DNA from: Gammaproteobacteria bacterium
GTDB taxonomy: Bacteria; Pseudomonadota; Gammaproteobacteria; Arenicellales; JAANXG01
Assembly: GCA_024639325.1 (NCBI GenBank)
Contig: JAHEIO010000006.1
Span: 17,601-77,304, forward strand
Direction: 5' to 3'
DNA length: 59,704 nucleotides
In this document: positions 1 to 59,704 of the stretch, one piece after another
Layout of the letters: the number at the start of each line of letters is the position of its first letter
How positions within the stretch are numbered: the stretch's first letter is position 1
Notes under the pieces: generated by a model
The model's input: only the letters and a program-made list of their open reading frames with translations
Told to the model about the DNA's origin: nothing
Database searches by the model: none
Position numbers and translations under genes: made by a program

Positions 1-906
1 GGCAGCGAAGAACCTGAGCTCCTGTGGATCAGGGCCATCCGCTCGGAAATCGTCGGGGAAGACGGCAAAGCGTCCATGTCCGGTGAATTCATGTGCCATG
101 TCAACATGGATATCGACCCGGACAAACACAGAGCCGCATTCGATCTCAGCAAGCCATACGTCAATTCCCGACTGATGACGCTGGCACAGGGGCAGTTCGC
201 GGTCGCGTTCCCAGACGGTTTCGGCGCCCCGCTGATGTCGGACGAACCCCTTTTCATGAATTCTCAGGTCCTCAACCACAACATCGAAGACGCAATTTTC
301 AATATACGCCACAAGATCGTCGTTGATTTCGTGCTTGACCGGGATCTGAGCACGCCGATGAAACCGCTTTTCGTTTCCGCGGCATTCGGCATGAAGCTGA
401 TCAGCGGAGTTGACGGCCATTACGGCCTCGGCCTGATCGAGCCGGCGTTGCACGGTCCGGGCTGTCTGACGGGAGTTCCAGCCGACAATTCGACCGCGGG
501 CTCAAACTTTAGCGATCAGTTCGGGCGTAAATTCACGGGGCACTGGACCGTCACGCCCGGTCGGGAAGTCAATCACACACCGGTGACTTCGCTGATGGCC
601 ATACCTTTCGACACGACAATTCACTATATCGCCATCCACCTCCATCCGTTCGCGGAGTCCGTGGAGCTGTTCGACCTGACCGAGGACCGCAGCGTGTTCC
701 GGAGCAATGCGGGAAACGTCCGCCAAGGCGTCGGGCTGGCAAGCGTCGAGACCTACTCGAGCAAGGTCGGTATTCCAGTTTTCCGGGATCATGAGTATGA
801 GTTGATCAGCGTCTACGACAATCCGACCACGGAAAATCACGACGCCATGGCCACGGTTTTTTTGTATCTCCTGGACAAGGAATTCAGCCGGCCAAATTCC
901 CTGTAG
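1..906 (+). CDS. Hypothetical protein, 5' end outside the window
   Basis: The reading frame is open from the first base, so the gene is truncated at its 5' side by the window edge; an internal Met at position 76 is probably not the true start. About 301 residues are visible. No catalytic domain is recognised with certainty. The C-terminal half holds a His-rich beta-type stretch (HYIAIHLHPFAES, near positions 628-666) next to VELFDL, which resembles the metal-binding His-x-His pattern of copper type-II monooxygenase-like or SURNod19-like folds. That reading is only an inference. The gene ends shortly before a convergent membrane-protein gene. Confidence 0.75.
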   Translation, partial: GSEEPELLWIRAIRSEIVGEDGKASMSGEFMCHVNMDIDPDKHRAAFDLSKPYVNSRLMTLAQGQFAVAFPDGFGAPLMSDEPLFMNSQVLNHNIEDAIFNIRHKIVVDFVLDRDLSTPMKPLFVSAAFGMKLISGVDGHYGLGLIEPALHGPGCLTGVPADNSTAGSNFSDQFGRKFTGHWTVTPGREVNHTPVTSLMAIPFDTTIHYIAIHLHPFAESVELFDLTEDRSVFRSNAGNVRQGVGLASVETYSSKVGIPVFRDHEYELISVYDNPTTENHDAMATVFLYLLDKEFSRPNSL

Positions 907-920
907 GAGGGGCCGATTCA

Positions 921-1298
921 TCAAACCGGCTGCCCGCGCCGTGTCAACCTGCGAATGACGAATACATAAATCACTATGTTAACCGTTACCAAGAAAAGGG
1001 CCAGCACGAGCTGATCCGCGCGCGTCAGGTTCTCCGGATAAAGCACAGGCACAACGTAATTGTCCACGAAACCACCCGAATAAGCGGTCTGGCCCGCCTC
1101 CATGCGAAACCGATTCTCGAGCGGTGTGAGCGGGCATATCCAGCCCGTCGCTTCGACCACCGTCCCCCACAGCAGCGCGGGGATATGGAGAAAGACGGTG
1201 AATTTCCATTTCAATACCAGTAATCCGCCGAATATGGCATAGATCACGAACAACAGATGCACGACCACGACTAGATCCGCCAGGACACGATAAGGCAT
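921..1298 (-). CDS. DUF2784-like small membrane protein
   Basis: About 125 residues starting at the Met before PYRVLADLVVVVH. The frame is open 28 codons further upstream, but that extension is not hydrophobic and looks non-coding. Three or four hydrophobic segments are visible (residues about 5-28, 33-50 and 98-118). Conserved features of the DUF2784 family are recognisable: an N-terminal LADLVVVVHLLFV segment, a GxxxEATGWICPLTPLE stretch in the middle, and a C-terminal membrane helix. The function of the family is unknown. The gene is convergent with the preceding gene and divergent from the following DUF6394-like gene. Confidence 0.75.
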   Translation of the reverse strand: MPYRVLADLVVVVHLLFVIYAIFGGLLVLKWKFTVFLHIPALLWGTVVEATGWICPLTPLENRFRMEAGQTAYSGGFVDNYVVPVLYPENLTRADQLVLALFLVTVNIVIYVFVIRRLTRRGQPV

Positions 1299-1408
1299 TT
1301 GGATAGAATAAGGCCTGTAAGTACTATGATATCGACGGTCATAGTATTCTATCAGCTCGACAACAACGAACCGGACCGACACTAACCCGGTTCACCCGGG
1401 GCTACACA

Positions 1409-1792
1409 ATGAACCTACAAAAAGTTTTCTTCGCTTTCTTCATCATGCTCGCATTGACCCTGAACTTCGGGTTTGTCATGGGTGATATTCAAAATCCGGC
1501 GCATCACCACATCTATGAATTGTTTGCCGCCCTGGTAGTCAGCCTTATCGCCACCGTGATGAAATTCGGTGACCGCACCCACATGGGCGCGGTGTTGCTC
1601 GCCGCCAGCCTGGTGGCGGATCTGCAATTGATCGGAGCGGCGGTCGTTTGGGGTATAGCCGTACATGTTTTGGAAACGGAACTGAGTGGGGGCTTCATGA
1701 GCAGCATCGTGTCGCTGTCAGGTGGTGCCGTCGTGGCCAACGTGATTTCCGTCGTCCTGCTGATTATCGAAACCGTGCAAGCCCGACGCTGA
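1409..1792 (+). CDS. DUF6394-like small membrane protein
   Basis: 127 residues with about four membrane segments (roughly residues 5-25, 35-53, 60-84 and 100-123). It resembles a small family annotated as DUF6394 that I recall as accompanying TrkA-type channels; that association is from memory. Its TGA stop shares one base with the ATG of the following potassium channel (TGATG), so the two are translationally coupled and may form one complex. The biochemical role is unknown. Confidence 0.7.
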   Translation: MNLQKVFFAFFIMLALTLNFGFVMGDIQNPAHHHIYELFAALVVSLIATVMKFGDRTHMGAVLLAASLVADLQLIGAAVVWGIAVHVLETELSGGFMSSIVSLSGGAVVANVISVVLLIIETVQARR

Positions 1793-3498
1793 TGCACGTC
1801 TTTGTCCTGGCGCTCCGCCGCCTGCGCGGCCCGCTCATCAGCTTGATCAGTGTGTATGCCATAGCCGTGCTGGGACTCACCCTTATCCCCGGCGTCGATC
1901 AGGACGGCAACCCAGTGCGCATGGACTTTTTCCATGCCTTCTATTTTGTCAGCTTCACGGGCTCTACGATCGGCTTTGGCGAATTGCCCTACCCGTTTAC
2001 CGCCGGCCAGCGTTTCTGGGTAATACTGTGCATATACTTCTCGGTGATCGCGTGGTTGTACACCATAGGCCGCGGTATTGCACTCGCCCAGGAACCGGCA
2101 TTCCGGCAGGCGGTCACCCGCGGCGGTTTCGAACGTGCCGTCAACAGAATCCACGAGCGGTTTTACATCATTTGCGGGTACGGAGATACCGGGAGATTAC
2201 TGGTCGACGGTTTTACGGCTCGGGGCACGAGGACCATCGTGATAGACAAGGAGCAGCAGCGCATCAATGATCTGGCGCTAGCCGCTCTCGAAATCTACGT
2301 ACCAGGCCTATGCGCCGATGCCGAGCATCCGGACTCCCTGCTCTCCGCGGGCCTGATGGACATCCATTGTGCCGGGGTGATTGCCGTAACGAGCAGCGAC
2401 CAGGTCAATCTCAAGGTGGCGATAACCAGTAAACTGCTGCATCCGGAACTGCCGGTGATCTGCCGTTCAGAGATCCACGACGTGGGCATCAATATGGAGT
2501 CATTCGGCACCGATGACATCGTTAACCCTTTCGATATTTTTGCGGACCGGCTTGCCACCGCCCTGCATTCACCGGCCAACTACATCATCCGCCGCTGGCT
2601 CACCAGCCCGGCGGGTACGCAACTTTCAGAGCCCCTGTTCCCGCCGCGCGGACGATGGATTCTTTGCGGTTACGGGCGCTTTGGCAAAGCCGTGGACAGG
2701 TTCTTGTCGTTCGAAGGCGTCGAGGCAACCGTCGTAGAGCTCGATCCCAAACAGACGGATGCCCCCTATAACACCATCGTTGGCCGCGGTACCGAGGCCG
2801 TGACGCTGCGCGAAGCCAACGTCGAACAGACGGCGGGCATTATCGCCGGCACCGACGATGATACGAACAACCTGTCTATTATCATGACCGCGCGTGAAAT
2901 CAATCCTGACCTGTTCATCGTGGCTCGCCAGAACCGGCAGCGCAACAGCGCGCTTTTCGAAGCAGCGAACGTCCATATCGTCATGCAGCGCAGCGACATC
3001 ATCGCCCGCACCATCATAACCCGCATCGTGAATCCGCTGCTGGCAGAGTTCCTCGACAAGCTGCCCGATAACGATCCAGAGTGGAGCAACACGCTGGCCA
3101 GCAGAATCAGCGGCGCCTGCGGGGACTACACATATACCTGGAACCTGATCCTCACCAGATCCCGCTCCCCTGCCCTGGCGGTCAGCCTTTATCAGGGCGC
3201 AGAAATCACCCTGTCGGTTATCCTGGATGAAGCGCAGAAATGCACCGGCGAAAAAGCGTCCCCGCTTCCCCTTCTTTTGAAGAGAGAAAAGGAAACGGTG
3301 ATGCTTCCGGAGACCGCTACGGTGCTGCAACACGGAGATCAGCTCCTGTTCTGCGGCACGCCGTCCGCCGATAACCGAATAACCTGGATCGCCGGAAACC
3401 TGAACGCGTTGGAGAGCGCGATAGAGGGTGCCGCAGATGATGCCGCGACCCAAATTGACCGAGAGCAAACCGCTGCCTCGTCATTGCGAGCGAAGTGA
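1792..3498 (+). CDS. Two-RCK-domain potassium channel (TrkA-N)
   Basis: 568-residue ion channel in the inner membrane. A short N-terminal pore module has two membrane helices (about 11-33 and 74-94) around a pore loop with the filter-like sequence STIGFGE at residues 58-64, a variant of TVGYGD. Two cytosolic RCK/TrkA-N domains follow, each starting with a Rossmann glycine motif: GYGDTG near residue 130 and GYGRFG near residue 292. These domains bind nucleotides or ions and gate the pore in related channels. The ATG overlaps the stop of the upstream membrane protein by one base; a longer upstream frame is only a shadow of that gene. The last residues (SSLRAK) are encoded by a piece of a dispersed repeat, so the original end may have been replaced. 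Confidence 0.88.
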   Translation: MHVFVLALRRLRGPLISLISVYAIAVLGLTLIPGVDQDGNPVRMDFFHAFYFVSFTGSTIGFGELPYPFTAGQRFWVILCIYFSVIAWLYTIGRGIALAQEPAFRQAVTRGGFERAVNRIHERFYIICGYGDTGRLLVDGFTARGTRTIVIDKEQQRINDLALAALEIYVPGLCADAEHPDSLLSAGLMDIHCAGVIAVTSSDQVNLKVAITSKLLHPELPVICRSEIHDVGINMESFGTDDIVNPFDIFADRLATALHSPANYIIRRWLTSPAGTQLSEPLFPPRGRWILCGYGRFGKAVDRFLSFEGVEATVVELDPKQTDAPYNTIVGRGTEAVTLREANVEQTAGIIAGTDDDTNNLSIIMTAREINPDLFIVARQNRQRNSALFEAANVHIVMQRSDIIARTIITRIVNPLLAEFLDKLPDNDPEWSNTLASRISGACGDYTYTWNLILTRSRSPALAVSLYQGAEITLSVILDEAQKCTGEKASPLPLLLKREKETVMLPETATVLQHGDQLLFCGTPSADNRITWIAGNLNALESAIEGAADDAATQIDREQTAASSLRAK

Positions 3499-3500
3499 AG
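3480..3500. repeat. Partial copy of a dispersed palindromic repeat
   Basis: GTCATTGCGAGCGAAGTGAAG matches the outer arm of the longer repeats at 21412-21514 and 32633-32744. It overlaps the last codons and stop of the channel gene. No second arm is seen nearby, so this is a half-element. Confidence 0.6.
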
Positions 3501-3625
3501 CCTAGCCGCCGGACGAGAAATGCCGGCTAGAATGCAGTTACAATCATCGATCGTTCGGTGTGATCATGTCACGGCGTCCGAATAGGATATAAACCAAACT
3601 GGTCTCCATACGGGAGTAGTGTTTC

Positions 3626-4327
3626 ATGTCAGACAAGACCTGTGTCATCGTTGGCGCCGGACCGGGAAACGGACTTGCCCTCGGCGCTAAATTCCTCTCG
3701 GCGGGCTACACCACCGCCCTGCTCGCCCGCAGCAGTCAAAATCTGGAAGCGCTGAAAGACGCCCTGCCCGGCGCATACACGCACGTGTGCGACGTGACCA
3801 AAGCCGAATCTATAAGATCCGCATTCGCCGACGTGGAACGCGTTCTCGGACGCACCGACGTCCTGATCTACAACGCCGGTTCCGGCGTGTTTGGCAGCAT
3901 CGATGACATCGACGCCGATGCGTTCGAAAGGGCGTGGCGGGTCAACACTCTGGGCTGCTTTCACAGCGTCGAGACCGTTCTACCGGGAATGCGTGGCGCC
4001 GGCGCGGGAAAGATCATCGTGATGGGCGCGACCGCCGCTAAACGGGGCGGCGCCCGTTTTGCCGCATTCGCGTCAGCCAAGGCGGCCCAATACAATCTGG
4101 CCCAGTCGCTCGCTCGCCATCTCGGCCCGGAAAACATCCATGTCGCCTACATCGTCATAGACGGCATAATCGATATCCCGAGGACGCGGGCGCGCATGCC
4201 CGACAAGCCGGACGATTTTTTTCTAGATCCGAATGATATTGCCGATGCCGTGCTGCGGGTCTCCGAACAGCCCCGATCCGCCTGGACCTTCGAGATCGAT
4301 CTTCGCCCATATCGCGAAAAATGGTGA
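3626..4327 (+). CDS. Atypical short-chain dehydrogenase/reductase (SDR) family protein
   Basis: 233 residues with an SDR Rossmann fold: the nucleotide motif GAGPGNG at residues 10-16 and an NAG at 83-85. The catalytic YxxxK position reads FASAK (residues 148-152), so the Tyr is Phe, and the residue 13 before it, normally Ser, is Ala. The Lys is kept. I recall a subgroup of proteobacterial SDRs with the same FAxAK pattern, so this is probably a family trait and not a fresh mutation, but ordinary SDR redox chemistry is doubtful. A GGGAG ribosome-binding site lies about 10 bases before the ATG. It heads a tight run with a thioesterase and a PaiB-like gene. Confidence 0.85.
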   Translation: MSDKTCVIVGAGPGNGLALGAKFLSAGYTTALLARSSQNLEALKDALPGAYTHVCDVTKAESIRSAFADVERVLGRTDVLIYNAGSGVFGSIDDIDADAFERAWRVNTLGCFHSVETVLPGMRGAGAGKIIVMGATAAKRGGARFAAFASAKAAQYNLAQSLARHLGPENIHVAYIVIDGIIDIPRTRARMPDKPDDFFLDPNDIADAVLRVSEQPRSAWTFEIDLRPYREKW

Positions 4328-4334
4328 ACGCAAG

Positions 4335-4742
4335 ATGCCCGAACAGACCGAATCCCTTCCCACGGACCGCGAACCGGTCATCCGCATCATTCCGATGCCG
4401 AAGGACACCAATCCGAACGGTGACATTTTTGGCGGCTGGATCATGTCCCACGCGGACATCGCAGGCAGCATCGTCGCGGTGCAGCGCATCAGGGGCCGAA
4501 TGGCAACGGTAGCCGTACACAGTTTCGTCTTCAAAAAACCCGTTTATGTTGGAGATCTGGTAAGCATCTACGGAAGCATCAAACGGATCGGAAACACGTC
4601 GCTGACGGTAGCCCTCGAAGTTTTCGCGGAACGCCGCATGATCGGCGAATTCACCGGCAAGGTGGTCAGGGTTACAGAGGCCGAGTTCACCTACGTGGCG
4701 ATCGATGAAAACCGGCAGCCACGGGCAATACCATCCGACTAG
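4335..4742 (+). CDS. Acyl-CoA thioesterase, YciA-like hotdog fold
   Basis: 135 residues, the usual length for single-hotdog YciA/BACH-type thioesterases, which hydrolyse acyl-CoA to free acid and CoA in the cytosol. The active-site region NPNGDIFGGWIMSHADIAG (residues 26-44) carries the conserved Asn/Gly turn and the Asp (about 41) expected for catalysis. The start chosen lies 7 bases after the SDR stop. The frame is open upstream through the SDR gene but has no family similarity there. Confidence 0.87.
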   Translation: MPEQTESLPTDREPVIRIIPMPKDTNPNGDIFGGWIMSHADIAGSIVAVQRIRGRMATVAVHSFVFKKPVYVGDLVSIYGSIKRIGNTSLTVALEVFAERRMIGEFTGKVVRVTEAEFTYVAIDENRQPRAIPSD

Positions 4743-4743
4743 G

Positions 4744-5376
4744 ATGTATATCCCGCGCCAATTCATCGAGCACGACCGCGACAGGCTCTTCGATCTGATG
4801 CGCAGAAACAATTTCGGCATCCTGATCACGGTAGCCGATAACACGCCGCAGATTACTCATCTGCCCTTTCTGATCGATGCGGAAGACGGCCCGAACGGCG
4901 TTCTGTACGGCCACTTCGCCCGCGCCAACCCCCACTGGAAAACTCTGAACGAAGGTCAAGCCGCGCTTGCTATATTCCAGGGCCCACACTGCTACGTGTC
5001 GCCAGGCTGGTATGCCGATCAATCGAACGTGCCGACCTGGAACTACACGGTGGTTCACAGCAGGGGCACGCTCGAACTGCTGCAGGAAAAGTCCGCCGTG
5101 CTGGACATCGTGTCGCGTCTTACTGAAGTGCATGAACAAGGAAAACAAAATCCCTGGCAGGTGGGCGATGCCGGAAAACACCTCGACAAACATCTAGAAG
5201 CAATCGTTGGATTCCGTATTCGGATCGACACTCTGGATGGAAAATTCAAGCTGAGTCAGAATCGGTCGGTTTCAGACCAGCAAGGCGTGATTGGCGCCCT
5301 GTCGAATTCAGCTGATTCCGGCGAATACGGGGTGGCAAGGCTGATGCGTGAAAAGCGCCGAATCGACCAACGTTGA
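4744..5376 (+). CDS. FMN-binding protein of the PaiB (protease synthase/sporulation regulator) family
   Basis: 210 residues beginning MYIPRQF, one base after the stop of the thioesterase gene. Family-typical stretches are seen in order: RRNNFGILITV near residue 20, THLPFLID near 37, ARANPHWK near 58, GPHCYVSPGWY near 79, VPTWNY near 97 and the C-terminal KLSQNRS. PaiB-family proteins have a split-barrel FMN-binding fold and are called negative transcriptional regulators in Bacillus; the role in Gram-negative bacteria is not established. It is probably co-transcribed with the SDR and thioesterase genes. Confidence 0.85.
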   Translation: MYIPRQFIEHDRDRLFDLMRRNNFGILITVADNTPQITHLPFLIDAEDGPNGVLYGHFARANPHWKTLNEGQAALAIFQGPHCYVSPGWYADQSNVPTWNYTVVHSRGTLELLQEKSAVLDIVSRLTEVHEQGKQNPWQVGDAGKHLDKHLEAIVGFRIRIDTLDGKFKLSQNRSVSDQQGVIGALSNSADSGEYGVARLMREKRRIDQR

Positions 5377-5440
5377 GCACTAAAATAATGGACTCGGAGT
5401 ACATTGCCTAAACAATAGTATTTCTATCAATAACAGATAG

Positions 5441-6067
5441 TTATACTTCTTTGTTGTTTTGATTTATGACCTGTTTTAGCTGCCGATCGTGAAGCGCCGA
5501 CAGCGTCGACAGGGCTATGATCGAGCCCAGCATTGCCAGTCCCATGTCGGACTGGGTATCCCACTCGTAGCCCTGAGTCCCGAGGAACTGCTCCGCCGAT
5601 CCGCCGTAGAGCATCGCGACCCACCATTCGATCAGTTCATAGAATGCGCTGACCGCGAGACAAATCGATACCACGATGAAAGACAGCCAAACCCGGCCGT
5701 TCACCACCTCGTTGCGTATCAGGATCTCACGAGCCACGATTGCCGGGGTGAATCCCTGCGCGAAATGCCCCAATTTGTCGTAGTTGTTTCTTTCCCAGCC
5801 CAACAGCTCGGACAATCTGTCGAAAGCGGGCACCTCGGCGTAAGTATAGTGACCGCCCACCATGAGGATCACGCAGTGGATCAGGATCAGGGTATAAAGA
5901 AGCGGCGTCAGCGGAAACGTCTTTCTCGTCGATGCCATGATAATCAGCGCGATGACGGCCGGCAGTACCTCGAGCACCCAAGTTGGATAATCCCGTGGCG
6001 AGATGGCGGACCAGACCAAGACAGAGCAAAAAATGATCAGCCAGATGGCTGTCAAGCTCCGCGTCAT
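5441..6067 (-). CDS. YjdF/DUF2238-like integral membrane protein
   Basis: 208 residues with about six membrane segments. It carries the family signature of DUF2238: GGHYTYAEVP near residue 72, YDKLGHFAQGF near 96 and FYELIEWW near 142, with charged residues buried in the membrane region. The molecular function is unknown. Its ATG overlaps the stop of the upstream GTPase gene (bases 6064-6067), so it is the last gene of a three-gene operon with two dynamin-like GTPases. That coupling suggests a shared membrane role (inference). Confidence 0.83.
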   Translation of the reverse strand: MTRSLTAIWLIIFCSVLVWSAISPRDYPTWVLEVLPAVIALIIMASTRKTFPLTPLLYTLILIHCVILMVGGHYTYAEVPAFDRLSELLGWERNNYDKLGHFAQGFTPAIVAREILIRNEVVNGRVWLSFIVVSICLAVSAFYELIEWWVAMLYGGSAEQFLGTQGYEWDTQSDMGLAMLGSIIALSTLSALHDRQLKQVINQNNKEV

Positions 6068-7629
6068 TTTTCACCTCCGGGGCGCACTTTTTCGGGAAAT
6101 GCAGCCAACAGTGCCTTCCTCTTCTTGATGAGAACATCCAGCGCCTGTGTCAATGAGCCTTTGATGACATGCGCCGCCTTGCCAAGACCGGAATGGATGC
6201 CGCGCCGCGCCGCATCGCGCAAGGACGGTCGGAGCCAGCGGGACATCAGGAATGGCACGAACCATGACAGTCCGATCATCAATAGACTGTGTACCGCAAA
6301 GTCGATGCCAAGAAATGCATTTTCACCCGAGATGCCCTGCTGGTAGCGCGAAACGACATTCCATGCTACCCAAAACCCCGCGAGTATGGGCAGCAGGTAG
6401 ACCGATACGTCCATGGCTCGCCTCGCCACGCGTTGCGCAGTTCCCTCGGGAGCCTTCATGGCATCCGCGAGACCGTTGCGAATTTCCGCAAGGATCAGCT
6501 CTCCGGCGTTGTCGAGGGCGTCCTGCAGGCTTGCCCGCAAAGGTCCGCTCCGGACACCCTTTTCCTCGACCCTGAGCGCCATATCCACTGAAATGTCGGC
6601 GATCAGATCGTTTGTATAGGCCGTTCCGATGGTTTTCGATATCTGCTGTTCCGGTAACACGGGTGGAATCGGGTCTGCGCGCCATATTGCCGGCCGGGGG
6701 GGATACTGCTGTGCAATGATCTCCAAGTCTGCAGCGAGGCGTTCCCCATAGATGTCAAGTCGCCGCCCTATTTGTTCCTCGCACTGGTCACGCAGGACCT
6801 CCCAGTCTCTAAAAGACCCGAGTCTGCGGCGCATATCGTTTGCAGTCTTATCCAGTTCCTCCAGCCGAGCCAGCACTCCGATACGCTGGAGCTCCGCGAG
6901 CCCGTGGTCTTGTATGGCTTTATTGATGATGTCCTCGAGCCGATCGAAATCATCGTCACGCGCCAGCGTACAGCTCGTTCGCAGCACCAGGGGAGCGCTG
7001 AATCCCGCGGCGACGAGATCCGCGGCAAAATCGGGTAACTGGACGTCAACGGCCTCGTCCCAGCGATTGACCACAAACAACCAGTGGTGTTTCCGGTGGC
7101 GGTGTTCCAACAGTTGCCAACCTATGTCGTCGCGATATCGTTCCGGGCTAACCACGTAGACCAGCCAGTCGACATAGGGCAGCCAGGCCAGGACCAGGCG
7201 CCGGTTGCCGGCCTCGACACTGTCGATATCGGGCATATCCAGCCAGGCCACCTCCCGCCGGGCCTCGACGTCATGGTATTCGACCCGCGTATCCGCGATG
7301 GGACTGCCCTCGGCAAAGACATTCAATGCCTGGCTGCGGTGCACATACATCGTTGCCTCGGTCGAGGTCGGGCGCCTGACCCCCACCTTGGCGACCGGGT
7401 GCCCCGCGAGCCGATTGAGCAGGCTGCTCTTGCCCACTCCGGTTCCGCCCAAGAACGCAACGATCAGGGGCCGGCGGTCCCGATCATGGAAGAGTTCCGT
7501 TGCGAAGTCGGTTTCCATGGTGTGTAATTCTTCGAGGTCACGTTCTGTCAACCAACCCGCAGCTTGAGCCTCGGCCGCCCATGCCCTGACCTTGTCGTAT
7601 TGTTCCCGGAACTCTCTGCTCAAAAGCAA
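6064..7629 (-). CDS. Membrane-anchored dynamin-like GTPase (second of a pair)
   Basis: 521 residues. The GTPase domain shows P-loop GGTGVGKSS (61-69), a switch-I-like Thr region STEATMYVH (about 89-97), G3 DMPDID (131-136) and G4 NRWD (188-191). An alpha-helical middle region follows, then two hydrophobic segments (about 410-430 and 447-466) and a short basic tail. This layout matches bacterial dynamin-like or FeoB/Era-related GTPases that work at membranes. The gene overlaps the upstream GTPase gene by 10 bases and the downstream YjdF-like gene by 4. The specific family is not recognised. Confidence 0.85.
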   Translation of the reverse strand: MLLSREFREQYDKVRAWAAEAQAAGWLTERDLEELHTMETDFATELFHDRDRRPLIVAFLGGTGVGKSSLLNRLAGHPVAKVGVRRPTSTEATMYVHRSQALNVFAEGSPIADTRVEYHDVEARREVAWLDMPDIDSVEAGNRRLVLAWLPYVDWLVYVVSPERYRDDIGWQLLEHRHRKHHWLFVVNRWDEAVDVQLPDFAADLVAAGFSAPLVLRTSCTLARDDDFDRLEDIINKAIQDHGLAELQRIGVLARLEELDKTANDMRRRLGSFRDWEVLRDQCEEQIGRRLDIYGERLAADLEIIAQQYPPRPAIWRADPIPPVLPEQQISKTIGTAYTNDLIADISVDMALRVEEKGVRSGPLRASLQDALDNAGELILAEIRNGLADAMKAPEGTAQRVARRAMDVSVYLLPILAGFWVAWNVVSRYQQGISGENAFLGIDFAVHSLLMIGLSWFVPFLMSRWLRPSLRDAARRGIHSGLGKAAHVIKGSLTQALDVLIKKRKALLAAFPEKVRPGGEK

Positions 7630-9320
7630 ACCTCCTTTTTCAGGCGCTCCAACCTGTCGAGATCCTCGGCATCGACAAGAAACAATCCGGCAGCGGAGGA
7701 TCGACTTGGAAGCTCGATCAGGGTATCCCGCACTTCCTTGCGAAACAGCTCCCGGACTAGGGCACGCTGGCGATCCAACAAGTTGTCCCGTACCGATTCC
7801 ACGTACTGACCGACGGCGCTCTCGGTCAGCATCGATGTCAGCGACAGCATGGCCGGAGTCAGCAACGCGTCCGTTACGCCCACCGTGCCGGTCTTGACCG
7901 CGAATATCACACCTGCGGTGTCGGCAGCTACGCGGCTGGCACGCAACGTGTTCAGCACCAAGGGATTTTCCTTGAGGCGCGCGTAGAGAGACCGCGCCGC
8001 ATCCTCTATTTCGGGTTCGAATGTCGCCTGGTATCGCTTAACGGCATCGATGAAGCCGAGTTTCAGGCTTTCCGAGGCCCCGCCATAAGACCGATTCAAG
8101 CTGCGCCACCAGGCACCCGCCTGGCCCGGATCGTCGGTGCCCTGCACGATCACGGCATGTAGAGACAAAAGCGCATGATCCCTAACGTCGTTCAGGATGG
8201 TAGCTTCCGCATCTCCCCGGGCCTTGTGGCTATCGTCGTCGAACAAACCGGTAAATCTGCGCAGCGGCCAGGTCAACACATTCCGGGTTTTTGTCAGCGG
8301 CCCGGCCAGGGCCGGAATCTCGAGCAGTTCCAGTAACTGCACCACCGCCTGCTTGAAAGCGTCGTTGTGACTGGCGTGGTCGAGGTACTGCTCTTCGTAT
8401 GTGGCCATTGCATCGTTCAACCGCCGGCCTACTTCACGCTCCCAGCTATTCGCGGCGTTGATTTCGGCCATGACCGGATTCAGCCAATCCAGCCAGTTCC
8501 TCTCGATGACGGCACAGAGGCCAATCAAGCGGCACGCTTCATCGCAACGATGCCCCGAGTCCAGGACCGTGCTTCTCAACAACTCGACTTCCGGTATCTT
8601 CGACAGTGACTGATAGGCGTCCTTTTGCGGGGTATAGGGCAGAACGACAACAGGAACCTCGTCATCCCATTCCGATTCACGTAACCGCTCGCGGACGGCT
8701 TCAGCCAGGACTTCCTGGTCTGAGGATACCTTGTTCAGACAAACGACTAGCTTCCGGTCGAGCGGGCGGAGCGCATCGAGCGTTTCCCAGACCGATAGGT
8801 CGGCGTACTTCTCCTTGCTGACCACCAGCACGATGACGTCCGCCAGACCGCCCACCTTTGCAATAAGCGTCCTGTAGTCGTGCGAGCGATGAGAGTCGAA
8901 ATCAGGTGTATCCCAGACCACGGCGTCCGGTCCGGCCTGATGTTCGACCTTTTCCAGGCGCAGGTGCTCGTCACTAAATATTTCACCAATCCACCCGAAA
9001 TCCTCACCGTGCCGAGATTGCACGAATCCGTTGAGTTCCCTGGTAAAAGCCGCCAATGGGCTGGACTCGGCCTTGTGGATTCCGAGCAGGAGATTGACCA
9101 CCGTACTCTTGCCGGCCTGTGTCGGCCCGATTACCGCGACCTGTAGGGGAGACACGCCGGCCGCTCTGCGCACGAGACGTTCACCCAGCAAGGTTTCCGC
9201 CAGGATCAACGTCAGCAGGGTTCGGCTCCGGCTCGACGAGTGTTCAGGGATTTCCCGATATGTTCCGACCAGCCTCTGAATGAACATACGCAGCGGCCCG
9301 GCGGCGGGATGATCGGTCAT
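7620..9320 (-). CDS. Dynamin-like GTPase (first of a pair)
   Basis: 566 residues. P-loop GPTQAGKST at 65-73, G3 DTPDFDSH at 137-144, and a G4 candidate NKVS at 196-199 in which the usual specificity Asp is replaced by Ser. A long helical stalk-like region follows, and a moderately hydrophobic segment near 480-520 could be a membrane paddle. Its sequence differs clearly from its neighbour, so the two are not a recent duplication; tandem unequal dynamin-like proteins often act as hetero-oligomers (known for other pairs, inferred here). First gene of the operon; it is divergent from the DUF1820 gene with a 121-base gap. Confidence 0.85.
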   Translation of the reverse strand: MTDHPAAGPLRMFIQRLVGTYREIPEHSSSRSRTLLTLILAETLLGERLVRRAAGVSPLQVAVIGPTQAGKSTVVNLLLGIHKAESSPLAAFTRELNGFVQSRHGEDFGWIGEIFSDEHLRLEKVEHQAGPDAVVWDTPDFDSHRSHDYRTLIAKVGGLADVIVLVVSKEKYADLSVWETLDALRPLDRKLVVCLNKVSSDQEVLAEAVRERLRESEWDDEVPVVVLPYTPQKDAYQSLSKIPEVELLRSTVLDSGHRCDEACRLIGLCAVIERNWLDWLNPVMAEINAANSWEREVGRRLNDAMATYEEQYLDHASHNDAFKQAVVQLLELLEIPALAGPLTKTRNVLTWPLRRFTGLFDDDSHKARGDAEATILNDVRDHALLSLHAVIVQGTDDPGQAGAWWRSLNRSYGGASESLKLGFIDAVKRYQATFEPEIEDAARSLYARLKENPLVLNTLRASRVAADTAGVIFAVKTGTVGVTDALLTPAMLSLTSMLTESAVGQYVESVRDNLLDRQRALVRELFRKEVRDTLIELPSRSSAAGLFLVDAEDLDRLERLKKEVCF

Positions 9321-9441
9321 GGAGAATTTGTCCTGAAATTCGTATGGATAAGATTAAATAAGCCTTGAAACACTTTCATACAACCCCTATACACACTTAG
9401 AATAACGCAGCGCCCGGACCAGGGAGCCAGACCAAGCCATT

Positions 9442-9783
9442 ATGAGTGACGAAAACAAAAGCATCTACCGGGTAATTTTTCATAACCAGGGAAATGTGAT
9501 CGAATTGTATGCCCACGAGGTGAGCCAAAACGGCCTGTACGCTTTCGTGGAAATCGGCGACATCATCTTTGGTGAGCGCTCGAAACTCGTCGTCGACCCG
9601 TCCGAAGAGCAGCTGAAATCACAGTTTTCCGGTGTGAAACGTACCTGGCTGCCGCTTCATGCCGTGGTCAGGATAGACGAGGTCGAAAAAGAAGGAAAAA
9701 ACAAGATCCTGTCCACCAGCGATGACAAGACGGGGAAAATCACGCCCTTCCCCATCCCGATGACGCCACCGCGCGCCGACTGA
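9442..9783 (+). CDS. DUF1820 family protein
   Basis: 113 residues, compact and soluble. The family pattern is clear: IYRVIFHNQGNVIELYA near residue 8, FVEIGDIIFGE near 35, a VDPSEEQLK stretch and KRTWLPLHAVVRIDEV near 70. Function is unknown in this gammaproteobacterial family. An AGGGAG motif sits 16-21 bases before the ATG. It is transcribed away from the GTPase operon and followed by a HAD phosphatase gene after 57 bases. Confidence 0.85.
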   Translation: MSDENKSIYRVIFHNQGNVIELYAHEVSQNGLYAFVEIGDIIFGERSKLVVDPSEEQLKSQFSGVKRTWLPLHAVVRIDEVEKEGKNKILSTSDDKTGKITPFPIPMTPPRAD

Positions 9784-9840
9784 CGGAATTCATACGCCTG
9801 TTGCACCAGTGCGGCCCGCCACGCGGTCGATGCAGCAACA

Positions 9841-10539
9841 ATGAAACCCGATCTCGCCAACTACGACGCGGTCATATTCGATTTGTTCCACACCTTGATC
9901 AGTCTGGACACGGTGTCCTCATCCGCAATGAACCCATGGGACTACCTGGAGGTCTCGGAACAAGACTGGCGTGATGCGTTGTTCAGCGACACCGATGATC
10001 GCCTGAGAGGCAGGATCACCGATCCAAATGACGTCGTGCGCGATATCGTGTGCAAACTGGAGCCCGACATCAGCGCAGACAAGACCGAACATGCATCCCG
10101 ATTGCGGCTCAGTCAATTCGAGGCGGCGCTGTCCAACGTGCACCCCCACGTGCTCGAGACCATTGGTACGATCAAGTCCCGGCACAAATTGCTCGGACTG
10201 ATCAGTAATGCCGATGCAATCGAGAGCTCGAGCTGGCCCGATTCGCATATCGCCACTCTTTTTGACAGCGCCGTGTTCTCCTGCGCTGTGGGTTATATCA
10301 AACCGGAGAAAGAAATCTATTTCACCCTGCTTGAAGATCTGGGGGTGCCGGCGCATCGCTGTTTGTTCGTGGGCGATGGTGGCAATAACGAACTGACCGG
10401 GGCCAGGAACGTCGGTATGGATGCCGCCATAACGCTCGAATTCGTTGCAGATGCGGACACAGAAGCCGTGATGGGCCGGCGCGCACAGGCGGATTTCGAG
10501 ATTACCGGCATCCATGAGCTCGTGGCAGCCGGACGCTGA
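9841..10539 (+). CDS. HAD-superfamily hydrolase
   Basis: 232 residues. HAD motif I reads FDLFHTL with nucleophile Asp14; the usual second Asp is Phe16, as in haloacid-dehalogenase-like members. Motif II is LISNAD near 120, motif III the Lys of YIKPEKEIY near 155, and motif IV FVGDGGNNELTGARNVGM near 178. A helical cap lies between motifs I and II. It is likely a small-molecule phosphatase or dehalogenase; the substrate cannot be told. It ends 11 bases before the convergent transglutaminase-like gene. Confidence 0.85.
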   Translation: MKPDLANYDAVIFDLFHTLISLDTVSSSAMNPWDYLEVSEQDWRDALFSDTDDRLRGRITDPNDVVRDIVCKLEPDISADKTEHASRLRLSQFEAALSNVHPHVLETIGTIKSRHKLLGLISNADAIESSSWPDSHIATLFDSAVFSCAVGYIKPEKEIYFTLLEDLGVPAHRCLFVGDGGNNELTGARNVGMDAAITLEFVADADTEAVMGRRAQADFEITGIHELVAAGR

Positions 10540-10549
10540 GAAACCCCCG

Positions 10550-11554
10550 TTAGGAGCGGCGGTCCCGCCGGGATTGTTCAGATAATCCCCGGCAATCGGG
10601 GTCGTCCGTCAACTGCCTCAACGTCGGCGCCATTGACAGGTCCCAGCCCCGGGGGAAGCGGATCCTTTCATCGTCAGCGAAGAAACTGTGCGCCAGGTGC
10701 ACCAGCGAATTTGCGCTGCAGCGGGCAAGGCGATCGACATAACTCAACTGACTGCGTTCAACGTCCTTCGAAAACCCGCCGCCAACAATCCCCCAGCCGG
10801 AATCCCAAGGCATTGCCTCGACCTTGTTCAGCGCCAGGATGTCACGAACTATGTTGCCTTTGATGAATCCAAGTCCGCGCAAATCGGATTTCCCGCACAG
10901 GTCCGGATCCACCCTTCCCCTGCGACACATTACCCAGACTTCACCCGCATACAGATAGGCGTCGATGGGAACATCCTGCGGGTCGAAGTCGACAGCGAGC
11001 GCCTGGCACCGCAGCGCATCCAGCTGGGTATCGACGCGCACCCAATATTTATCGGCGTCCGACCAGTACTCGCAAATCCAATAGTCCTCGAATCGACCCT
11101 GCCGTACATAAGGCGCGAAACCGCACCTCAGTCGCGCGGCGACGTTCTGTGTCCGCAGGATGCTGCACAGAAGTAATCCAGCATTCCGGGAGGTTCCGAC
11201 TGCGCGCAGTTCCGGCGGCCGTGCTTCGGCAATCGAGCCGCCCTGGAGATGCTGGACCGAATCCAGTATTTCGACCACTGTCCGGGCCTGCAGCTCGGAG
11301 TAAACCCGGTCTTCCGGAATGGATGCCCGGTAATCCGAAATCCAGCCGGGATGGATGATCAGGCCCTGCACGATTCGACAGAGCTCCTCGATATCGCCGG
11401 GCAACCTGGACAAAGATTCCCCGTAGCGCCCCGGCTCCGATGTTTCGCCATGGGATTTGAAATATTCAACGAACGGATTCATCCGGTACGGAATGCTTTT
11501 GTTGGCGTCATCCAGGTTTTTTTTGCCGTAATGGACGGTAACGGGTTGGCTCAT
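10550..11554 (-). CDS. Transglutaminase-fold protein lacking the catalytic Cys and His
   Basis: 334 residues from the ATG at 11554; a GTG 12 codons upstream is possible. The domain around residues 117-180 matches a bacterial transglutaminase-like family that I recall as having GNCRDF, FEDHWVCEYW and VDAQLD blocks. Here the same blocks read GTSRNA, FEDYWICEYW and VDTQLD, so Cys is Ser122, His is Tyr158 and only Asp175 remains. The fold is therefore probably kept for binding, not peptide-bond chemistry. The final codons lie in a GC-rich palindrome (10552-10575). Confidence 0.8.
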   Translation of the reverse strand: MSQPVTVHYGKKNLDDANKSIPYRMNPFVEYFKSHGETSEPGRYGESLSRLPGDIEELCRIVQGLIIHPGWISDYRASIPEDRVYSELQARTVVEILDSVQHLQGGSIAEARPPELRAVGTSRNAGLLLCSILRTQNVAARLRCGFAPYVRQGRFEDYWICEYWSDADKYWVRVDTQLDALRCQALAVDFDPQDVPIDAYLYAGEVWVMCRRGRVDPDLCGKSDLRGLGFIKGNIVRDILALNKVEAMPWDSGWGIVGGGFSKDVERSQLSYVDRLARCSANSLVHLAHSFFADDERIRFPRGWDLSMAPTLRQLTDDPDCRGLSEQSRRDRRS

Positions 11555-11703
11555 TCTATACGACTGCGATCTCAAGAATAACCCGGGCACAGCTCCGCCC
11601 GGTGCAAAATACGGGGTAAGTTCTTGGCGTGGATAGCTTCATCGGTCACAATAGGCAACTGCCGGTCCGATCTACCGGGCAGCCGGAACCAACTCCCGAT
11701 TCA

Positions 11704-13053
11704 ATGTCCCAAAATTCAACATCCTCGAAAGTCGGATTCATCAGCCTTGGGTGTCCCAAGGCGCTGGTCGATTCCGAAAGGATTCTGACCCAGTTGCGTG
11801 TTGAAGGGTACGATGTCGTTCCGTCCTACGACGAAGCAGATCTGGTTATCGTCAACACCTGCGGATTCATAGACGCTGCCAAAGAAGAATCCCTCGAGGC
11901 GATAAGCGACGCCCTCGATGAAAATGGCAAAGTGATCGTGACCGGCTGTCTTGGAGCCAGAAGAGAGGAGATTTACAGCAGGTACCCGCAGGTGCTGGGT
12001 GTGACCGGCCCGCACGCCTATGAGGAAGTCATGCGCGCTGTTCACCGGCACCTGCCCGCTCCGCAGCAACACGATCCTTTCATCAATCTGGTGCCGCCGC
12101 AGGGAATAAAGCTGACGCCCGCGCATTACGCTTACGTCAAAATATCCGAAGGCTGCAACCATCGCTGCACGTTCTGCATAATCCCTTCCATGCGCGGCAA
12201 CCTGGCCAGCCGAGAGGCGGCGGACATTCTCACCGAGGCGGAAAGGCTGGTGGAATCCGGGGTGAAAGAACTGCTCATCGTCTCACAGGATACCAGTGCA
12301 TACGGCGTCGATCTCAAGTATCGAACGAGTTTCTGGAGCGGCCGTCCGGTGAGATCTCGACTGCCGGAACTTTGCGACGCTCTCGGTTCGCTGGGGGTGT
12401 GGATTCGCCTACACTACGTCTATCCCTATCCGCACGTCGATGGCATCATTCCCATGATGGCGGAAAGAAGGATCCTGCCGTATCTCGATATTCCTTTCCA
12501 GCACGCCAGCCCCCGCATACTCAAGCTGATGAAGCGTCCTGCCGCCACGGAAGATACGATTGCACGAATAAACGGATGGCGCAAAATATGTCCGGACCTG
12601 TGTATTCGCAGCACATTCATCGTGGGCTTCCCTGGGGAAACCGAGGAGGAGTTTGAACAGCTGCTGGATTTTCTCCAAATCGCACAGCTAGACCGGGTCG
12701 GTTGCTTCAGGTATTCGCCTGTGGACGGAGCGAAAGCAAACGATCTGCCCGAACCGGTTGCCGAACCGGTCAAAGCGGAGCGATACGAACGATTCATGAA
12801 GGTCCAGCAGGAGATCAGCGCCTCGCGACTGCGAAGAAAGGTCGGGCAAACCCTGGATATTCTGATCGATGAGGTAGAAGACCGCTGCGCCGTGGGGCGC
12901 ACGTCTGCCGACGCGCCCGAAATCGACGGCAATGTGTTTCTTCAGGCCACGGATGTTCGGCCGGGCGACATCGTCTCAGGCCAGGTTCAACACAGCGATG
13001 CGCACGATCTGTGGGCGTCGCTCGCCAGGACGGATCGATCGCCTGCGCAATGA
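11704..13053 (+). CDS. rimO: Ribosomal protein S12 methylthiotransferase RimO
   Basis: 449 residues. This radical-SAM enzyme adds a methylthio group to the conserved Asp of ribosomal protein S12, using two 4Fe-4S clusters. The N-terminal UPF0004 domain has its three cluster cysteines at Cys17 (SLGCPK), in NTCGF near 53 and in TGCLG near 82. The radical-SAM motif CNHRCTFC has Cys151, 155 and 158. A C-terminal TRAM domain is seen near 385-445. The sequence is very close to the E. coli protein as I recall it. The ATG at 11704 gives the normal N-terminus; the upstream GTG at 11629 would add an unusual extension. Confidence 0.96.
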
Positions 13054-14885
13054 ATTGTGGCCTTAAATTTCGTGATTCGAACATGACATTCGTATCGAGT
13101 GTAATGCACGCCGGTTTGATCACTGCGGTGATGGCAGCTGTCTCGATGCTGACGTCCACGCCGCTTCACGGCGACAACGAGCCGCGCGGCGACGTCAATG
13201 CCGACAAGGCGCTGGTGTACATCATCCAGCCTGGAGGATCGAGACGACATCTGTTTGCCGGCCAGGAATGGCTGGGCGTGGCCCGGAAGGATGCTTATTT
13301 CTTCACCCACCTCGACCCCGGCGAGCAGTTTATCTGGGAAGAAGACGCACGGGCCTTCGGTGTCATGTACTTCACTCCCGGCAGTACCAATTACCTGGAG
13401 GTGGGCGCCAAACAGATCGCCGTACTCGGTACGCAACAAGGAGAAGCCCTGCTTGATCAGATCCGCACGTACTCGACCCTCAACGAAACCGACCGTGGCG
13501 ACTCCTACAAGAGGCTCAAAAAATATCGCAAGGCCCGATCCCGCGCCGTAAAAGCGGGGCTGTTCGAGCCGTGCCGCTTCGCCGTGGAAAAACGAGCTGA
13601 ATACGACCGGCGGGCAGAGGACGGCGACGCCACAGCGTCGAACATTCTGGGCAACCTGTACTGGTACGGTGAATGCGTAAAAAGAGATTACTCGACGGCG
13701 ATCAGCTGGTACCGCGATGCCGCGCAGAAGGGACACATCGGCGCCGCGGTGACCTTGGGCAACATTTACTACCGGGGCACCAACGTGCCAGACGATCCGG
13801 CGGAATCGGCAATCTGGTATCGTAGGGCAGCCGAGCATGGGGATCTGTTTTCACGAAGACGACTCGCAGAGATGTATCGGCAAGGCCACGGGGTCGAGCA
13901 GGACATGGACCAAGCCATCGAGTGGTATCGCAAGGCGGCCGAGGACAGTAACGATCGATGGTCGCTGGTACAACTCGAGGCCATCGATCCCGAAATTCAG
14001 CAACGAAAACGCATCGAGGACGAGGCCGAAGCCCGCGCCGCGCAAGAACAAGAGAAACGGATCGAAGAACAGCGGCAGCGCATCAGAAAAAGACGCCTCG
14101 CCCGCATCGGTGGAAAATACGGTGCGCTGGGGGTCGGCGTGCGGCCACTTCGACGCGAAGTAAAACTTGAACAACCCAACCGAAAGAAACCCGAAGACGA
14201 TGGGGACGGTTGGGACAGCGGCGTGGCATACATGCTGCCGCCGGAAATCGCACTCGGCGTGGTTGCACTGGGCATGGTGTTCAACGCCGTCGAAAAATCC
14301 CTGGACAGCCGATTGTCGGATGCGGAGAAAGAACGGATCGAAGCGGCCTCCGCCGCACTGGCCCGAATGATATCGGAGGAATCAATTGCCCAAGGATTGA
14401 CCAATCACATCGCGGCCGCGGGCCGGTTTCCCGGCGAAAATCCTTTATTTACGCCGGATGCCAGGGGAAACGCATCCGCAGGCAACGACGCTGGCGATAC
14501 GGCAAACAAGGCGGGGGCAAATACGATACTTGAAGTGGAGACGACGGGTATCGGCCTGATGCTCGCGGACAAGCGATATAGGCCGTCACATTTCGTAATG
14601 GCCAACCGGGTGCGCCTTCTCCGGCGGGACGACGGCATCATCCTCAAGGATCGGGCGCTGTGCTACGCGAGCAGCAATACCCCAAGATTCTCCGCATGGG
14701 CTGCCAATGAAGGTGCGCTCATGCGTGAACAACTCGACGCGGCATATGCCCATACCGCACAGACCATACTGCTCATTCTGGCCGACGAGGCATACGGCAC
14801 GAATTCACGGAACAACGAGTTGTGCGAGAGACTCCTGGAACAAGTGGAAGAACGCAGGGCCGCACTGGATGAAACCCAACGATAG
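13050..14885 (+). CDS. Secreted Sel1-repeat protein with coiled coil
   Basis: 611 residues. The ATG at 13050 overlaps the rimO stop (ATGA) and gives a charged n-region before a hydrophobic signal segment (about residues 18-36); the ATG at 13083 is an alternative. Residues 50-150 resemble the DUF2846-type domain ([23 protein letters not shown]). Three to four Sel1 repeats follow at about 194-300 (for example [13 protein letters not shown] and [13 protein letters not shown]). A strongly charged coiled coil lies at 310-355, then a C-terminal region of unknown fold. It is likely periplasmic and could act in protein-protein contacts. The link with rimO is probably only co-expression. Confidence 0.82.
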
Positions 14886-14963
14886 CCTAACCCATGGCTG
14901 GAACAGGGGACTTCAGCCTGCTTCGTACGCCGTTGCCGACCGATACCTTCTCCCCTTTTCTAG

Positions 14964-15268
14964 CCCGCATTTCTCACCAGGCGGCTATAGCATCTCGTCA
15001 AGCATGGAAAACATTGAGGTCTATGGATTTGTCCAAGAAACAGTGTGTCTTGGAAACGCCTATCCCGGCGCTGGCTGATCCAGGCCCCGCTGTACTTGGG
15101 CTTCATTCGATCCATAGCACCGGCTATGCATCTCACTGGCTCGACGCATCCTAAGCGCCTCACCCCTTCCGGGCTACCGCGAAAAATCGCTCCTGGCGAT
15201 TTTTTCAGCCCGGCGTTCATCGGCACCTGTCCTGCGCAATCGCTCGGGATCCTGGTGAGAAATGCGGA
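14964..15268 (+). mobile_element. Miniature inverted-repeat transposable element, copy 1 (305 bp)
   Basis: The left end CCCGCATTTCTCACCAGG (14964-14981) is mirrored at the right end by CCTGGTGAGAAATGCGGA (15251-15268), 17 of 18 positions. CTAG flanks both sides (14960-14963 and 15269-15272), consistent with a 4-bp target duplication. There is no transposase frame inside. A nearly identical, shorter copy lies inverted at 44896-45133. Copy 1 carries an extra segment of about 67 bp (within about 15135-15206) that contains a terminator-like hairpin. It sits between two convergent genes. Confidence 0.85.
15182..15205. terminator. Bidirectional intrinsic terminator inside MITE copy 1
   Basis: A nine-base stem AAAAATCGC (15182-15190) pairs with GCGATTTTT (15196-15204) around a 5-base loop. 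The A-run and T-run give a U tract in both directions. It lies between the end of the Sel1-repeat gene and the end of clpB, which converge, so it could stop both transcripts. Confidence 0.6.
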
Positions 15269-15309
15269 CTAGGGGAGAAGGGTCGGGATGAGGGGTTTCT
15301 AAAAGCCCG

Positions 15310-17910
<2,601 letters not shown>

Positions 17911-17945
17911 CGTCGGATTCCCCGATTGTTTGTGTTATCGGTAAG

Positions 17946-17971
17946 GTGGGGTTTTACCGGGGATTTTCAAG
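17946..17971 (-). promoter_or_regulatory. Heat-shock (sigma-32) promoter of clpB
   Basis: On the minus strand CTTGAA (17971-17966) is followed after 14 bases by CCCCAC (17951-17946), close to the CTTGAA-N14-CCCCAT consensus. The -10 element ends about 36 bases before the clpB ATG, leaving a short leader. Confidence 0.75.
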
Positions 17972-18006
17972 CATTCCGCGGATTTAGGATGCAAGTGTAC
18001 GGGTGG

Positions 18007-18732
18007 TCAGAATTGGGATCTTTTCCGGTCCAGGCCTGGCTCGAGGTGGGGCGCCGGTGCGCAAATAAACGATTTCAGTTCCGCTATTGCCTTGTTGTCC
18101 CGGGGCCCCTCGACCCGTATTGGGGGCCCGGTATCCAGACGCGCCTCGCTGCGCATGAAGATCGCGGTAAGCACTCTCCCCACCCCCACTATCCCGGACA
18201 GCCTTACCGGAATGATCGGCGCATGGGCCAGATCCGCCAGCAGTATGACTCCGCGCTTGAGGGGGATATCCTCATCGGGGCGTGTAATTCTCCCCTGTGG
18301 AAAGACCACGATCAGTTCACCTTTTTCAAGGGCTTGTCGCGCCGCATAGAACGCCTTCTCCGGCGCACCGGTCCGATCGACCGGTATGCTTCCCATACTC
18401 CTGTACAACCACCTAAACCACGGTCTTTGGTACTGCTCGGTCGCGATCATATAGCGTAACGGTTTGGAGGACGCACAGGCCAGCAGCAGCGGATCCAATC
18501 CGGACAGGTGATTCGATGCAACGATGGCGCCGCCGTTTGGCGGCGCTTCGATGGGATCGAAGACGAGACCGTGAAAACGACTGCAAAAGATGCGGCACAA
18601 TCCATCCAGGCTGTTGATCAGGCCGTTGTTCCACTCGGCTCCCTGTGCTCTCCGGCCTATTCGCAGCAGCCATGACACCAGCAGCATCAGAACGACGATC
18701 ACGCCGGCTAGCCACATCCAGAACCCATTCAC
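18007..18732 (-). CDS. 1-acylglycerol-3-phosphate acyltransferase-like protein (PlsC family)
   Basis: 241 residues, GTG start. An N-terminal membrane helix (about 5-24) is followed by the acyltransferase motifs: NHLSGLD (H75 and D80, the HX4D catalytic pair), a GSIPVDR block near 114-120 and FPQGR at 144-148, in place of the more usual FPEGTR. It transfers an acyl chain to a lysophospholipid at the inner membrane. It lies 13 bases downstream of an AMP-dependent acyl ligase gene. The same two activities are fused in the E. coli Aas protein, so the pair may recycle lysophospholipids (inference). Confidence 0.85.
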   Translation of the reverse strand: MNGFWMWLAGVIVVLMLLVSWLLRIGRRAQGAEWNNGLINSLDGLCRIFCSRFHGLVFDPIEAPPNGGAIVASNHLSGLDPLLLACASSKPLRYMIATEQYQRPWFRWLYRSMGSIPVDRTGAPEKAFYAARQALEKGELIVVFPQGRITRPDEDIPLKRGVILLADLAHAPIIPVRLSGIVGVGRVLTAIFMRSEARLDTGPPIRVEGPRDNKAIAELKSFICAPAPHLEPGLDRKRSQF

Positions 18733-18745
18733 GACGGTAAATCGC

Positions 18746-20287
18746 TCAGGTCACTTCACTGTTCTGAAAAATGTCCGGTAATTGCCTCAGGGCAACCTTC
18801 CCCAGCGGCGTGCGTGGAAGCTCCTCGACTACGGCATAGCGAGTGATTTGATTGTGGCCCGACACGCGCCTGTTGAACTGTTTGAGAATATCCTTCACCT
18901 TGCCGGTGTTTTCGGGATCTACGGAAAACACCGCGACCGGACGTGCATCCAGTTCGAATACGCCGGACTCTTTGATCTCGGGGTAACGCTCCAGCATGAT
19001 CTCCAGATCCTCCGGGTACACGTTCTTGCCCGCCTCGGTCACGATCAGGCGCTTTGCGCGTCCGGCCAAAACGATCTTCGATCCGTCGACCAGTCTGGCG
19101 AAGTCTCCCGTGTTGAACCAGCCATCCTCCATGACTTCCGCGGTCTGCTTCTGGTCCGCGTAACCGAGCATCAGGTTGGGGCCCCGCACCATCAGAATGC
19201 CGGTGCCGGTTTCGTCCGGGTCCTTGAGTTTTACCTCGACGCCGCCGAGCGGTTCCCCCACGCTGTCCAGCACGTCGTCCGTGCCTCGCTGAACGCTGAC
19301 CGCGGGTGAGGTCTCAGTCAGGCCGTAACCCTGGCGCAGCGGCAAACCTAGTTTACGATAGTAGCGTGCGATCTCCGGATCCAGCCTGGAACCGCCGCTC
19401 ACCCAAGCCTTGATATGCCCGCCGAACTTTCGCCTGATGGGAAAGTTCAGGATACGTCGAAGCGGCATTGGCGAGCAGCGGACAGCCTTGATATAAAACT
19501 GCATCAGCGCACCGGCGTCCTTGAATTTCTTTTCCATGCCGTGCATCACGTTTCGGAACAAGCGGGGTACCGCAATCATGAGCGTGATACGCTCTTCCTC
19601 CAGGGCCGCCAGGACTTCACTGGCCGCCAGCACCCTCGGCAGCACCATGCACGCTCCGCAATGGATCGGCAGCACCATGTCGAAACTCAACCCGAACGCG
19701 TGAGACGTCGGAAGCAATGACAGGAATCGGTCGTCGGATCTGATATCGAGGTCGATGGCCGCACCTGCGAGCACGTTCGACACAATGTTTTTATGTGACA
19801 ACCTGACGAGTTTAGGCCGGCCCGTGCTTCCCGAAGTGTACAGCCGCACGGCTTCGTCGTGCTTACCGGCTGCGGGGCTCTCATCCGTGCTAGCCGCGGC
19901 GTGTTCTCTCAATTGGATAGCTACGGTATTGGCCAATCCGCGATCATCTCCATGATACAGGATGACCCTGGGCGCCAGTGCCTGCACCATGAGCTCGAGC
20001 TCGTCGTCGCTGTTGCCGGCGTGCAAGGGCGCCACGACGGCTCCGATCTTCCAGGTCGCAAACGCGGCGGCCCCCCATTCCGGACCGTTTTCGGACAGTA
20101 TCCCGACATGATCCCCCGCGCGGACTCCCAGTTCTTTGAGTTGCTCGGCCAGGGCTAAGGCCGCGGCCTGAACCTGGGCGTAGGTGAAGATCTCCCGCCG
20201 TCCCCTGGATAGACGGCGGATCCATATCGTATTATCCGGATACCTTTCGAAGGCGGTGTTTACCAGTGTCCAGAGGTTTTCTGTCAT
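18746..20287 (-). CDS. AMP-dependent acyl-CoA/acyl-ACP synthetase
   Basis: 513 residues of the adenylate-forming ligase superfamily, which activate a fatty acid with ATP as an acyl-adenylate and transfer it to CoA or ACP. Visible motifs: the P-loop-like YTSGSTGRPK (150-159), the GYGLTETSP block near 322, the hinge-region TGDFARL near 392 and the C-terminal PLGKVALRQL with the catalytic Lys near 500. It lacks a long insertion, so it is of the compact type. Located directly upstream of a PlsC-family acyltransferase, which suggests an Aas-like two-gene unit. Confidence 0.85.
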   Translation of the reverse strand: MTENLWTLVNTAFERYPDNTIWIRRLSRGRREIFTYAQVQAAALALAEQLKELGVRAGDHVGILSENGPEWGAAAFATWKIGAVVAPLHAGNSDDELELMVQALAPRVILYHGDDRGLANTVAIQLREHAAASTDESPAAGKHDEAVRLYTSGSTGRPKLVRLSHKNIVSNVLAGAAIDLDIRSDDRFLSLLPTSHAFGLSFDMVLPIHCGACMVLPRVLAASEVLAALEEERITLMIAVPRLFRNVMHGMEKKFKDAGALMQFYIKAVRCSPMPLRRILNFPIRRKFGGHIKAWVSGGSRLDPEIARYYRKLGLPLRQGYGLTETSPAVSVQRGTDDVLDSVGEPLGGVEVKLKDPDETGTGILMVRGPNLMLGYADQKQTAEVMEDGWFNTGDFARLVDGSKIVLAGRAKRLIVTEAGKNVYPEDLEIMLERYPEIKESGVFELDARPVAVFSVDPENTGKVKDILKQFNRRVSGHNQITRYAVVEELPRTPLGKVALRQLPDIFQNSEVT

Positions 20288-20445
20288 CGCGTGGTGTGAT
20301 CGAATAATTAGCCCGCCGTGGTTTTACATGAATGACCGTGATCAATCAATTTTTTGTCCCTCCAATCATCCGGGATCCTTGGTGTATTGCTTAGCACGCC
20401 CCTCGATGACACACTTTGCGGTGTAACAGATCGGATTCAGCCGCG

Positions 20446-21288
20446 ATGAGACCACGCTTCAAATTCCCCGATGGATACATTACCACCATTGCAAAACGCG
20501 CTATCGATGAGGACATCGGAAGCGGCGATCTTACCGCGGACCTGATTCCGGATGCCCCGCTTAAGGCGAGGCTGATCAGCCGGGAATCGGCGGTTCTCGC
20601 CGGATCTGATTTTTTCGATGAGGCGTTCCGCCTGCTCGACGGTGGAATCGATGTGCGATGGAATACCGAGGATGGTCGTACGGTCCAGTCCGGAGACGAG
20701 CTCTGTGTCGTGACCGGCCGGGCGCACCCGGTTTTATCCGGGGAACGCAGCGCAATCAACCTTTTGCAAACCCTGTCAGGCACCGCTACCCAAACCCGCC
20801 GGTATGTGGATCTGATCGCGGGTACGAATGCACGCGTGCTGGATACCCGCAAAACCATACCCGGACTGCGTCTGGCGCAAAAATACGCCGTGCTCTGCGG
20901 CGGCGGCCACAACCATCGCATCGGTTTATTCGACGGTATCCTGATCAAGGAGAATCATCTGCGCAGCGAAACCACCATCGAGCAGCTTATAGGTAACGCC
21001 AAACAACGGTCGCGGGACGATTTGCTGATCGAAATCGAGGTCGAAAACCTCACTGAACTTCAGGCCGCTCTGGACGCCGGCGCTCCACGCATCCTGCTCG
21101 ACAATTTTTCCGTGGAGCGCCTTGAACAGGCCGTGGCGCTCACTGCCGGAAGAGCTTTGCTGGAAGCCTCCGGCGGCGTAGACGAAAACACGCTGAGGGC
21201 CATTGCGGAAACCGGTGTCGATTTCATTTCGATCGGAGCGATGACCAAGAATGTCATCGCCACGGATTTTTCACTGCTCGTGGAGTAA
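20446..21288 (+). CDS. nadC: Nicotinate-nucleotide pyrophosphorylase (carboxylating) NadC
   Basis: 280 residues. It converts quinolinate and PRPP to nicotinate mononucleotide in de novo NAD synthesis. Signature blocks: EDIGSGDLTADLIP near the start, SGERSAINLLQTLSGTAT near 100, DTRKTIPGLRLAQKYAV near 138 with the substrate-binding Arg and Lys residues, GGGHNHRIGL near 156, and the barrel-end LEASGGVDENTLR near 240. An in-frame Met 10 codons upstream is less likely, as the family starts near the chosen ATG. Another NAD gene, nadE, lies about 3.3 kb away. Confidence 0.95.
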   Translation: MRPRFKFPDGYITTIAKRAIDEDIGSGDLTADLIPDAPLKARLISRESAVLAGSDFFDEAFRLLDGGIDVRWNTEDGRTVQSGDELCVVTGRAHPVLSGERSAINLLQTLSGTATQTRRYVDLIAGTNARVLDTRKTIPGLRLAQKYAVLCGGGHNHRIGLFDGILIKENHLRSETTIEQLIGNAKQRSRDDLLIEIEVENLTELQAALDAGAPRILLDNFSVERLEQAVALTAGRALLEASGGVDENTLRAIAETGVDFISIGAMTKNVIATDFSLLVE

Positions 21289-21411
21289 CGAGTTCCTGAT
21301 TCGTCCCGTCAAGAAACCGCTGCTGTAGTCGTACCCGCATATGCCGGGATGACGCGGATTCCAAAAAAGTGGTTGTTCTGGATTAGAACCACGGAAGCTA
21401 AAGTATATCTT

Positions 21412-21514
21412 GTCGTTGCGAGCCGACGCCGCGAGCGAAGCGTGGCAGGACGCGGCAATCCAGAAGGTCTTGTAACACAACAGTGCTGGATTGCTTCAGT
21501 TCGTTCGCAGTGAC
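21412..21514. repeat. Dispersed palindromic intergenic repeat, copy at 21.4 kb
   Basis: Starts GTCGTTGCGAGC and ends with the near mirror image GTTCGCAGTGAC; an inner pair AATCCAG and CTGGATT also mirrors. It shares the central GAAGCGTGGCAGGACGCGGC-type stretch with the copy at 32633-32744. It lies in the gap between nadC and the convergent TlpA-like gene; nothing else was seen in that gap (21289-21540). Confidence 0.75.
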
Positions 21515-21540
21515 AAAATGCTGAATTAATCAGGGCTTCG

Positions 21541-22041
21541 CTACTGCTGAGCCGAAATAAATCTCTCCAGATCTTTTGCCGTCAACTCGCCGACGTGCCT
21601 TGCCACGTACTCGCCTTCCGGTGATACGAAAAACGTCGAAGGCAAACCTATCAATGGTTCGAATGGCTCGAGGGGCTGTTCGCCAATACGCAAGATTGGA
21701 TAGCTGATACCGCGCTTGCTTACAAAGTTTTGGACACTGCGTATTTTTGTAGTCTCGTAGTTGATTCCAATGACGGTTGCCCGGTCACCGTACCTCTCCG
21801 AGAACCAGATCAACTCGGGAATTTCCCGGAGGCAGGGCGTGCACCAGGTGGCCCAGAAATTGATTATGACCCAGCGCCCCCGAAAACTGGAAAGCCTGAC
21901 CGGCCGGCCATCCAGATCCGGGAGCGTGAAATCGACCGCTTGCGGCGGTACCGGCTTTTGCGCCCGAACCGGTTGATTCACCGGCACCATAGCCAGGGCG
22001 AAAAGCAGGCACCACGACAGATACATCGTTTTAACCTGCAT
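21541..22041 (-). CDS. Periplasmic thioredoxin-like protein (TlpA/ResA type)
   Basis: 166 residues. An N-terminal signal peptide (about 1-28, ending VRAQ) leads into an AhpC/TSA-TlpA thioredoxin fold: VDFTLPDLDGRPVRLSSFRG at 36-55 and the redox motif WCTPC with Cys67 and Cys70. ResA/TlpA proteins reduce disulfides in the periplasm, often for cytochrome c maturation. The partner is not evident here. The gene follows pgeF at a 37-base distance on the same strand, but the two functions are unrelated. Confidence 0.88.
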   Translation of the reverse strand: MQVKTMYLSWCLLFALAMVPVNQPVRAQKPVPPQAVDFTLPDLDGRPVRLSSFRGRWVIINFWATWCTPCLREIPELIWFSERYGDRATVIGINYETTKIRSVQNFVSKRGISYPILRIGEQPLEPFEPLIGLPSTFFVSPEGEYVARHVGELTAKDLERFISAQQ

Positions 22042-22078
22042 ATTGCGCCAGGGTCCTAATATTCAGTCGCCGCATCAT

Positions 22079-22822
22079 TCACTCCATCCAGATCAATGAC
22101 GCCATACGTCCGCAGGGATTGCTGCGCCGATGAGAAAAAAAGCGCGACGGTGCGGAGTACGTGCAAAGCGACGCATCGTAGCTGCAGGCAGCCCCCTCAA
22201 GTCTCAGCTCGCCCGCCGTCAGCGCATACAGATCCGCCAGACACTTGCCGTTTACGGAGGGTTCGAAGCAGCTCGCTGAGGCCTGTATCGATGATTGGAT
22301 GGTGGCTTTCACATCATTGCCGATCTCAAAGGCACCCGGCCCGATTGCCGGGCCCAGCCAGGCCACTGCCCGTCCATCGCCATTGAACAATCTTGCAGCC
22401 TTCCGAACCAGCCCCTGGGCCAGCCCCCGCCAACCGATATGAAACAGCCCGACACGGGTTCCCGCGGAGTCACATATGAACAACGGCAGACAGTCCGCGG
22501 TCAGAATAACGCACACGGTCCCAGGGACCGTGCTATAGCTGCCATCGGCGTCCTTACCGGGATCGTATCGATCGGCACAGACGATATTGTCGCCGTGAAC
22601 CTGCGTCAGCCAGACCGGTTCGCCGGGCAGGCGAAAATACTCGCCCGCGAGTCTCCGGTTCCGCATGACCGCGTTGTCGTCGTCTCCGACGTGCCCGCCA
22701 AGATTGAACGAACGGAATGGACCGACGCTGACACCGTTGCCTCGCGTGGTGGTAATCGCGCGAACATTGGACGGCGCCGCCCACTTTGCGGTGATCACGT
22801 CAATCTCCACGGGTTCGTTCAC
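22079..22822 (-). CDS. pgeF: Purine nucleoside phosphorylase / laccase-domain protein PgeF (YfiH)
   Basis: 247 residues with a GTG start. Family motifs with the metal-binding residues are present: WLTQVHGD near 73, TADCLPLF near 111, HIGWRGLAQG near 127 and LGPAIGP near 158. The family edits peptidoglycan precursors in E. coli (PgeF) and has purine nucleoside phosphorylase activity in several bacteria. It overlaps rluD by 23 bases. The rluD-pgeF pair is the usual gammaproteobacterial arrangement and is often followed by clpB; here clpB is about 4 kb away on the same strand. Confidence 0.92.
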   Translation of the reverse strand: MNEPVEIDVITAKWAAPSNVRAITTTRGNGVSVGPFRSFNLGGHVGDDDNAVMRNRRLAGEYFRLPGEPVWLTQVHGDNIVCADRYDPGKDADGSYSTVPGTVCVILTADCLPLFICDSAGTRVGLFHIGWRGLAQGLVRKAARLFNGDGRAVAWLGPAIGPGAFEIGNDVKATIQSSIQASASCFEPSVNGKCLADLYALTAGELRLEGAACSYDASLCTYSAPSRFFSHRRSNPCGRMASLIWME

Positions 22823-23768
22823 TGTCGGTTGCGAGCACTTCGCACAAAGCCATCATATCGAACGGCAATGGTGCCTCCCAAGCCATCGTTGTACCGGTGC
22901 CGGGATGGATCAAACGCAATTTCCAGGCATGCAGCGCCTGCCGATTGAATCGCCGCAACACGTCTCTTAGATCGTCCATAGCATCAGGGGGAAACCGGCT
23001 GCGTCCACCATACACGGGGTCGCCGACAAGCGGAAACCCGATATGCCGCATATGGACACGGATCTGGTGAGTCCGCCCGGATTCGAGTTTACAGCGCAAA
23101 AGCGTGTGGACGCGGTAGCGTCTCTCGACACGAAAGTGTGTGACAGCGGGCTTGCCACCGGAGACCACCGCCATACGACGCCGGTCGTGACGATCACGCC
23201 CGACGGGCTCGTCGATCGTGCCGCCGGACACGGGAACACCCTGAACCACGGCAAGGTAGGTTCTTCCCAGGCTGCGTTTTGCCAGTTGATCGATCAGAGC
23301 CAGACGGGCAGCTTCCGTGCGTGCCACTACCATGAGTCCGGTCGTGTCCTTGTCGAGTCGGTGCACGATCCCGGCACGCGGCAGGACGGACAGGCTGCTG
23401 TCGTGGTGCAGCAGTCCGTTTACCAGGGTATTGCGAGGGTTTCCCGCACCGGGGTGTACCACCAGTCCGGCCGGTTTGTTGACCACGATCAGGTGCTCGT
23501 CCTCATGGACAAGGGTCAGAGCGACGGGCTCGGGCCGCCATACGACGGACTGGATTTCCGGGACCACCACTTCTACCCGCTCTCCGCCCTGGACGCGGTC
23601 GCGCTGGGAGGGAATTTCGTCGTCCACGACGATCAGTCCCTGCTTCAGCCATTTCTGAATGGCGCTCCTTGAATAGCCGGGGAACAAAGCGGCAAGCGCC
23701 CGGTCCATCCGCATTCCCTCGCAGGTCGGCGGAATCTCGCATTTCAGGTGCTTTTCGTCAGCCTGCAT
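22800..23768 (-). CDS. rluD: 23S rRNA pseudouridine synthase RluD
   Basis: 322 residues from the ATG at 23768; a GTG six codons upstream is also possible. It isomerises U1911, U1915 and U1917 of 23S rRNA helix 69 in E. coli. The N-terminal S4 domain (RMDRALAALFPGYSRSAIQKW) is followed by the RluA-family catalytic domain with HRLDKDTTGLMVVA (catalytic Asp near 140) and the RTHQIRVHM block near 235. Divergently oriented to bamD, as in many gammaproteobacteria. Confidence 0.94.
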   Translation of the reverse strand: MQADEKHLKCEIPPTCEGMRMDRALAALFPGYSRSAIQKWLKQGLIVVDDEIPSQRDRVQGGERVEVVVPEIQSVVWRPEPVALTLVHEDEHLIVVNKPAGLVVHPGAGNPRNTLVNGLLHHDSSLSVLPRAGIVHRLDKDTTGLMVVARTEAARLALIDQLAKRSLGRTYLAVVQGVPVSGGTIDEPVGRDRHDRRRMAVVSGGKPAVTHFRVERRYRVHTLLRCKLESGRTHQIRVHMRHIGFPLVGDPVYGGRSRFPPDAMDDLRDVLRRFNRQALHAWKLRLIHPGTGTTMAWEAPLPFDMMALCEVLATDSERTRGD

Positions 23769-23828
23769 GGTGTCACAACGCTTCACGGCAACGGTTGTTC
23801 GGGTTATATTTTTGATTCCGGTAAATCA

Positions 23829-24629
23829 ATGAAACTTATCATGCGTTCATTCAAAGCCCTTATTATCCTGTTCCTGGCCTCAACCCTGACGGTGGGCTGC
23901 GCGAAATTATTCAAACCAAAGACCGAAGACTGGACCGCCGAGCAATTTTACGACGAAGCCAAGAAAAAACTCGACGACGACAAGTGGGCGGATGCGATCG
24001 AACTTTACCAGCAACTCGAGGCCCGGTACCCCTACGGCAAGTTCTCGGAACAGGCCCAGCTGGAAATCACCTACGCGTACTACAAGAACAATGATGAAGC
24101 CCAGGCTATTGCTGCAGCGGATCGGTTCATACGCCTTCACCCGACGCACCCGAGCGTCGACTACGCCTATTATCTCAAAGGCCTGACCAATTTTGCGGAA
24201 AACAAGACCATCACGGACAAGCTGCTCGGCGGCAAGGATTTCTCCGACCGCGATCCAAAGGCGGCGGTATCGTCCTATCAGGCATTCGACCAGCTGATTA
24301 CGCGATTTCCCGAAAGCCGCTACTACAACGACTCGGTCGTTCGTATGAACAAGCTCTCGGGTTACCTGGCCCGGCACGATCTGTTGGTTGCCGAATATTA
24401 CCTGCGCCGCGGCGCCTATGTGGCGGTCGTCAACCGCTGCAAATACGTGCTCGAAAATCATCAGAACAGCAGCGCCGTGGAAGACGCCCTGGGGCTGATG
24501 ATGGTGGCCTATGACCGCATGGGGATGACGGAACTGGCGGTCGACACCAAACGGATAATGGAGTTGAACTATCCTGACAGCCTTTTTCTGACCAATACGA
24601 AAAGAGCGCTCGCGAGCATCAGAAAATAG
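23829..24629 (+). CDS. bamD: Outer membrane assembly lipoprotein BamD
   Basis: 266 residues. Essential lipoprotein of the BAM complex that inserts beta-barrel proteins into the outer membrane. The lipoprotein signal ends in LTVGC with Cys24. TPR-type repeats fill the mature part, for example the ADAIELYQQLEARYPYGKF block near 57 and DRFIRLHPTHPSVDYAYYLKG near 98, as in ComL/YfiO. The ATG at 23829 gives the proper signal peptide; an open frame upstream lies in the rluD promoter region. Its end overlaps the convergent nadE stop by 11 bases. Confidence 0.95.
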   Translation: MKLIMRSFKALIILFLASTLTVGCAKLFKPKTEDWTAEQFYDEAKKKLDDDKWADAIELYQQLEARYPYGKFSEQAQLEITYAYYKNNDEAQAIAAADRFIRLHPTHPSVDYAYYLKGLTNFAENKTITDKLLGGKDFSDRDPKAAVSSYQAFDQLITRFPESRYYNDSVVRMNKLSGYLARHDLLVAEYYLRRGAYVAVVNRCKYVLENHQNSSAVEDALGLMMVAYDRMGMTELAVDTKRIMELNYPDSLFLTNTKRALASIRK

Positions 24630-26256
24630 GGGTGCCCTTGTAACCGGAGGTGATCGGATAACGCCGGTCCCGACCGAATGCACGCTTGGTGATACGCACG
24701 CCCGGCGGAGCCTGGCGCCGTTTGTACTCGTTCACATCCACCATCCTGGCCACGCGGTATACCACCTCCGGCTCGAATCCCGCGGCAATGATCTCCCCGG
24801 GGCTTTGATCGAGCTCGATGTACCGCTCGAGAATCGGATCCAGAATTGCATAGTCCGGCAGACTGTCCACGTCCTTCTGGTCGGGCCTGAGCTCCGCGGA
24901 GGGAGGCCGCGTCAAGACGCGTTCGGGGATGACCGGATCGATCGAATTACGATAGCGTGCGAGACGATAGACCAGGGTCTTGGGCACGTCCTTGATGACG
25001 GCGAAACCTCCGGCCATGTCGCCGTACAAGGTGGCGTAACCCACCGCCATCTCGCTCTTGTTGCCCGTGGTCAGGACCATCCGCGAAAATTTGTTGGATA
25101 TCGCCATCAGAATCACGCCGCGGCAGCGTGCCTGCAGGTTTTCTTCCGTCTCGTCCTTGGCCTGGCCCTTGAACAGCTCTCCAAGGCCGTCCAGAAAACT
25201 CTTGAACATCGGTTCGATCGGGATGATGTGGTAGTCGATCCCTAGGCTGTCGGCCTGGCGGCGTGCATCCTCGAGACTCATGTCCGCGGTATAGCGCGAC
25301 GGCATCATCACCGCCGTGACCCTGTCCGGTCCCAGGGCGTCGGCGGCGATCGCCAGGGTCAGCGCCGAATCTATGCCACCGGACAATCCCACCACCACTC
25401 CCGCGGTAAATCCGTTCTTGTTGACGTAGTCGTGCACGCCGAGCACCAGCGCCTGGTAGGCACTTTCGACCACGTCGCGCGTACTCTCGATCCCGGCTTT
25501 GCGCGGCACCGGATCGGGATCGAGATCGAACTCCGAGACCAGCACCTGCTCCTTGAAATATCTGCCCCGCTGGGTCAATGTGCCCGCGGCATCCACCACG
25601 AACGATGCCCCATCGAACACCAGTTCGTCTTGCAGTCCGACCTGGTTGACATACACGATGGGCACCCCAAGGGTTCGCGCGCGTTCCGAAACCACCGGGA
25701 GGCGCTGCTCAGCGCGGTCGACTTCATCGATATGATATGGGGACGCGTTGATGTTGATCACCAGCCGGGCGCCGGCTTCCACGCTCTGCTCGACCGGGCC
25801 ATGCCGCCATATGTCCTCGCATATGGTCAGCCCCACGCGGACCCCCTCGAATTCGACGACGCCCGCCTCCTCGCCCGCCTCGAAATAACGCTTCTCGTCG
25901 AACACGCTGTAATTGGGAAGGTCCTGTTTGTAATAGCTGCCAAGCACGGTGCCTTCCAGGACGAACGACGCGGCGTTGTACAGCTTTTCGTCTTGCCGGT
26001 GGGGGTGACCCAGTATCATGGCGATCCCGTCTACACTGCGCATGACCTGGTCGAGTGCCTGCATCGAATCATCGATGAAATCCCGCCGTAGCAGAAGATC
26101 TTCGGGCGGATAGCCGGTAATGCATAGTTCGGGATAGACGATAAGCGAGCAACCCATTTTTCGTGCCGTCACAGCGGCATCCACGATTTGGGCGGCGTTA
26201 CCCTTCAGATCTCCCACGGTCGGGTTGATTTGAGCGAGCGCAATAGAAATTGTCAT
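24619..26256 (-). CDS. nadE: Glutamine-dependent NAD+ synthetase NadE
   Basis: 545 residues. The N-terminal nitrilase-like glutaminase domain releases ammonia; the C-terminal synthetase domain amidates deamido-NAD with ATP. The glutaminase catalytic triad is visible as Glu in YPELCITGYPPEDLL near 45, Lys in YYKQDLPNY near 112 and Cys in LTICEDIW near 150. The synthetase P-loop VGLSGGIDSALT lies near 291. The ATG at 26256 is preferred over a TTG two codons upstream. It converges on bamD with an 11-base overlap. Confidence 0.95.
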   Translation of the reverse strand: MTISIALAQINPTVGDLKGNAAQIVDAAVTARKMGCSLIVYPELCITGYPPEDLLLRRDFIDDSMQALDQVMRSVDGIAMILGHPHRQDEKLYNAASFVLEGTVLGSYYKQDLPNYSVFDEKRYFEAGEEAGVVEFEGVRVGLTICEDIWRHGPVEQSVEAGARLVININASPYHIDEVDRAEQRLPVVSERARTLGVPIVYVNQVGLQDELVFDGASFVVDAAGTLTQRGRYFKEQVLVSEFDLDPDPVPRKAGIESTRDVVESAYQALVLGVHDYVNKNGFTAGVVVGLSGGIDSALTLAIAADALGPDRVTAVMMPSRYTADMSLEDARRQADSLGIDYHIIPIEPMFKSFLDGLGELFKGQAKDETEENLQARCRGVILMAISNKFSRMVLTTGNKSEMAVGYATLYGDMAGGFAVIKDVPKTLVYRLARYRNSIDPVIPERVLTRPPSAELRPDQKDVDSLPDYAILDPILERYIELDQSPGEIIAAGFEPEVVYRVARMVDVNEYKRRQAPPGVRITKRAFGRDRRYPITSGYKGTPIF

Positions 26257-26349
26257 AAACAAACTTATGAGTTTAATGTCACAAAGTGTTCGATGGCTTC
26301 GAACGCGACTTATGCATTCCCCAGCTCCAATCCAGAGTAAACTGGGGCA

Positions 26350-27492
26350 ATGAAATTAAGCATCGCCCGCCGCATAGACGAGATCGAATCGGCACACTGG
26401 AACCATCTTGTCCATAACGGCAACCCGTTTCTGAGCCACGAATTTCTGCATGGTCTGGAAGTCAGCGGAAGCGTTGGCAAGGACACTGGCTGGGAAGCTT
26501 ATCACCTCGCACTATTCGATGACACATATGATCGTTCGCTCCCCGTGGCCGCCGCTCCCCTGTACCTGAAGTACCACTCGTGGGGTGAGTACGTGTTCGA
26601 CTGGGCATGGGCCGATGCCTACCATCGAGCGGGGCTCGAGTATTACCCCAAGCTTTTATGTGGAATACCTTTTACACCAGTCACCGGCCCAAGGCTTCTG
26701 GTCGACCCGAGCCACCCGCAACCCGGCAGGCTGCGCGAGGCGCTGGCGTCGTCAATGGTAAAGCTTGCCGATGACAGCGGCGTATCGTCGCTGCATGTCC
26801 TTTTCACAAATGAGCAGGACAATCAAGCACTGACACGGTCGGGCCTGATGCGCCGCACCGGCAACCAGTTTCACTGGCGCAACAGGAATTTCGAAAACTT
26901 CGACCATTACCTCGCATCGTTCACCGCCGCCAAACGGAAAAAGATCCGGCGGGAAAGGCGCCGCATCGAGGAATCCGGGATCCGCATGGAGGTGTTGACA
27001 GGCCCGGAGCTCACGCCGGCACACTGGCATGCCATGTACCGCTTTTATAGAATCACCGTGCAGAGCCACGGCGCATATCCGTATCTGAACCGCGAATTTT
27101 TTGAATATCTGCAGACCCGCATGGCTGATCGCGTGGTACTGGTGTTGGCAAGGGACGGCGCGCGCTATATCGGCGGCGCTCTCAACATTGCCGGTGGCGA
27201 TGCAATGTACGGCCGCTATTGGGGTGCCGACGAGTACTATGACGGGCTGCATTTCGAAGCCTGTTACTACCAGCCGATCGAGTATTGCATCCGCAATCGC
27301 CTGGCCCGCTTCGAAGCCGGCGCCCAGGGTGAGCACAAGCTCAGCCGCGGATTGCTGCCGATAACGACATCCTCCGCGCACTGGCTCAAAGATGCTCGTT
27401 TCAGGCACGCGATTGCGGACTTTCTGCACGCTGAAAGCGAACAGGTCGAACGCTATAACGAGGCATTGCGCGGTCACGCGCCGTTCAAGTGA
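26350..27492 (+). CDS. FemAB-like acyltransferase fold protein (PF04339/DUF482 type)
   Basis: 380 residues. The pattern fits the peptidogalycan-biosynthesis/FemAB_like family with two GNAT folds: NPFLSHEFLHGLE near 27, PLYLKYHSWGEYVFDWAWADAY near 70, KRKKIRRERRR near 195 and the C-terminal GRYWGADEYYDGLHFEACYYQPIEYCI near 290 with GAQGEHKLSRGL near 320. Biochemical activity in this family is not established. It is transcribed toward aat, 41 bases downstream. Confidence 0.87.
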   Translation: MKLSIARRIDEIESAHWNHLVHNGNPFLSHEFLHGLEVSGSVGKDTGWEAYHLALFDDTYDRSLPVAAAPLYLKYHSWGEYVFDWAWADAYHRAGLEYYPKLLCGIPFTPVTGPRLLVDPSHPQPGRLREALASSMVKLADDSGVSSLHVLFTNEQDNQALTRSGLMRRTGNQFHWRNRNFENFDHYLASFTAAKRKKIRRERRRIEESGIRMEVLTGPELTPAHWHAMYRFYRITVQSHGAYPYLNREFFEYLQTRMADRVVLVLARDGARYIGGALNIAGGDAMYGRYWGADEYYDGLHFEACYYQPIEYCIRNRLARFEAGAQGEHKLSRGLLPITTSSAHWLKDARFRHAIADFLHAESEQVERYNEALRGHAPFK

Positions 27493-27532
27493 GGTTGCGC
27501 GTGGCGCAAGTCTGTTTCAAACTATAAAAATA

Positions 27533-28240
27533 ATGTACCTACTGTCTTCACACGCGGCAACGTCAATGTTTCCACCGGTAGAACAGGCTACTCCCGAGGG
27601 CCTCCTGGCCATCGGGGGCGACCTGTCCAGCGAGCGGCTGCTGGAGGCGTATCGTCGCGGGATCTTTCCCTGGTACAGTTCGGGCCAGCCGATCCTGTGG
27701 TGGTCGCCGGACCCGCGGGCGGTTCTGTACCTGGACCGATTCAAGGTGTCTCGAAGCCTTAAAAAGCGGATGCGAAGGAATTCCTACGACGTGACGCTGG
27801 ACACGTGCTTCAGGGAAGTGGTTACCGCCTGCGCCGCGCCGCGTCAGAAGGACCCTGTTGCAGGCACCTGGATCACACGTGAAATGGCCGGGGCGTATCA
27901 CAAACTGCACGTAATGGGTTACGCACACTCCGTCGAGACCTGGCACGACGGTCAACTCGTCGGTGGACTCTACGGGATTGCCCTTGGCCGCGGCTTTTTC
28001 GGGGAGAGTATGTTCAGCAAAATGAGCGATGCATCAAAGGTTGCCCTGGCTACACTGGTCGACCATCTGAAGAAACGGGGATACCTGTTCGTGGATTGCC
28101 AGCTCCCATCACCGCACATCCTGAGTCTGGGTGCGGTCGAGATACCTCGATCCCGTTTTTTGCAGGAACTCGGCGACGCGCTCAAGACACCGGACCGGAT
28201 CGGCCGGTGGACGCATGGCAATGCTGAATTTCAGGGATGA
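27533..28240 (+). CDS. aat: Leucyl/phenylalanyl-tRNA-protein transferase
   Basis: 235 residues. It adds Leu or Phe from charged tRNA to proteins with N-terminal Lys or Arg, marking them for ClpAP. Family blocks: FPPVEQATPEGLLAIGGDLS near 14, YRRGIFPWYSSGQPILWWSPDPR near 40, WITREM near 110, HSVETWHDGQLVGGLYGIALG near 126 and the C-terminal DCQLPSPHILSLGA near 185. The start ATG lies after a weak AT-rich leader. The bpt gene begins inside its stop codon. Confidence 0.95.
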   Translation: MYLLSSHAATSMFPPVEQATPEGLLAIGGDLSSERLLEAYRRGIFPWYSSGQPILWWSPDPRAVLYLDRFKVSRSLKKRMRRNSYDVTLDTCFREVVTACAAPRQKDPVAGTWITREMAGAYHKLHVMGYAHSVETWHDGQLVGGLYGIALGRGFFGESMFSKMSDASKVALATLVDHLKKRGYLFVDCQLPSPHILSLGAVEIPRSRFLQELGDALKTPDRIGRWTHGNAEFQG

Positions 28241-28956
28241 ATCGGATGGACATGCGCAGTGAAAACATCAGGGTATATCTGTCCACGTCGCATCCCTGCC
28301 CCTACCTTCCGGAGGAAATTGCGACAAGCCTGATTATCGATCCGGACCTCGAGACCGATCAATACCGGCTAACCCAGCTCACCCAGAACGGATTCAGACG
28401 CAGCGGCGACCTCATTTACCGCCCGCACTGTCCGAATTGCCGTGCCTGTGTATCGGTGCGAATACCCACAGAGCTGTTTCGGCCGAATCGCTCCCAAAGG
28501 CGTAATTTGCAAAAAAACCACGACATCGAAGTCAACGCCATATCACCCGCTTTCAAGGAAGAACATTTCGAAATGTACGTGCGGTACCAGCAGGCCCGGC
28601 ACCCTGGCAGCGATATGTGCGACCAGAACCCGGACAAATACCATCAGTTTCTGGTCGCCAATGGGCGGAATTCGGTGTTTTTCGAGTTCAGAGTCGAAGC
28701 AAGCCTGGTCGCCGTTTCCGTGGTTGACGTATTGCTCGATGGGCTATCCGCGGTGTACACGTTTTTCGAACCCGACTACCACAGACGCAGCCTCGGCACA
28801 TTCGCCATACTTTGGGAAACCGAGGAAGCCAGACGGCGAAACATGGACTGGCTGTACCTGGGTTACTGGATCGATGAATGCGAGAAGATGTCCTACAAGA
28901 CAAACTTCAGGCCGATCCAAGGGTTTCGCAATGGAAGCTGGCGCGGCCTTTGCTGA
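28237..28956 (+). CDS. bpt: Aspartate/glutamate leucyltransferase (Bpt/ATE family)
   Basis: 239 residues. Bpt transfers leucine to proteins with N-terminal Asp or Glu. The N-terminal ATE domain has CPYLPEEIATSLIIDP near 21 and the cysteine cluster HCPNCRACVSVRI near 64; the C-terminal domain has YHRRSLGTFAILWE near 182, LYLGYWIDECEKMSYKTNFRP near 206. Its ATG overlaps the aat stop (ATGA). The coupled aat-bpt pair covers both basic and acidic N-termini of the bacterial N-degron pathway. Confidence 0.94.
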   Translation: MNRMDMRSENIRVYLSTSHPCPYLPEEIATSLIIDPDLETDQYRLTQLTQNGFRRSGDLIYRPHCPNCRACVSVRIPTELFRPNRSQRRNLQKNHDIEVNAISPAFKEEHFEMYVRYQQARHPGSDMCDQNPDKYHQFLVANGRNSVFFEFRVEASLVAVSVVDVLLDGLSAVYTFFEPDYHRRSLGTFAILWETEEARRRNMDWLYLGYWIDECEKMSYKTNFRPIQGFRNGSWRGLC

Positions 28957-29052
28957 GCCACCCTGGAGCGACACTTTACGAAACGCCGTCCATCGGGCAT
29001 CATAGCGCGCCTCGAATCGGGGAGCCGTGCGCGATAGTGGCGAATTTATAGA

Positions 29053-29271
29053 GTGGCAAAAGAAGATCATATAGAAATGGAGGGTACGGTCGTGGAGACC
29101 CTGCCCAACACACAATTCAGGGTAGAGCTGGAAAACGGCCACATCGTTACCGCGCATATATCGGGCAAAATGCGCAAGAACTACATCAGAATACTTCGTG
29201 GTGACAAGGTTACGGTTCAGCTCACGCCGTACGATCTCAGCAAAGGCCGTATCACCTACCGCATTCGCTGA
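29053..29271 (+). CDS. infA: Translation initiation factor IF-1
   Basis: 72 residues, full length for this OB-fold protein that binds the ribosomal A site during initiation. It uses a GTG start followed by [12 protein letters not shown]; the block [16 protein letters not shown] is nearly identical to the E. coli protein. It lies 96 bases after bpt on the same strand, matching the aat-infA neighbourhood of many gammaproteobacteria. Confidence 0.97.
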
Positions 29272-29272
29272 G

Positions 29273-29647
29273 TTGACGCCCCCCCGCTTCGCTCGATACG
29301 CATGCTGCCTGATACTGGCTATCGGCGCAGCCGCTGCGGCCGACGAGGCGGACGTGGAGGACGTCCTGATTACCTGCGACGCCAGCCGCACCTGCTCGTT
29401 CCACGTAGCTCTGCGCCACGCCGACACCGGCTGGAACCACTATGCAAACCATTGGCGGATACTGAGCCCCGATGGTGTGGAACTCGGCAGACGTGTACTC
29501 TTCCATCCCCACGTCGACGAACAGCCTTTCACGCGGTCACTGGGCGGCGTGGTTATCCCGGAAGGCGTATCCGCAGTCATCGTCGAGGCTCATGACAGCG
29601 TTCATGAGTACGGTGGCAAGCGGCAGAAAGCCCGCATTCCCGACTGA
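29273..29647 (+). CDS. Small secreted protein of unknown function
   Basis: 124 residues from a TTG one base after the infA stop. A signal peptide is clear (RFARYACCLILAIGAAAAAD, cleavage after about residue 22). Two cysteines (ITCDASRTCSF) could form a disulfide. The mature part has a beta-rich look with TGWNHYANHWRILSPDG and DEQPFTRSLGGVVIPEGV, a pattern I have seen in uncharacterised proteobacterial proteins. A longer frame exists inside infA but would lack the signal sequence. Confidence 0.7.
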   Translation: MTPPRFARYACCLILAIGAAAAADEADVEDVLITCDASRTCSFHVALRHADTGWNHYANHWRILSPDGVELGRRVLFHPHVDEQPFTRSLGGVVIPEGVSAVIVEAHDSVHEYGGKRQKARIPD

Positions 29648-29753
29648 ATCACGCCCGCATATTGTTCCAAGGCGGCCTGGCCCGGTGACTTGTTCATGTT
29701 TTCCCGAGGCTGGCCAATCTAACAATACGCCGGCGCGGCATCGATTACACGGC

Positions 29754-29782
29754 TTGTTGCCGGCACGCAGGCTGTTTATACT
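29754..29782 (+). promoter_or_regulatory. lexA promoter
   Basis: TTGTTG (29754-29759) and TATACT (29777-29782) with a 17-base spacer form a good sigma-70 promoter. The predicted transcription start falls just before or within the LexA box. Confidence 0.65.
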
Positions 29783-29791
29783 TCGTACATG

Positions 29792-29807
29792 CTGGATATA
29801 TATACAG
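29792..29807 (+). promoter_or_regulatory. LexA-binding SOS box
   Basis: CTGGATATATATACAG fits CTG-N10-CAG with the AT-rich alternating centre of the gammaproteobacterial SOS box. It ends 10 bases before the lexA start, in position for autorepression. Confidence 0.88.
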
Positions 29808-29817
29808 CCGTTTTAAC

Positions 29818-30435
29818 ATGCAAGCATTGACCGCTCGCCAGTCGGAAGTGCTCGCCCTGATCCGCGATCACCTCAATCGATATGGAATGCCGCCGACTCG
29901 AGCGGAAATCGCCGATGAAATGGGATTTCGTTCGCCCAATGCCGCCGACGACCACCTCAAGGCGTTGGCCCGCAAGGGCGCAATCAGTTTGACACCGGGG
30001 GCGTCCCGCGGCGTGCGGGTGCTGGACAATTGGGTGACCGCACACCACCTCGCCGTCGTGGGTCGCGTGGCTGCAGGCAATCCTGTATTCTGCGAACAAC
30101 ATGTCGAGGATCACGTGCAGATCGACGCCACGGTGTTCAAACCCAAGGCAGACTATCTTCTGCGAGTCGCAGGTGACAGCATGCGTGATGCGGGCATTCT
30201 GGACAAAGACCTGCTCGCGGTGCGAATGACCCGGGATGTCACCAATGGACAGATCGTGGTGGCGCGGATCAATGACGAGGTTACGGTAAAGCGATTCAAG
30301 CGCAGGGGCCGACAGGTGGAACTTCGACCGGAAAATCCGGATTACCCTGTCATCACCGTGGATCTTTCAAGCAACGAATTCGAAATAGAGGGCGTCGGTG
30401 TTGGCGTTTTGAGAAAGGACATTCATGGGACATAG
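29818..30435 (+). CDS. lexA: SOS repressor LexA
   Basis: 205 residues. N-terminal winged HTH with SPNAADDHLKAL (39-50), then the S24 self-cleaving domain: cleavage site Ala86-Gly87, nucleophile Ser121 (AGDSM) and general base Lys158 (VTVKRF). RecA filaments trigger cleavage and SOS induction. An SOS box directly upstream indicates autoregulation. The gene overlaps the following adenosyltransferase gene by 11 bases, so that gene may be SOS-responsive too. Confidence 0.97.
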   Translation: MQALTARQSEVLALIRDHLNRYGMPPTRAEIADEMGFRSPNAADDHLKALARKGAISLTPGASRGVRVLDNWVTAHHLAVVGRVAAGNPVFCEQHVEDHVQIDATVFKPKADYLLRVAGDSMRDAGILDKDLLAVRMTRDVTNGQIVVARINDEVTVKRFKRRGRQVELRPENPDYPVITVDLSSNEFEIEGVGVGVLRKDIHGT

Positions 30436-30985
30436 GCTCTCAAAGATCACCACCCGTACGGGAGACGACGGTACTACCGGGCTCGGCGACGGGTCGCGCG
30501 TAGACAAAGACAGTGTGCGCATAGAAGCGTTGGGCGCCGTCGACGAACTCAACAGCGCCGTAGGTCTGCTGTTGACGGAGACCCTTGAGGATGATGTGCG
30601 GACGCTATTGCTGGACATCCAGCATAGCCTGTTCGATGTCGGGGGCGAGCTCAGCATTCCGGGTTACACCCTGCTGACCCACGAGAGCGTTTCGAATCTG
30701 GAAACACAAATCGAGAAATACAACCAGAACCTGCCGCCACTCAAAGAGTTCGTCCTCCCCGGTGGCGCCAGATCAGCCGCACTGTGCCACGTCGCACGGG
30801 GCGCCTGCAGACGTGCGGAACGCCGCGTCGTTACCCTGCTGGCAAAAGAAGACGCGTCCACGATTTCGCGGCAGTACCTGAACAGGCTAAGCGACCTGCT
30901 GTTTGTATTGTCGCGTCACCTGAACCGATCTGAGGGTGGGGGCGACGTGATATGGAACCGGGATCGCGGTAAACCGGTAAGCTAA
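30425..30985 (+). CDS. Cob(I)alamin adenosyltransferase, PduO type
   Basis: 186 residues. It transfers the adenosyl group of ATP to cob(I)alamin. The ATP-binding N-terminus TRTGDDGTTGLGDGSRVDKD (10-29) and the helical-bundle motifs RGACRRAERRV near 122 and LNRLSDLLFVLSRHLN near 156 are typical. The start lies inside the end of lexA, and translation is probably coupled. No cobalamin-dependent enzyme or riboswitch is visible in this window. Confidence 0.93.
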   Translation: MGHRLSKITTRTGDDGTTGLGDGSRVDKDSVRIEALGAVDELNSAVGLLLTETLEDDVRTLLLDIQHSLFDVGGELSIPGYTLLTHESVSNLETQIEKYNQNLPPLKEFVLPGGARSAALCHVARGACRRAERRVVTLLAKEDASTISRQYLNRLSDLLFVLSRHLNRSEGGGDVIWNRDRGKPVS

Positions 30986-31034
30986 TCAACATCGACATCG
31001 ACATCGAAAAATTAATGTCGACGCGGGTGGTAAA

Positions 31035-31613
31035 TCAATCCGCTTGCGCCTGCTTCAGACCGTGCTTTAAGCGCTGCCAGTCGAAGCAAACGCCAGGGTC
31101 CATTTTCCGGCCGGGTGCAATACCCGAGTGACCCACGACGTTTGATAATCCGATTCCGGGATAAGCAGATATCAACTCGTCCGCGAGACCGATCAGCGTG
31201 TCGTATTGTGAATCCGTGAACGGGGTGTCAGCGGTGCCCTCGAGTTCGATGCCGATGGAAAAATCGTTCACGTCACATCGATCACCGAATCGTGACGCAC
31301 CGGCGTGCCATGCACGAAGGTGCGTCGGTACGAATTGTGTGATCTCACCTGCCCGGCGAATGAGAAAGTGAGAAGAAACTTTCAATTCGCAAATTTCCCT
31401 GAAGTAAGGGTGGCACGCAGGGTCGAGTTCATTGCAGAACAGCTGTTCGATGAAGTCTCCGCCATATTCGCCCGGTGGAAGACTGATGCAGTGCACGACG
31501 AGCAGGTCGATCTCCACGCCCTCCGGCCTCGCGTCACTGTTAGGAGACGCAACGAATGCGGCGGGTTCTAAAAGTCCGCTTGACCTATCCAGTTTCAACC
31601 AGCTCTCCTGCAC
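31035..31613 (-). CDS. ampD: 1,6-anhydro-N-acetylmuramyl-L-alanine amidase AmpD
   Basis: 192 residues with a GTG start. This cytosolic zinc amidase recycles peptidoglycan and keeps AmpC-inducing muropeptides low. Zinc ligands are visible as His41 (LLVVHCISLPPGEYGG), the His of VVGHSGIAPGRKMDPG near 162 and the Asp about 10 residues later. HFLIRRAGEITQFVP and RAWHAGAS blocks match the family. It is convergent with the adenosyltransferase gene. Confidence 0.94.
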   Translation of the reverse strand: MQESWLKLDRSSGLLEPAAFVASPNSDARPEGVEIDLLVVHCISLPPGEYGGDFIEQLFCNELDPACHPYFREICELKVSSHFLIRRAGEITQFVPTHLRAWHAGASRFGDRCDVNDFSIGIELEGTADTPFTDSQYDTLIGLADELISAYPGIGLSNVVGHSGIAPGRKMDPGVCFDWQRLKHGLKQAQAD

Positions 31614-31832
31614 GGTGCCGACAAAAGCGGCGCGGTAGCGGTCGACGGACCGGTTCCCAAGAGCCGGCCAGGCAGCGGCGACAATCGGTGGTATTTTTTC
31701 GACGCACTATCGACTCGGGGCTTTGCTAAGCATTAGAATAATCATGGTATCAAATTAGAGACCACGGCTATTCGCACGCAGTCACAAGAAAGTATAATCC
31801 GGGCCACGACGCGCTATCGAGGCATACAGGGA

Positions 31833-32495
31833 ATGTATTTCCTCAACAAGCGGGGTGACCTCGGCTACATCACCGACGATTCCTCCAGAGCGGTGCGGGA
31901 GACCTTCCCCCAGCTCAACGATAAGAAGTTCCTGAAGAAACACCCCGACTTTCTGAACCAGATCGAAGGATTCCTGCGCGAGACGGCGGAAATACCGGGC
32001 GCATATCTCGAACAGGGCATAGCCCAGGAAATAGAACTTGGTTACATCGTGCCCCCTGGCGACAAACAACCCTGGACCTCGTCGAACTTCATGATTCACA
32101 AGCATGTTCTCAAGGCGCTCCGGAACGACGGCGAAAAGCCGAACACAGAAGGATCCGCAGAGTCACCTAAATTTGACTCTGGGGCAAGTCAGTACCAGAG
32201 TGTTTGCAGCGTATACAAGGGGTTTGCCGATCTTCTCTACTACAAGAACGCTTTCGGCGTGTGTCCGTATTTTCCGGTGTTGTTCAAGCTGCCGGGATAC
32301 GATCTGAATTCCACGGCTCGACAGGAAAAAGCGCCGCTTCGCGTATTGAACCTGAGATGGAATGGTAACAACGACGTGGTGCCGGCGGCAGAAAAGTGTG
32401 CACAGTTTCCCGCGGTGTTCTCCATCCTGCGTGCCAACTTGGTCAAGCGAGGCGCCATTATCCGCGACAATTCGAAACCGGTCGTGGTCTACTGA
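31833..32495 (+). CDS. Hypothetical protein, not recognised
   Basis: 220 residues, soluble, no signal peptide and no membrane segment. No family is recognised. The N-terminal half is charged (RAVRETFPQLNDKKFLKKHP, residues 20-39); a low-complexity linker rich in Ser, Asn and Glu lies near 97-118; the C-terminal half has several aromatic residues and three Cys (CSVYKGFADLLYYKNAFGVC near 125-144). An AGGGA lies only 3 bases before the ATG. Support is the open length and the absence of a competing frame; it could be a lineage-specific gene. Confidence 0.55.
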   Translation: MYFLNKRGDLGYITDDSSRAVRETFPQLNDKKFLKKHPDFLNQIEGFLRETAEIPGAYLEQGIAQEIELGYIVPPGDKQPWTSSNFMIHKHVLKALRNDGEKPNTEGSAESPKFDSGASQYQSVCSVYKGFADLLYYKNAFGVCPYFPVLFKLPGYDLNSTARQEKAPLRVLNLRWNGNNDVVPAAEKCAQFPAVFSILRANLVKRGAIIRDNSKPVVVY

Positions 32496-32632
32496 GCACG
32501 CCCGTCCCCCGGTGCCTGCCGCATCCAAACAATTTAATTTATCCGCCATCGCCGGTATACTTGCGAACGTTTCCGATGGAAGCATGTAGCAGGCTAAGAG
32601 CATTAACCAGTTCCTGTCCAGAAAAAGCTTGA

Positions 32633-32744
32633 GTCATTGCGAGGAACGCGCCGAAGCTGCGAGCGGAGCGTGGCAGGACGCGGCAGTCCAGCGCCATATT
32701 TAGACAATTTTTTCACTGGACTGCTTCGCTACGCTCGCAATGAC
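32633..32744. repeat. Dispersed palindromic intergenic repeat, copy at 32.7 kb
   Basis: Perfect outer arms GTCATTGCGAG (32633-32643) and CTCGCAATGAC (32734-32744), and an inner pair GCAGTCCA and TGGACTGC. The element can fold into a long hairpin. The centre matches the copy at 21412-21514. It lies between the unrecognised gene and the secreted protein at 32788. Confidence 0.8.
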
Positions 32745-32787
32745 GAGTATCCTGGAAAGGAGCTAACGAGTCATATCCAACAACATA

Positions 32788-33726
32788 TTGTCCAAGAATC
32801 GATATTTACCGGTGACGCCTTTACCTGCCCTGCTTTCGGTGCTGGTCCTGGCTGTGGCGCTTGCCGTATGCCCCGCACATGCCAAAGCAAGAGGGGTGGA
32901 GAGTCTTTTGTCCGTCTATGCAGCGGCCAGACCCATCCTCGACGATCCTGATCAGCGAAATCCTTTCTATCTGCGGGCCGCGGTCAATAAAAACAAGCAG
33001 GCTGGCGAAGCGGCGATGTACTTCGAGCAGCCTTTTTCCGAGATTGCGGACACACTCAGTAATTCCAGCAGCTGGTGCACCGTTCTGATCCTCCACCTCA
33101 ATGTCAAGGCGTGCACTTACAGCCCCGCCAACAATGGTGAAGAGTCTCTGACGATCTATCTTGGCCGCAAGTTCTACCAGGACCCCGACGATGCGTTTGT
33201 CATGACGTACAAATTTCAGACGGACAGGCAGGACAACTATTTTTCAGCGCTGATCACGGCAGACAGGGGGCCACTGGGGACCTCCGACTATCGAATCCAG
33301 CTAGAAATCATGGACATCGAGGGCCGGACGTTCGGGCGCTTTCAGGTATCACAAAAACACAGCTGGATCAGTGCAAGAGCTGCAAGGCTTTATCTGTCGA
33401 CCGTGGGAAGAAATAAAAAAGGTATCACCGTGGTTGCGACGGACGAGGAAGGCAACCCGGTATATTCCGATGGAGAGCGGGCCGTCGCCGAACGCAACCT
33501 GCTTCGTTACTACTTTGCGATTACCGCATTCTTCCGCAACAAAGACCCGGTTGGGGATCATCAGTTCCAGGAACGCTTGAACTACTGGTTCGACCAGACC
33601 GAACAATACAAGCAGCTTCATGAACTGGACCGTAACCGGTACCTCACGGACAAGAAAAGGGAATTCGAGAATCAACTTGCGCTGCAGAATTCGCAGTATA
33701 TCGACAAGTTGACGTACAAAAAATAA
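32788..33726 (+). CDS. Secreted protein of unknown function
   Basis: 312 residues from a TTG start; a clear signal peptide runs to AHA at about residue 32 (LPALLSVLVLAVALAVCPAHA). Two cysteines in the mature part (SSWCTVLILHLNVKACTY, about 97-109) could pair. The C-terminal third is helical and charged (FDQTEQYKQLHELDRNRYL). No family is recognised. An AAAGGAGC motif occurs about 25 bases upstream, far for a TTG start, so the exact start is uncertain. It ends one base before the end of the convergent haem-protein gene. Confidence 0.72.
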   Translation: MSKNRYLPVTPLPALLSVLVLAVALAVCPAHAKARGVESLLSVYAAARPILDDPDQRNPFYLRAAVNKNKQAGEAAMYFEQPFSEIADTLSNSSSWCTVLILHLNVKACTYSPANNGEESLTIYLGRKFYQDPDDAFVMTYKFQTDRQDNYFSALITADRGPLGTSDYRIQLEIMDIEGRTFGRFQVSQKHSWISARAARLYLSTVGRNKKGITVVATDEEGNPVYSDGERAVAERNLLRYYFAITAFFRNKDPVGDHQFQERLNYWFDQTEQYKQLHELDRNRYLTDKKREFENQLALQNSQYIDKLTYKK

Positions 33727-33727
33727 T

Positions 33728-34891
33728 CTACTTTACGAGTTCCCGTAACTCCCGGATATCCTCATCCAGATTCGGCACCGATCCGTTGCCGAAATCCAGA
33801 TAATCGGCATAGCTGAATTCCTCCAGCAACAGGTAGGCGCGTTCCGCGTAGTCGCTATCGGGTGCGGCATGAATTGCCGAGGCCAGCAACAGCTCCATCT
33901 CTGGCACCGCCGGTTTCAACCTTAGCGTACGAAGCGCAACAACGCCCAGCAGGTAGTAGGATTCGGAAATTGCGACGGGATCCAGGTGTTCGTCCGCCTC
34001 CAGCAGCCGGCGAAGTATGCTGGACACGACGATATCGAATACCGCGCGTTCCCGGCCCGCCGGGACCAGAGTCATTGCTGTTGATTCGTCGAAAAGTGCG
34101 CGCGCGCGATTCAGAGATGGCCGGGCATTTAGGTCTCCGGCCAGTTTATCCAGAGAATCCAGCCAGCTCTGGACGTGTCCGCGTATATATAGCGGCAAGG
34201 AATCCCTGCGCATAAACTTAACAAGTGTCGCACGAACGCGTTCGACATCCTGTTTGACGGCCAGTCCGATTTGCAGGTAGTCGATCCAGATGCCGTCGAG
34301 GTCGAGATCCACGGGGTTCGAGTCCGGGGACATTATAATTTCCTCGAACTTGCGCAGGGCGTCATCGAACTGGCGGGTCGCCACATAGAGTTGAGCAATT
34401 TCTTCAGGATCCAGCGCCTCCGTATCCATCCGGGCGAACAGTTTCTGCCCCAGAAGATAGTCCGACTCATCGGGCAGTCGGGCATGGCAGGACACGCAAT
34501 TCTGGGCCATATCCGAAAGTGAGAAATAGGCATCCATATAACGCTCATCGTCGAATGAGGACCGGACTCTTTCGACCGCCTTTTCGAATGAATACGCAAG
34601 CAGCCCGAATTCTGGATCGCGGGACTGCCCGTGCTCGGCAAGTTCGTCGCTCGATTCCAGCAACTGACCTACCTGATCCTGGATTAGAGGCTTGTCATTT
34701 TCCACTATCTCCCGCCCTCGCAGAGAGACCGGCAACAGGTAGCTAATGGCCTCGAATGCGTTCCACATGGTCCGTCTGATATCCTGATTATCGGACTGCG
34801 CATAAACAGGTTCGACAATCAGCAAAAACAGACAAGCCCAAATTATTCTTCTTGCGGCGGCGCTCATGGGGTCATACCGTATCGTAAACAT
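33728..34891 (-). CDS. Periplasmic monohaem protein with helical repeat body
   Basis: 387 residues; an ATG eight codons further in (34867) gives an equally good signal peptide ending VYAQ. One haem c motif CVSCH (Cys132, Cys135, His136) lies in a helical region that resembles cytochrome-c' -like bundles. After it, TPR-like helices run to the end (for example YLLGVVALRTLRL near 318). This pattern, one CXXCH plus a helical repeat tail, suggests an electron-transfer or haem-sensing role in the periplasm. The family is not recognised. Confidence 0.75.
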   Translation of the reverse strand: MFTIRYDPMSAAARRIIWACLFLLIVEPVYAQSDNQDIRRTMWNAFEAISYLLPVSLRGREIVENDKPLIQDQVGQLLESSDELAEHGQSRDPEFGLLAYSFEKAVERVRSSFDDERYMDAYFSLSDMAQNCVSCHARLPDESDYLLGQKLFARMDTEALDPEEIAQLYVATRQFDDALRKFEEIIMSPDSNPVDLDLDGIWIDYLQIGLAVKQDVERVRATLVKFMRRDSLPLYIRGHVQSWLDSLDKLAGDLNARPSLNRARALFDESTAMTLVPAGRERAVFDIVVSSILRRLLEADEHLDPVAISESYYLLGVVALRTLRLKPAVPEMELLLASAIHAAPDSDYAERAYLLLEEFSYADYLDFGNGSVPNLDEDIRELRELVK

Positions 34892-34945
34892 TTTGATTCT
34901 AATTCCAGGCCACGATCCAATGTGCGAATTGTTTAAAGCTCTGGC

Positions 34946-35021
34946 TGGTGCCAGCGAGAGGAGTCGAACCTCCGACCTGCCGATTACGAATCGGCTGCTC
35001 TACCAACTGAGCTACGCTGGC
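34946..35021 (-). tRNA. tRNA-Thr (anticodon CGT)
   Basis: 76-base cloverleaf on the minus strand. Acceptor GCCAGCG pairs with CGCTGGC, the D arm is GCTCAGTTGGTAGAGC, the anticodon loop TTCGTAA reads CGT (codon ACG), the T arm GGAGGTTCGACTCC is intact, and the 3' CCA is encoded. Confidence 0.95.
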
Positions 35022-35079
35022 AACGAATTGAAACACTGAGGTTTAACTGATTCCGGCCCGGGTCGGCGGGGTGGAAATT

Positions 35080-35508
35080 CTACTGCTTACGAACCCTGAC
35101 CACTACTTCCACGCTGGCCAAGCACGTGCCATCAGGCAGGTCCGGCACCTCCTTCAGGGAGATCTGATCAGGTTCGATGTCCTGGATTTTACCCGAATCG
35201 AGGTCATAAAAATGGTGGTGCGGTGCGACGTTGGAATCGTAGAAAACCTTGACGGGATCAACCAATACCTTTTTGATCAAACCACGCTCCACGAACAAAC
35301 CCAGGGTATTGTATACCGTTGCCTTGGACACGACGGCGTCGGATTTGTTGACCTCATTGAACACATCCTCTGCCGAGAAATGCGCATGCTGCGTAAACAG
35401 AATCTGAGCAATGTTGAGTCGTTGAGCGGTAGGCGTGACTTTTTGCGACCGCAGGAATGCGGCTAATCCCGGGGGCGTGCAATCTGACAGTCTGACCATG
35501 AGCGTCAT
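35080..35508 (-). CDS. Fur-family metal- or peroxide-responsive regulator
   Basis: 142 residues (a second Met is three codons in). N-terminal winged helix with TPTAQRLNIAQIL near 26 and the recognition region VSKATVYNTLGLFVERGLI near 60; dimerisation domain with the metal-site stretch APHHHFYDLDSG near 95. There is no C-terminal CxxC pair, so it lacks the structural zinc site of classical Fur and looks more like Irr/PerR-type members. A perfect inverted repeat just upstream is a likely operator for autoregulation. It follows lspA on the same strand. Confidence 0.88.
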   Translation of the reverse strand: MTLMVRLSDCTPPGLAAFLRSQKVTPTAQRLNIAQILFTQHAHFSAEDVFNEVNKSDAVVSKATVYNTLGLFVERGLIKKVLVDPVKVFYDSNVAPHHHFYDLDSGKIQDIEPDQISLKEVPDLPDGTCLASVEVVVRVRKQ

Positions 35509-35513
35509 TATAG

Positions 35514-35538
35514 AGTTAGACTTATTCTAAGTCTAACT
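35514..35538 (-). promoter_or_regulatory. Inverted-repeat operator of the Fur-family gene
   Basis: AGTTAGACTTA (35514-35524) and its exact reverse complement TAAGTCTAACT (35528-35538) are separated by 3 bases. The 7-1-7-like AT-rich core resembles PerR/Irr boxes. Its near edge lies 6 bases upstream of the first ATG of the regulator gene, between that gene and lspA. Confidence 0.75.
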
Positions 35539-35570
35539 AGGTTTCAGAAGGTGTTGATTTATAGAAACAT

Positions 35571-36059
35571 TTACTTTTCGGTTCGACTCCTGAAGATCTG
35601 CAAACCAATGATGTCCATCGCCAACAACACCGCGCCCACGAAAATAGCAGAATCGGCAACGTTGAAGGTCGGCCAATGCCAATCCCCATAGAACCAGTGT
35701 ATAAAATCAACCACATAGCCCTGTCTAACTCGGTCTATCACGTTCCCCGCTGCACCCCCAAGAATCAACGCGAAAGCAATGGCGCTCTGGAATTCGTCGG
35801 ATTTGATCCTCAACAGGCTCCAAATGATGAACACCGATACGAACACCGCGATGACGATGAAAAAAGCGTTTTGCCAGCCCGGGGCGTCCGCCAGCAGGCC
35901 AAACGCAGCGCCTGTGTTGTATACCAGTGAAAAATCGAAGAAACCGGGGATCACCACAACAGGCTCTTTGCCGAGCAGTGCGTCTACGGCCCAGATCTTG
36001 GTCAACTGATCGAGGATCAGCACCAATGCGGATAACCAGAGCTGACGTAATCCAATCAT
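35571..36059 (-). CDS. lspA: Lipoprotein signal peptidase LspA
   Basis: 162 residues with four membrane helices. This inner-membrane aspartyl protease removes lipoprotein signal peptides after lipidation. The two catalytic Asp residues are in the conserved blocks GGAAGNVIDRVRQGYVVDFI near 106 and FNVADSAIFVG near 135; DQLTKIW near 18 and VYNTGAAFG near 47 are also family-typical. It is downstream of ileS on the same strand, the usual ileS-lspA order. Confidence 0.96.
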   Translation of the reverse strand: MIGLRQLWLSALVLILDQLTKIWAVDALLGKEPVVVIPGFFDFSLVYNTGAAFGLLADAPGWQNAFFIVIAVFVSVFIIWSLLRIKSDEFQSAIAFALILGGAAGNVIDRVRQGYVVDFIHWFYGDWHWPTFNVADSAIFVGAVLLAMDIIGLQIFRSRTEK

Positions 36060-36167
36060 TATCTATTTAAAAACAGTAAGTTAAGGCCAATACCTTATAA
36101 ATATGTTGACCTAATTTCGAGTAAGGATTGTCAGTTTGAAGTCAGACGGAATTGTCTAGGGATGATT

Positions 36168-39005
36168 TCAGGCAAATCGACGTGCCTCGCCCTCACCTAC
36201 GACATTCTCAGCACAGCGCGCGCAGATCTCAGGATGGTTGGCATCCTTTCCGACATCGGCGCGGCGGTGCCAACAGCGGATACACTTATCGTAGTCCGAC
36301 GTAGTGACATCGACGTACACACCGTCGAGTTCAGAATTCTCCAGACCTGCGGGCCGGTCTTCCAAACCGGCGACCATTGCATCCGAGCTGATGAAGACAA
36401 ACCGGAGTTCACCCTCGAGCTTTCGAAGCTGATCGTGGTACTTCTCATTGCAATAGACCGTCACCTCGGCTTCCAGGGCGGAGCCAATCTTCCCGGCGGT
36501 ACGCAGCGCCTCGAGCTGCCGGCTCACCTCCTGGCGAACCACGCGCACGTCCCCCCAGAACGCATTATCGAATCCGTGATCGCCCACGTTGAACTCCGGC
36601 CAGTCGTCATACCAGGTCACGAGGAACACCGATTCGGCATCATGGTCCGGCGTCTGCTGCCAGATTTCCTCTGCGGTGAATGACAGTATGGGTGCCAGCC
36701 ACCGGGCCATCGCATGCAGAATGTGATACAGCGCCGTTTGTGCGGAGCGCCGGCCAATACTGTCTCGCTGCATGGTGTACAGGCGGTCCTTGAGCACGTC
36801 GAGGTAGAACCCGCCCATATCGACGACGCAGAATTGGTGCAGCTTCTGATAAATGACGTGAAAGCTGTAATCTTGGTAGGCGGCCACGATGTCTTCCTGC
36901 AGGCTCATGGCCAGCTCTATCGCCCAGCGATCCAGCGCCAACAGCTGGTCCCCGGACAAACAGCAGGATTTGTCGAAGCCCGCAAGATTACCCAGGAGAT
37001 ATCGCGCCGTATTGCGGATTCGCCGATAGGAATCCGCCATGCGCTTGAGGATCTCGTCCGAAATACTCATTTCCCCACGGTAGTCCGTGGCGGCCACCCA
37101 CAGCCTCAGTACATCGGCGCCGAGGGTCTTGATGACCTCTTGCGGTACGATTACATTTCCCCTTGATTTCGACATTTTTTTGCCCTCGGCATCGACGGTG
37201 AAGCCGTGGGTCAATACGCCGTGGTAGGGTGCCTTTCCGGTAATGGCAACACCGGTCAGGATGCTGGACTGAAACCAGCCGCGGTGTTGATCGGATCCCT
37301 CGAGGTACAGATCCGCGGGCCGTTGCAGCTCGGGTCGGTGCATCAGCACCGTGTCATGGGTGGCGCCGGAGTCGAACCACACATCCAGGATATCCGTCAC
37401 CTTCGTGTATCTGCCCGCATCGCTGCCGAGAAATTCCGCGTCATCCAGATCGAACCAGGCGTCGATGCCTTCCTTCTCGACACGCTGGGCAACCTTTTCG
37501 ATCAGCGCCTGCGTATCGGGGTGGGGTTCACTGGTTTGCGGGTCGATGTACAAGGTGATGGGTGTTCCCCAGGTGCGTTGGCGGGATATGCACCAATCGG
37601 GTCGGTTTGCCACCATGCCCTCGATCCGCGCCTTTCCCCAGCTCGGGTGAAAGCTCGTTTCCCTGATTGCAGACAGCACGTTGTCCCGCAGTTCGTGATG
37701 ACTCATGCTGATGAACCACTGCGCCGTCGCCCTGAATATGATCGGGCTCTTGTGTCGCCAACAGTGCGGATAGCTGTGTTCGAACGGTTCGGTATGGACC
37801 AGCATGCCGCGTTCGCGCAGTACCGCGTTGACGTGGTCGTTGGCTTTGAACACGAACTCGCCGGCGAAGATTTCCGTCGAGGGCAGAAACACACCGTCCG
37901 GTCCCACCGGGTTGTTGATAGGCAGGTCGTATTCCTTGCCTATAATAAAGTCCTCCTGGCCATGTCCGGGCGCGGTATGTACCGCACCCGTGCCGGCCTC
38001 GGTGGTCACGTGTTCGCCGAGGATCACGGGGACCTCCCGGTTGTAAAACGGGTGTTTGAGCGATAAATCCTTGAGGCTCGAGCCGCGCGCCTTTGCTAGA
38101 ACAAGGTAATCTTCGATGCCGTACCGCCGCATCGATTCATCCAGTAGATCCTCTACCAGAACCAAGCGCTCCGCTCGATCCCCCCGCCCGACCTGAACCA
38201 GCGCGTAAGTCAAATCCGGGTGCAGCGCGACCGCCTGGTTGGCCGGCAGGGTCCACGGCGTGGTGGTCCAGATGACGACGCTCAGCGGACCCGTGCCCTG
38301 ATCGCTGCCACGGAACCGCTCGAGAAACGCCCCCTCTTCTACCGCCGGGAATCGAACGTCCACGGATGGAGAGACCTTGTCGATATATTCGACCTCGGCC
38401 TCGGCCAGGGCCGAGCCGCAATCGGAGCACCAGTAAACCGGCATCAAGCCGTGGTAGACATGCCCGTTATCGATGATCTTCGCCAGCGCCCTGATGATAT
38501 TAGCCTCGGTTTGCGGCGCCATGGTCAGGTACGGATCGTCCCAGTCGCCGATGACACCGAGACGTTTGAAATCCACCTTCTGGCGTTCGATCTGGCGGGC
38601 AGCATAGGCACGGCACTTCTTTCTGAACTCCTTTGGGTCGCTGCGGCTCGCCCCTTTACCGGTTTTCTTTTCGACCTCATGTTCGATAGGCAGGCCATGA
38701 CAATCCCATCCGGGCACGTAGGGCGCGTCGAATCCGCTCAGCGTTCTGGCCTTTACGATGACGTCCTTCAACACCTTGTTGACCGCGTGCCCGATGTGGA
38801 TGGCGCCATTGGCATAGGGCGGGCCGTCATGCAGGATGAATTTGGGGCGGCCAACGCCGGCCTTTCGCTGCAGCGTGTACAGATCTATGTCGTCCCAGTG
38901 TTTCTGAATACCGGGTTCGCGCTGAGCCAGGTTGGCCTTCATCGGAAACGATGTGGAAGGCAGATTAATGGTGCTCTTGTAGTCGATTTTTTCTGCTTGT
39001 TTCAT
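36168..39005 (-). CDS. ileS: Isoleucyl-tRNA synthetase
   Basis: 945 residues, class Ia synthetase of the bacterial type. HIGH motif as [11 protein letters not shown] near 58-68, KMSKS motif in [11 protein letters not shown] near 606, and a C-terminal zinc finger [12 protein letters not shown] with HPEICARC near 905-930. The editing domain lies between residues about 200 and 400. Its ATG overlaps the ribF stop by four bases (ATGA), so ribF, ileS and probably lspA are one operon. Confidence 0.97.
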
Positions 39006-39940
39006 TCTTGTTTACCGCGACGCTGGAAAAACAGCTCCGCATTTTTCTTGTCCCGGGCGATCTGCGCGACCAGTGCCTTGTGATCGGCGAACTTTTGGTC
39101 CGCCCGGATCTTTTCCAAAAAGTAGACCGATATACGTTCACCGTAGATATCCCGGTCGAAATCGATCAGGTGTATCTCCAGCACCCTGCGTGTGCCCTCC
39201 ACCGTTGGACGCGTACCCACGTAGGCCACACCGGGCGTCGACCCTTCTTCCAGACCCGCGACTTCAACGACGTAAATACCGTTCAGGGGTGGATTCTGAT
39301 GCCGCAGGTTGATGTTGGCGGTCGGAAAACCCCACGTCCGGCCGAGCTTGTCACCGTGTGCAACGCGCCCGGAGATACTGTATCTGCGGCCCAGTAGCCG
39401 CTCGGACAGTTCGAGTTGACCCAACTCAAGTGCCTGTCGCACTCGGCTGCTGCTGACTCGCTCTCCGTTCAACATGTAGGTGTCGGTGCTCTCGACGGAG
39501 AATCCGTGTCGTTCGCCATACGCCTTGAGCACCTCGAAATCCCCCGCCCGGGCCTTGCCGAACCTGAAATCGTCGCCAACCACCAGATGTTTAACACCTA
39601 ATCCCTCGATCAACAAGTCCTGCATGAAATTTTTCGGGCTCATGTTGGCCAGCGTCTCGTTGAATCGCAGACACAATACACGTTCTATACCGAGTTTACC
39701 GAGCAGTTCGAGCTTGGTCCTGAGTGAGGTGATCCGTGTCTGTTCGGTGCGCCGGAAGTACTCGAGCGGATGGGGTTCGAATGTGATGATGAGCGCGGGA
39801 AGTCCATATTCTTCGCGGTTGCGCAGGAGCTGCTCGACGATGGTCTGGTGGCCGCGGTGCACCCCGTCGTAGTTACCGATCGAGGCAATGCAACCGCGGT
39901 GTCGCGAGCGGACGTTGTGCAGGCCGCGAATGAGCTTCAT
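39002..39940 (-). CDS. ribF: Bifunctional riboflavin kinase / FAD synthetase RibF
   Basis: 312 residues. The N-terminal nucleotidyl transferase domain ([12 protein letters not shown] near 22, [15 protein letters not shown] near 120) makes FAD; the C-terminal flavokinase domain ([15 protein letters not shown] near 196, [12 protein letters not shown] near 235, [13 protein letters not shown] near 251) makes FMN. The gene is followed by ileS with an ATGA overlap and preceded by a DUF2203 gene with a 54-base gap. Confidence 0.96.
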
Positions 39941-39994
39941 GACAGGGGTCGTAATCTAAAGTTGCGCTGAGTTTGGCGGTAATCTGTTCCTGAA

Positions 39995-40402
39995 TCAGGC
40001 CCAGTCTGGATCAAGTTCTTCGATGATGTCCTCGAGGTTGCGCCTGTCGGAGAATCCCTCTGTGTAGTCGTGGAAGTGATTGATCTTAAGTTCCGGGTAT
40101 TTCCAGCACAAATAACCGTCACCTGTGTCGAAATCCACCAGCCACAATCCATGGACAACGAGGCCCAGGCGCTCCATTTTGCTGACCCAGCGTTTGACGA
40201 TCTCTTCGTATGACTTTTCGACCTGCACAATGCGCGGGTCGGTAGACATCATGTTTCTCAGCCGCTGTTTTACCGGCTGCAGTTCTTCGTAGGCATCAGC
40301 GGTTATGCGCCTGACCAGAGGAAACAATTCCCGCGCTTCGTCTAGGGAGAAGATCCGGGGATCGCCCACCGAGCCGATCTGGATATTGTTTAGCATGGTC
40401 AT
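39995..40402 (-). CDS. DUF2203 family protein
   Basis: 135 residues. N-terminal helix pair starting FSLDEARELFPLVRRITADAYEE, and the C-terminal signature GLVVHGLWLVDFDTGDGYLCWKYPELKINHFHDY in the family position (near residues 80-115). Function unknown. Its ATG overlaps the murJ stop (ATGA), so it belongs to the murJ-ribF-ileS operon. A second Met two codons in could also serve as the start. Confidence 0.85.
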   Translation of the reverse strand: MTMLNNIQIGSVGDPRIFSLDEARELFPLVRRITADAYEELQPVKQRLRNMMSTDPRIVQVEKSYEEIVKRWVSKMERLGLVVHGLWLVDFDTGDGYLCWKYPELKINHFHDYTEGFSDRRNLEDIIEELDPDWA

Positions 40403-41952
40403 AGATCGAATTCTGCCTGATTCAGAACCAGATGTTTAGCTCTGATCCCCAACACGAAAAGAGCTGAAAAATACACCGCGGCACCGGCGCACACGCAAAC
40501 AGCGAGTCGAAATGCTCTTTGCAGCGTTGCGGCGTCTATCCACGCCTGTACATCACCGCTGCACCAAAACACCACGGCCGCCATCAACACACCTGCCGCG
40601 GCAACTTTTACCAGAAAAGCAGACCAGCCCGGCCTTGGCAGGTAGACCGATTCCTGCCGCAGGAGCCGGTAGAGCAGCCCGGCGTTGACCCACGCGGCAA
40701 TAGACGTCGCCACCGCCAACCCGACATGTTTGAGCGGGTAAAAAAGCAGCACCGCCGCGACCATGTTTACCACCATGGCGACCACGCCGACCTTGACCGG
40801 CGTCTTTGTATTCTGGCGTGCAAAAAATCCGGGAGCGAGAACTTTCACCAGAACCAGTCCCAGCAGACCCAGGGCAAAACCGATCAAGCTGTTGGTCATC
40901 ATGTACACATCGGCGGGGGTCGTTGCGCCGTACTGGAACAGTGTCGTTATCAGCGGCCCGGCGAGCAAAATCAATCCGATGGTAGCCGGGAGCGCGATGA
41001 TGACGACCCAGCGCAGAGCCCAGTCCAGCAGGTCCGAGAACGAAGCGCCATCATCCCGCGCGTGCAATTTCGACAGGCTGGGCAGGATAACCGTCGCCAG
41101 CGCGATGCCGAAAACCCCAAGCGGGAACTCCATGACGCGGTCGGAGTAGTACAGCCAGGATACGCTGCCGGTCACCAGAAAGGACGCCAGCAAAGTATTG
41201 ACCAGGACATTGATCTGCGCCACCGAGACCCCGAATATGGCCGGCAGCATGAGTTTGAAAACCTTGCCCACTCCTTCGTCCTTTTTTCCGAGACGCGGCC
41301 TTGGCAGGTGGCCTTCTTTCCTGAGAAACGGGACCTGGAGCAGGAGCTGGGCCAGGCCCGCAATCACCACTCCGACGGACAGGGCGATTGCGGCATTGTC
41401 GAGGACGGGTACCAGCCAGAACGCAGCCGCGATCAGACTCAGATTCAGCAACACCGGCGTCGCCGCGGGAACGGCGAAACGGCCGCAGGTGTTAAGTATG
41501 CCCGCGGACACGGCGACCAGCGAGATGAAGAGCAGATAAGGAAAACAGATACGAAGAGCGTCGACAGTGAGCTGGAACTTCGCGTCGTCCTGAAGAAAAC
41601 CGGGCGCGATCACCGACACGAATCCCGGCGCGATGAGAATGCCCACCGCGGTGATCAGGATGAGTATCGCACCCAGCCTGCCGGTCATATGGTCCAGAAA
41701 AGCCTGTGTTTGCTCCGCTGTCGCCGTCTCCTTGTATTCGGAAAAAACCGGCACGAATGCCTGGGACAAAGCGCCCTCCCCGAATATGCGGCGAAAAAAG
41801 TTGGGCACCCGAAAAGCAACGAAAAACGCATCCGCCACCAGACCGCTGCCCATGATGCTGGCAAAGGCAATATCCCGCGCCAGACCGCTTATCCGGGAAA
41901 GCATGGTCCAGCCGCCGGTTACTGCGGTAGATTTAAGCAACTTGCGGGACAT
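40399..41952 (-). CDS. murJ: Lipid II flippase MurJ
   Basis: 517 residues from the ATG before SRKLLKS; the longer upstream frame lies over the rpsT promoter. Fourteen membrane segments of the MOP/MVF exporter fold flip lipid II across the inner membrane. Typical N-terminus TGGWTMLSRISGLARDIAFASIMG, then FRIPN-like FRVPNFFRRIFGEGALSQAFVPVF near 42-65. It is divergent from rpsT, as in many gammaproteobacteria. Confidence 0.95.
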   Translation of the reverse strand: MSRKLLKSTAVTGGWTMLSRISGLARDIAFASIMGSGLVADAFFVAFRVPNFFRRIFGEGALSQAFVPVFSEYKETATAEQTQAFLDHMTGRLGAILILITAVGILIAPGFVSVIAPGFLQDDAKFQLTVDALRICFPYLLFISLVAVSAGILNTCGRFAVPAATPVLLNLSLIAAAFWLVPVLDNAAIALSVGVVIAGLAQLLLQVPFLRKEGHLPRPRLGKKDEGVGKVFKLMLPAIFGVSVAQINVLVNTLLASFLVTGSVSWLYYSDRVMEFPLGVFGIALATVILPSLSKLHARDDGASFSDLLDWALRWVVIIALPATIGLILLAGPLITTLFQYGATTPADVYMMTNSLIGFALGLLGLVLVKVLAPGFFARQNTKTPVKVGVVAMVVNMVAAVLLFYPLKHVGLAVATSIAAWVNAGLLYRLLRQESVYLPRPGWSAFLVKVAAAGVLMAAVVFWCSGDVQAWIDAATLQRAFRLAVCVCAGAAVYFSALFVLGIRAKHLVLNQAEFDL

Positions 41953-42085
41953 CAACGAACCTTGTGTCGAATGTTCAGGGAAAGTTATACACCAAAGGGG
42001 GCAGACAACATCAATTTTAAACATTCCCTGTCCGAATCGGAGTAGATTCGGGGAAGGAAAATCCAGCCTTGGATGCCCAAAACTA

Positions 42086-42114
42086 TTGACATTCTCCCCC
42101 GAAATCCGGATAGT
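42086..42114 (+). promoter_or_regulatory. rpsT promoter
   Basis: TTGACA (42086-42091), 17-base spacer, GATAGT (42109-42114). The consensus -35 box and the short distance of about 30 bases from the -10 box to the GTG start suit a strong ribosomal-protein promoter. Confidence 0.7.
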
Positions 42115-42144
42115 CCGCGCCTTTCCATCAGGACCTCGGAATAA

Positions 42145-42414
42145 GTGGCAAACTCACCACAGGCCCGCAAACGGGCGAGACAGAACACGATCCAGCGGCT
42201 GCACAATGCCGGCCAGCGTTCCGGCCTGCGCACGTCCATTAAAAACCTCGTGAAAGCCCTGGACAACGATGACCGGGAAGCCGCTGCAGCCGCGTACCGT
42301 GTGGCGACGTCCGAGATCGACAGCGCCGTGCACAAAGGACTACACCACAAGAATCGCGCCGCCCGCCTGAAAAAGCGTCTAAATACCCGCCTGCGCCAAA
42401 TGGGAGCATCGTAA
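42145..42414 (+). CDS. rpsT: 30S ribosomal protein S20
   Basis: 89 residues, GTG start, typical ANSPQARKRARQN beginning and a highly basic three-helix composition. It binds 16S rRNA early in small-subunit assembly. GTG/TTG starts are known to take part in translational feedback of rpsT in E. coli. The gene lies between murJ (divergent) and proB (convergent). Confidence 0.97.
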   Translation: MANSPQARKRARQNTIQRLHNAGQRSGLRTSIKNLVKALDNDDREAAAAAYRVATSEIDSAVHKGLHHKNRAARLKKRLNTRLRQMGAS

Positions 42415-42429
42415 AGGCGCAAGCCTTTT

Positions 42430-43551
42430 CTATAGAACCACCATGTTATCCCGGTGGATCAATTCCGGTTCGTAGGTGTACCCCAGCAGGCTCACGATCT
42501 GGGAACTTGGGTGACCGATAATCTGTACCGCCTCGGTCGAACTGTAATTCACCAGCCCCCTGGCCACCTGCGCGCCGTCCGGATTGATGCAGGTCACCAG
42601 TTCACCTCGCCTGAACTCGCCGTCGACCCGTATCACCCCGACCGATAACAGGCTGCGACCGTCCCGAGTTATCACCCGCGCCGCACCGGCGTCCAGGTGC
42701 AGCCTTCCCTTTGCCTGAAGTTGGCTCGCAAGCCACTGTTTTCGGGCTACCAGGCGTGTACCCCGGGCAGTCAGCAGCGTCCCCGTCAAATTACCTTCCC
42801 TAATTGTCATCAAAACTCTATCGACTGCTCCGTCAGCGATTACCGTGGATGTGCCGGAGCGCGCGGCTTTTTCAGCAGCCTCCAGCTTGGTTCGCATTCC
42901 TCCCCGACCAGCGATTCCAGGCGGACCGGCCATCTCGTAAAGTCGCACCTCGCCGGCTTCCGCTTCCTGAATTAGATCGGCGTCCGGCCTCATCCGGGGA
43001 TCAGCACTGTAAAGTCCCGACTGATCGGTCAACAGTACCAGGACTTCGGCCTCGATCAGATTCGCAACCAGCGCCGCCAGGGTGTCGTTGTCACCAAAGC
43101 GAATCTCGTCGGTCACGATCGCATCGTTTTCGTTGACGACGGGTACGATGTTCAAATCGAGCAGACCCCGCAGCGTGCTCCTGGCATTGATGTACCGCTG
43201 CCGGTCTGAAAGATCTGCATTAGTCAGCAGCACCTGGCCGGTATGAATGGCGTGCACCTTGAATGCGGATTCGTACAGCTGCGTCAGCGCCATCTGGCCC
43301 AGAGCCGCTGACGCCTGGAGCCGATACAGTTCATGTGGTCGCTGTGTCCAACCCAGGCGCCGCATTCCCGCGGCGACGGCGCCCGATGAGACCAGAACGA
43401 CCTCGCATCCCGCTTCTCGCAATGCCACGATCTGATCCACAAGACCCCGGACCAGATCGGTATTGAGCCCGGAATCGTGGTTAGTCAGCAGCGCGCTGCC
43501 GATCTTGACCACCCATCGACGGGAGCTCCTGAGCTTCTGCCGGTTACTCAT
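42430..43551 (-). CDS. proB: Glutamate 5-kinase ProB
   Basis: 373 residues from the ATG before SNRQKLRSSRR. Amino-acid kinase domain: VVKIGSALLTN near 16, VLVSSGAVAAGMRRLG near 57, VNENDAIVTDEIRFGDNDTLAALVA near 140 and GGMRTKLEAA near 220. A C-terminal PUA domain (about 285-373) is present, as in E. coli. It catalyses the first step of proline synthesis, phosphorylation of glutamate. It follows obgE, the common rplU-rpmA-obgE-proB order. Confidence 0.95.
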   Translation of the reverse strand: MSNRQKLRSSRRWVVKIGSALLTNHDSGLNTDLVRGLVDQIVALREAGCEVVLVSSGAVAAGMRRLGWTQRPHELYRLQASAALGQMALTQLYESAFKVHAIHTGQVLLTNADLSDRQRYINARSTLRGLLDLNIVPVVNENDAIVTDEIRFGDNDTLAALVANLIEAEVLVLLTDQSGLYSADPRMRPDADLIQEAEAGEVRLYEMAGPPGIAGRGGMRTKLEAAEKAARSGTSTVIADGAVDRVLMTIREGNLTGTLLTARGTRLVARKQWLASQLQAKGRLHLDAGAARVITRDGRSLLSVGVIRVDGEFRRGELVTCINPDGAQVARGLVNYSSTEAVQIIGHPSSQIVSLLGYTYEPELIHRDNMVVL

Positions 43552-43847
43552 GAGATCGACCCATCCGGATACCCCGGTGCCTTTTTTGACCCAGCCCGTG
43601 TACCCGGTCCGAGACGCCTGCACTCCAGGCTTCGTGCGAACGCTTCATGGTCAGTACAATATCTGAACAAGGCGGGTACCCAGCATCGGCGGGTGGTGCA
43701 GCTTTTGGCATTTCCTCGGCCATGAGGCTCCGGCGGGTATTACCGGTGCCAATGAACGAGTCTGGTTTGTTCATCGCGCAACTCTGTAGTGGGCAAAATT
43801 CTGGACACGGGCATGGGTGCTATAAGCAGTTTGAAAAAGTAACCGGA
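43552..43847. other. Intergenic stretch between obgE and proB
   Basis: 296 bases without a convincing gene. Short frames on both strands show no family similarity. No hairpin terminator or recognisable promoter stands out. Confidence 0.5.
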
Positions 43848-44891
<1,044 letters not shown>

Positions 44892-44895
44892 TTAG

Positions 44896-45133
44896 CCCGC
44901 ATTTCTCACCAGGATCCCGAGCGATTGCGCAGGACAGGCCCCGATGAACGCCGGGCTGGAGTGAGATGCATAGCCGGTGCTATGGATCGAATGAAGCCCA
45001 AGTACATCGGGGCCTGGACCAGCCAGCGCCGGGATAGGCGTTTCCAAGACACACTGCTTTTTGGACAAATCCATAGACCTCAATGTTTGCCATGCTTCAC
45101 GAGATTCTATAGCCGCCTGGTGAGAAATGCGGG
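44896..45133 (-). mobile_element. Miniature inverted-repeat transposable element, copy 2 (238 bp)
   Basis: Perfect 18-bp ends CCCGCATTTCTCACCAGG (44896-44913) and CCTGGTGAGAAATGCGGG (45116-45133), flanked by TTAG on both sides (44892-44895 and 45134-45137). TTAG is not palindromic, so the direct repeat supports a true target duplication. It is the inverse-oriented relative of the copy at 14964-15268 with few mismatches, but lacks about 67 bp including the terminator hairpin. No coding capacity. Confidence 0.88.
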
Positions 45134-45169
45134 TTAGGGTGAGGGTAACTCATTGTATCGACCTCACAC

Positions 45170-45199
45170 AAAAAACCCCGCCGTGTTACCAAGGCGGGG
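45170..45199 (-). terminator. Intrinsic terminator after rpmA
   Basis: On the minus strand CCCCGCC, a 10-base loop and GGCGGGG form a stem followed by TTTTTT. The stem covers 45176-45199 and lies about 27 bases after the rpmA stop. It should end or attenuate the rplU-rpmA transcript before obgE. Confidence 0.85.
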
Positions 45200-45225
45200 T
45201 CCCAATGTATCCTACTGTTTGCTAG

Positions 45226-45483
45226 TTACGCCGACAACACGCTGACGTACTTTCGCTTGTTCGCACCTTTCGTTTCAAACTTCACCTTTCCGCCGGATTT
45301 GGCAAACAAAGTGTAATCCTTGCCCATTCCAACATTCAGTCCGGGGTGAAATTTGCTGCCGCGCTGTCGGACTATAATGTTGCCCGCGAGCACCTGCTCG
45401 CCTGCATAGCGTTTGACGCCCAGTCGCTTTGATTCGGAATCGCGGCCATTACGCGAGCTGCCGCCAGCTTTCTTGTGTGCCAT
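45226..45483 (-). CDS. rpmA: 50S ribosomal protein L27
   Basis: 85 residues. Starts [25 protein letters not shown], the normal L27 N-terminus without the cleavable Firmicutes extension, and continues with the [16 protein letters not shown] block. L27 reaches the peptidyl-transferase centre. It lies 14 bases after rplU. Confidence 0.97.
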
Positions 45484-45497
45484 GATGTTGTCCCCAG

Positions 45498-46010
45498 CTA
45501 GGTAGTTTTTTCGTCCGTCTTCTCATCCGTGTCGGCTGCGAAATCGCCCTTCGCCGACTCGACGGCTTCGGAAACATCCTCGGCCGCACTCGTTTCTCTA
45601 TCCGTACCCACAACCTGTTCTCTATCATCGTCCGATTTTACATCCTCGACTTCAGGCGCCGCCGCTTTTTCCGTAACGGATTTAGCAGCAGGTTCGACGG
45701 CCTTGCCGTCGATGCTGACGATCTCGAGCTCGGTAAAATTCTGTCGGTGGCCGGTACGCTGCCTCGAATTTTTGCGTTTTCGCATCTTGAAGATACGAAT
45801 TTTTTCACCACGACCGTGGCCAATCACCGTTGCCCTGACGACACTATTAAGGTAGGGGCTGCCCGCTTTAATATCCTCACCGTCGGACAGAAAGAGGACG
45901 CTTTCCAGGTCTACGCTGGCACCCGGATCCAGATCCAAGCTCTCGACCTTGAGACGGTCTCCGATGGCAACCTTGTACTGCTTGCCACCGCTCGCGATAA
46001 CGGCATACAT
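45498..46010 (-). CDS. rplU: 50S ribosomal protein L21 with acidic C-terminal extension
   Basis: 170 residues, where typical bacterial L21 has about 103. Residues 1-103 are a normal L21 ([32 protein letters not shown] near 74, [13 protein letters not shown] near 89). Residues 104-170 form a low-complexity tail rich in Glu, Asp, Ala, Lys and Thr, probably disordered. The tail is in frame with no stop, and codon use looks like the rest. The divergent ispB gene lies 184 bases away, the common arrangement. Confidence 0.95.
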
Positions 46011-46194
46011 CGTTGATTTCTCCAGAAAAATGGGCCAGACACGGCAGGCGCGCGATTTTATCCATACGGGCCCTCGAGGTCAATGCAGAACACCGGTGCG
46101 GCGCTGTTTCTCGATGTGGTTGCAGAATCGGTCGCAGACCGGCACGCTCTCGCGATTTCGAGTGGTACAATAGCGTAAAAAACGAGCTTGAAAT

Positions 46195-47211
46195 TTGAGT
46201 ACACGAACCACCCCCCTTAAAACCGCTGACCACGGCGGGCGTACAGATCTGGCACGAATAGTGGCGCTGGTTGAGGAGGACTTGAGATCCGTCAACGAAA
46301 CCATCAATGATCGGTTACGCTCCGACATTGCCCTGATCAACCAGATGGGTACCTATATCGTCAGCGGCGGCGGTAAACGGTTGCGCCCCCTCACCGTCCT
46401 GTTGTCGGCCAGGGCCTGCGAACACAAGGGAGATACCCATATCGCCCTGGCGGCGATTGTCGAATTCATCCATACGGCCACGCTGCTCCACGACGATGTG
46501 GTCGATGCTTCAGATATGCGCCGCGGCAAGGCCACGGCGAACGAAGTCTGGGGCAACGAGGCCAGCGTTCTGGTCGGGGATTTCCTGTACTCCCGCTCGT
46601 TCGAGATGATGGTGGAACTGGGCAGCATGCGGGTGATGGAGGTCATGGCGAAGACCACCAACCGCATTGCCGAGGGGGAGGTAATGCAGCTCATAAACTG
46701 CCATTCGCCGGACACGACTGAAAAACAATACCTGGAGACGATCAGGCGCAAGACGGCTAAGCTGTTCGAATCCTCGGCGCAATTGGGTGCAGTGATTAGC
46801 GGTCAGTCATCGGCTGTGGAGCAGGCTCTGGCGGATTACGGCCGCCACCTGGGGACGGCGTTCCAGCTCATCGACGATATGCTGGATTTCAGCGCAGATG
46901 CCGAAGAACTAGGCAAAAGCATCGGCGACGACCTGGCCGAAGGCAAGCCAACGCTACCACTTATCAATGCCCTGCAGCGCGGATCTGAGACTCAGAAAAG
47001 ACGGCTGGCGGAAGCAATCAAATCCGGTGGCCTGGATCAAATCGACGATGTGCTCGAAGCAATTGAATCTACGGGCTCTCTTGCGTACACTGCGCGCCTC
47101 GCCGGCGAGGAAGCCGAACTGGCCCAGCAGGCCCTGGCGATCATGCCCGGATCGCCCTATAAACAGGCCCTGCAGGATCTTGCAAAATTTGCCGTCGAGC
47201 GAAATTTCTAA
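46195..47211 (+). CDS. ispB: Polyprenyl (octaprenyl) diphosphate synthase
   Basis: 338 residues from a TTG start. All-trans prenyl chain elongation for the quinone side chain. First Asp-rich motif DDVVDASDMRRG at 100-111 and second DDMLDF at 227-232, with GGGKRLRP near 61. It is divergent from rplU, the conserved gammaproteobacterial position for ispB. The exact chain length cannot be read from the sequence. Confidence 0.93.
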   Translation: MSTRTTPLKTADHGGRTDLARIVALVEEDLRSVNETINDRLRSDIALINQMGTYIVSGGGKRLRPLTVLLSARACEHKGDTHIALAAIVEFIHTATLLHDDVVDASDMRRGKATANEVWGNEASVLVGDFLYSRSFEMMVELGSMRVMEVMAKTTNRIAEGEVMQLINCHSPDTTEKQYLETIRRKTAKLFESSAQLGAVISGQSSAVEQALADYGRHLGTAFQLIDDMLDFSADAEELGKSIGDDLAEGKPTLPLINALQRGSETQKRRLAEAIKSGGLDQIDDVLEAIESTGSLAYTARLAGEEAELAQQALAIMPGSPYKQALQDLAKFAVERNF

Positions 47212-47247
47212 TCATTGGCGAGTGCGTGCGCGTCGATTAAATCGAGT

Positions 47248-47279
47248 TGTAGGACCGGCGCCCTCGCCGCGATAAAATA
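47248..47279. repeat. REP-like hairpin repeat, first copy
   Basis: Starts TGTAGGACCGGCGCCCTCGC and matches the second copy at 47291-47322 in 31 of 32 positions. The core has the form GCGGCG-CCCT-CGCCGC and can form a hairpin. Confidence 0.75.
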
Positions 47280-47290
47280 AAGGAGTCTTA

Positions 47291-47322
47291 TGTAGGAGCG
47301 GCGCCCTCGCCGCGATAAAATA
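47291..47322. repeat. REP-like hairpin repeat, second copy
   Basis: Second tandem unit 43 bases after the first, with a perfect GCGGCG/CGCCGC stem around CCCT. It lies between ispB and tRNA-Pro and could act as a transcript end for ispB. Confidence 0.75.
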
Positions 47323-47358
47323 CGATCAGATGTGATACCCATGTTACATCGAATAATT

Positions 47359-47435
47359 CGGGGTGTAGCTCAGCCTGGTAGAGCACTGCCTTCGGGAGGC
47401 AGGGGCCGGAGGTTCAAATCCTCTCACCCCGACCA
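47359..47435 (+). tRNA. tRNA-Pro (anticodon CGG)
   Basis: 77-base cloverleaf. Acceptor CGGGGTG pairs with CACCCCG, D arm GCTCAGCCTGGTAGAGC, anticodon stem-loop CTGCC-TTCGGGA-GGCAG giving CGG (codon CCG), T arm GGAGGTTCAAATCCTC, encoded CCA. The accessory-looking region of the window begins at its 3' end. Confidence 0.95.
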
Positions 47436-47854
47436 ATTAAATCAAAGACTTACGGCATTTTTCCTTCCTACTTATTCGTTTGAATTTGCCTCGTCGGGCA
47501 CCTGTTGGGCAGCGTAAATCGATCTAGGTGATCAATCAGTAAGTGTCTTCCGGTGATTTTCATGGTCTGGTTCCACCCGCCAGGAACCCACAAAACATTA
47601 ACGACCAGCGAATGAAATAACGACGCCGCGAGCACCATACCCGCCGTCTGATTCACGTAGCCGAACAGGTGCTGATGCCAAACGTAAAGCCAACAAACAG
47701 CTTCGTTCATCAGTTGTGGACCAGTTCGAAATCGCTGACATATATAACGGTCTAGTTTTTCCCAGCTTGGTCTAGCCTCTTCTCGTTGAAGCGTTGATAC
47801 TCGGAGCATCGGGTATCTGGCCCGATACGTCTTTCACACGTTTCGAGGCAGGTT
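47436..47854. other. Stretch after tRNA-Pro without a supported gene
   Basis: 419 bases. A minus-strand frame of 113 codons (47468-47809) exists, with one hydrophobic patch near its middle, but no family similarity is recognised and no ribosome-binding site is evident. The first bases after the CCA end do not reappear as an obvious direct repeat elsewhere in the window. Confidence 0.4.
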
Positions 47855-48664
47855 TCAAGGTATCCCGAGAATCCATCCCTCCACTTGTGCCAAGGTTCTT
47901 TCTGCGGGCGTCAGGCTCGGCGAAAACGACTCCGATAGACCTCCATCGCCATCAGCCCGTCGCATCCACTCCGCGATCACGTATGCGTCATGCTGGTCCG
48001 GCGTGCGATCCTCTTGAGGAATCTCCCGGCTCCACAAGGCTGGATAGACCTCTGCAATGACCGACCTCCCGGGTGGTATCGCCCATCCATCGAACGGCCA
48101 GAAATGGATTCGATCGCCGAGCCGGTATCGAAGATAGCGCAGCCAGGGAATCCCGGCGTGTGTCGATTTGGCCACCTGGCCCTGGACATCGAAATGAAAT
48201 ACCGACTTGGCCATTCCGGCCCGCTCCTCGGTCAGCCGTCGCCAACGGCGGTGACCGGTTCGCGCCGCACCATCCCCCACCACGCCATCGCGCACGAAAT
48301 CCACGTAGACGTGATCCGAATCCGTCGGCCAATGACGATGGAAGTCTTCGAGGAAAACGTCCCAGTCTGGCTCTAACCAATGGACCTCGAAATACCGCAA
48401 CGGGAAGGAGAACCCATGGTCGATGCCGACAAGCGTGGATTCCGGTCCCGCCAGGGTTTGGGCCAGCCATTCGGCTATCCCGCGTCGCGTCCAATATTTG
48501 CGGGGGCTCGGCGGCGGCGGCACCTCAACTGGCTCAAGGTCGAAATCAGCAAGGTACACACGTAGCCCTTTCAGGCTCGAAGTGGGCGTCTGGGCACCCG
48601 AATAGTCGATACCGATATATCGCGAAAACAGCTTCACGGGACCAACGATACCAGGTAATGGCAT
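47855..48664 (-). CDS. DUF429-like predicted nuclease-fold protein
   Basis: 269 residues from the ATG at 48664; the upstream extension of the frame looks random. The N-terminal YIGIDYSGAQTPTSSLKGLRVY (near 16-37) and LVGIDHGFSFPLRYFE (near 78) recall the RNase-H-like Asp motifs of the DUF429 family, with PSPRKYWTRRGIAEWL between. A third region, HFDVQGQVAKSTHAGIPWLRYLR near 165 and IAEVYPALWS near 209, is also familiar from uncharacterised proteins of this group. Function unknown. It is intact in a region of broken genes. Confidence 0.75.
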   Translation of the reverse strand: MPLPGIVGPVKLFSRYIGIDYSGAQTPTSSLKGLRVYLADFDLEPVEVPPPPSPRKYWTRRGIAEWLAQTLAGPESTLVGIDHGFSFPLRYFEVHWLEPDWDVFLEDFHRHWPTDSDHVYVDFVRDGVVGDGAARTGHRRWRRLTEERAGMAKSVFHFDVQGQVAKSTHAGIPWLRYLRYRLGDRIHFWPFDGWAIPPGRSVIAEVYPALWSREIPQEDRTPDQHDAYVIAEWMRRADGDGGLSESFSPSLTPAERTLAQVEGWILGIP

Positions 48665-49167
48665 TAAGTTTGTATGGGACGACGAACAAGTCGCTGACGG
48701 CAGGAGAAATCGTTTGTATAACGACGGTCCGCTTTCGAGCATACACCGGACGTAGCTTTTGTCTAAGTCTACTCAATTCATGGTGCGATGCATCAGGCAG
48801 CAACGACACTCATTCCTGCCGCTCGAGTTCTTTGGCCGGGAACGCTCACTTACGACCCACAGGAGACGGACGAAGTAAAACCGGATGAACGTCCGTTCTC
48901 ATTCATACCGGACGCAACTCTCGGCGTTGTAAAATTCAAAAACGACTGCTGTTCACACTTATATGGTCCGCCTCGCGTTTGCAAGAGAAAGATCATTGTG
49001 CGCATGAAGGAAAAGTTGCAGTCTCATATCCGGCCTCTGGATTGAAGGAATTATGCCTTCGGGCCCAGATGGAAATTCGCGCATTCCTGCCCTTATCTCA
49101 ATGGCGGTCTTCCGATTCGTCGGAGCCAGGGTATGAATCAGGTTTCCAGGAATGCAGGTCTCACCTT

Positions 49168-49278
49168 TCATGCCATCACTTTGTGGCCATTCCCATTCAC
49201 ACCGTGCAACTGAAAGCTTCTCTTCGCCAGATCGATTGCCACTACCTCGATGTCTCCATTTTCGCTATGCTTGTTCAT
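49168..49278 (-). pseudogene. IS110-family transposase, N-terminal remnant
   Basis: Only about 36 codons remain: NGDIEVVAIDLAKRSFQLHG matches the start of IS110 transposases, with the first DEDD-type catalytic Asp in AIDLAK. The similarity ends at KVMA and a stop follows at once. The surrounding interval 48665-49436 holds no other supported gene and is AT-richer than the genes on the left. The rest of the element, including the C-terminal domain, is absent. Confidence 0.7.
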
Positions 49279-49436
49279 GCTTCGTCTCGCTTCTATGTTG
49301 ATTGGATTCAAATCTCCATTCTGGCGCACTACGATGCCGATTAAGAAAGCGAGGCGGACCATTCCATTTCAATTGGATGAACGTAAAATACTCATTTTTG
49401 ACGTTTGGTTGTTTAAACAGAATACCCACTATCGAC

Positions 49437-50654
49437 TCATGCTGATCGGTCAGTTTGCGTGATCCTAGGCAAGCTGAGGTGCAGGAGAATGTAGGCAGTC
49501 AATGCTGACAGGACAGAACCTACCAGAATACCTAGCCGATCCCCGTAAAAGTAATCTCCACTACCGTGCTCAAAAGCCAGTCCTGCGATAAAGAGACTCA
49601 TGGTAAAACCAATTCCGCAGGCGAAGGACACGCCGAGGAGCTGACGCCAGCCAATATCTTTTGGGACCAGGACGAATCGAAGGCTAACTGCGAGCCCAAC
49701 GAAGAGCAGAATCCCTAATGGCTTACCGATCAGCAAACCGGCAATTACGCCCATCGTGACCGGGTGCGTCAGATCATCAATCGATATACCGGTAAGCGAA
49801 AGCCCCGCATTGGCAAAGGCAAAAATCGGAAGAATCGCGAACACCACCGGACCGTGCAAATTGTGTTCCAGGTCTCGAAGGGGGGATTGACCATGCTCGT
49901 CGCGCATAGGAATACAAAAGGCAATCAGGACACCTGCGAGAGTCGCGTGGACACCAGATTTTAACACGGCAATCCACAGAACGACGCCCAACAAAATGTA
50001 GCTCGAGGTACGGGTGACACCCATCCGATTCATCATAACGGCGACAAAGACAGCCGCAAGTCCGGTGAGCAGAGCGCTATAAGATAGGTCGCCTGAATAG
50101 AACAGAGCGATGATGAGTATTGCAGCCAAGTCATCTAAAATAGCCAGTGTGAGCAAAAAAACCTTCAAGGCTGTCGGCACACGACTACCGAATACGCCCA
50201 ACAGCGCGAGCGCAAAAGCGATGTCAGTGGCGACCGGAATCGCCCAGCCATCCAGGGCAACAGAATCGCCCCAGTTCAGCCAGGCGTAAATCGCCGCCGG
50301 CACGATCATGCCGCCAAGTGCGCCCATAGCGGGCAGAACAACCTGCGAAAAAGACGAAAGCTCTCCTTCCATTACTTCACGCTTGATTTCGAGTCCGATT
50401 AAAAAGAAAAACACCGCCATTAGACCGTCATTCACCCACAGAAGAAGGGGCTTGTTGATCGCCAGTGCGCCCACTTGAACCGCGACCGTCGTATTAAGGA
50501 GGGAATCATAGAAGTCCGACACGGGAGAATTCGCGATAAACATAGCGACTATGGCCGCAAGCAGCAGTAAAACGCCCCCCGCCGACTCCAACTTCATGAA
50601 GTCCGCAACAGCGCTTGCCAGCGTTGATGTTTTATCTTGTTCTACCATGTGCAT
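49437..50654 (-). CDS. nhaA: Na+/H+ antiporter NhaA
   Basis: 405 residues, about twelve membrane segments. It exports Na+ in exchange for protons and is important at alkaline pH and high salt. The catalytic aspartates are in LAILDDLAAILIIALFYS near 169-186, and the IPVATDIAFALALLGV helix near 139 is also conserved, as is GLEIKREVMEGELS near 88. Two Met codons two residues apart could start it. A NhaR-type regulator gene lies about 3 kb to the right, separated by decayed genes. Confidence 0.95.
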   Translation of the reverse strand: MHMVEQDKTSTLASAVADFMKLESAGGVLLLLAAIVAMFIANSPVSDFYDSLLNTTVAVQVGALAINKPLLLWVNDGLMAVFFFLIGLEIKREVMEGELSSFSQVVLPAMGALGGMIVPAAIYAWLNWGDSVALDGWAIPVATDIAFALALLGVFGSRVPTALKVFLLTLAILDDLAAILIIALFYSGDLSYSALLTGLAAVFVAVMMNRMGVTRTSSYILLGVVLWIAVLKSGVHATLAGVLIAFCIPMRDEHGQSPLRDLEHNLHGPVVFAILPIFAFANAGLSLTGISIDDLTHPVTMGVIAGLLIGKPLGILLFVGLAVSLRFVLVPKDIGWRQLLGVSFACGIGFTMSLFIAGLAFEHGSGDYFYGDRLGILVGSVLSALTAYILLHLSLPRITQTDRSA

Positions 50655-50843
50655 TGATTGTGCAAGAAATTAGGAAATTCGCAAGATATTCTTTATCCAG
50701 TCATTCGTCTTCTCTGCCCATTTTGGATATCCACTCGAACGGCCCTTGTTGACCGGGTCCTGACGGACAATGAGTTGTAATATACAGGAGCTTAACCCGA
50801 GTATTCTCAGTCCGCGTTGTTGGGGACAACTGGCAGTCGCAAC

Positions 50844-50906
50844 GGACGAGCCGTTTCCAGACGCGGACAAGGACCTGGCACCGCTGGACGATATGGTGCT
50901 CTGAAC
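50844..50906 (+). pseudogene. Possible VapB-type antitoxin tail
   Basis: About 20 codons (ending DLAPLDDMVL, then TGA at 50901-50903) precede the VapC start by only 3 bases, the usual antitoxin-toxin spacing. The acidic composition suits the C-terminus of an antitoxin. The stretch is too short for family assignment. Confidence 0.25.
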
Positions 50907-50963
50907 ATGCCGATTCGTTACCTGTTGGACACCAATATCCTGTCGGATCTGATGCGCAATCCG
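50907..50963 (+). pseudogene. VapC-like PIN toxin, N-terminal remnant
   Basis: MPIRYLLDTNILSDLMRNP is the standard beginning of a VapC PIN-domain ribonuclease, including the first catalytic Asp in LLDTNIL. After MRNP the frame runs without a break into a signal-peptide-like sequence of another gene. The rest of the PIN domain is missing. Confidence 0.75.
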
Positions 50964-51270
50964 TTTCGCAGCCTGGCAATCGCCGGGCTGCTGACGGTCA
51001 GTCTGGCGGCCCCGACCTGAGCGCAGCTGCCCACCTATGAGGTGACCACCAGAATCCCGCACAAGATCACAACTCCCGATAAGGTGAACACGCCCATCGG
51101 CAACACCTACGCACGCGTCAAAACCATGTTCCCACGCGACCCGGGTCATCGCATGTACAAGGGGACGGACAGCGAGTGGGTAATGGCCTTTGCCGACAAG
51201 GACACCTATTGCCTGAAGGACGGCGCCCGCCGCTTAGACTCTCGCCGGTGGATGCACTACAACGCGGTGG
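50952..51270 (+). pseudogene. DUF1254-like secreted protein, decayed remnant
   Basis: MRNPFRSLAIAGLLTVSLAAPT looks like a signal peptide and is followed in frame by a TGA (51018-51020) where a Trp before AQ would be expected. Then TRIPHKITTPDKVNTPIG resembles the N-terminus of DUF1254 proteins, and PGHRMYKGTDSEWVMAFADKD resembles a block from much further along such proteins, which implies a large internal deletion. Similarity fades near 51270. The assignment is from remembered family sequences. Confidence 0.55.
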
Positions 51271-51401
51271 TAGTTACCAAGTTAGGATTTTCATTGCTTC
51301 GAAATTTTCGAATAGTTACTTTCTATTATTCGAATTTAATTAGTATCATTTTCATATACATTTATTGCGACTTAAATAATTTACCTGCTCGGAGATTAGC
51401 A

Positions 51402-51743
51402 ATGAAAGAAATTGAAGGTGTATACCAGGTCGACATCATGGGCCCATATGGCTGGGAACGTTTCTCCACCGCATTTATTCGTAAGGGGCGTTATCGAGGC
51501 GCGAGTGCCGAACATTTTACCCACGGAAATTATCAGGTCGAAGCTGAACGCTTTAGCATGATCGGAAGCTTGACCCAATATATCGACCATCGCCCGCTGT
51601 TTGGAGAAAAAGGCGTGAAAGAACGAGCCATCAAGTTTAATGGAACGATCGGAAAAGGCGTCATAGAGGGCGAGGCGAGAGTCGAAACCGACAATAGATA
51701 TACTCATAGTTTTCGTCTAAACAAACTACCCATTCTCAACTAA
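51402..51743 (+). CDS. GrlR-like small beta-barrel protein (tentative)
   Basis: 113 residues with a GGAG site 8 bases before the ATG. The frame is open upstream, but that part is the decayed gene and an AT-rich spacer. The repeated short beta pattern (GVYQVDIMGPYG, RGASAEHFTHGNYQVEAERF, GVIEGEARVETDNRY) resembles the lipocalin-like GrlR regulator fold, in which HGGDS-type loops follow the second strand. The sequence is AT-richer than its neighbours, which suggests horizontal origin. Function is not assigned. Confidence 0.6.
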   Translation: MKEIEGVYQVDIMGPYGWERFSTAFIRKGRYRGASAEHFTHGNYQVEAERFSMIGSLTQYIDHRPLFGEKGVKERAIKFNGTIGKGVIEGEARVETDNRYTHSFRLNKLPILN

Positions 51744-51939
51744 ATCGAGAGATGTCAGAAGCCGATGCACTTCTTGCCGCCGGCAGGCATCAGGAGGCAA
51801 GCCGCGTAAAGCAAGCGGCTTCGAATATCCTTCGCACAGGCGCGCCCTCAACGGAGTGAACGCCAGCGGCCGACCCAACTTAAATACATAGTGAAACAAC
51901 TTTCCAGTTGTACTCAATGCAAATTTAGGGATCACAATC

Positions 51940-52587
51940 ATGTTTGATGCAAAACGTTTACTCGATCAGCTCGTCGGCAGCGGTGTTGCCGGCGGCCTAG
52001 CCGGCGGTCTCGCGGGTGGCGCGCTGGCCAACACGCTAACCAGCAAGAAGGTCAAGAAAGTCGCCGGCTCGGCACTACAGATCGGAGGCCTTGCGCTAGT
52101 AGGCGGGCTGGCGTACAAGGCCTGGCAGAACTACCAGCAGGGATCGGCCGCGGACACGGGCGGCGGGAAAGATACCATCCCTGTCGGCACTGCATTTCTC
52201 CCGGCCAGCAATGACACCGCTGGCGCCAATGCGCTCAGCCTCTTGCTCGCCCGGGCAATCATTTCGGCCGCCAAGGCGGACGGCAAGATCGATATCGGGG
52301 AAAGTCAAGCTATCCTGCAACAGATCAACAGTCTGGACCTGCCGGCGGAGGACAAGGCATTTCTTTTCGAGGAGTACGGCCGCCCCCTGGATATTCGGGG
52401 CCTGGCCGCGGCCGTGGATTCGCCGGAACACGCGGCCGAGGTCTACGCGGCATCTTTGCTGACGGTTGATCCGCCGTCACCTCCGGAGAAGATCTACCTC
52501 GACTCCCTCGCCGATGCGCTTGGGCTGGAACCCAGACTGGTAGTCGAGATCCACGCGACGCTGCAGGCCGATCGGGAAGCGAACTAA
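51940..52587 (+). CDS. DUF533/YebE-like inner-membrane protein with TerB-like domain
   Basis: 215 residues. A glycine- and alanine-rich N-terminus (GVAGGLAGGLAGGALANTL, residues 15-33) and a hydrophobic segment near 45-62 (LQIGGLALVGGLAYKAW) are followed by a TerB-like helical domain: LLLARAIISAAKADGKIDIGESQ near 100 and EKIYLDSLADALGLEPRLV near 185. This is the pattern of DUF533 proteins such as YebE. It is intact and lies 37 bases before the split antiporter gene. Confidence 0.83.
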   Translation: MFDAKRLLDQLVGSGVAGGLAGGLAGGALANTLTSKKVKKVAGSALQIGGLALVGGLAYKAWQNYQQGSAADTGGGKDTIPVGTAFLPASNDTAGANALSLLLARAIISAAKADGKIDIGESQAILQQINSLDLPAEDKAFLFEEYGRPLDIRGLAAAVDSPEHAAEVYAASLLTVDPPSPPEKIYLDSLADALGLEPRLVVEIHATLQADREAN

Positions 52588-52624
52588 CGAGCGCGATGAC
52601 ACCTTGCGCCGCCGGGAGCGCGCC

Positions 52625-53593
52625 ATGACCGAACTGATTCTCTCGGTACTGCTAGGGATTATGGTGCTCTTGTGGAGCGCAGACCGGTTCGTGGAGGCCT
52701 CCGCCTCTGCCGCCCGGCATTTTGGCATGCCTCCGCTGTTGATCGGCATGATCGTGGTGGGTTTCGGCACCTCGGCACCGGAAATGGCGGTGTCGACGAT
52801 GGCGGCGACCGCTGGTAATACAGCGATAGGACTGGGCAACGCTTATGGTTCGAACATAGCCAACATCGCGCTTGTACTCGGCCTGGCGGCCCTGATTCGC
52901 CCCATCACCGTGCAATCCGGCGTGCTGCGTAAAGAACTGCCCTTCCTGATGGCCGCGACGGCGCTCGCGGCGTACCAGGTATGGGACGGCCAGCTCACCC
53001 GCCTGGAGGCACTCGTGCTGCTCGTGGCGTTTACAGCTATCCTGGGCTGGTCCGTATTCGTAGGTCTGCGGCATCGCTCCGACGCCTTTGCCGGCGACAT
53101 GTAGCGAGAACTCGACACGCGCGCAATGCCTGTTCGACGCGCGGTTTTGTGGCTCGCAGTGAGCCTGGTGCTGTTGATCGTCAGTTCTCGCGTCCTGGTC
53201 TGGGGCGCGGTGGATATCGCCAGGTTCTTGCAGGTCAGCGATCTAGTCATAGGTTTGACGATCGTGGCCATCGGTACCTCATTGCCGGAACTGGCATCCA
53301 CCGTGGCCGCGATTCGACGAGGTGAGAACGATATGGCCGTGGGCAACGTGCTGGGTTCCAACCTGTTCAACACCTTATTCGTCGTGGGTATAGCGGTGGC
53401 GATCCAGCCCACCGTGGTGCCGCCTGAAATACTCTACCGGGACATGGTGGTCATGGGCGCCCTGACCCTGGCGTTGTTCGTCGTGTGCTTCGGGTTTCGA
53501 GGCCCGGGGCGGGTGCAGCGGTTCGAAGGCGCGGCGCTGCTGTCCGTGTTTGGGGGCTACAGTGCCTACCTGGTCACCAGCACGATCGGCTGA
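52625..53593 (+). pseudogene. CaCA-family cation antiporter (YrbG-like) split by an in-frame amber codon
   Basis: Both halves are in the same frame and separated only by TAG at 53102-53104, with no other lesion. The N-half (159 codons) has five membrane segments and the first ion-binding motif GFGTSAPEMAVS near 43; the C-half has AIGTSLPELASTVA and GNVLGSNLFN, the second inverted repeat. Together they give about 322 codons, normal for YrbG-type Ca2+/Na+:H+ antiporters. A separate ATG at 53147 lies after the stop, so reinitiation to give two half-proteins is possible. The most likely reading is a recent nonsense mutation. Confidence 0.8.
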
Positions 53594-53708
53594 GAGGCGC
53601 CGGGCAGCCTTGTGTCGGGGCGAATCAAATTGACATCTATCTCAACCCTATCGAAGTGAATCACCTGCAAACAGAATCGTGGAAGCGCATGAACAAGCCA
53701 GCCTTGCG

Positions 53709-54608
53709 CTAAGTGAACAAATCCTTGCGCGCCGCATCGGTGATCGTTGCGACTGCGGGATGTTTTATCCGGCGCTCCGCAGATATGGCGTAGAACCGTT
53801 CATGCAGTTCGTCGGTCCTGGCGATCACCTGCACACCATACTTCGCCTTGACGTCATCCTCAACGGCGGTGGGCGATGTGAACACGCCCGCACCAGCCTC
53901 GCCAAAAGCCTTCATCAGCGCCCTGTCTTCGAATTCCGCAACAATTTGGGGACGGATATTTTCACGCTCGAGCCATTGGTCGATCACCCGCCTCAGACTA
54001 CTGCCGCTAGTGGGCATCAGCATCGGCGCGCCATCGAGAGATCCCGGAAAACCCTTACGGTAGCGTGCCGCCTCCCGCCCTCTAGCAAAGAAGCTGGTCG
54101 CGGATTCACCCAGAACGTGATTATACGCTTTGATGCTGAACACCGGGCTGACCGGGCTGTCGGCGATAACCAGATCGAGCTTGTGCACCGACAAATCTGC
54201 CAGCAGGTCGACCAAGGGCGCCTCGTGGCAAACCAGCCGGACCTCTTCTTCCATGCGGGTAACCGGTTCGAGAACGCGATAGGCAAGCAGTTTCGGCACA
54301 ATATTCGACACGCCCACATTGAGCACGAGGCCTTTGTCGATCGGTTTGCCTGCGAGTAGATCCTGGAGTTCACCCTCCAGCCGAAACATTTCTTCCGCAT
54401 ACGAAAATACCAGCCGGCCTGTGTCGGTAAGCACAAGGTTTCGGCCCGATTTTTTAAACACCTTAGCGCCTATACTATCCTCGAGCACTCGCAGCTGACC
54501 GCTGATTGTTTGCGGCGTCAGGTGTAGTGCCTCGCTGGCACTGGTGATCGATCCCCGACTGGCCACCACCCAGAAGTAGCGCAGATGCTTGAGATTCAAG
54601 TTGTTCAT
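53709..54608 (-). CDS. nhaR: LysR-family regulator NhaR
   Basis: 299 residues. N-terminal HTH: NLKHLRYFWVVASRGSITSASEALHLTPQTISGQLR with the TPQTI recognition block typical of NhaR. The effector domain contains HKLDLVIADSP near 147, EFEDRALMKAFGEAGAGVFTSPT near 224 and the ERRIKHPAV block near 280, all shared with E. coli NhaR. NhaR activates nhaA in response to Na+. Here nhaA lies 3 kb away on the same strand with broken genes between. A divergent yccA remnant lies on its other side. Confidence 0.92.
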   Translation of the reverse strand: MNNLNLKHLRYFWVVASRGSITSASEALHLTPQTISGQLRVLEDSIGAKVFKKSGRNLVLTDTGRLVFSYAEEMFRLEGELQDLLAGKPIDKGLVLNVGVSNIVPKLLAYRVLEPVTRMEEEVRLVCHEAPLVDLLADLSVHKLDLVIADSPVSPVFSIKAYNHVLGESATSFFARGREAARYRKGFPGSLDGAPMLMPTSGSSLRRVIDQWLERENIRPQIVAEFEDRALMKAFGEAGAGVFTSPTAVEDDVKAKYGVQVIARTDELHERFYAISAERRIKHPAVATITDAARKDLFT

Positions 54609-54807
54609 AACTGCAACTTCCCACTCTGAAATAACATGAGAACATCCCTGTCTTCGCCTCCAATTACTTCGTATTTATCGAAATAAATAGAAGTGATATT
54701 CGATTTTAATCAAACATTAAAAACTCTAAACAAGCAAGCAAATATTCTTGTGGTGTCGGGCAAGACCGATACCTTTATCGAAAACTCAATATGAGAGGAG
54801 TCGTCTC

Positions 54808-55091
54808 GTGAACACTTATCTTGCAAATACAGCCTCGGCTGCCCGATCGGGTACGCTGACCACGAACCGGGTGGTGCGAAATACCTATGCCCTATTATCC
54901 ATGACCTTGCTTTTCAGCGCGCTGACCGCTGGAGTTATCATGGCGCTGAGTCTCCCTCATCCTGGCATTTTGCTGACGCTTGCGGGGGCGAGACCAACTA
55001 CATTATGGCAAAGGTGACTCTTTTCGTGTCTATTTTCAATCTGTTCACCAGCCTGATGCATCTCCTCGGCTTCATAAGTGCTCAGGAATAA
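54808..55091 (+). pseudogene. YccA (Bax-inhibitor-1 family), internally deleted
   Basis: AGGAG precedes a GTG start by 7 bases. The first 58 codons (TTNRVVRNTYALLSMTLLFS, then LPHPGILLTLAG) are a normal YccA N-terminus. Directly after, in another frame, GGETNYIMAKVTLFVSIFNL and a further 14 residues to FISAQE give the normal YccA C-terminus. About 120-130 codons of the centre are missing, and the two parts meet at a GCGGGGGC tract near 54982-54989. The product cannot function as a channel-like membrane protein. Confidence 0.85.
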
Positions 55092-55426
55092 GCGGAAAGA
55101 CGGTCGACCCGGCAGCAACGAGTGCAACTCACAGAACGAAGTTGATCAATCATCAAAGAGTAGCCCGTTCTGTGAGAATTTTTTTACAGACCCTAAGCAC
55201 AGTTGAAAGGAAATTGACAACGGTCATCAGGAGCTTATAAATCAATACACGCAAAGGTATCCCTCGATACACACGTATCGCCACGCCCGGATCCGTGTTT
55301 ACAGTCACCGCTTTGACCGCCACGGACGCGGCAATGTTCTAACTCTGACCTTCCCCGACGTGACTGCTCAAGTATAATATCAAGCTTATTAAGCGATATG
55401 GTTGCGGCAATCCAGGCATTTGATCT
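55092..55426. other. Stretch between the yccA remnant and the antiporter gene
   Basis: 335 bases with no supported gene. A TATAAT box at 55373-55378 lies about 49 bases before the antiporter ATG and is a candidate -10 element, but no good -35 box is at the right distance. Confidence 0.4.
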
Positions 55427-57019
55427 ATGGACTTTGAGTGGGTAGCTATAGCGCTCGGCGATGTCGCCTGGGTTTCTTTAGCCTTTGTTCTAGGCTTCGG
55501 CGCACGCCTGCTCGGTTTACCTCCCCTGGTGGGCTTTCTGGCTACCGGCTTCGTACTGAACTCTCTAGGCATGGCCAGCGGCGAGGTGCTTCAGAAGCTG
55601 GCCGATCTTGGTATCACCTTGTTATTGTTCACCGTCGGCCTGAAGCTCGATATGAAGACGCTGTTACGGCCCCAAGTGTGGGCGGTGACCAGCCTTCATA
55701 TGAGCATGGTGATTGCGATCTTTGGGTCCGGGATCTTCGTGTTGGCCCTGATGGGTGCGCCCCTGTTCTCCAGCCTGGATATTAAGTTGGCCTTGATGCT
55801 GGCGTTTGCACTCAGCTTCTCTAGCACCGTGTTCGCGGTAAAGATTTTGGAGGAAAAAGCTGCGATGTACTCCCTGCACGGCCGCATCGCAGTCGGGATA
55901 CTGGTGATGCAGGACCTGGCTGCGGTGGTGTTTCTGGCAGCCTCTATCGGCAAACTCCCGACGGCCTGGGCGCTGCTGTTGTTCCTGTTGATCCCAATGC
56001 GTCCACTTTTCCACTTACTATTGCGGCGCACCGGTCACGGCGAGTTGCTGATACTCTACGGCCTGGTATTGGCTCTGGGAGGGGCCGAATTGTTCGAGCT
56101 GAACGGTGTGAAAGACGACTTGGGTGCCTTGATCATGGGATTTTTGATCTCCACCCACCCCAAGGCTGATGAGATGGCCAAGACCATGTTGGGTTTCAAG
56201 GACCTGTTCCTGGTGGGCTTCTTCCTTTCCATCGGCATGACTGGGCAGCTATCGCTGGAGGCATTGGTGATAGGCGCCTTGCTGGTGCCGTTGGTTTTCG
56301 TCAAGTCGGCCTTGTTCTATGGGCTGATGACCCGCTTCAAGCTGCGCGCCCGCACCTCCCTGCTGGCGACCCTGAATCTCAGTAACTACAGCGAGTTCGG
56401 TCTGATCGTGGCCGCCATCGGTGTGGCGAACGGATGGATAGCAGCAGAATGGTTGGTCGTAATATCCATTGCTCTTACGTTGTCTTTCGTGGTCGCCGCT
56501 CCTTTGAACAACCGGGATGACAAAATCTACAACCACTATCGGCCCTTCTGGCTAAGATTCCAGCGTGAGGAGCGGCTGCCTGACGACCAGCTAGTGGATA
56601 CTCGCAACGCCACCATTGCTATCTTTGGCATGGGCCGGGTGGGCACCGGCGCCTACGACAAGATGTGTGAGACTCACGGCGACACCGTGGTAGGTGTTGA
56701 TTTCGACGCCGAGCGGGTGCGGCAACACCGGCACGAAGGGCGCAACGTGATGCGCGGCACCCCCAGCGATGCAGATTTCTGGGACACGGTGCATGAAGAT
56801 CACAGCATCGATCTCGTCATGTTGGCGCTGCCCTCGTTGGCAGCCAACCTGGATGCATTGGAGCAGCTGGGCGAGATCGATTTCAAGGGCCGCATTGCGG
56901 CCACTGCAAGGTATCCGGACGAAGAAGCGCCGTTACGTAAAGCGGGCGCTACTGCAGTATTCAATATCTATGCCGAGGCCGGTTACGGGTTCGCCAGCCA
57001 CGTCGAAGCGAATCATTGA
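55427..57019 (+). CDS. Monovalent cation:proton antiporter with TrkA-N domain (KefB/YbaL type)
   Basis: 530 residues. Residues 1-375 form a CPA2 exchanger with about twelve membrane segments, including LLLFTVGLKLDMK near 66, ALSFSSTVFAVKILEE near 126 and GRIAVGILVMQDLAAVVF near 150, with the conserved Gln-Asp pair. Residues about 395-510 are a Rossmann TrkA-N domain beginning IAIFGMGRVGTGAYDKM; there is no C-terminal TrkA-C domain. Such proteins exchange K+ or Na+ for protons. Its intact state beside several broken genes suggests it is under selection. Confidence 0.9.
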   Translation: MDFEWVAIALGDVAWVSLAFVLGFGARLLGLPPLVGFLATGFVLNSLGMASGEVLQKLADLGITLLLFTVGLKLDMKTLLRPQVWAVTSLHMSMVIAIFGSGIFVLALMGAPLFSSLDIKLALMLAFALSFSSTVFAVKILEEKAAMYSLHGRIAVGILVMQDLAAVVFLAASIGKLPTAWALLLFLLIPMRPLFHLLLRRTGHGELLILYGLVLALGGAELFELNGVKDDLGALIMGFLISTHPKADEMAKTMLGFKDLFLVGFFLSIGMTGQLSLEALVIGALLVPLVFVKSALFYGLMTRFKLRARTSLLATLNLSNYSEFGLIVAAIGVANGWIAAEWLVVISIALTLSFVVAAPLNNRDDKIYNHYRPFWLRFQREERLPDDQLVDTRNATIAIFGMGRVGTGAYDKMCETHGDTVVGVDFDAERVRQHRHEGRNVMRGTPSDADFWDTVHEDHSIDLVMLALPSLAANLDALEQLGEIDFKGRIAATARYPDEEAPLRKAGATAVFNIYAEAGYGFASHVEANH

Positions 57020-57253
57020 GCCTGATGAGACCCATAGAGGTTTGATGCTGGTTGTGGCTTTTTCTTCAAGCGACAGGAGAGAGAAAAAGAACTCAAGACA
57101 TTTTCGTAATAGTGGCCAAAGGCATGCTTACTTCAACTGATCCAGCCCAAAACATACAGCGCCTGTAGGACGGGCTTGTTTTCAACGCGCACTACCTCGA
57201 CCAATACAGCTAGATCAATGTCAATTCCGCAGTGAACGGCCGCAAAAAACTAC

Positions 57254-57388
57254 TCAAAGTGCGGTTACAGCATGATAGAGTTGCTTTAACGCAACGTCGA
57301 GTTTGGCACGGGTGCAAGCAATGTTGAGCCTGGCGAATCCCGACCCTTCCTCACCAAACGAATGTCCTTGCGTAACCGCCCATTTTGC
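57254..57388 (-). pseudogene. MalY/PatB-type aminotransferase, C-terminal remnant
   Basis: 45 codons ending with TGA: GHSFGEEGSGFARLNIACTR, followed within 25 residues by the end of the frame, matches the typical GxxFGxxGxGFVRLNFxCPR terminus of PLP-dependent cystathionine beta-lyase-like enzymes. The rest of the gene is absent. It overlaps, in another frame, the end of the hydrolase gene, so a deletion has joined the two. Confidence 0.75.
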
Positions 57389-58319
57389 CTTGTTGCTCTT
57401 GCGTGGCGGCACGAATAGTCGATTGCTCCACGATCACTACGACGTGGCCGCCATGCTCGAAAGAGACGAGTTTCGCGTCCGGAATAGTCGAGGCCGCGAA
57501 CTCGGCATTGTGATAAAGCTGTAGTGTGTCGTCGACAGCATGGAATATAAGGGTCGGCGCTTCTATTGCAGCAATCCGCTCGCCCGGTAACATGCCTTCG
57601 TTGTCGAAAGAGACACCGGCGGATCGCAACGACGCTGGATTCATGTCGTCGATTATGCGTTCAACAGACAACCGCTGGGCGATGGTAAGGCCGGCAATAA
57701 CGGTATCGCTGGCGCCCATCAGTGCCATGAACTGCCTCTTTGCCAGCTTGCTAATGGCCCAATAAGGCCAATCAAACTTGAAAACAGACGTCAGTATTTT
57801 GCCTTTTCGGTCGGCCCCTGCTTGGTCCGGAGAAGAAGACGACGCGACACCGCAGGAGACGAGTGTCAGTGAGGACACGCGCTCAGGGTGCAACACGGCG
57901 AAGAGCAGGGCGGAGGGGCCGCCGTGGGACATGGCAACGACCGCAACCCGATCTATGCCTAGATGGTCCAGCAAGTATTCGTACGCATGGGCTTGATCGT
58001 CCCACGACGCATCCTCGCGGAAAGTCGAGCGCAGGTATACAAAGCGACAAGGCGTAATCCAACGGAAGTCCTCGCCCAAAACGGCTTGCGCGATGAATTC
58101 GCCCTGATCATAGCCGCCGCCGCTTCCGTGAATCACCAGTACGGCCGACCCGGATCCACCTTCGGTGTATTCGATGCCTCTATAGGGAGAAGGTATGAGA
58201 GTGCCCCTGGCGCGGACCCGTTCATGCTCGCGCTTCATATCGGCACGATACACCACAGAAACAAAAATCACCGCTACGATCAATACTGCAGCGGTCGTAA
58301 GCAGGATATACTTCACCAT
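57351..58319 (-). CDS. Alpha/beta hydrolase with N-terminal membrane anchor
   Basis: 322 residues. A membrane helix at 4-24 is followed by an alpha/beta hydrolase fold: oxyanion loop HGSGGG at 64-69, nucleophile Ser131 in AMSHGG, acid Asp in FHAVDDTLQ near 258 and His in FEHGGHV near 285. The last 20 residues (from about ATQEQQ to the end) do not look like the family and are read from the fused aminotransferase remnant, so the natural C-terminus may be lost. Core catalytic residues are all kept. Substrate unknown. Confidence 0.8.
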   Translation of the reverse strand: MVKYILLTTAAVLIVAVIFVSVVYRADMKREHERVRARGTLIPSPYRGIEYTEGGSGSAVLVIHGSGGGYDQGEFIAQAVLGEDFRWITPCRFVYLRSTFREDASWDDQAHAYEYLLDHLGIDRVAVVAMSHGGPSALLFAVLHPERVSSLTLVSCGVASSSSPDQAGADRKGKILTSVFKFDWPYWAISKLAKRQFMALMGASDTVIAGLTIAQRLSVERIIDDMNPASLRSAGVSFDNEGMLPGERIAAIEAPTLIFHAVDDTLQLYHNAEFAASTIPDAKLVSFEHGGHVVVIVEQSTIRAATQEQQGKMGGYARTFVW

Positions 58320-58394
58320 TGCCCTAGTGTGCCATAGTGACCAACGTCTTCGTGTGTCATCGTGATCCTACACCAGCCGACCGATGAGCATCTT

Positions 58395-58920
58395 CGTCAC
58401 CCTTATGCTGGACGAGGACTGATGCGCTTTTCCGGTTCCGACGGTTTCGATGGCGATACATCGTGGGTACGCTTCTGGTTTTTGAGGACTATCCCGATCG
58501 TCAGAGCCGGTGGGTCAACTGATCATGTACGAGCAGCATTTGGACGCGTTGTCGCCGAGGCCGTGTTCTGGGCGCCTGCTGCGCTGCTCCCAAAAGATAC
58601 GGTCTCCTGGGAAGCAGTGGGTGCAGATGTTGCGCGCGCAACGGTCAACTACAATGGCATGGTGCAAACCGTTAATGTCACAGTGGCGGACGATGGTCGT
58701 CCGACAATGGTGGTCATCCCGCGCTGGAGTGACGCGAATCCCGAAAAGACTTACCGACTGCAGCCGTTCGGCGGGTTTCTCTCCGAGTTCCGGGAATTCG
58801 ATGGTTACAGACTAACCCACCCGCGTCGAGGGCGGTAATTTCATCGGCACGGAAGCGCATTTCCCCTTCTACAAAGCGCAAGTCGATCATCTGCGTTTCG
58901 TACCTGGGGAAAGTCCTTAA
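58395..58920 (+). pseudogene. DUF6544-like gene, 5'-truncated and frameshifted
   Basis: The readable part starts near RFSGSDGFDGDTSWVRF and continues through VAEAVFWAPAALLP and VSWEAVGADVARATVNYNG to FREFDGYRL, the conserved C-terminal half of DUF6544-type proteins as I recall them. Near 58817-58822 the frame shifts by one: the following segment RVEGGNFIGTEAHFPFYKAQ, ending LRFVPGESP and TAA at 58918, belongs to the same protein. The N-terminal half is missing. Confidence 0.75.
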
Positions 58921-59223
58921 GAGGACGTTCGTACACACAAGCTTGAATGACGGCTCCTGGCCGAAAGCGCCAGTACGCCCTCGTCGATACTTAATATAAA
59001 CACTCAAATTTCGACAGGCTGCAATGGGCTCCATTGCTGCCGGTGGGGTTTTGCAGGGTCCAGTAGTTAATTTGCTGCACTGCACAGACAGCAACCGGCC
59101 AGGAGCGGTCACAAGCAACAGTCGACATCGTGTGATACTCATCTTCCAGAGCGCAGAACAGCTTTGCGGTAGCCAGCGGGCGTCTGTGCCGTTCGAGAGA
59201 GGGCTGCCGTTGGACAGGAGGAG
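58921..59223. other. Stretch without a gene
   Basis: 303 bases with no supported coding sequence, RNA or repeat. Short frames on both strands show no recognisable family. Confidence 0.4.
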
Positions 59224-59445
59224 TTGATCAGGCGTCCGTCGAACCAGATCAATCAGAGAATGTACGTTCTGTCCGTCGTTGCGGTTGTGTTCCTGCCGCT
59301 AGGATTCCTCACCGGCTTGCTGGGGATTAATGTCGGTGGCATTCCCGATGCTGAAAGCCCCTACGGCTTCGTAGCATTCATTTTGATACTCGTGTTGCTG
59401 GTAGTTCTGCAGGTCTGCTTCTTTGTCAAGAAGCGATTGTTTTGA
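59224..59445 (+). pseudogene. ZntB/CorA-type divalent cation transporter, C-terminal remnant
   Basis: About 73 codons: NQRMYVLSVVAVVFLPLGFL is the first of the two C-terminal helices, followed by LTGLLGINVGG with the GIN signature of ZntB (GMN in CorA) and a last helix ending VCFFVKKRLF. The N-terminal cytosolic funnel domain is missing upstream, so this piece cannot form a pore by itself. Confidence 0.8.
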
Positions 59446-59486
59446 TGTAGGAGAGACCTGCCGTGCGGAGCTGCGAGCATTCGAAG

Positions 59487-59704
59487 TCACGGGCTGGTTT
59501 TTTTACCCCACCACTTTGATTTAGATCGCGGCGTCTGGGTTTCAGTGATACTAGCTTCTACTGGTGAGCCCTCTGGTGGAAACGCGAGCGTGTCTCGCAC
59601 GCGCTCACGCTGCCCCTGCGTAAACTCGGGAAAAGGCAGGGTGCCCTCAGAGCGCCACGCTTCGACCTCGGCCTCGGCCGCTTCGGTGCGCTCCTCGCTC
59701 AGGC
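59487..59704 (-). CDS. C-terminal part of an unrecognised protein, cut by the window edge
   Basis: An open frame of 71 codons plus the stop enters from the right window edge and ends with TGA at 59487-59489. The segment is charged and soluble (EERTEAAEAEVEAWRSEG, then EFTQGQRERVRDTL) and finishes with a Lys- and Trp-containing tail SKWWGKKTSP. No family is recognised; the start lies outside the window. Confidence 0.5.
   Translation of the reverse strand, partial: LSEERTEAAEAEVEAWRSEGTLPFPEFTQGQRERVRDTLAFPPEGSPVEASITETQTPRSKSKWWGKKTSP

Follow-up and report, generated by a model that had tools for sequence, protein, structure and literature searches.

DynA and DynB are known as the sporulation-division pair of Streptomyces. 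They are encoded in one operon and are two interacting dynamin-like proteins (DLPs) that are associated with the divisome (PMC8748795, PMC6428758, PMC6104087). DynB has two transmembrane segments, and SsgB, a partner of the pair, is specific for actinobacteria (PMC8748795). A second example is found in Campylobacter, where adjacent DLP genes encode the subunits of a heterotetramer, Cj-DLP1 and Cj-DLP2, with sizes of 84.5 and 71.2 kDa, respectively (PMC6104087).

Organization of the locus

The window, i.e., the whole analyzed stretch of 59,704 nucleotides, contains three overlapping genes that form a single operon on the minus strand. The host is a marine bacterium. The genes and their junctions are as follows:

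7620..9320, minus strand: P0001, first GTPase of the pair (DynA-like in our reading), 566 aa, soluble, GTPase domain and helical stalk
6064..7623, minus strand: P0002, second GTPase of the pair (DynB-like in our reading), membrane-anchored protein of 519 aa (start at the TTG at 7623)
5441..6067, minus strand: P0003, DUF2238/YjdF-type integral membrane protein (PF09997, E 2.5e-59), lineage-specific downstream gene
7631..7637, minus strand: Shine-Dalgarno sequence AAGGAGG of P0002, 7 nt ahead of the TTG at 7623
7620..7623, minus strand: TTGA, overlap of the P0001 stop and the P0002 start, the same 4-base overlap as in many homologues
6064..6067, minus strand: ATGA, overlap of the P0002 stop and the P0003 start

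The original prediction of three overlapping genes, the third of the YjdF type, was confirmed: all three open reading frames are real, P0003 matches DUF2238, and homologues of P0001 and P0002 with 30-50% identity are present in relatives. Of the two proposed overlaps, that of 4 bases between P0002 and P0003 was correct, but that of 10 bases between P0001 and P0002 assumes a TTG start at 7629. The TTG at 7623 is the better start, because it is preceded by the Shine-Dalgarno sequence and because the P0002 homologues start two codons downstream of the 7629 reading.

Conservation of the pair and the DUF2238 neighbor

Both GTPases were found in 26 of 369 gammaproteobacterial genomes (about 7%). P0001 was upstream of P0002 in all 26, and the two genes were directly adjacent in 24; in the other two, which belong to a single family, genes intervene. 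The distance matrices of P0001 and P0002 were highly correlated (r = 0.95 over 21 loci). A 1109-aa open reading frame in locus L029 was considered as a gene fusion that would prove interaction, but was rejected, since P0001 is read out of frame in its upstream part. Within lineages the location of the pair is maintained, the neighbors are lineage-specific, and no third gene is conserved across families. Thus, the conserved unit is the pair, and not the trio.

The prediction had regarded the three genes as one system and had named the neighborhoods of homologues as a check. The homologues indeed occur in pairs rather than singly, but without the YjdF-like gene. Only the window genome (G000) and a near-identical relative (G001) of the same genus have DUF2238 next to the pair, i.e., 2 of 35 pair-bearing genomes; 13 further genomes have the gene elsewhere, so that it is present in 15, and in 20 it is absent. 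The three-gene set is favored by the ATGA overlap, which makes translational coupling likely in the window, and by the recurrence of the neighbor in the relative. Nevertheless, the genomes that have the gene elsewhere or not at all contradict the three-gene set as a general rule, and a core role of the DUF2238 protein in such a system is highly improbable. A local functional link in this one genus is possible.

Residues 38-178 of P0003 align to positions 1-140 of the Pfam DUF2238 model, which is its whole length, and H73, D97, H101, E144, E147, D170 and D174 are invariant in P0003 and nine relatives. The DUF2238/Wok family belongs to the lipocone superfamily, and its members were proposed to be phospholipid head-group enzymes, e.g., cardiolipin synthase (PMC12419801). 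The whole-length match and the conserved polar residues fit this family, and P0003 may have a corresponding activity. No link of this family to dynamins has been published, and the lipocone study does not mention dynamins (PMC12419801).

A link of the pair to sulfur oxidation, which had been prompted by the names of related MAGs, was rejected, because neither dsrA (7/26 pair genomes versus 118/369 overall) nor soxB (11/26 versus 152/369) was enriched.

GTPase motifs, membrane spans and fold

The motifs, spans and stalk regions are located as follows:

9105..9128, minus strand: P0001 G1 P-loop GPTQAGKS, residues 65-72; GPTQxGKS in 23/23 sequences
8892..8912, minus strand: P0001 G3 DTPDFDS, residues 137-143; DTPDFDS in 21/23, DSPDFDS in 2/23; Asp replaces the Gly of DxxG
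8724..8735, minus strand: P0001 G4 NKVS, residues 196-199; N and K invariant in 23 sequences
7219..7239, minus strand: P0002 G3 DMPDIDS, residues 131-137 (numbering of the 521-aa version); DMPD[IM]DS in 22/22
7057..7068, minus strand: P0002 G4 NRWD, residues 188-191; N and D invariant in 22/22, K in none
6352..6417, minus strand: P0002 transmembrane segment 1, residues ~405-426 by hydropathy; model helix 397-433
6244..6312, minus strand: P0002 transmembrane segment 2, residues ~440-462 by hydropathy; model helix 442-465
7806..7934, minus strand: P0001 conserved helical hairpin at the stalk tip, residues ~463-505, which includes ALLTPAMLSLTSMLTESAVGQYV; candidate membrane paddle

A P-loop GTPase domain is present in both proteins (MMR_HSR1, 33.9 bits for P0001 and 25.5 bits for P0002, cut-off 21.9), and GxxxxGKS is invariant in both families. 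The Pfam model Dynamin_N stayed below its gathering score of 27 bits (22.7 and 21.1 bits, respectively); the actinobacterial first members discussed below pass it with 43.9 and 35.6 bits.

At G3 the canonical DxxG is absent from both families, and DxPD was found in 45 of 45 sequences. A further DLP of the same genome (L109) carries DTPG at this position. GTP hydrolysis is thus not assured. The presence of DxPDxDS instead of DxxG in both GTPases had escaped the original prediction, and it is a more striking change than the NKVS of P0001, to which attention had been drawn.

The reading of NKVS in place of NKxD was correct. The fourth position of G4 is occupied by S in 12 of the 23 P0001-family sequences, by P in 3, by D in only 3, by A in 2, and also by G, T and N. 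An altered nucleotide specificity had been suggested; because of this degeneracy a relaxed specificity is plausible, but it is not peculiar to P0001. Canonical NKxD is absent from the P0002 family (0/22), which has N[HQR]xD in all 22 sequences.

Membrane segments had been predicted for both GTPases. P0002 has two, but hydropathy revealed no span in P0001, which has merely a moderately hydrophobic, conserved region at the stalk tip. In the hairpin formed by this region K476, G478, P489, A490 and E500 are invariant, and it may act as a membrane paddle; its tip (476-485) has low confidence in the model.

The AlphaFold models of both proteins consist of a G domain and a helical stalk (pLDDT 82-83). 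The top Foldseek matches were the bacterial dynamin-like proteins BDLP, Cj-DLP1/2, IniA and LeoA (E ~1e-5 to 1e-9); the global TM-scores versus solved dynamin-like proteins, by query length, were low (~0.2-0.34). A sequence search versus PDB chains yielded generic G-domain matches and no direct relatives, and no stalk homology across families was found by sequence. Synteny, models and fold search together support the assignment as two unequal dynamin-like GTPases, and this molecular class is fairly secure.

The match to LeoA, together with weak PADLOC LeoA matches (4e-8 and 1.4e-8), would be compatible with an anti-phage defense module of the Leo/dynamins type. However, neither protein gave a full-length LeoA or LeoBC match in PADLOC: the aligned part of P0001 is confined to residues 51-226, and in P0002 the best stretch is 7-88. 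In addition, the neighbors in the window, as far as identifiable, encode ordinary proteins (RimO-type radical SAM, thioesterase, SDR, FMN-binding, HAD and DUF1820 proteins), no defense context was found for the pair, its location is stable within lineages, and it occurs on no proteobacterial plasmid and in no genuine phage record. A defense role is therefore very unlikely. MT837334, which had appeared to be a phage-borne pair, was discarded; it is an unannotated 'UNVERIFIED' fecal scaffold with the order pair then ssb, as on the Nonomuraea chromosome.

Relationship to known dynamin pairs and proposed machine

Actinobacterial pairs upstream of ssb were compared using a Nonomuraea locus (L112) and a fragment of actinobacterial type (L113). 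We take sven2472 to be dynA and sco2683 to be ssbB. The gene sco2685 corresponds to sven2472 (PMC3765725). The actinobacterial pair is most likely the DynA/DynB locus.

The actinobacterial pairs match the P0001 and P0002 profiles at 5e-11 to 4e-26; two canonical DLPs of the window genome match them at 9e-4 or worse. The P0001 profile favors the actinobacterial first protein (60-66 bits) over the second (30-31 bits), and in a G-domain tree the second groups with P0002 (98/94, with long branches); both results support orthology of the G domains. DxPDxDS is present in both actinobacterial proteins. Adjacency and gene order are also the same, the first protein is soluble, the second has two C-terminal membrane spans, and N-x-x-D is present at G4 of the second, with no NKxD in the first. 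In contrast, ssb does not follow the pair in gammaproteobacteria, the stalks have no recognizable sequence similarity, and the Nonomuraea first protein, with 897 aa, has a long N-terminal extension that P0001 lacks. Based on motif, layout and G-domain tree we read P0001/P0002 as the gammaproteobacterial counterpart of a DynA/DynB-type pair.

The highest-ranking structural matches of P0002 include IniA and the Cj-DLP pair, and the patchy occurrence in about 7% of the sampled genomes of the class would suit an accessory protective role. The pair could thus be a tether for membrane stress or repair like IniA, B. subtilis DynA or Cj-DLP1/2, which is recruited to a perturbed inner membrane and is unrelated to division. 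However, both the sequences and the arrangement of the genes indicate kinship with the actinobacterial pair rather than with IniA or Cj-DLP, and no stress gene is consistently linked to the pair, so that this alternative appears rather unlikely. A neighbor that ties the gammaproteobacterial pair to division was not found either.

We favor, with some reservation, a DynA/DynB-type dynamin-like GTPase machine that obligately consists of two subunits and acts on the inner membrane, which it probably binds and remodels. P0002 would be anchored by the hairpin of two helices in which its stalk ends, and soluble P0001 would join it through the G domains and/or the stalks and contact lipid via its own stalk-tip hairpin. 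Nucleotide-driven assembly could then tether, stabilize or bend the membrane, and for this cellular role we infer division septa or damaged membrane as the most likely sites. P0002 would be the guanine-reading subunit, because it has kept N-x-x-D; P0001, with its relaxed G4, may have chiefly a structural or regulatory role. P0003 would be a recent addition to the operon in the window lineage and might at most tune the lipid around the machine.

If the matching pair works in non-sporulating, Gram-negative gammaproteobacteria, its core job must exceed sporulation. A comparison of both lineages could separate this core, an anchored GTPase and a soluble partner, from lineage-specific recruitment, and the common DxPDxDS and the split G4 lead to specific, testable predictions on nucleotide use. 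A more far-reaching idea, which we consider speculative and somewhat improbable, is a dynamin-like clade with members in both Pseudomonadota and Actinomycetota; here the two partners would each have exchanged the G3 Gly for Asp and would share guanine reading unequally. The soluble partner would be nearly a pseudo-GTPase or use another nucleotide, and would work only in an asymmetric heteromer with the membrane-anchored GTPase. Such a heteromer would be an ancient membrane machine of two subunits that has persisted outside the divisome of actinobacteria.

Among the other described systems, BDLP, IniA and LeoA appear to share the G domain and helical stalk by fold comparison, but have no sequence relation to P0001/P0002 beyond generic G-domain matches. 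Cj-DLP1/Cj-DLP2 (5oxf, 5owv), which rank among the top structural matches, are likewise encoded side by side and have unequal subunits, but they are larger and belong to a different sequence family. Because SsgB is specific for actinobacteria, the recruitment route of P0001/P0002 must differ from that of Streptomyces DynA/DynB. The Streptomyces pair, likened here by its published description, has the same design, i.e., an operon of two DLPs, the second of which has two membrane spans.

Gene layout and the membrane-protein neighbor

The three overlapping genes are arranged as follows:
9320-7620, minus strand: ORF of P0001, the first GTPase (566 aa)
TTG at 7623 to 6064, minus strand: ORF of P0002, the second GTPase
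6067-5441, minus strand: ORF of P0003, the YjdF-type membrane protein (208 aa)

The start of P0002 is almost certainly the TTG at 7623 and not that at 7629, because AAGGAGG stops 7 nt ahead of it, the P0001 stop codon overlaps it as TTGA, and the homologues start at the matching position. With this start P0001 and P0002 overlap by 4 bases, and not by 10 as originally predicted. The expected 4-base overlap of P0002 and P0003 was found (ATGA). Membrane segments had been predicted for both GTPases; hydropathy analysis revealed two in P0002 and several in P0003, but P0001 had none. In the Pfam search P0003 was assigned to DUF2238, and both GTPases passed only the general model MMR_HSR1, with Dynamin_N under the cut-off in both cases. 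Upstream, at 10550-11590 (minus strand), a 346-aa ORF without Pfam match lies between HAD hydrolase and RimO-type radical SAM genes; on visual inspection it looks like a transglutaminase-type protein.

The original prediction had viewed all three genes as one system. The gene neighborhoods bore this out for the GTPase pair, but not for P0003: DUF2238 is present in 15 of the 35 pair-bearing genomes and adjoins the pair only in the window genome and a near relative (G001). The genes downstream of the pair are different ones in the sister genomes G002 and G003, and, thus, P0003 is a local addition. For DUF2238 (Wok) proteins an action on phospholipid head groups has been proposed, with some members being cardiolipin synthases (PMC12419801).

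Conservation of the GTPase pair

P0001 and P0002 are a real, conserved two-gene dynamin-like module. P0002 is present in 12 of the 13 genomes of the window's own family, and P0001 adjoins it at those loci. By our own count over the class-sample search results, 26/369 genomes had convincing matches to both proteins. P0001 was upstream in all 26 and directly adjacent in 24; the two exceptions are members of a single family, with distances of ~2.5 kb in G649 and ~10 kb in G740. The pair is similarly split in a Granulosicoccaceae MAG (L035), other genes sitting between the GTPases in all three cases (L107, L106 and L035), and thus adjacency is not strictly required. The window genome alone carried the pair in a phylum sample of 299 genomes, so the pair is sparse. 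The distance matrices of P0001 and P0002 (21 loci) had a correlation of 0.95, reached by 0/2000 permutations, which shows joint inheritance and not contact.

One genome (G008) has a second, solitary P0002 paralogue without P0001 partner (L048:8926-10554), which lacks the C-terminal hydrophobic hairpin and sits downstream of an ArsA-like P-loop ATPase. Internal stop codons were flagged in P0002 relatives of G530 (L057), G454 and G684, which may reflect pseudogenes, frameshifts or assembly errors.

Nucleotide-binding motifs and predicted structures

G1 is canonical in both GTPases. In contrast to the canonical DxxG, G3 reads D[TS]PDFDS in all 23 P0001-family and DMPD[IM]DS in all 22 P0002-family sequences. 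The window genome encodes two further dynamin-like proteins of ~660 aa that match Dynamin_N (L109 and L110, contigs C293 and C281); the canonical L109 has DTPG and NKVD. In G4 the P0002 family kept N and D, but never K, and the P0001 family kept N and K with a variable fourth position (S 12, P 3, D 3, A 2, also G, T and N). The NKVS of P0001, previously read as a hint of altered specificity, is thus part of a family-wide loosening and not peculiar to this protein.

AlphaFold models from alignments of 22 (P0002) and 23 (P0001) sequences had mean pLDDT values of 82.9 and 82.0, respectively, and each showed long helices C-terminal to a G domain. Bacterial dynamin-like proteins ranked at the top of Foldseek searches against the PDB. 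For P0001 these were BDLP, the Cj-DLP pair and LeoA, with E values of 4e-7 to ~1e-5; P0002 matched IniA, the Cj-DLP pair and BDLP at E ~1e-9. The TM-scores were low, which was attributed partly to hinge angles and makes the match of the predicted stalks suggestive, not proven. Outside the G domain, sequence searches detected no related solved structure, and PADLOC gave only partial LeoA matches for the GTPases.

Actinobacterial relatives and possible role

Outside the class, tblastn detected one further region, in an 11.85-Mb Nonomuraea gerenzanensis record (NZ_LT559118.1), seemingly misfiled as a plasmid and looking like a chromosome. Its two GTPase genes have the same order as in the window and overlap by ATGA, and ssb comes next. 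The first protein (897 aa) has DTPDIDS and no NKxD, the second (540 aa) DLPDHDS, NQAD and two C-terminal membrane spans. The same pair, then ssb, was found in a faecal scaffold (MT837334.1, UNVERIFIED), seemingly misfiled as a bacteriophage, since the order is that of an actinobacterial chromosome. The P0001/P0002 profiles matched these proteins at 5e-11 to 4e-26, versus 9e-4 or worse for the canonical dynamin-like proteins of the window genome. An unrooted tree of G domains joined P0002 relatives and the second actinobacterial proteins with a branch support of 98/94; thus, first and second proteins seem to represent two ancient lineages that were kept together, with long branches urging caution.

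We take sco2685/sven2472, with ssbB next door, to be dynA. If this is correct, the locus in Nonomuraea is dynAB, with the window pair as its gammaproteobacterial counterpart. The names sco2685 and sven2472 denote the same gene (PMC3765725).

Kinship with the actinobacterial pair favors a septal role, the main alternative being a role in membrane stress. A function in defence is unlikely, because neighbors are ordinary, positions are stable and no proteobacterial plasmid or genuine phage record carried the pair. A link to sulfur oxidation was rejected, as no enrichment was found. P0001 and P0002 would form a heteromer, P0002 being held in the membrane by its hairpin and P0001 joining from the cytoplasm and contacting lipid via its conserved stalk-tip hairpin; nucleotide-driven assembly could then hold or bend the inner membrane.

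Taken together, a probable DynA/DynB-type pair is thereby placed outside actinobacteria, with an unusual G3 motif common to both proteins. Most bacterial dynamin-like genes reportedly occur as operon pairs, and Cj-DLP1/2 assemble as a 2:2 tetramer (PMC6104087). Streptomyces DynA and DynB reportedly interact, Z-rings are stabilized by both, and DynB has two transmembrane segments (PMC6104087, PMC8748795, PMC6428758), as does P0002.
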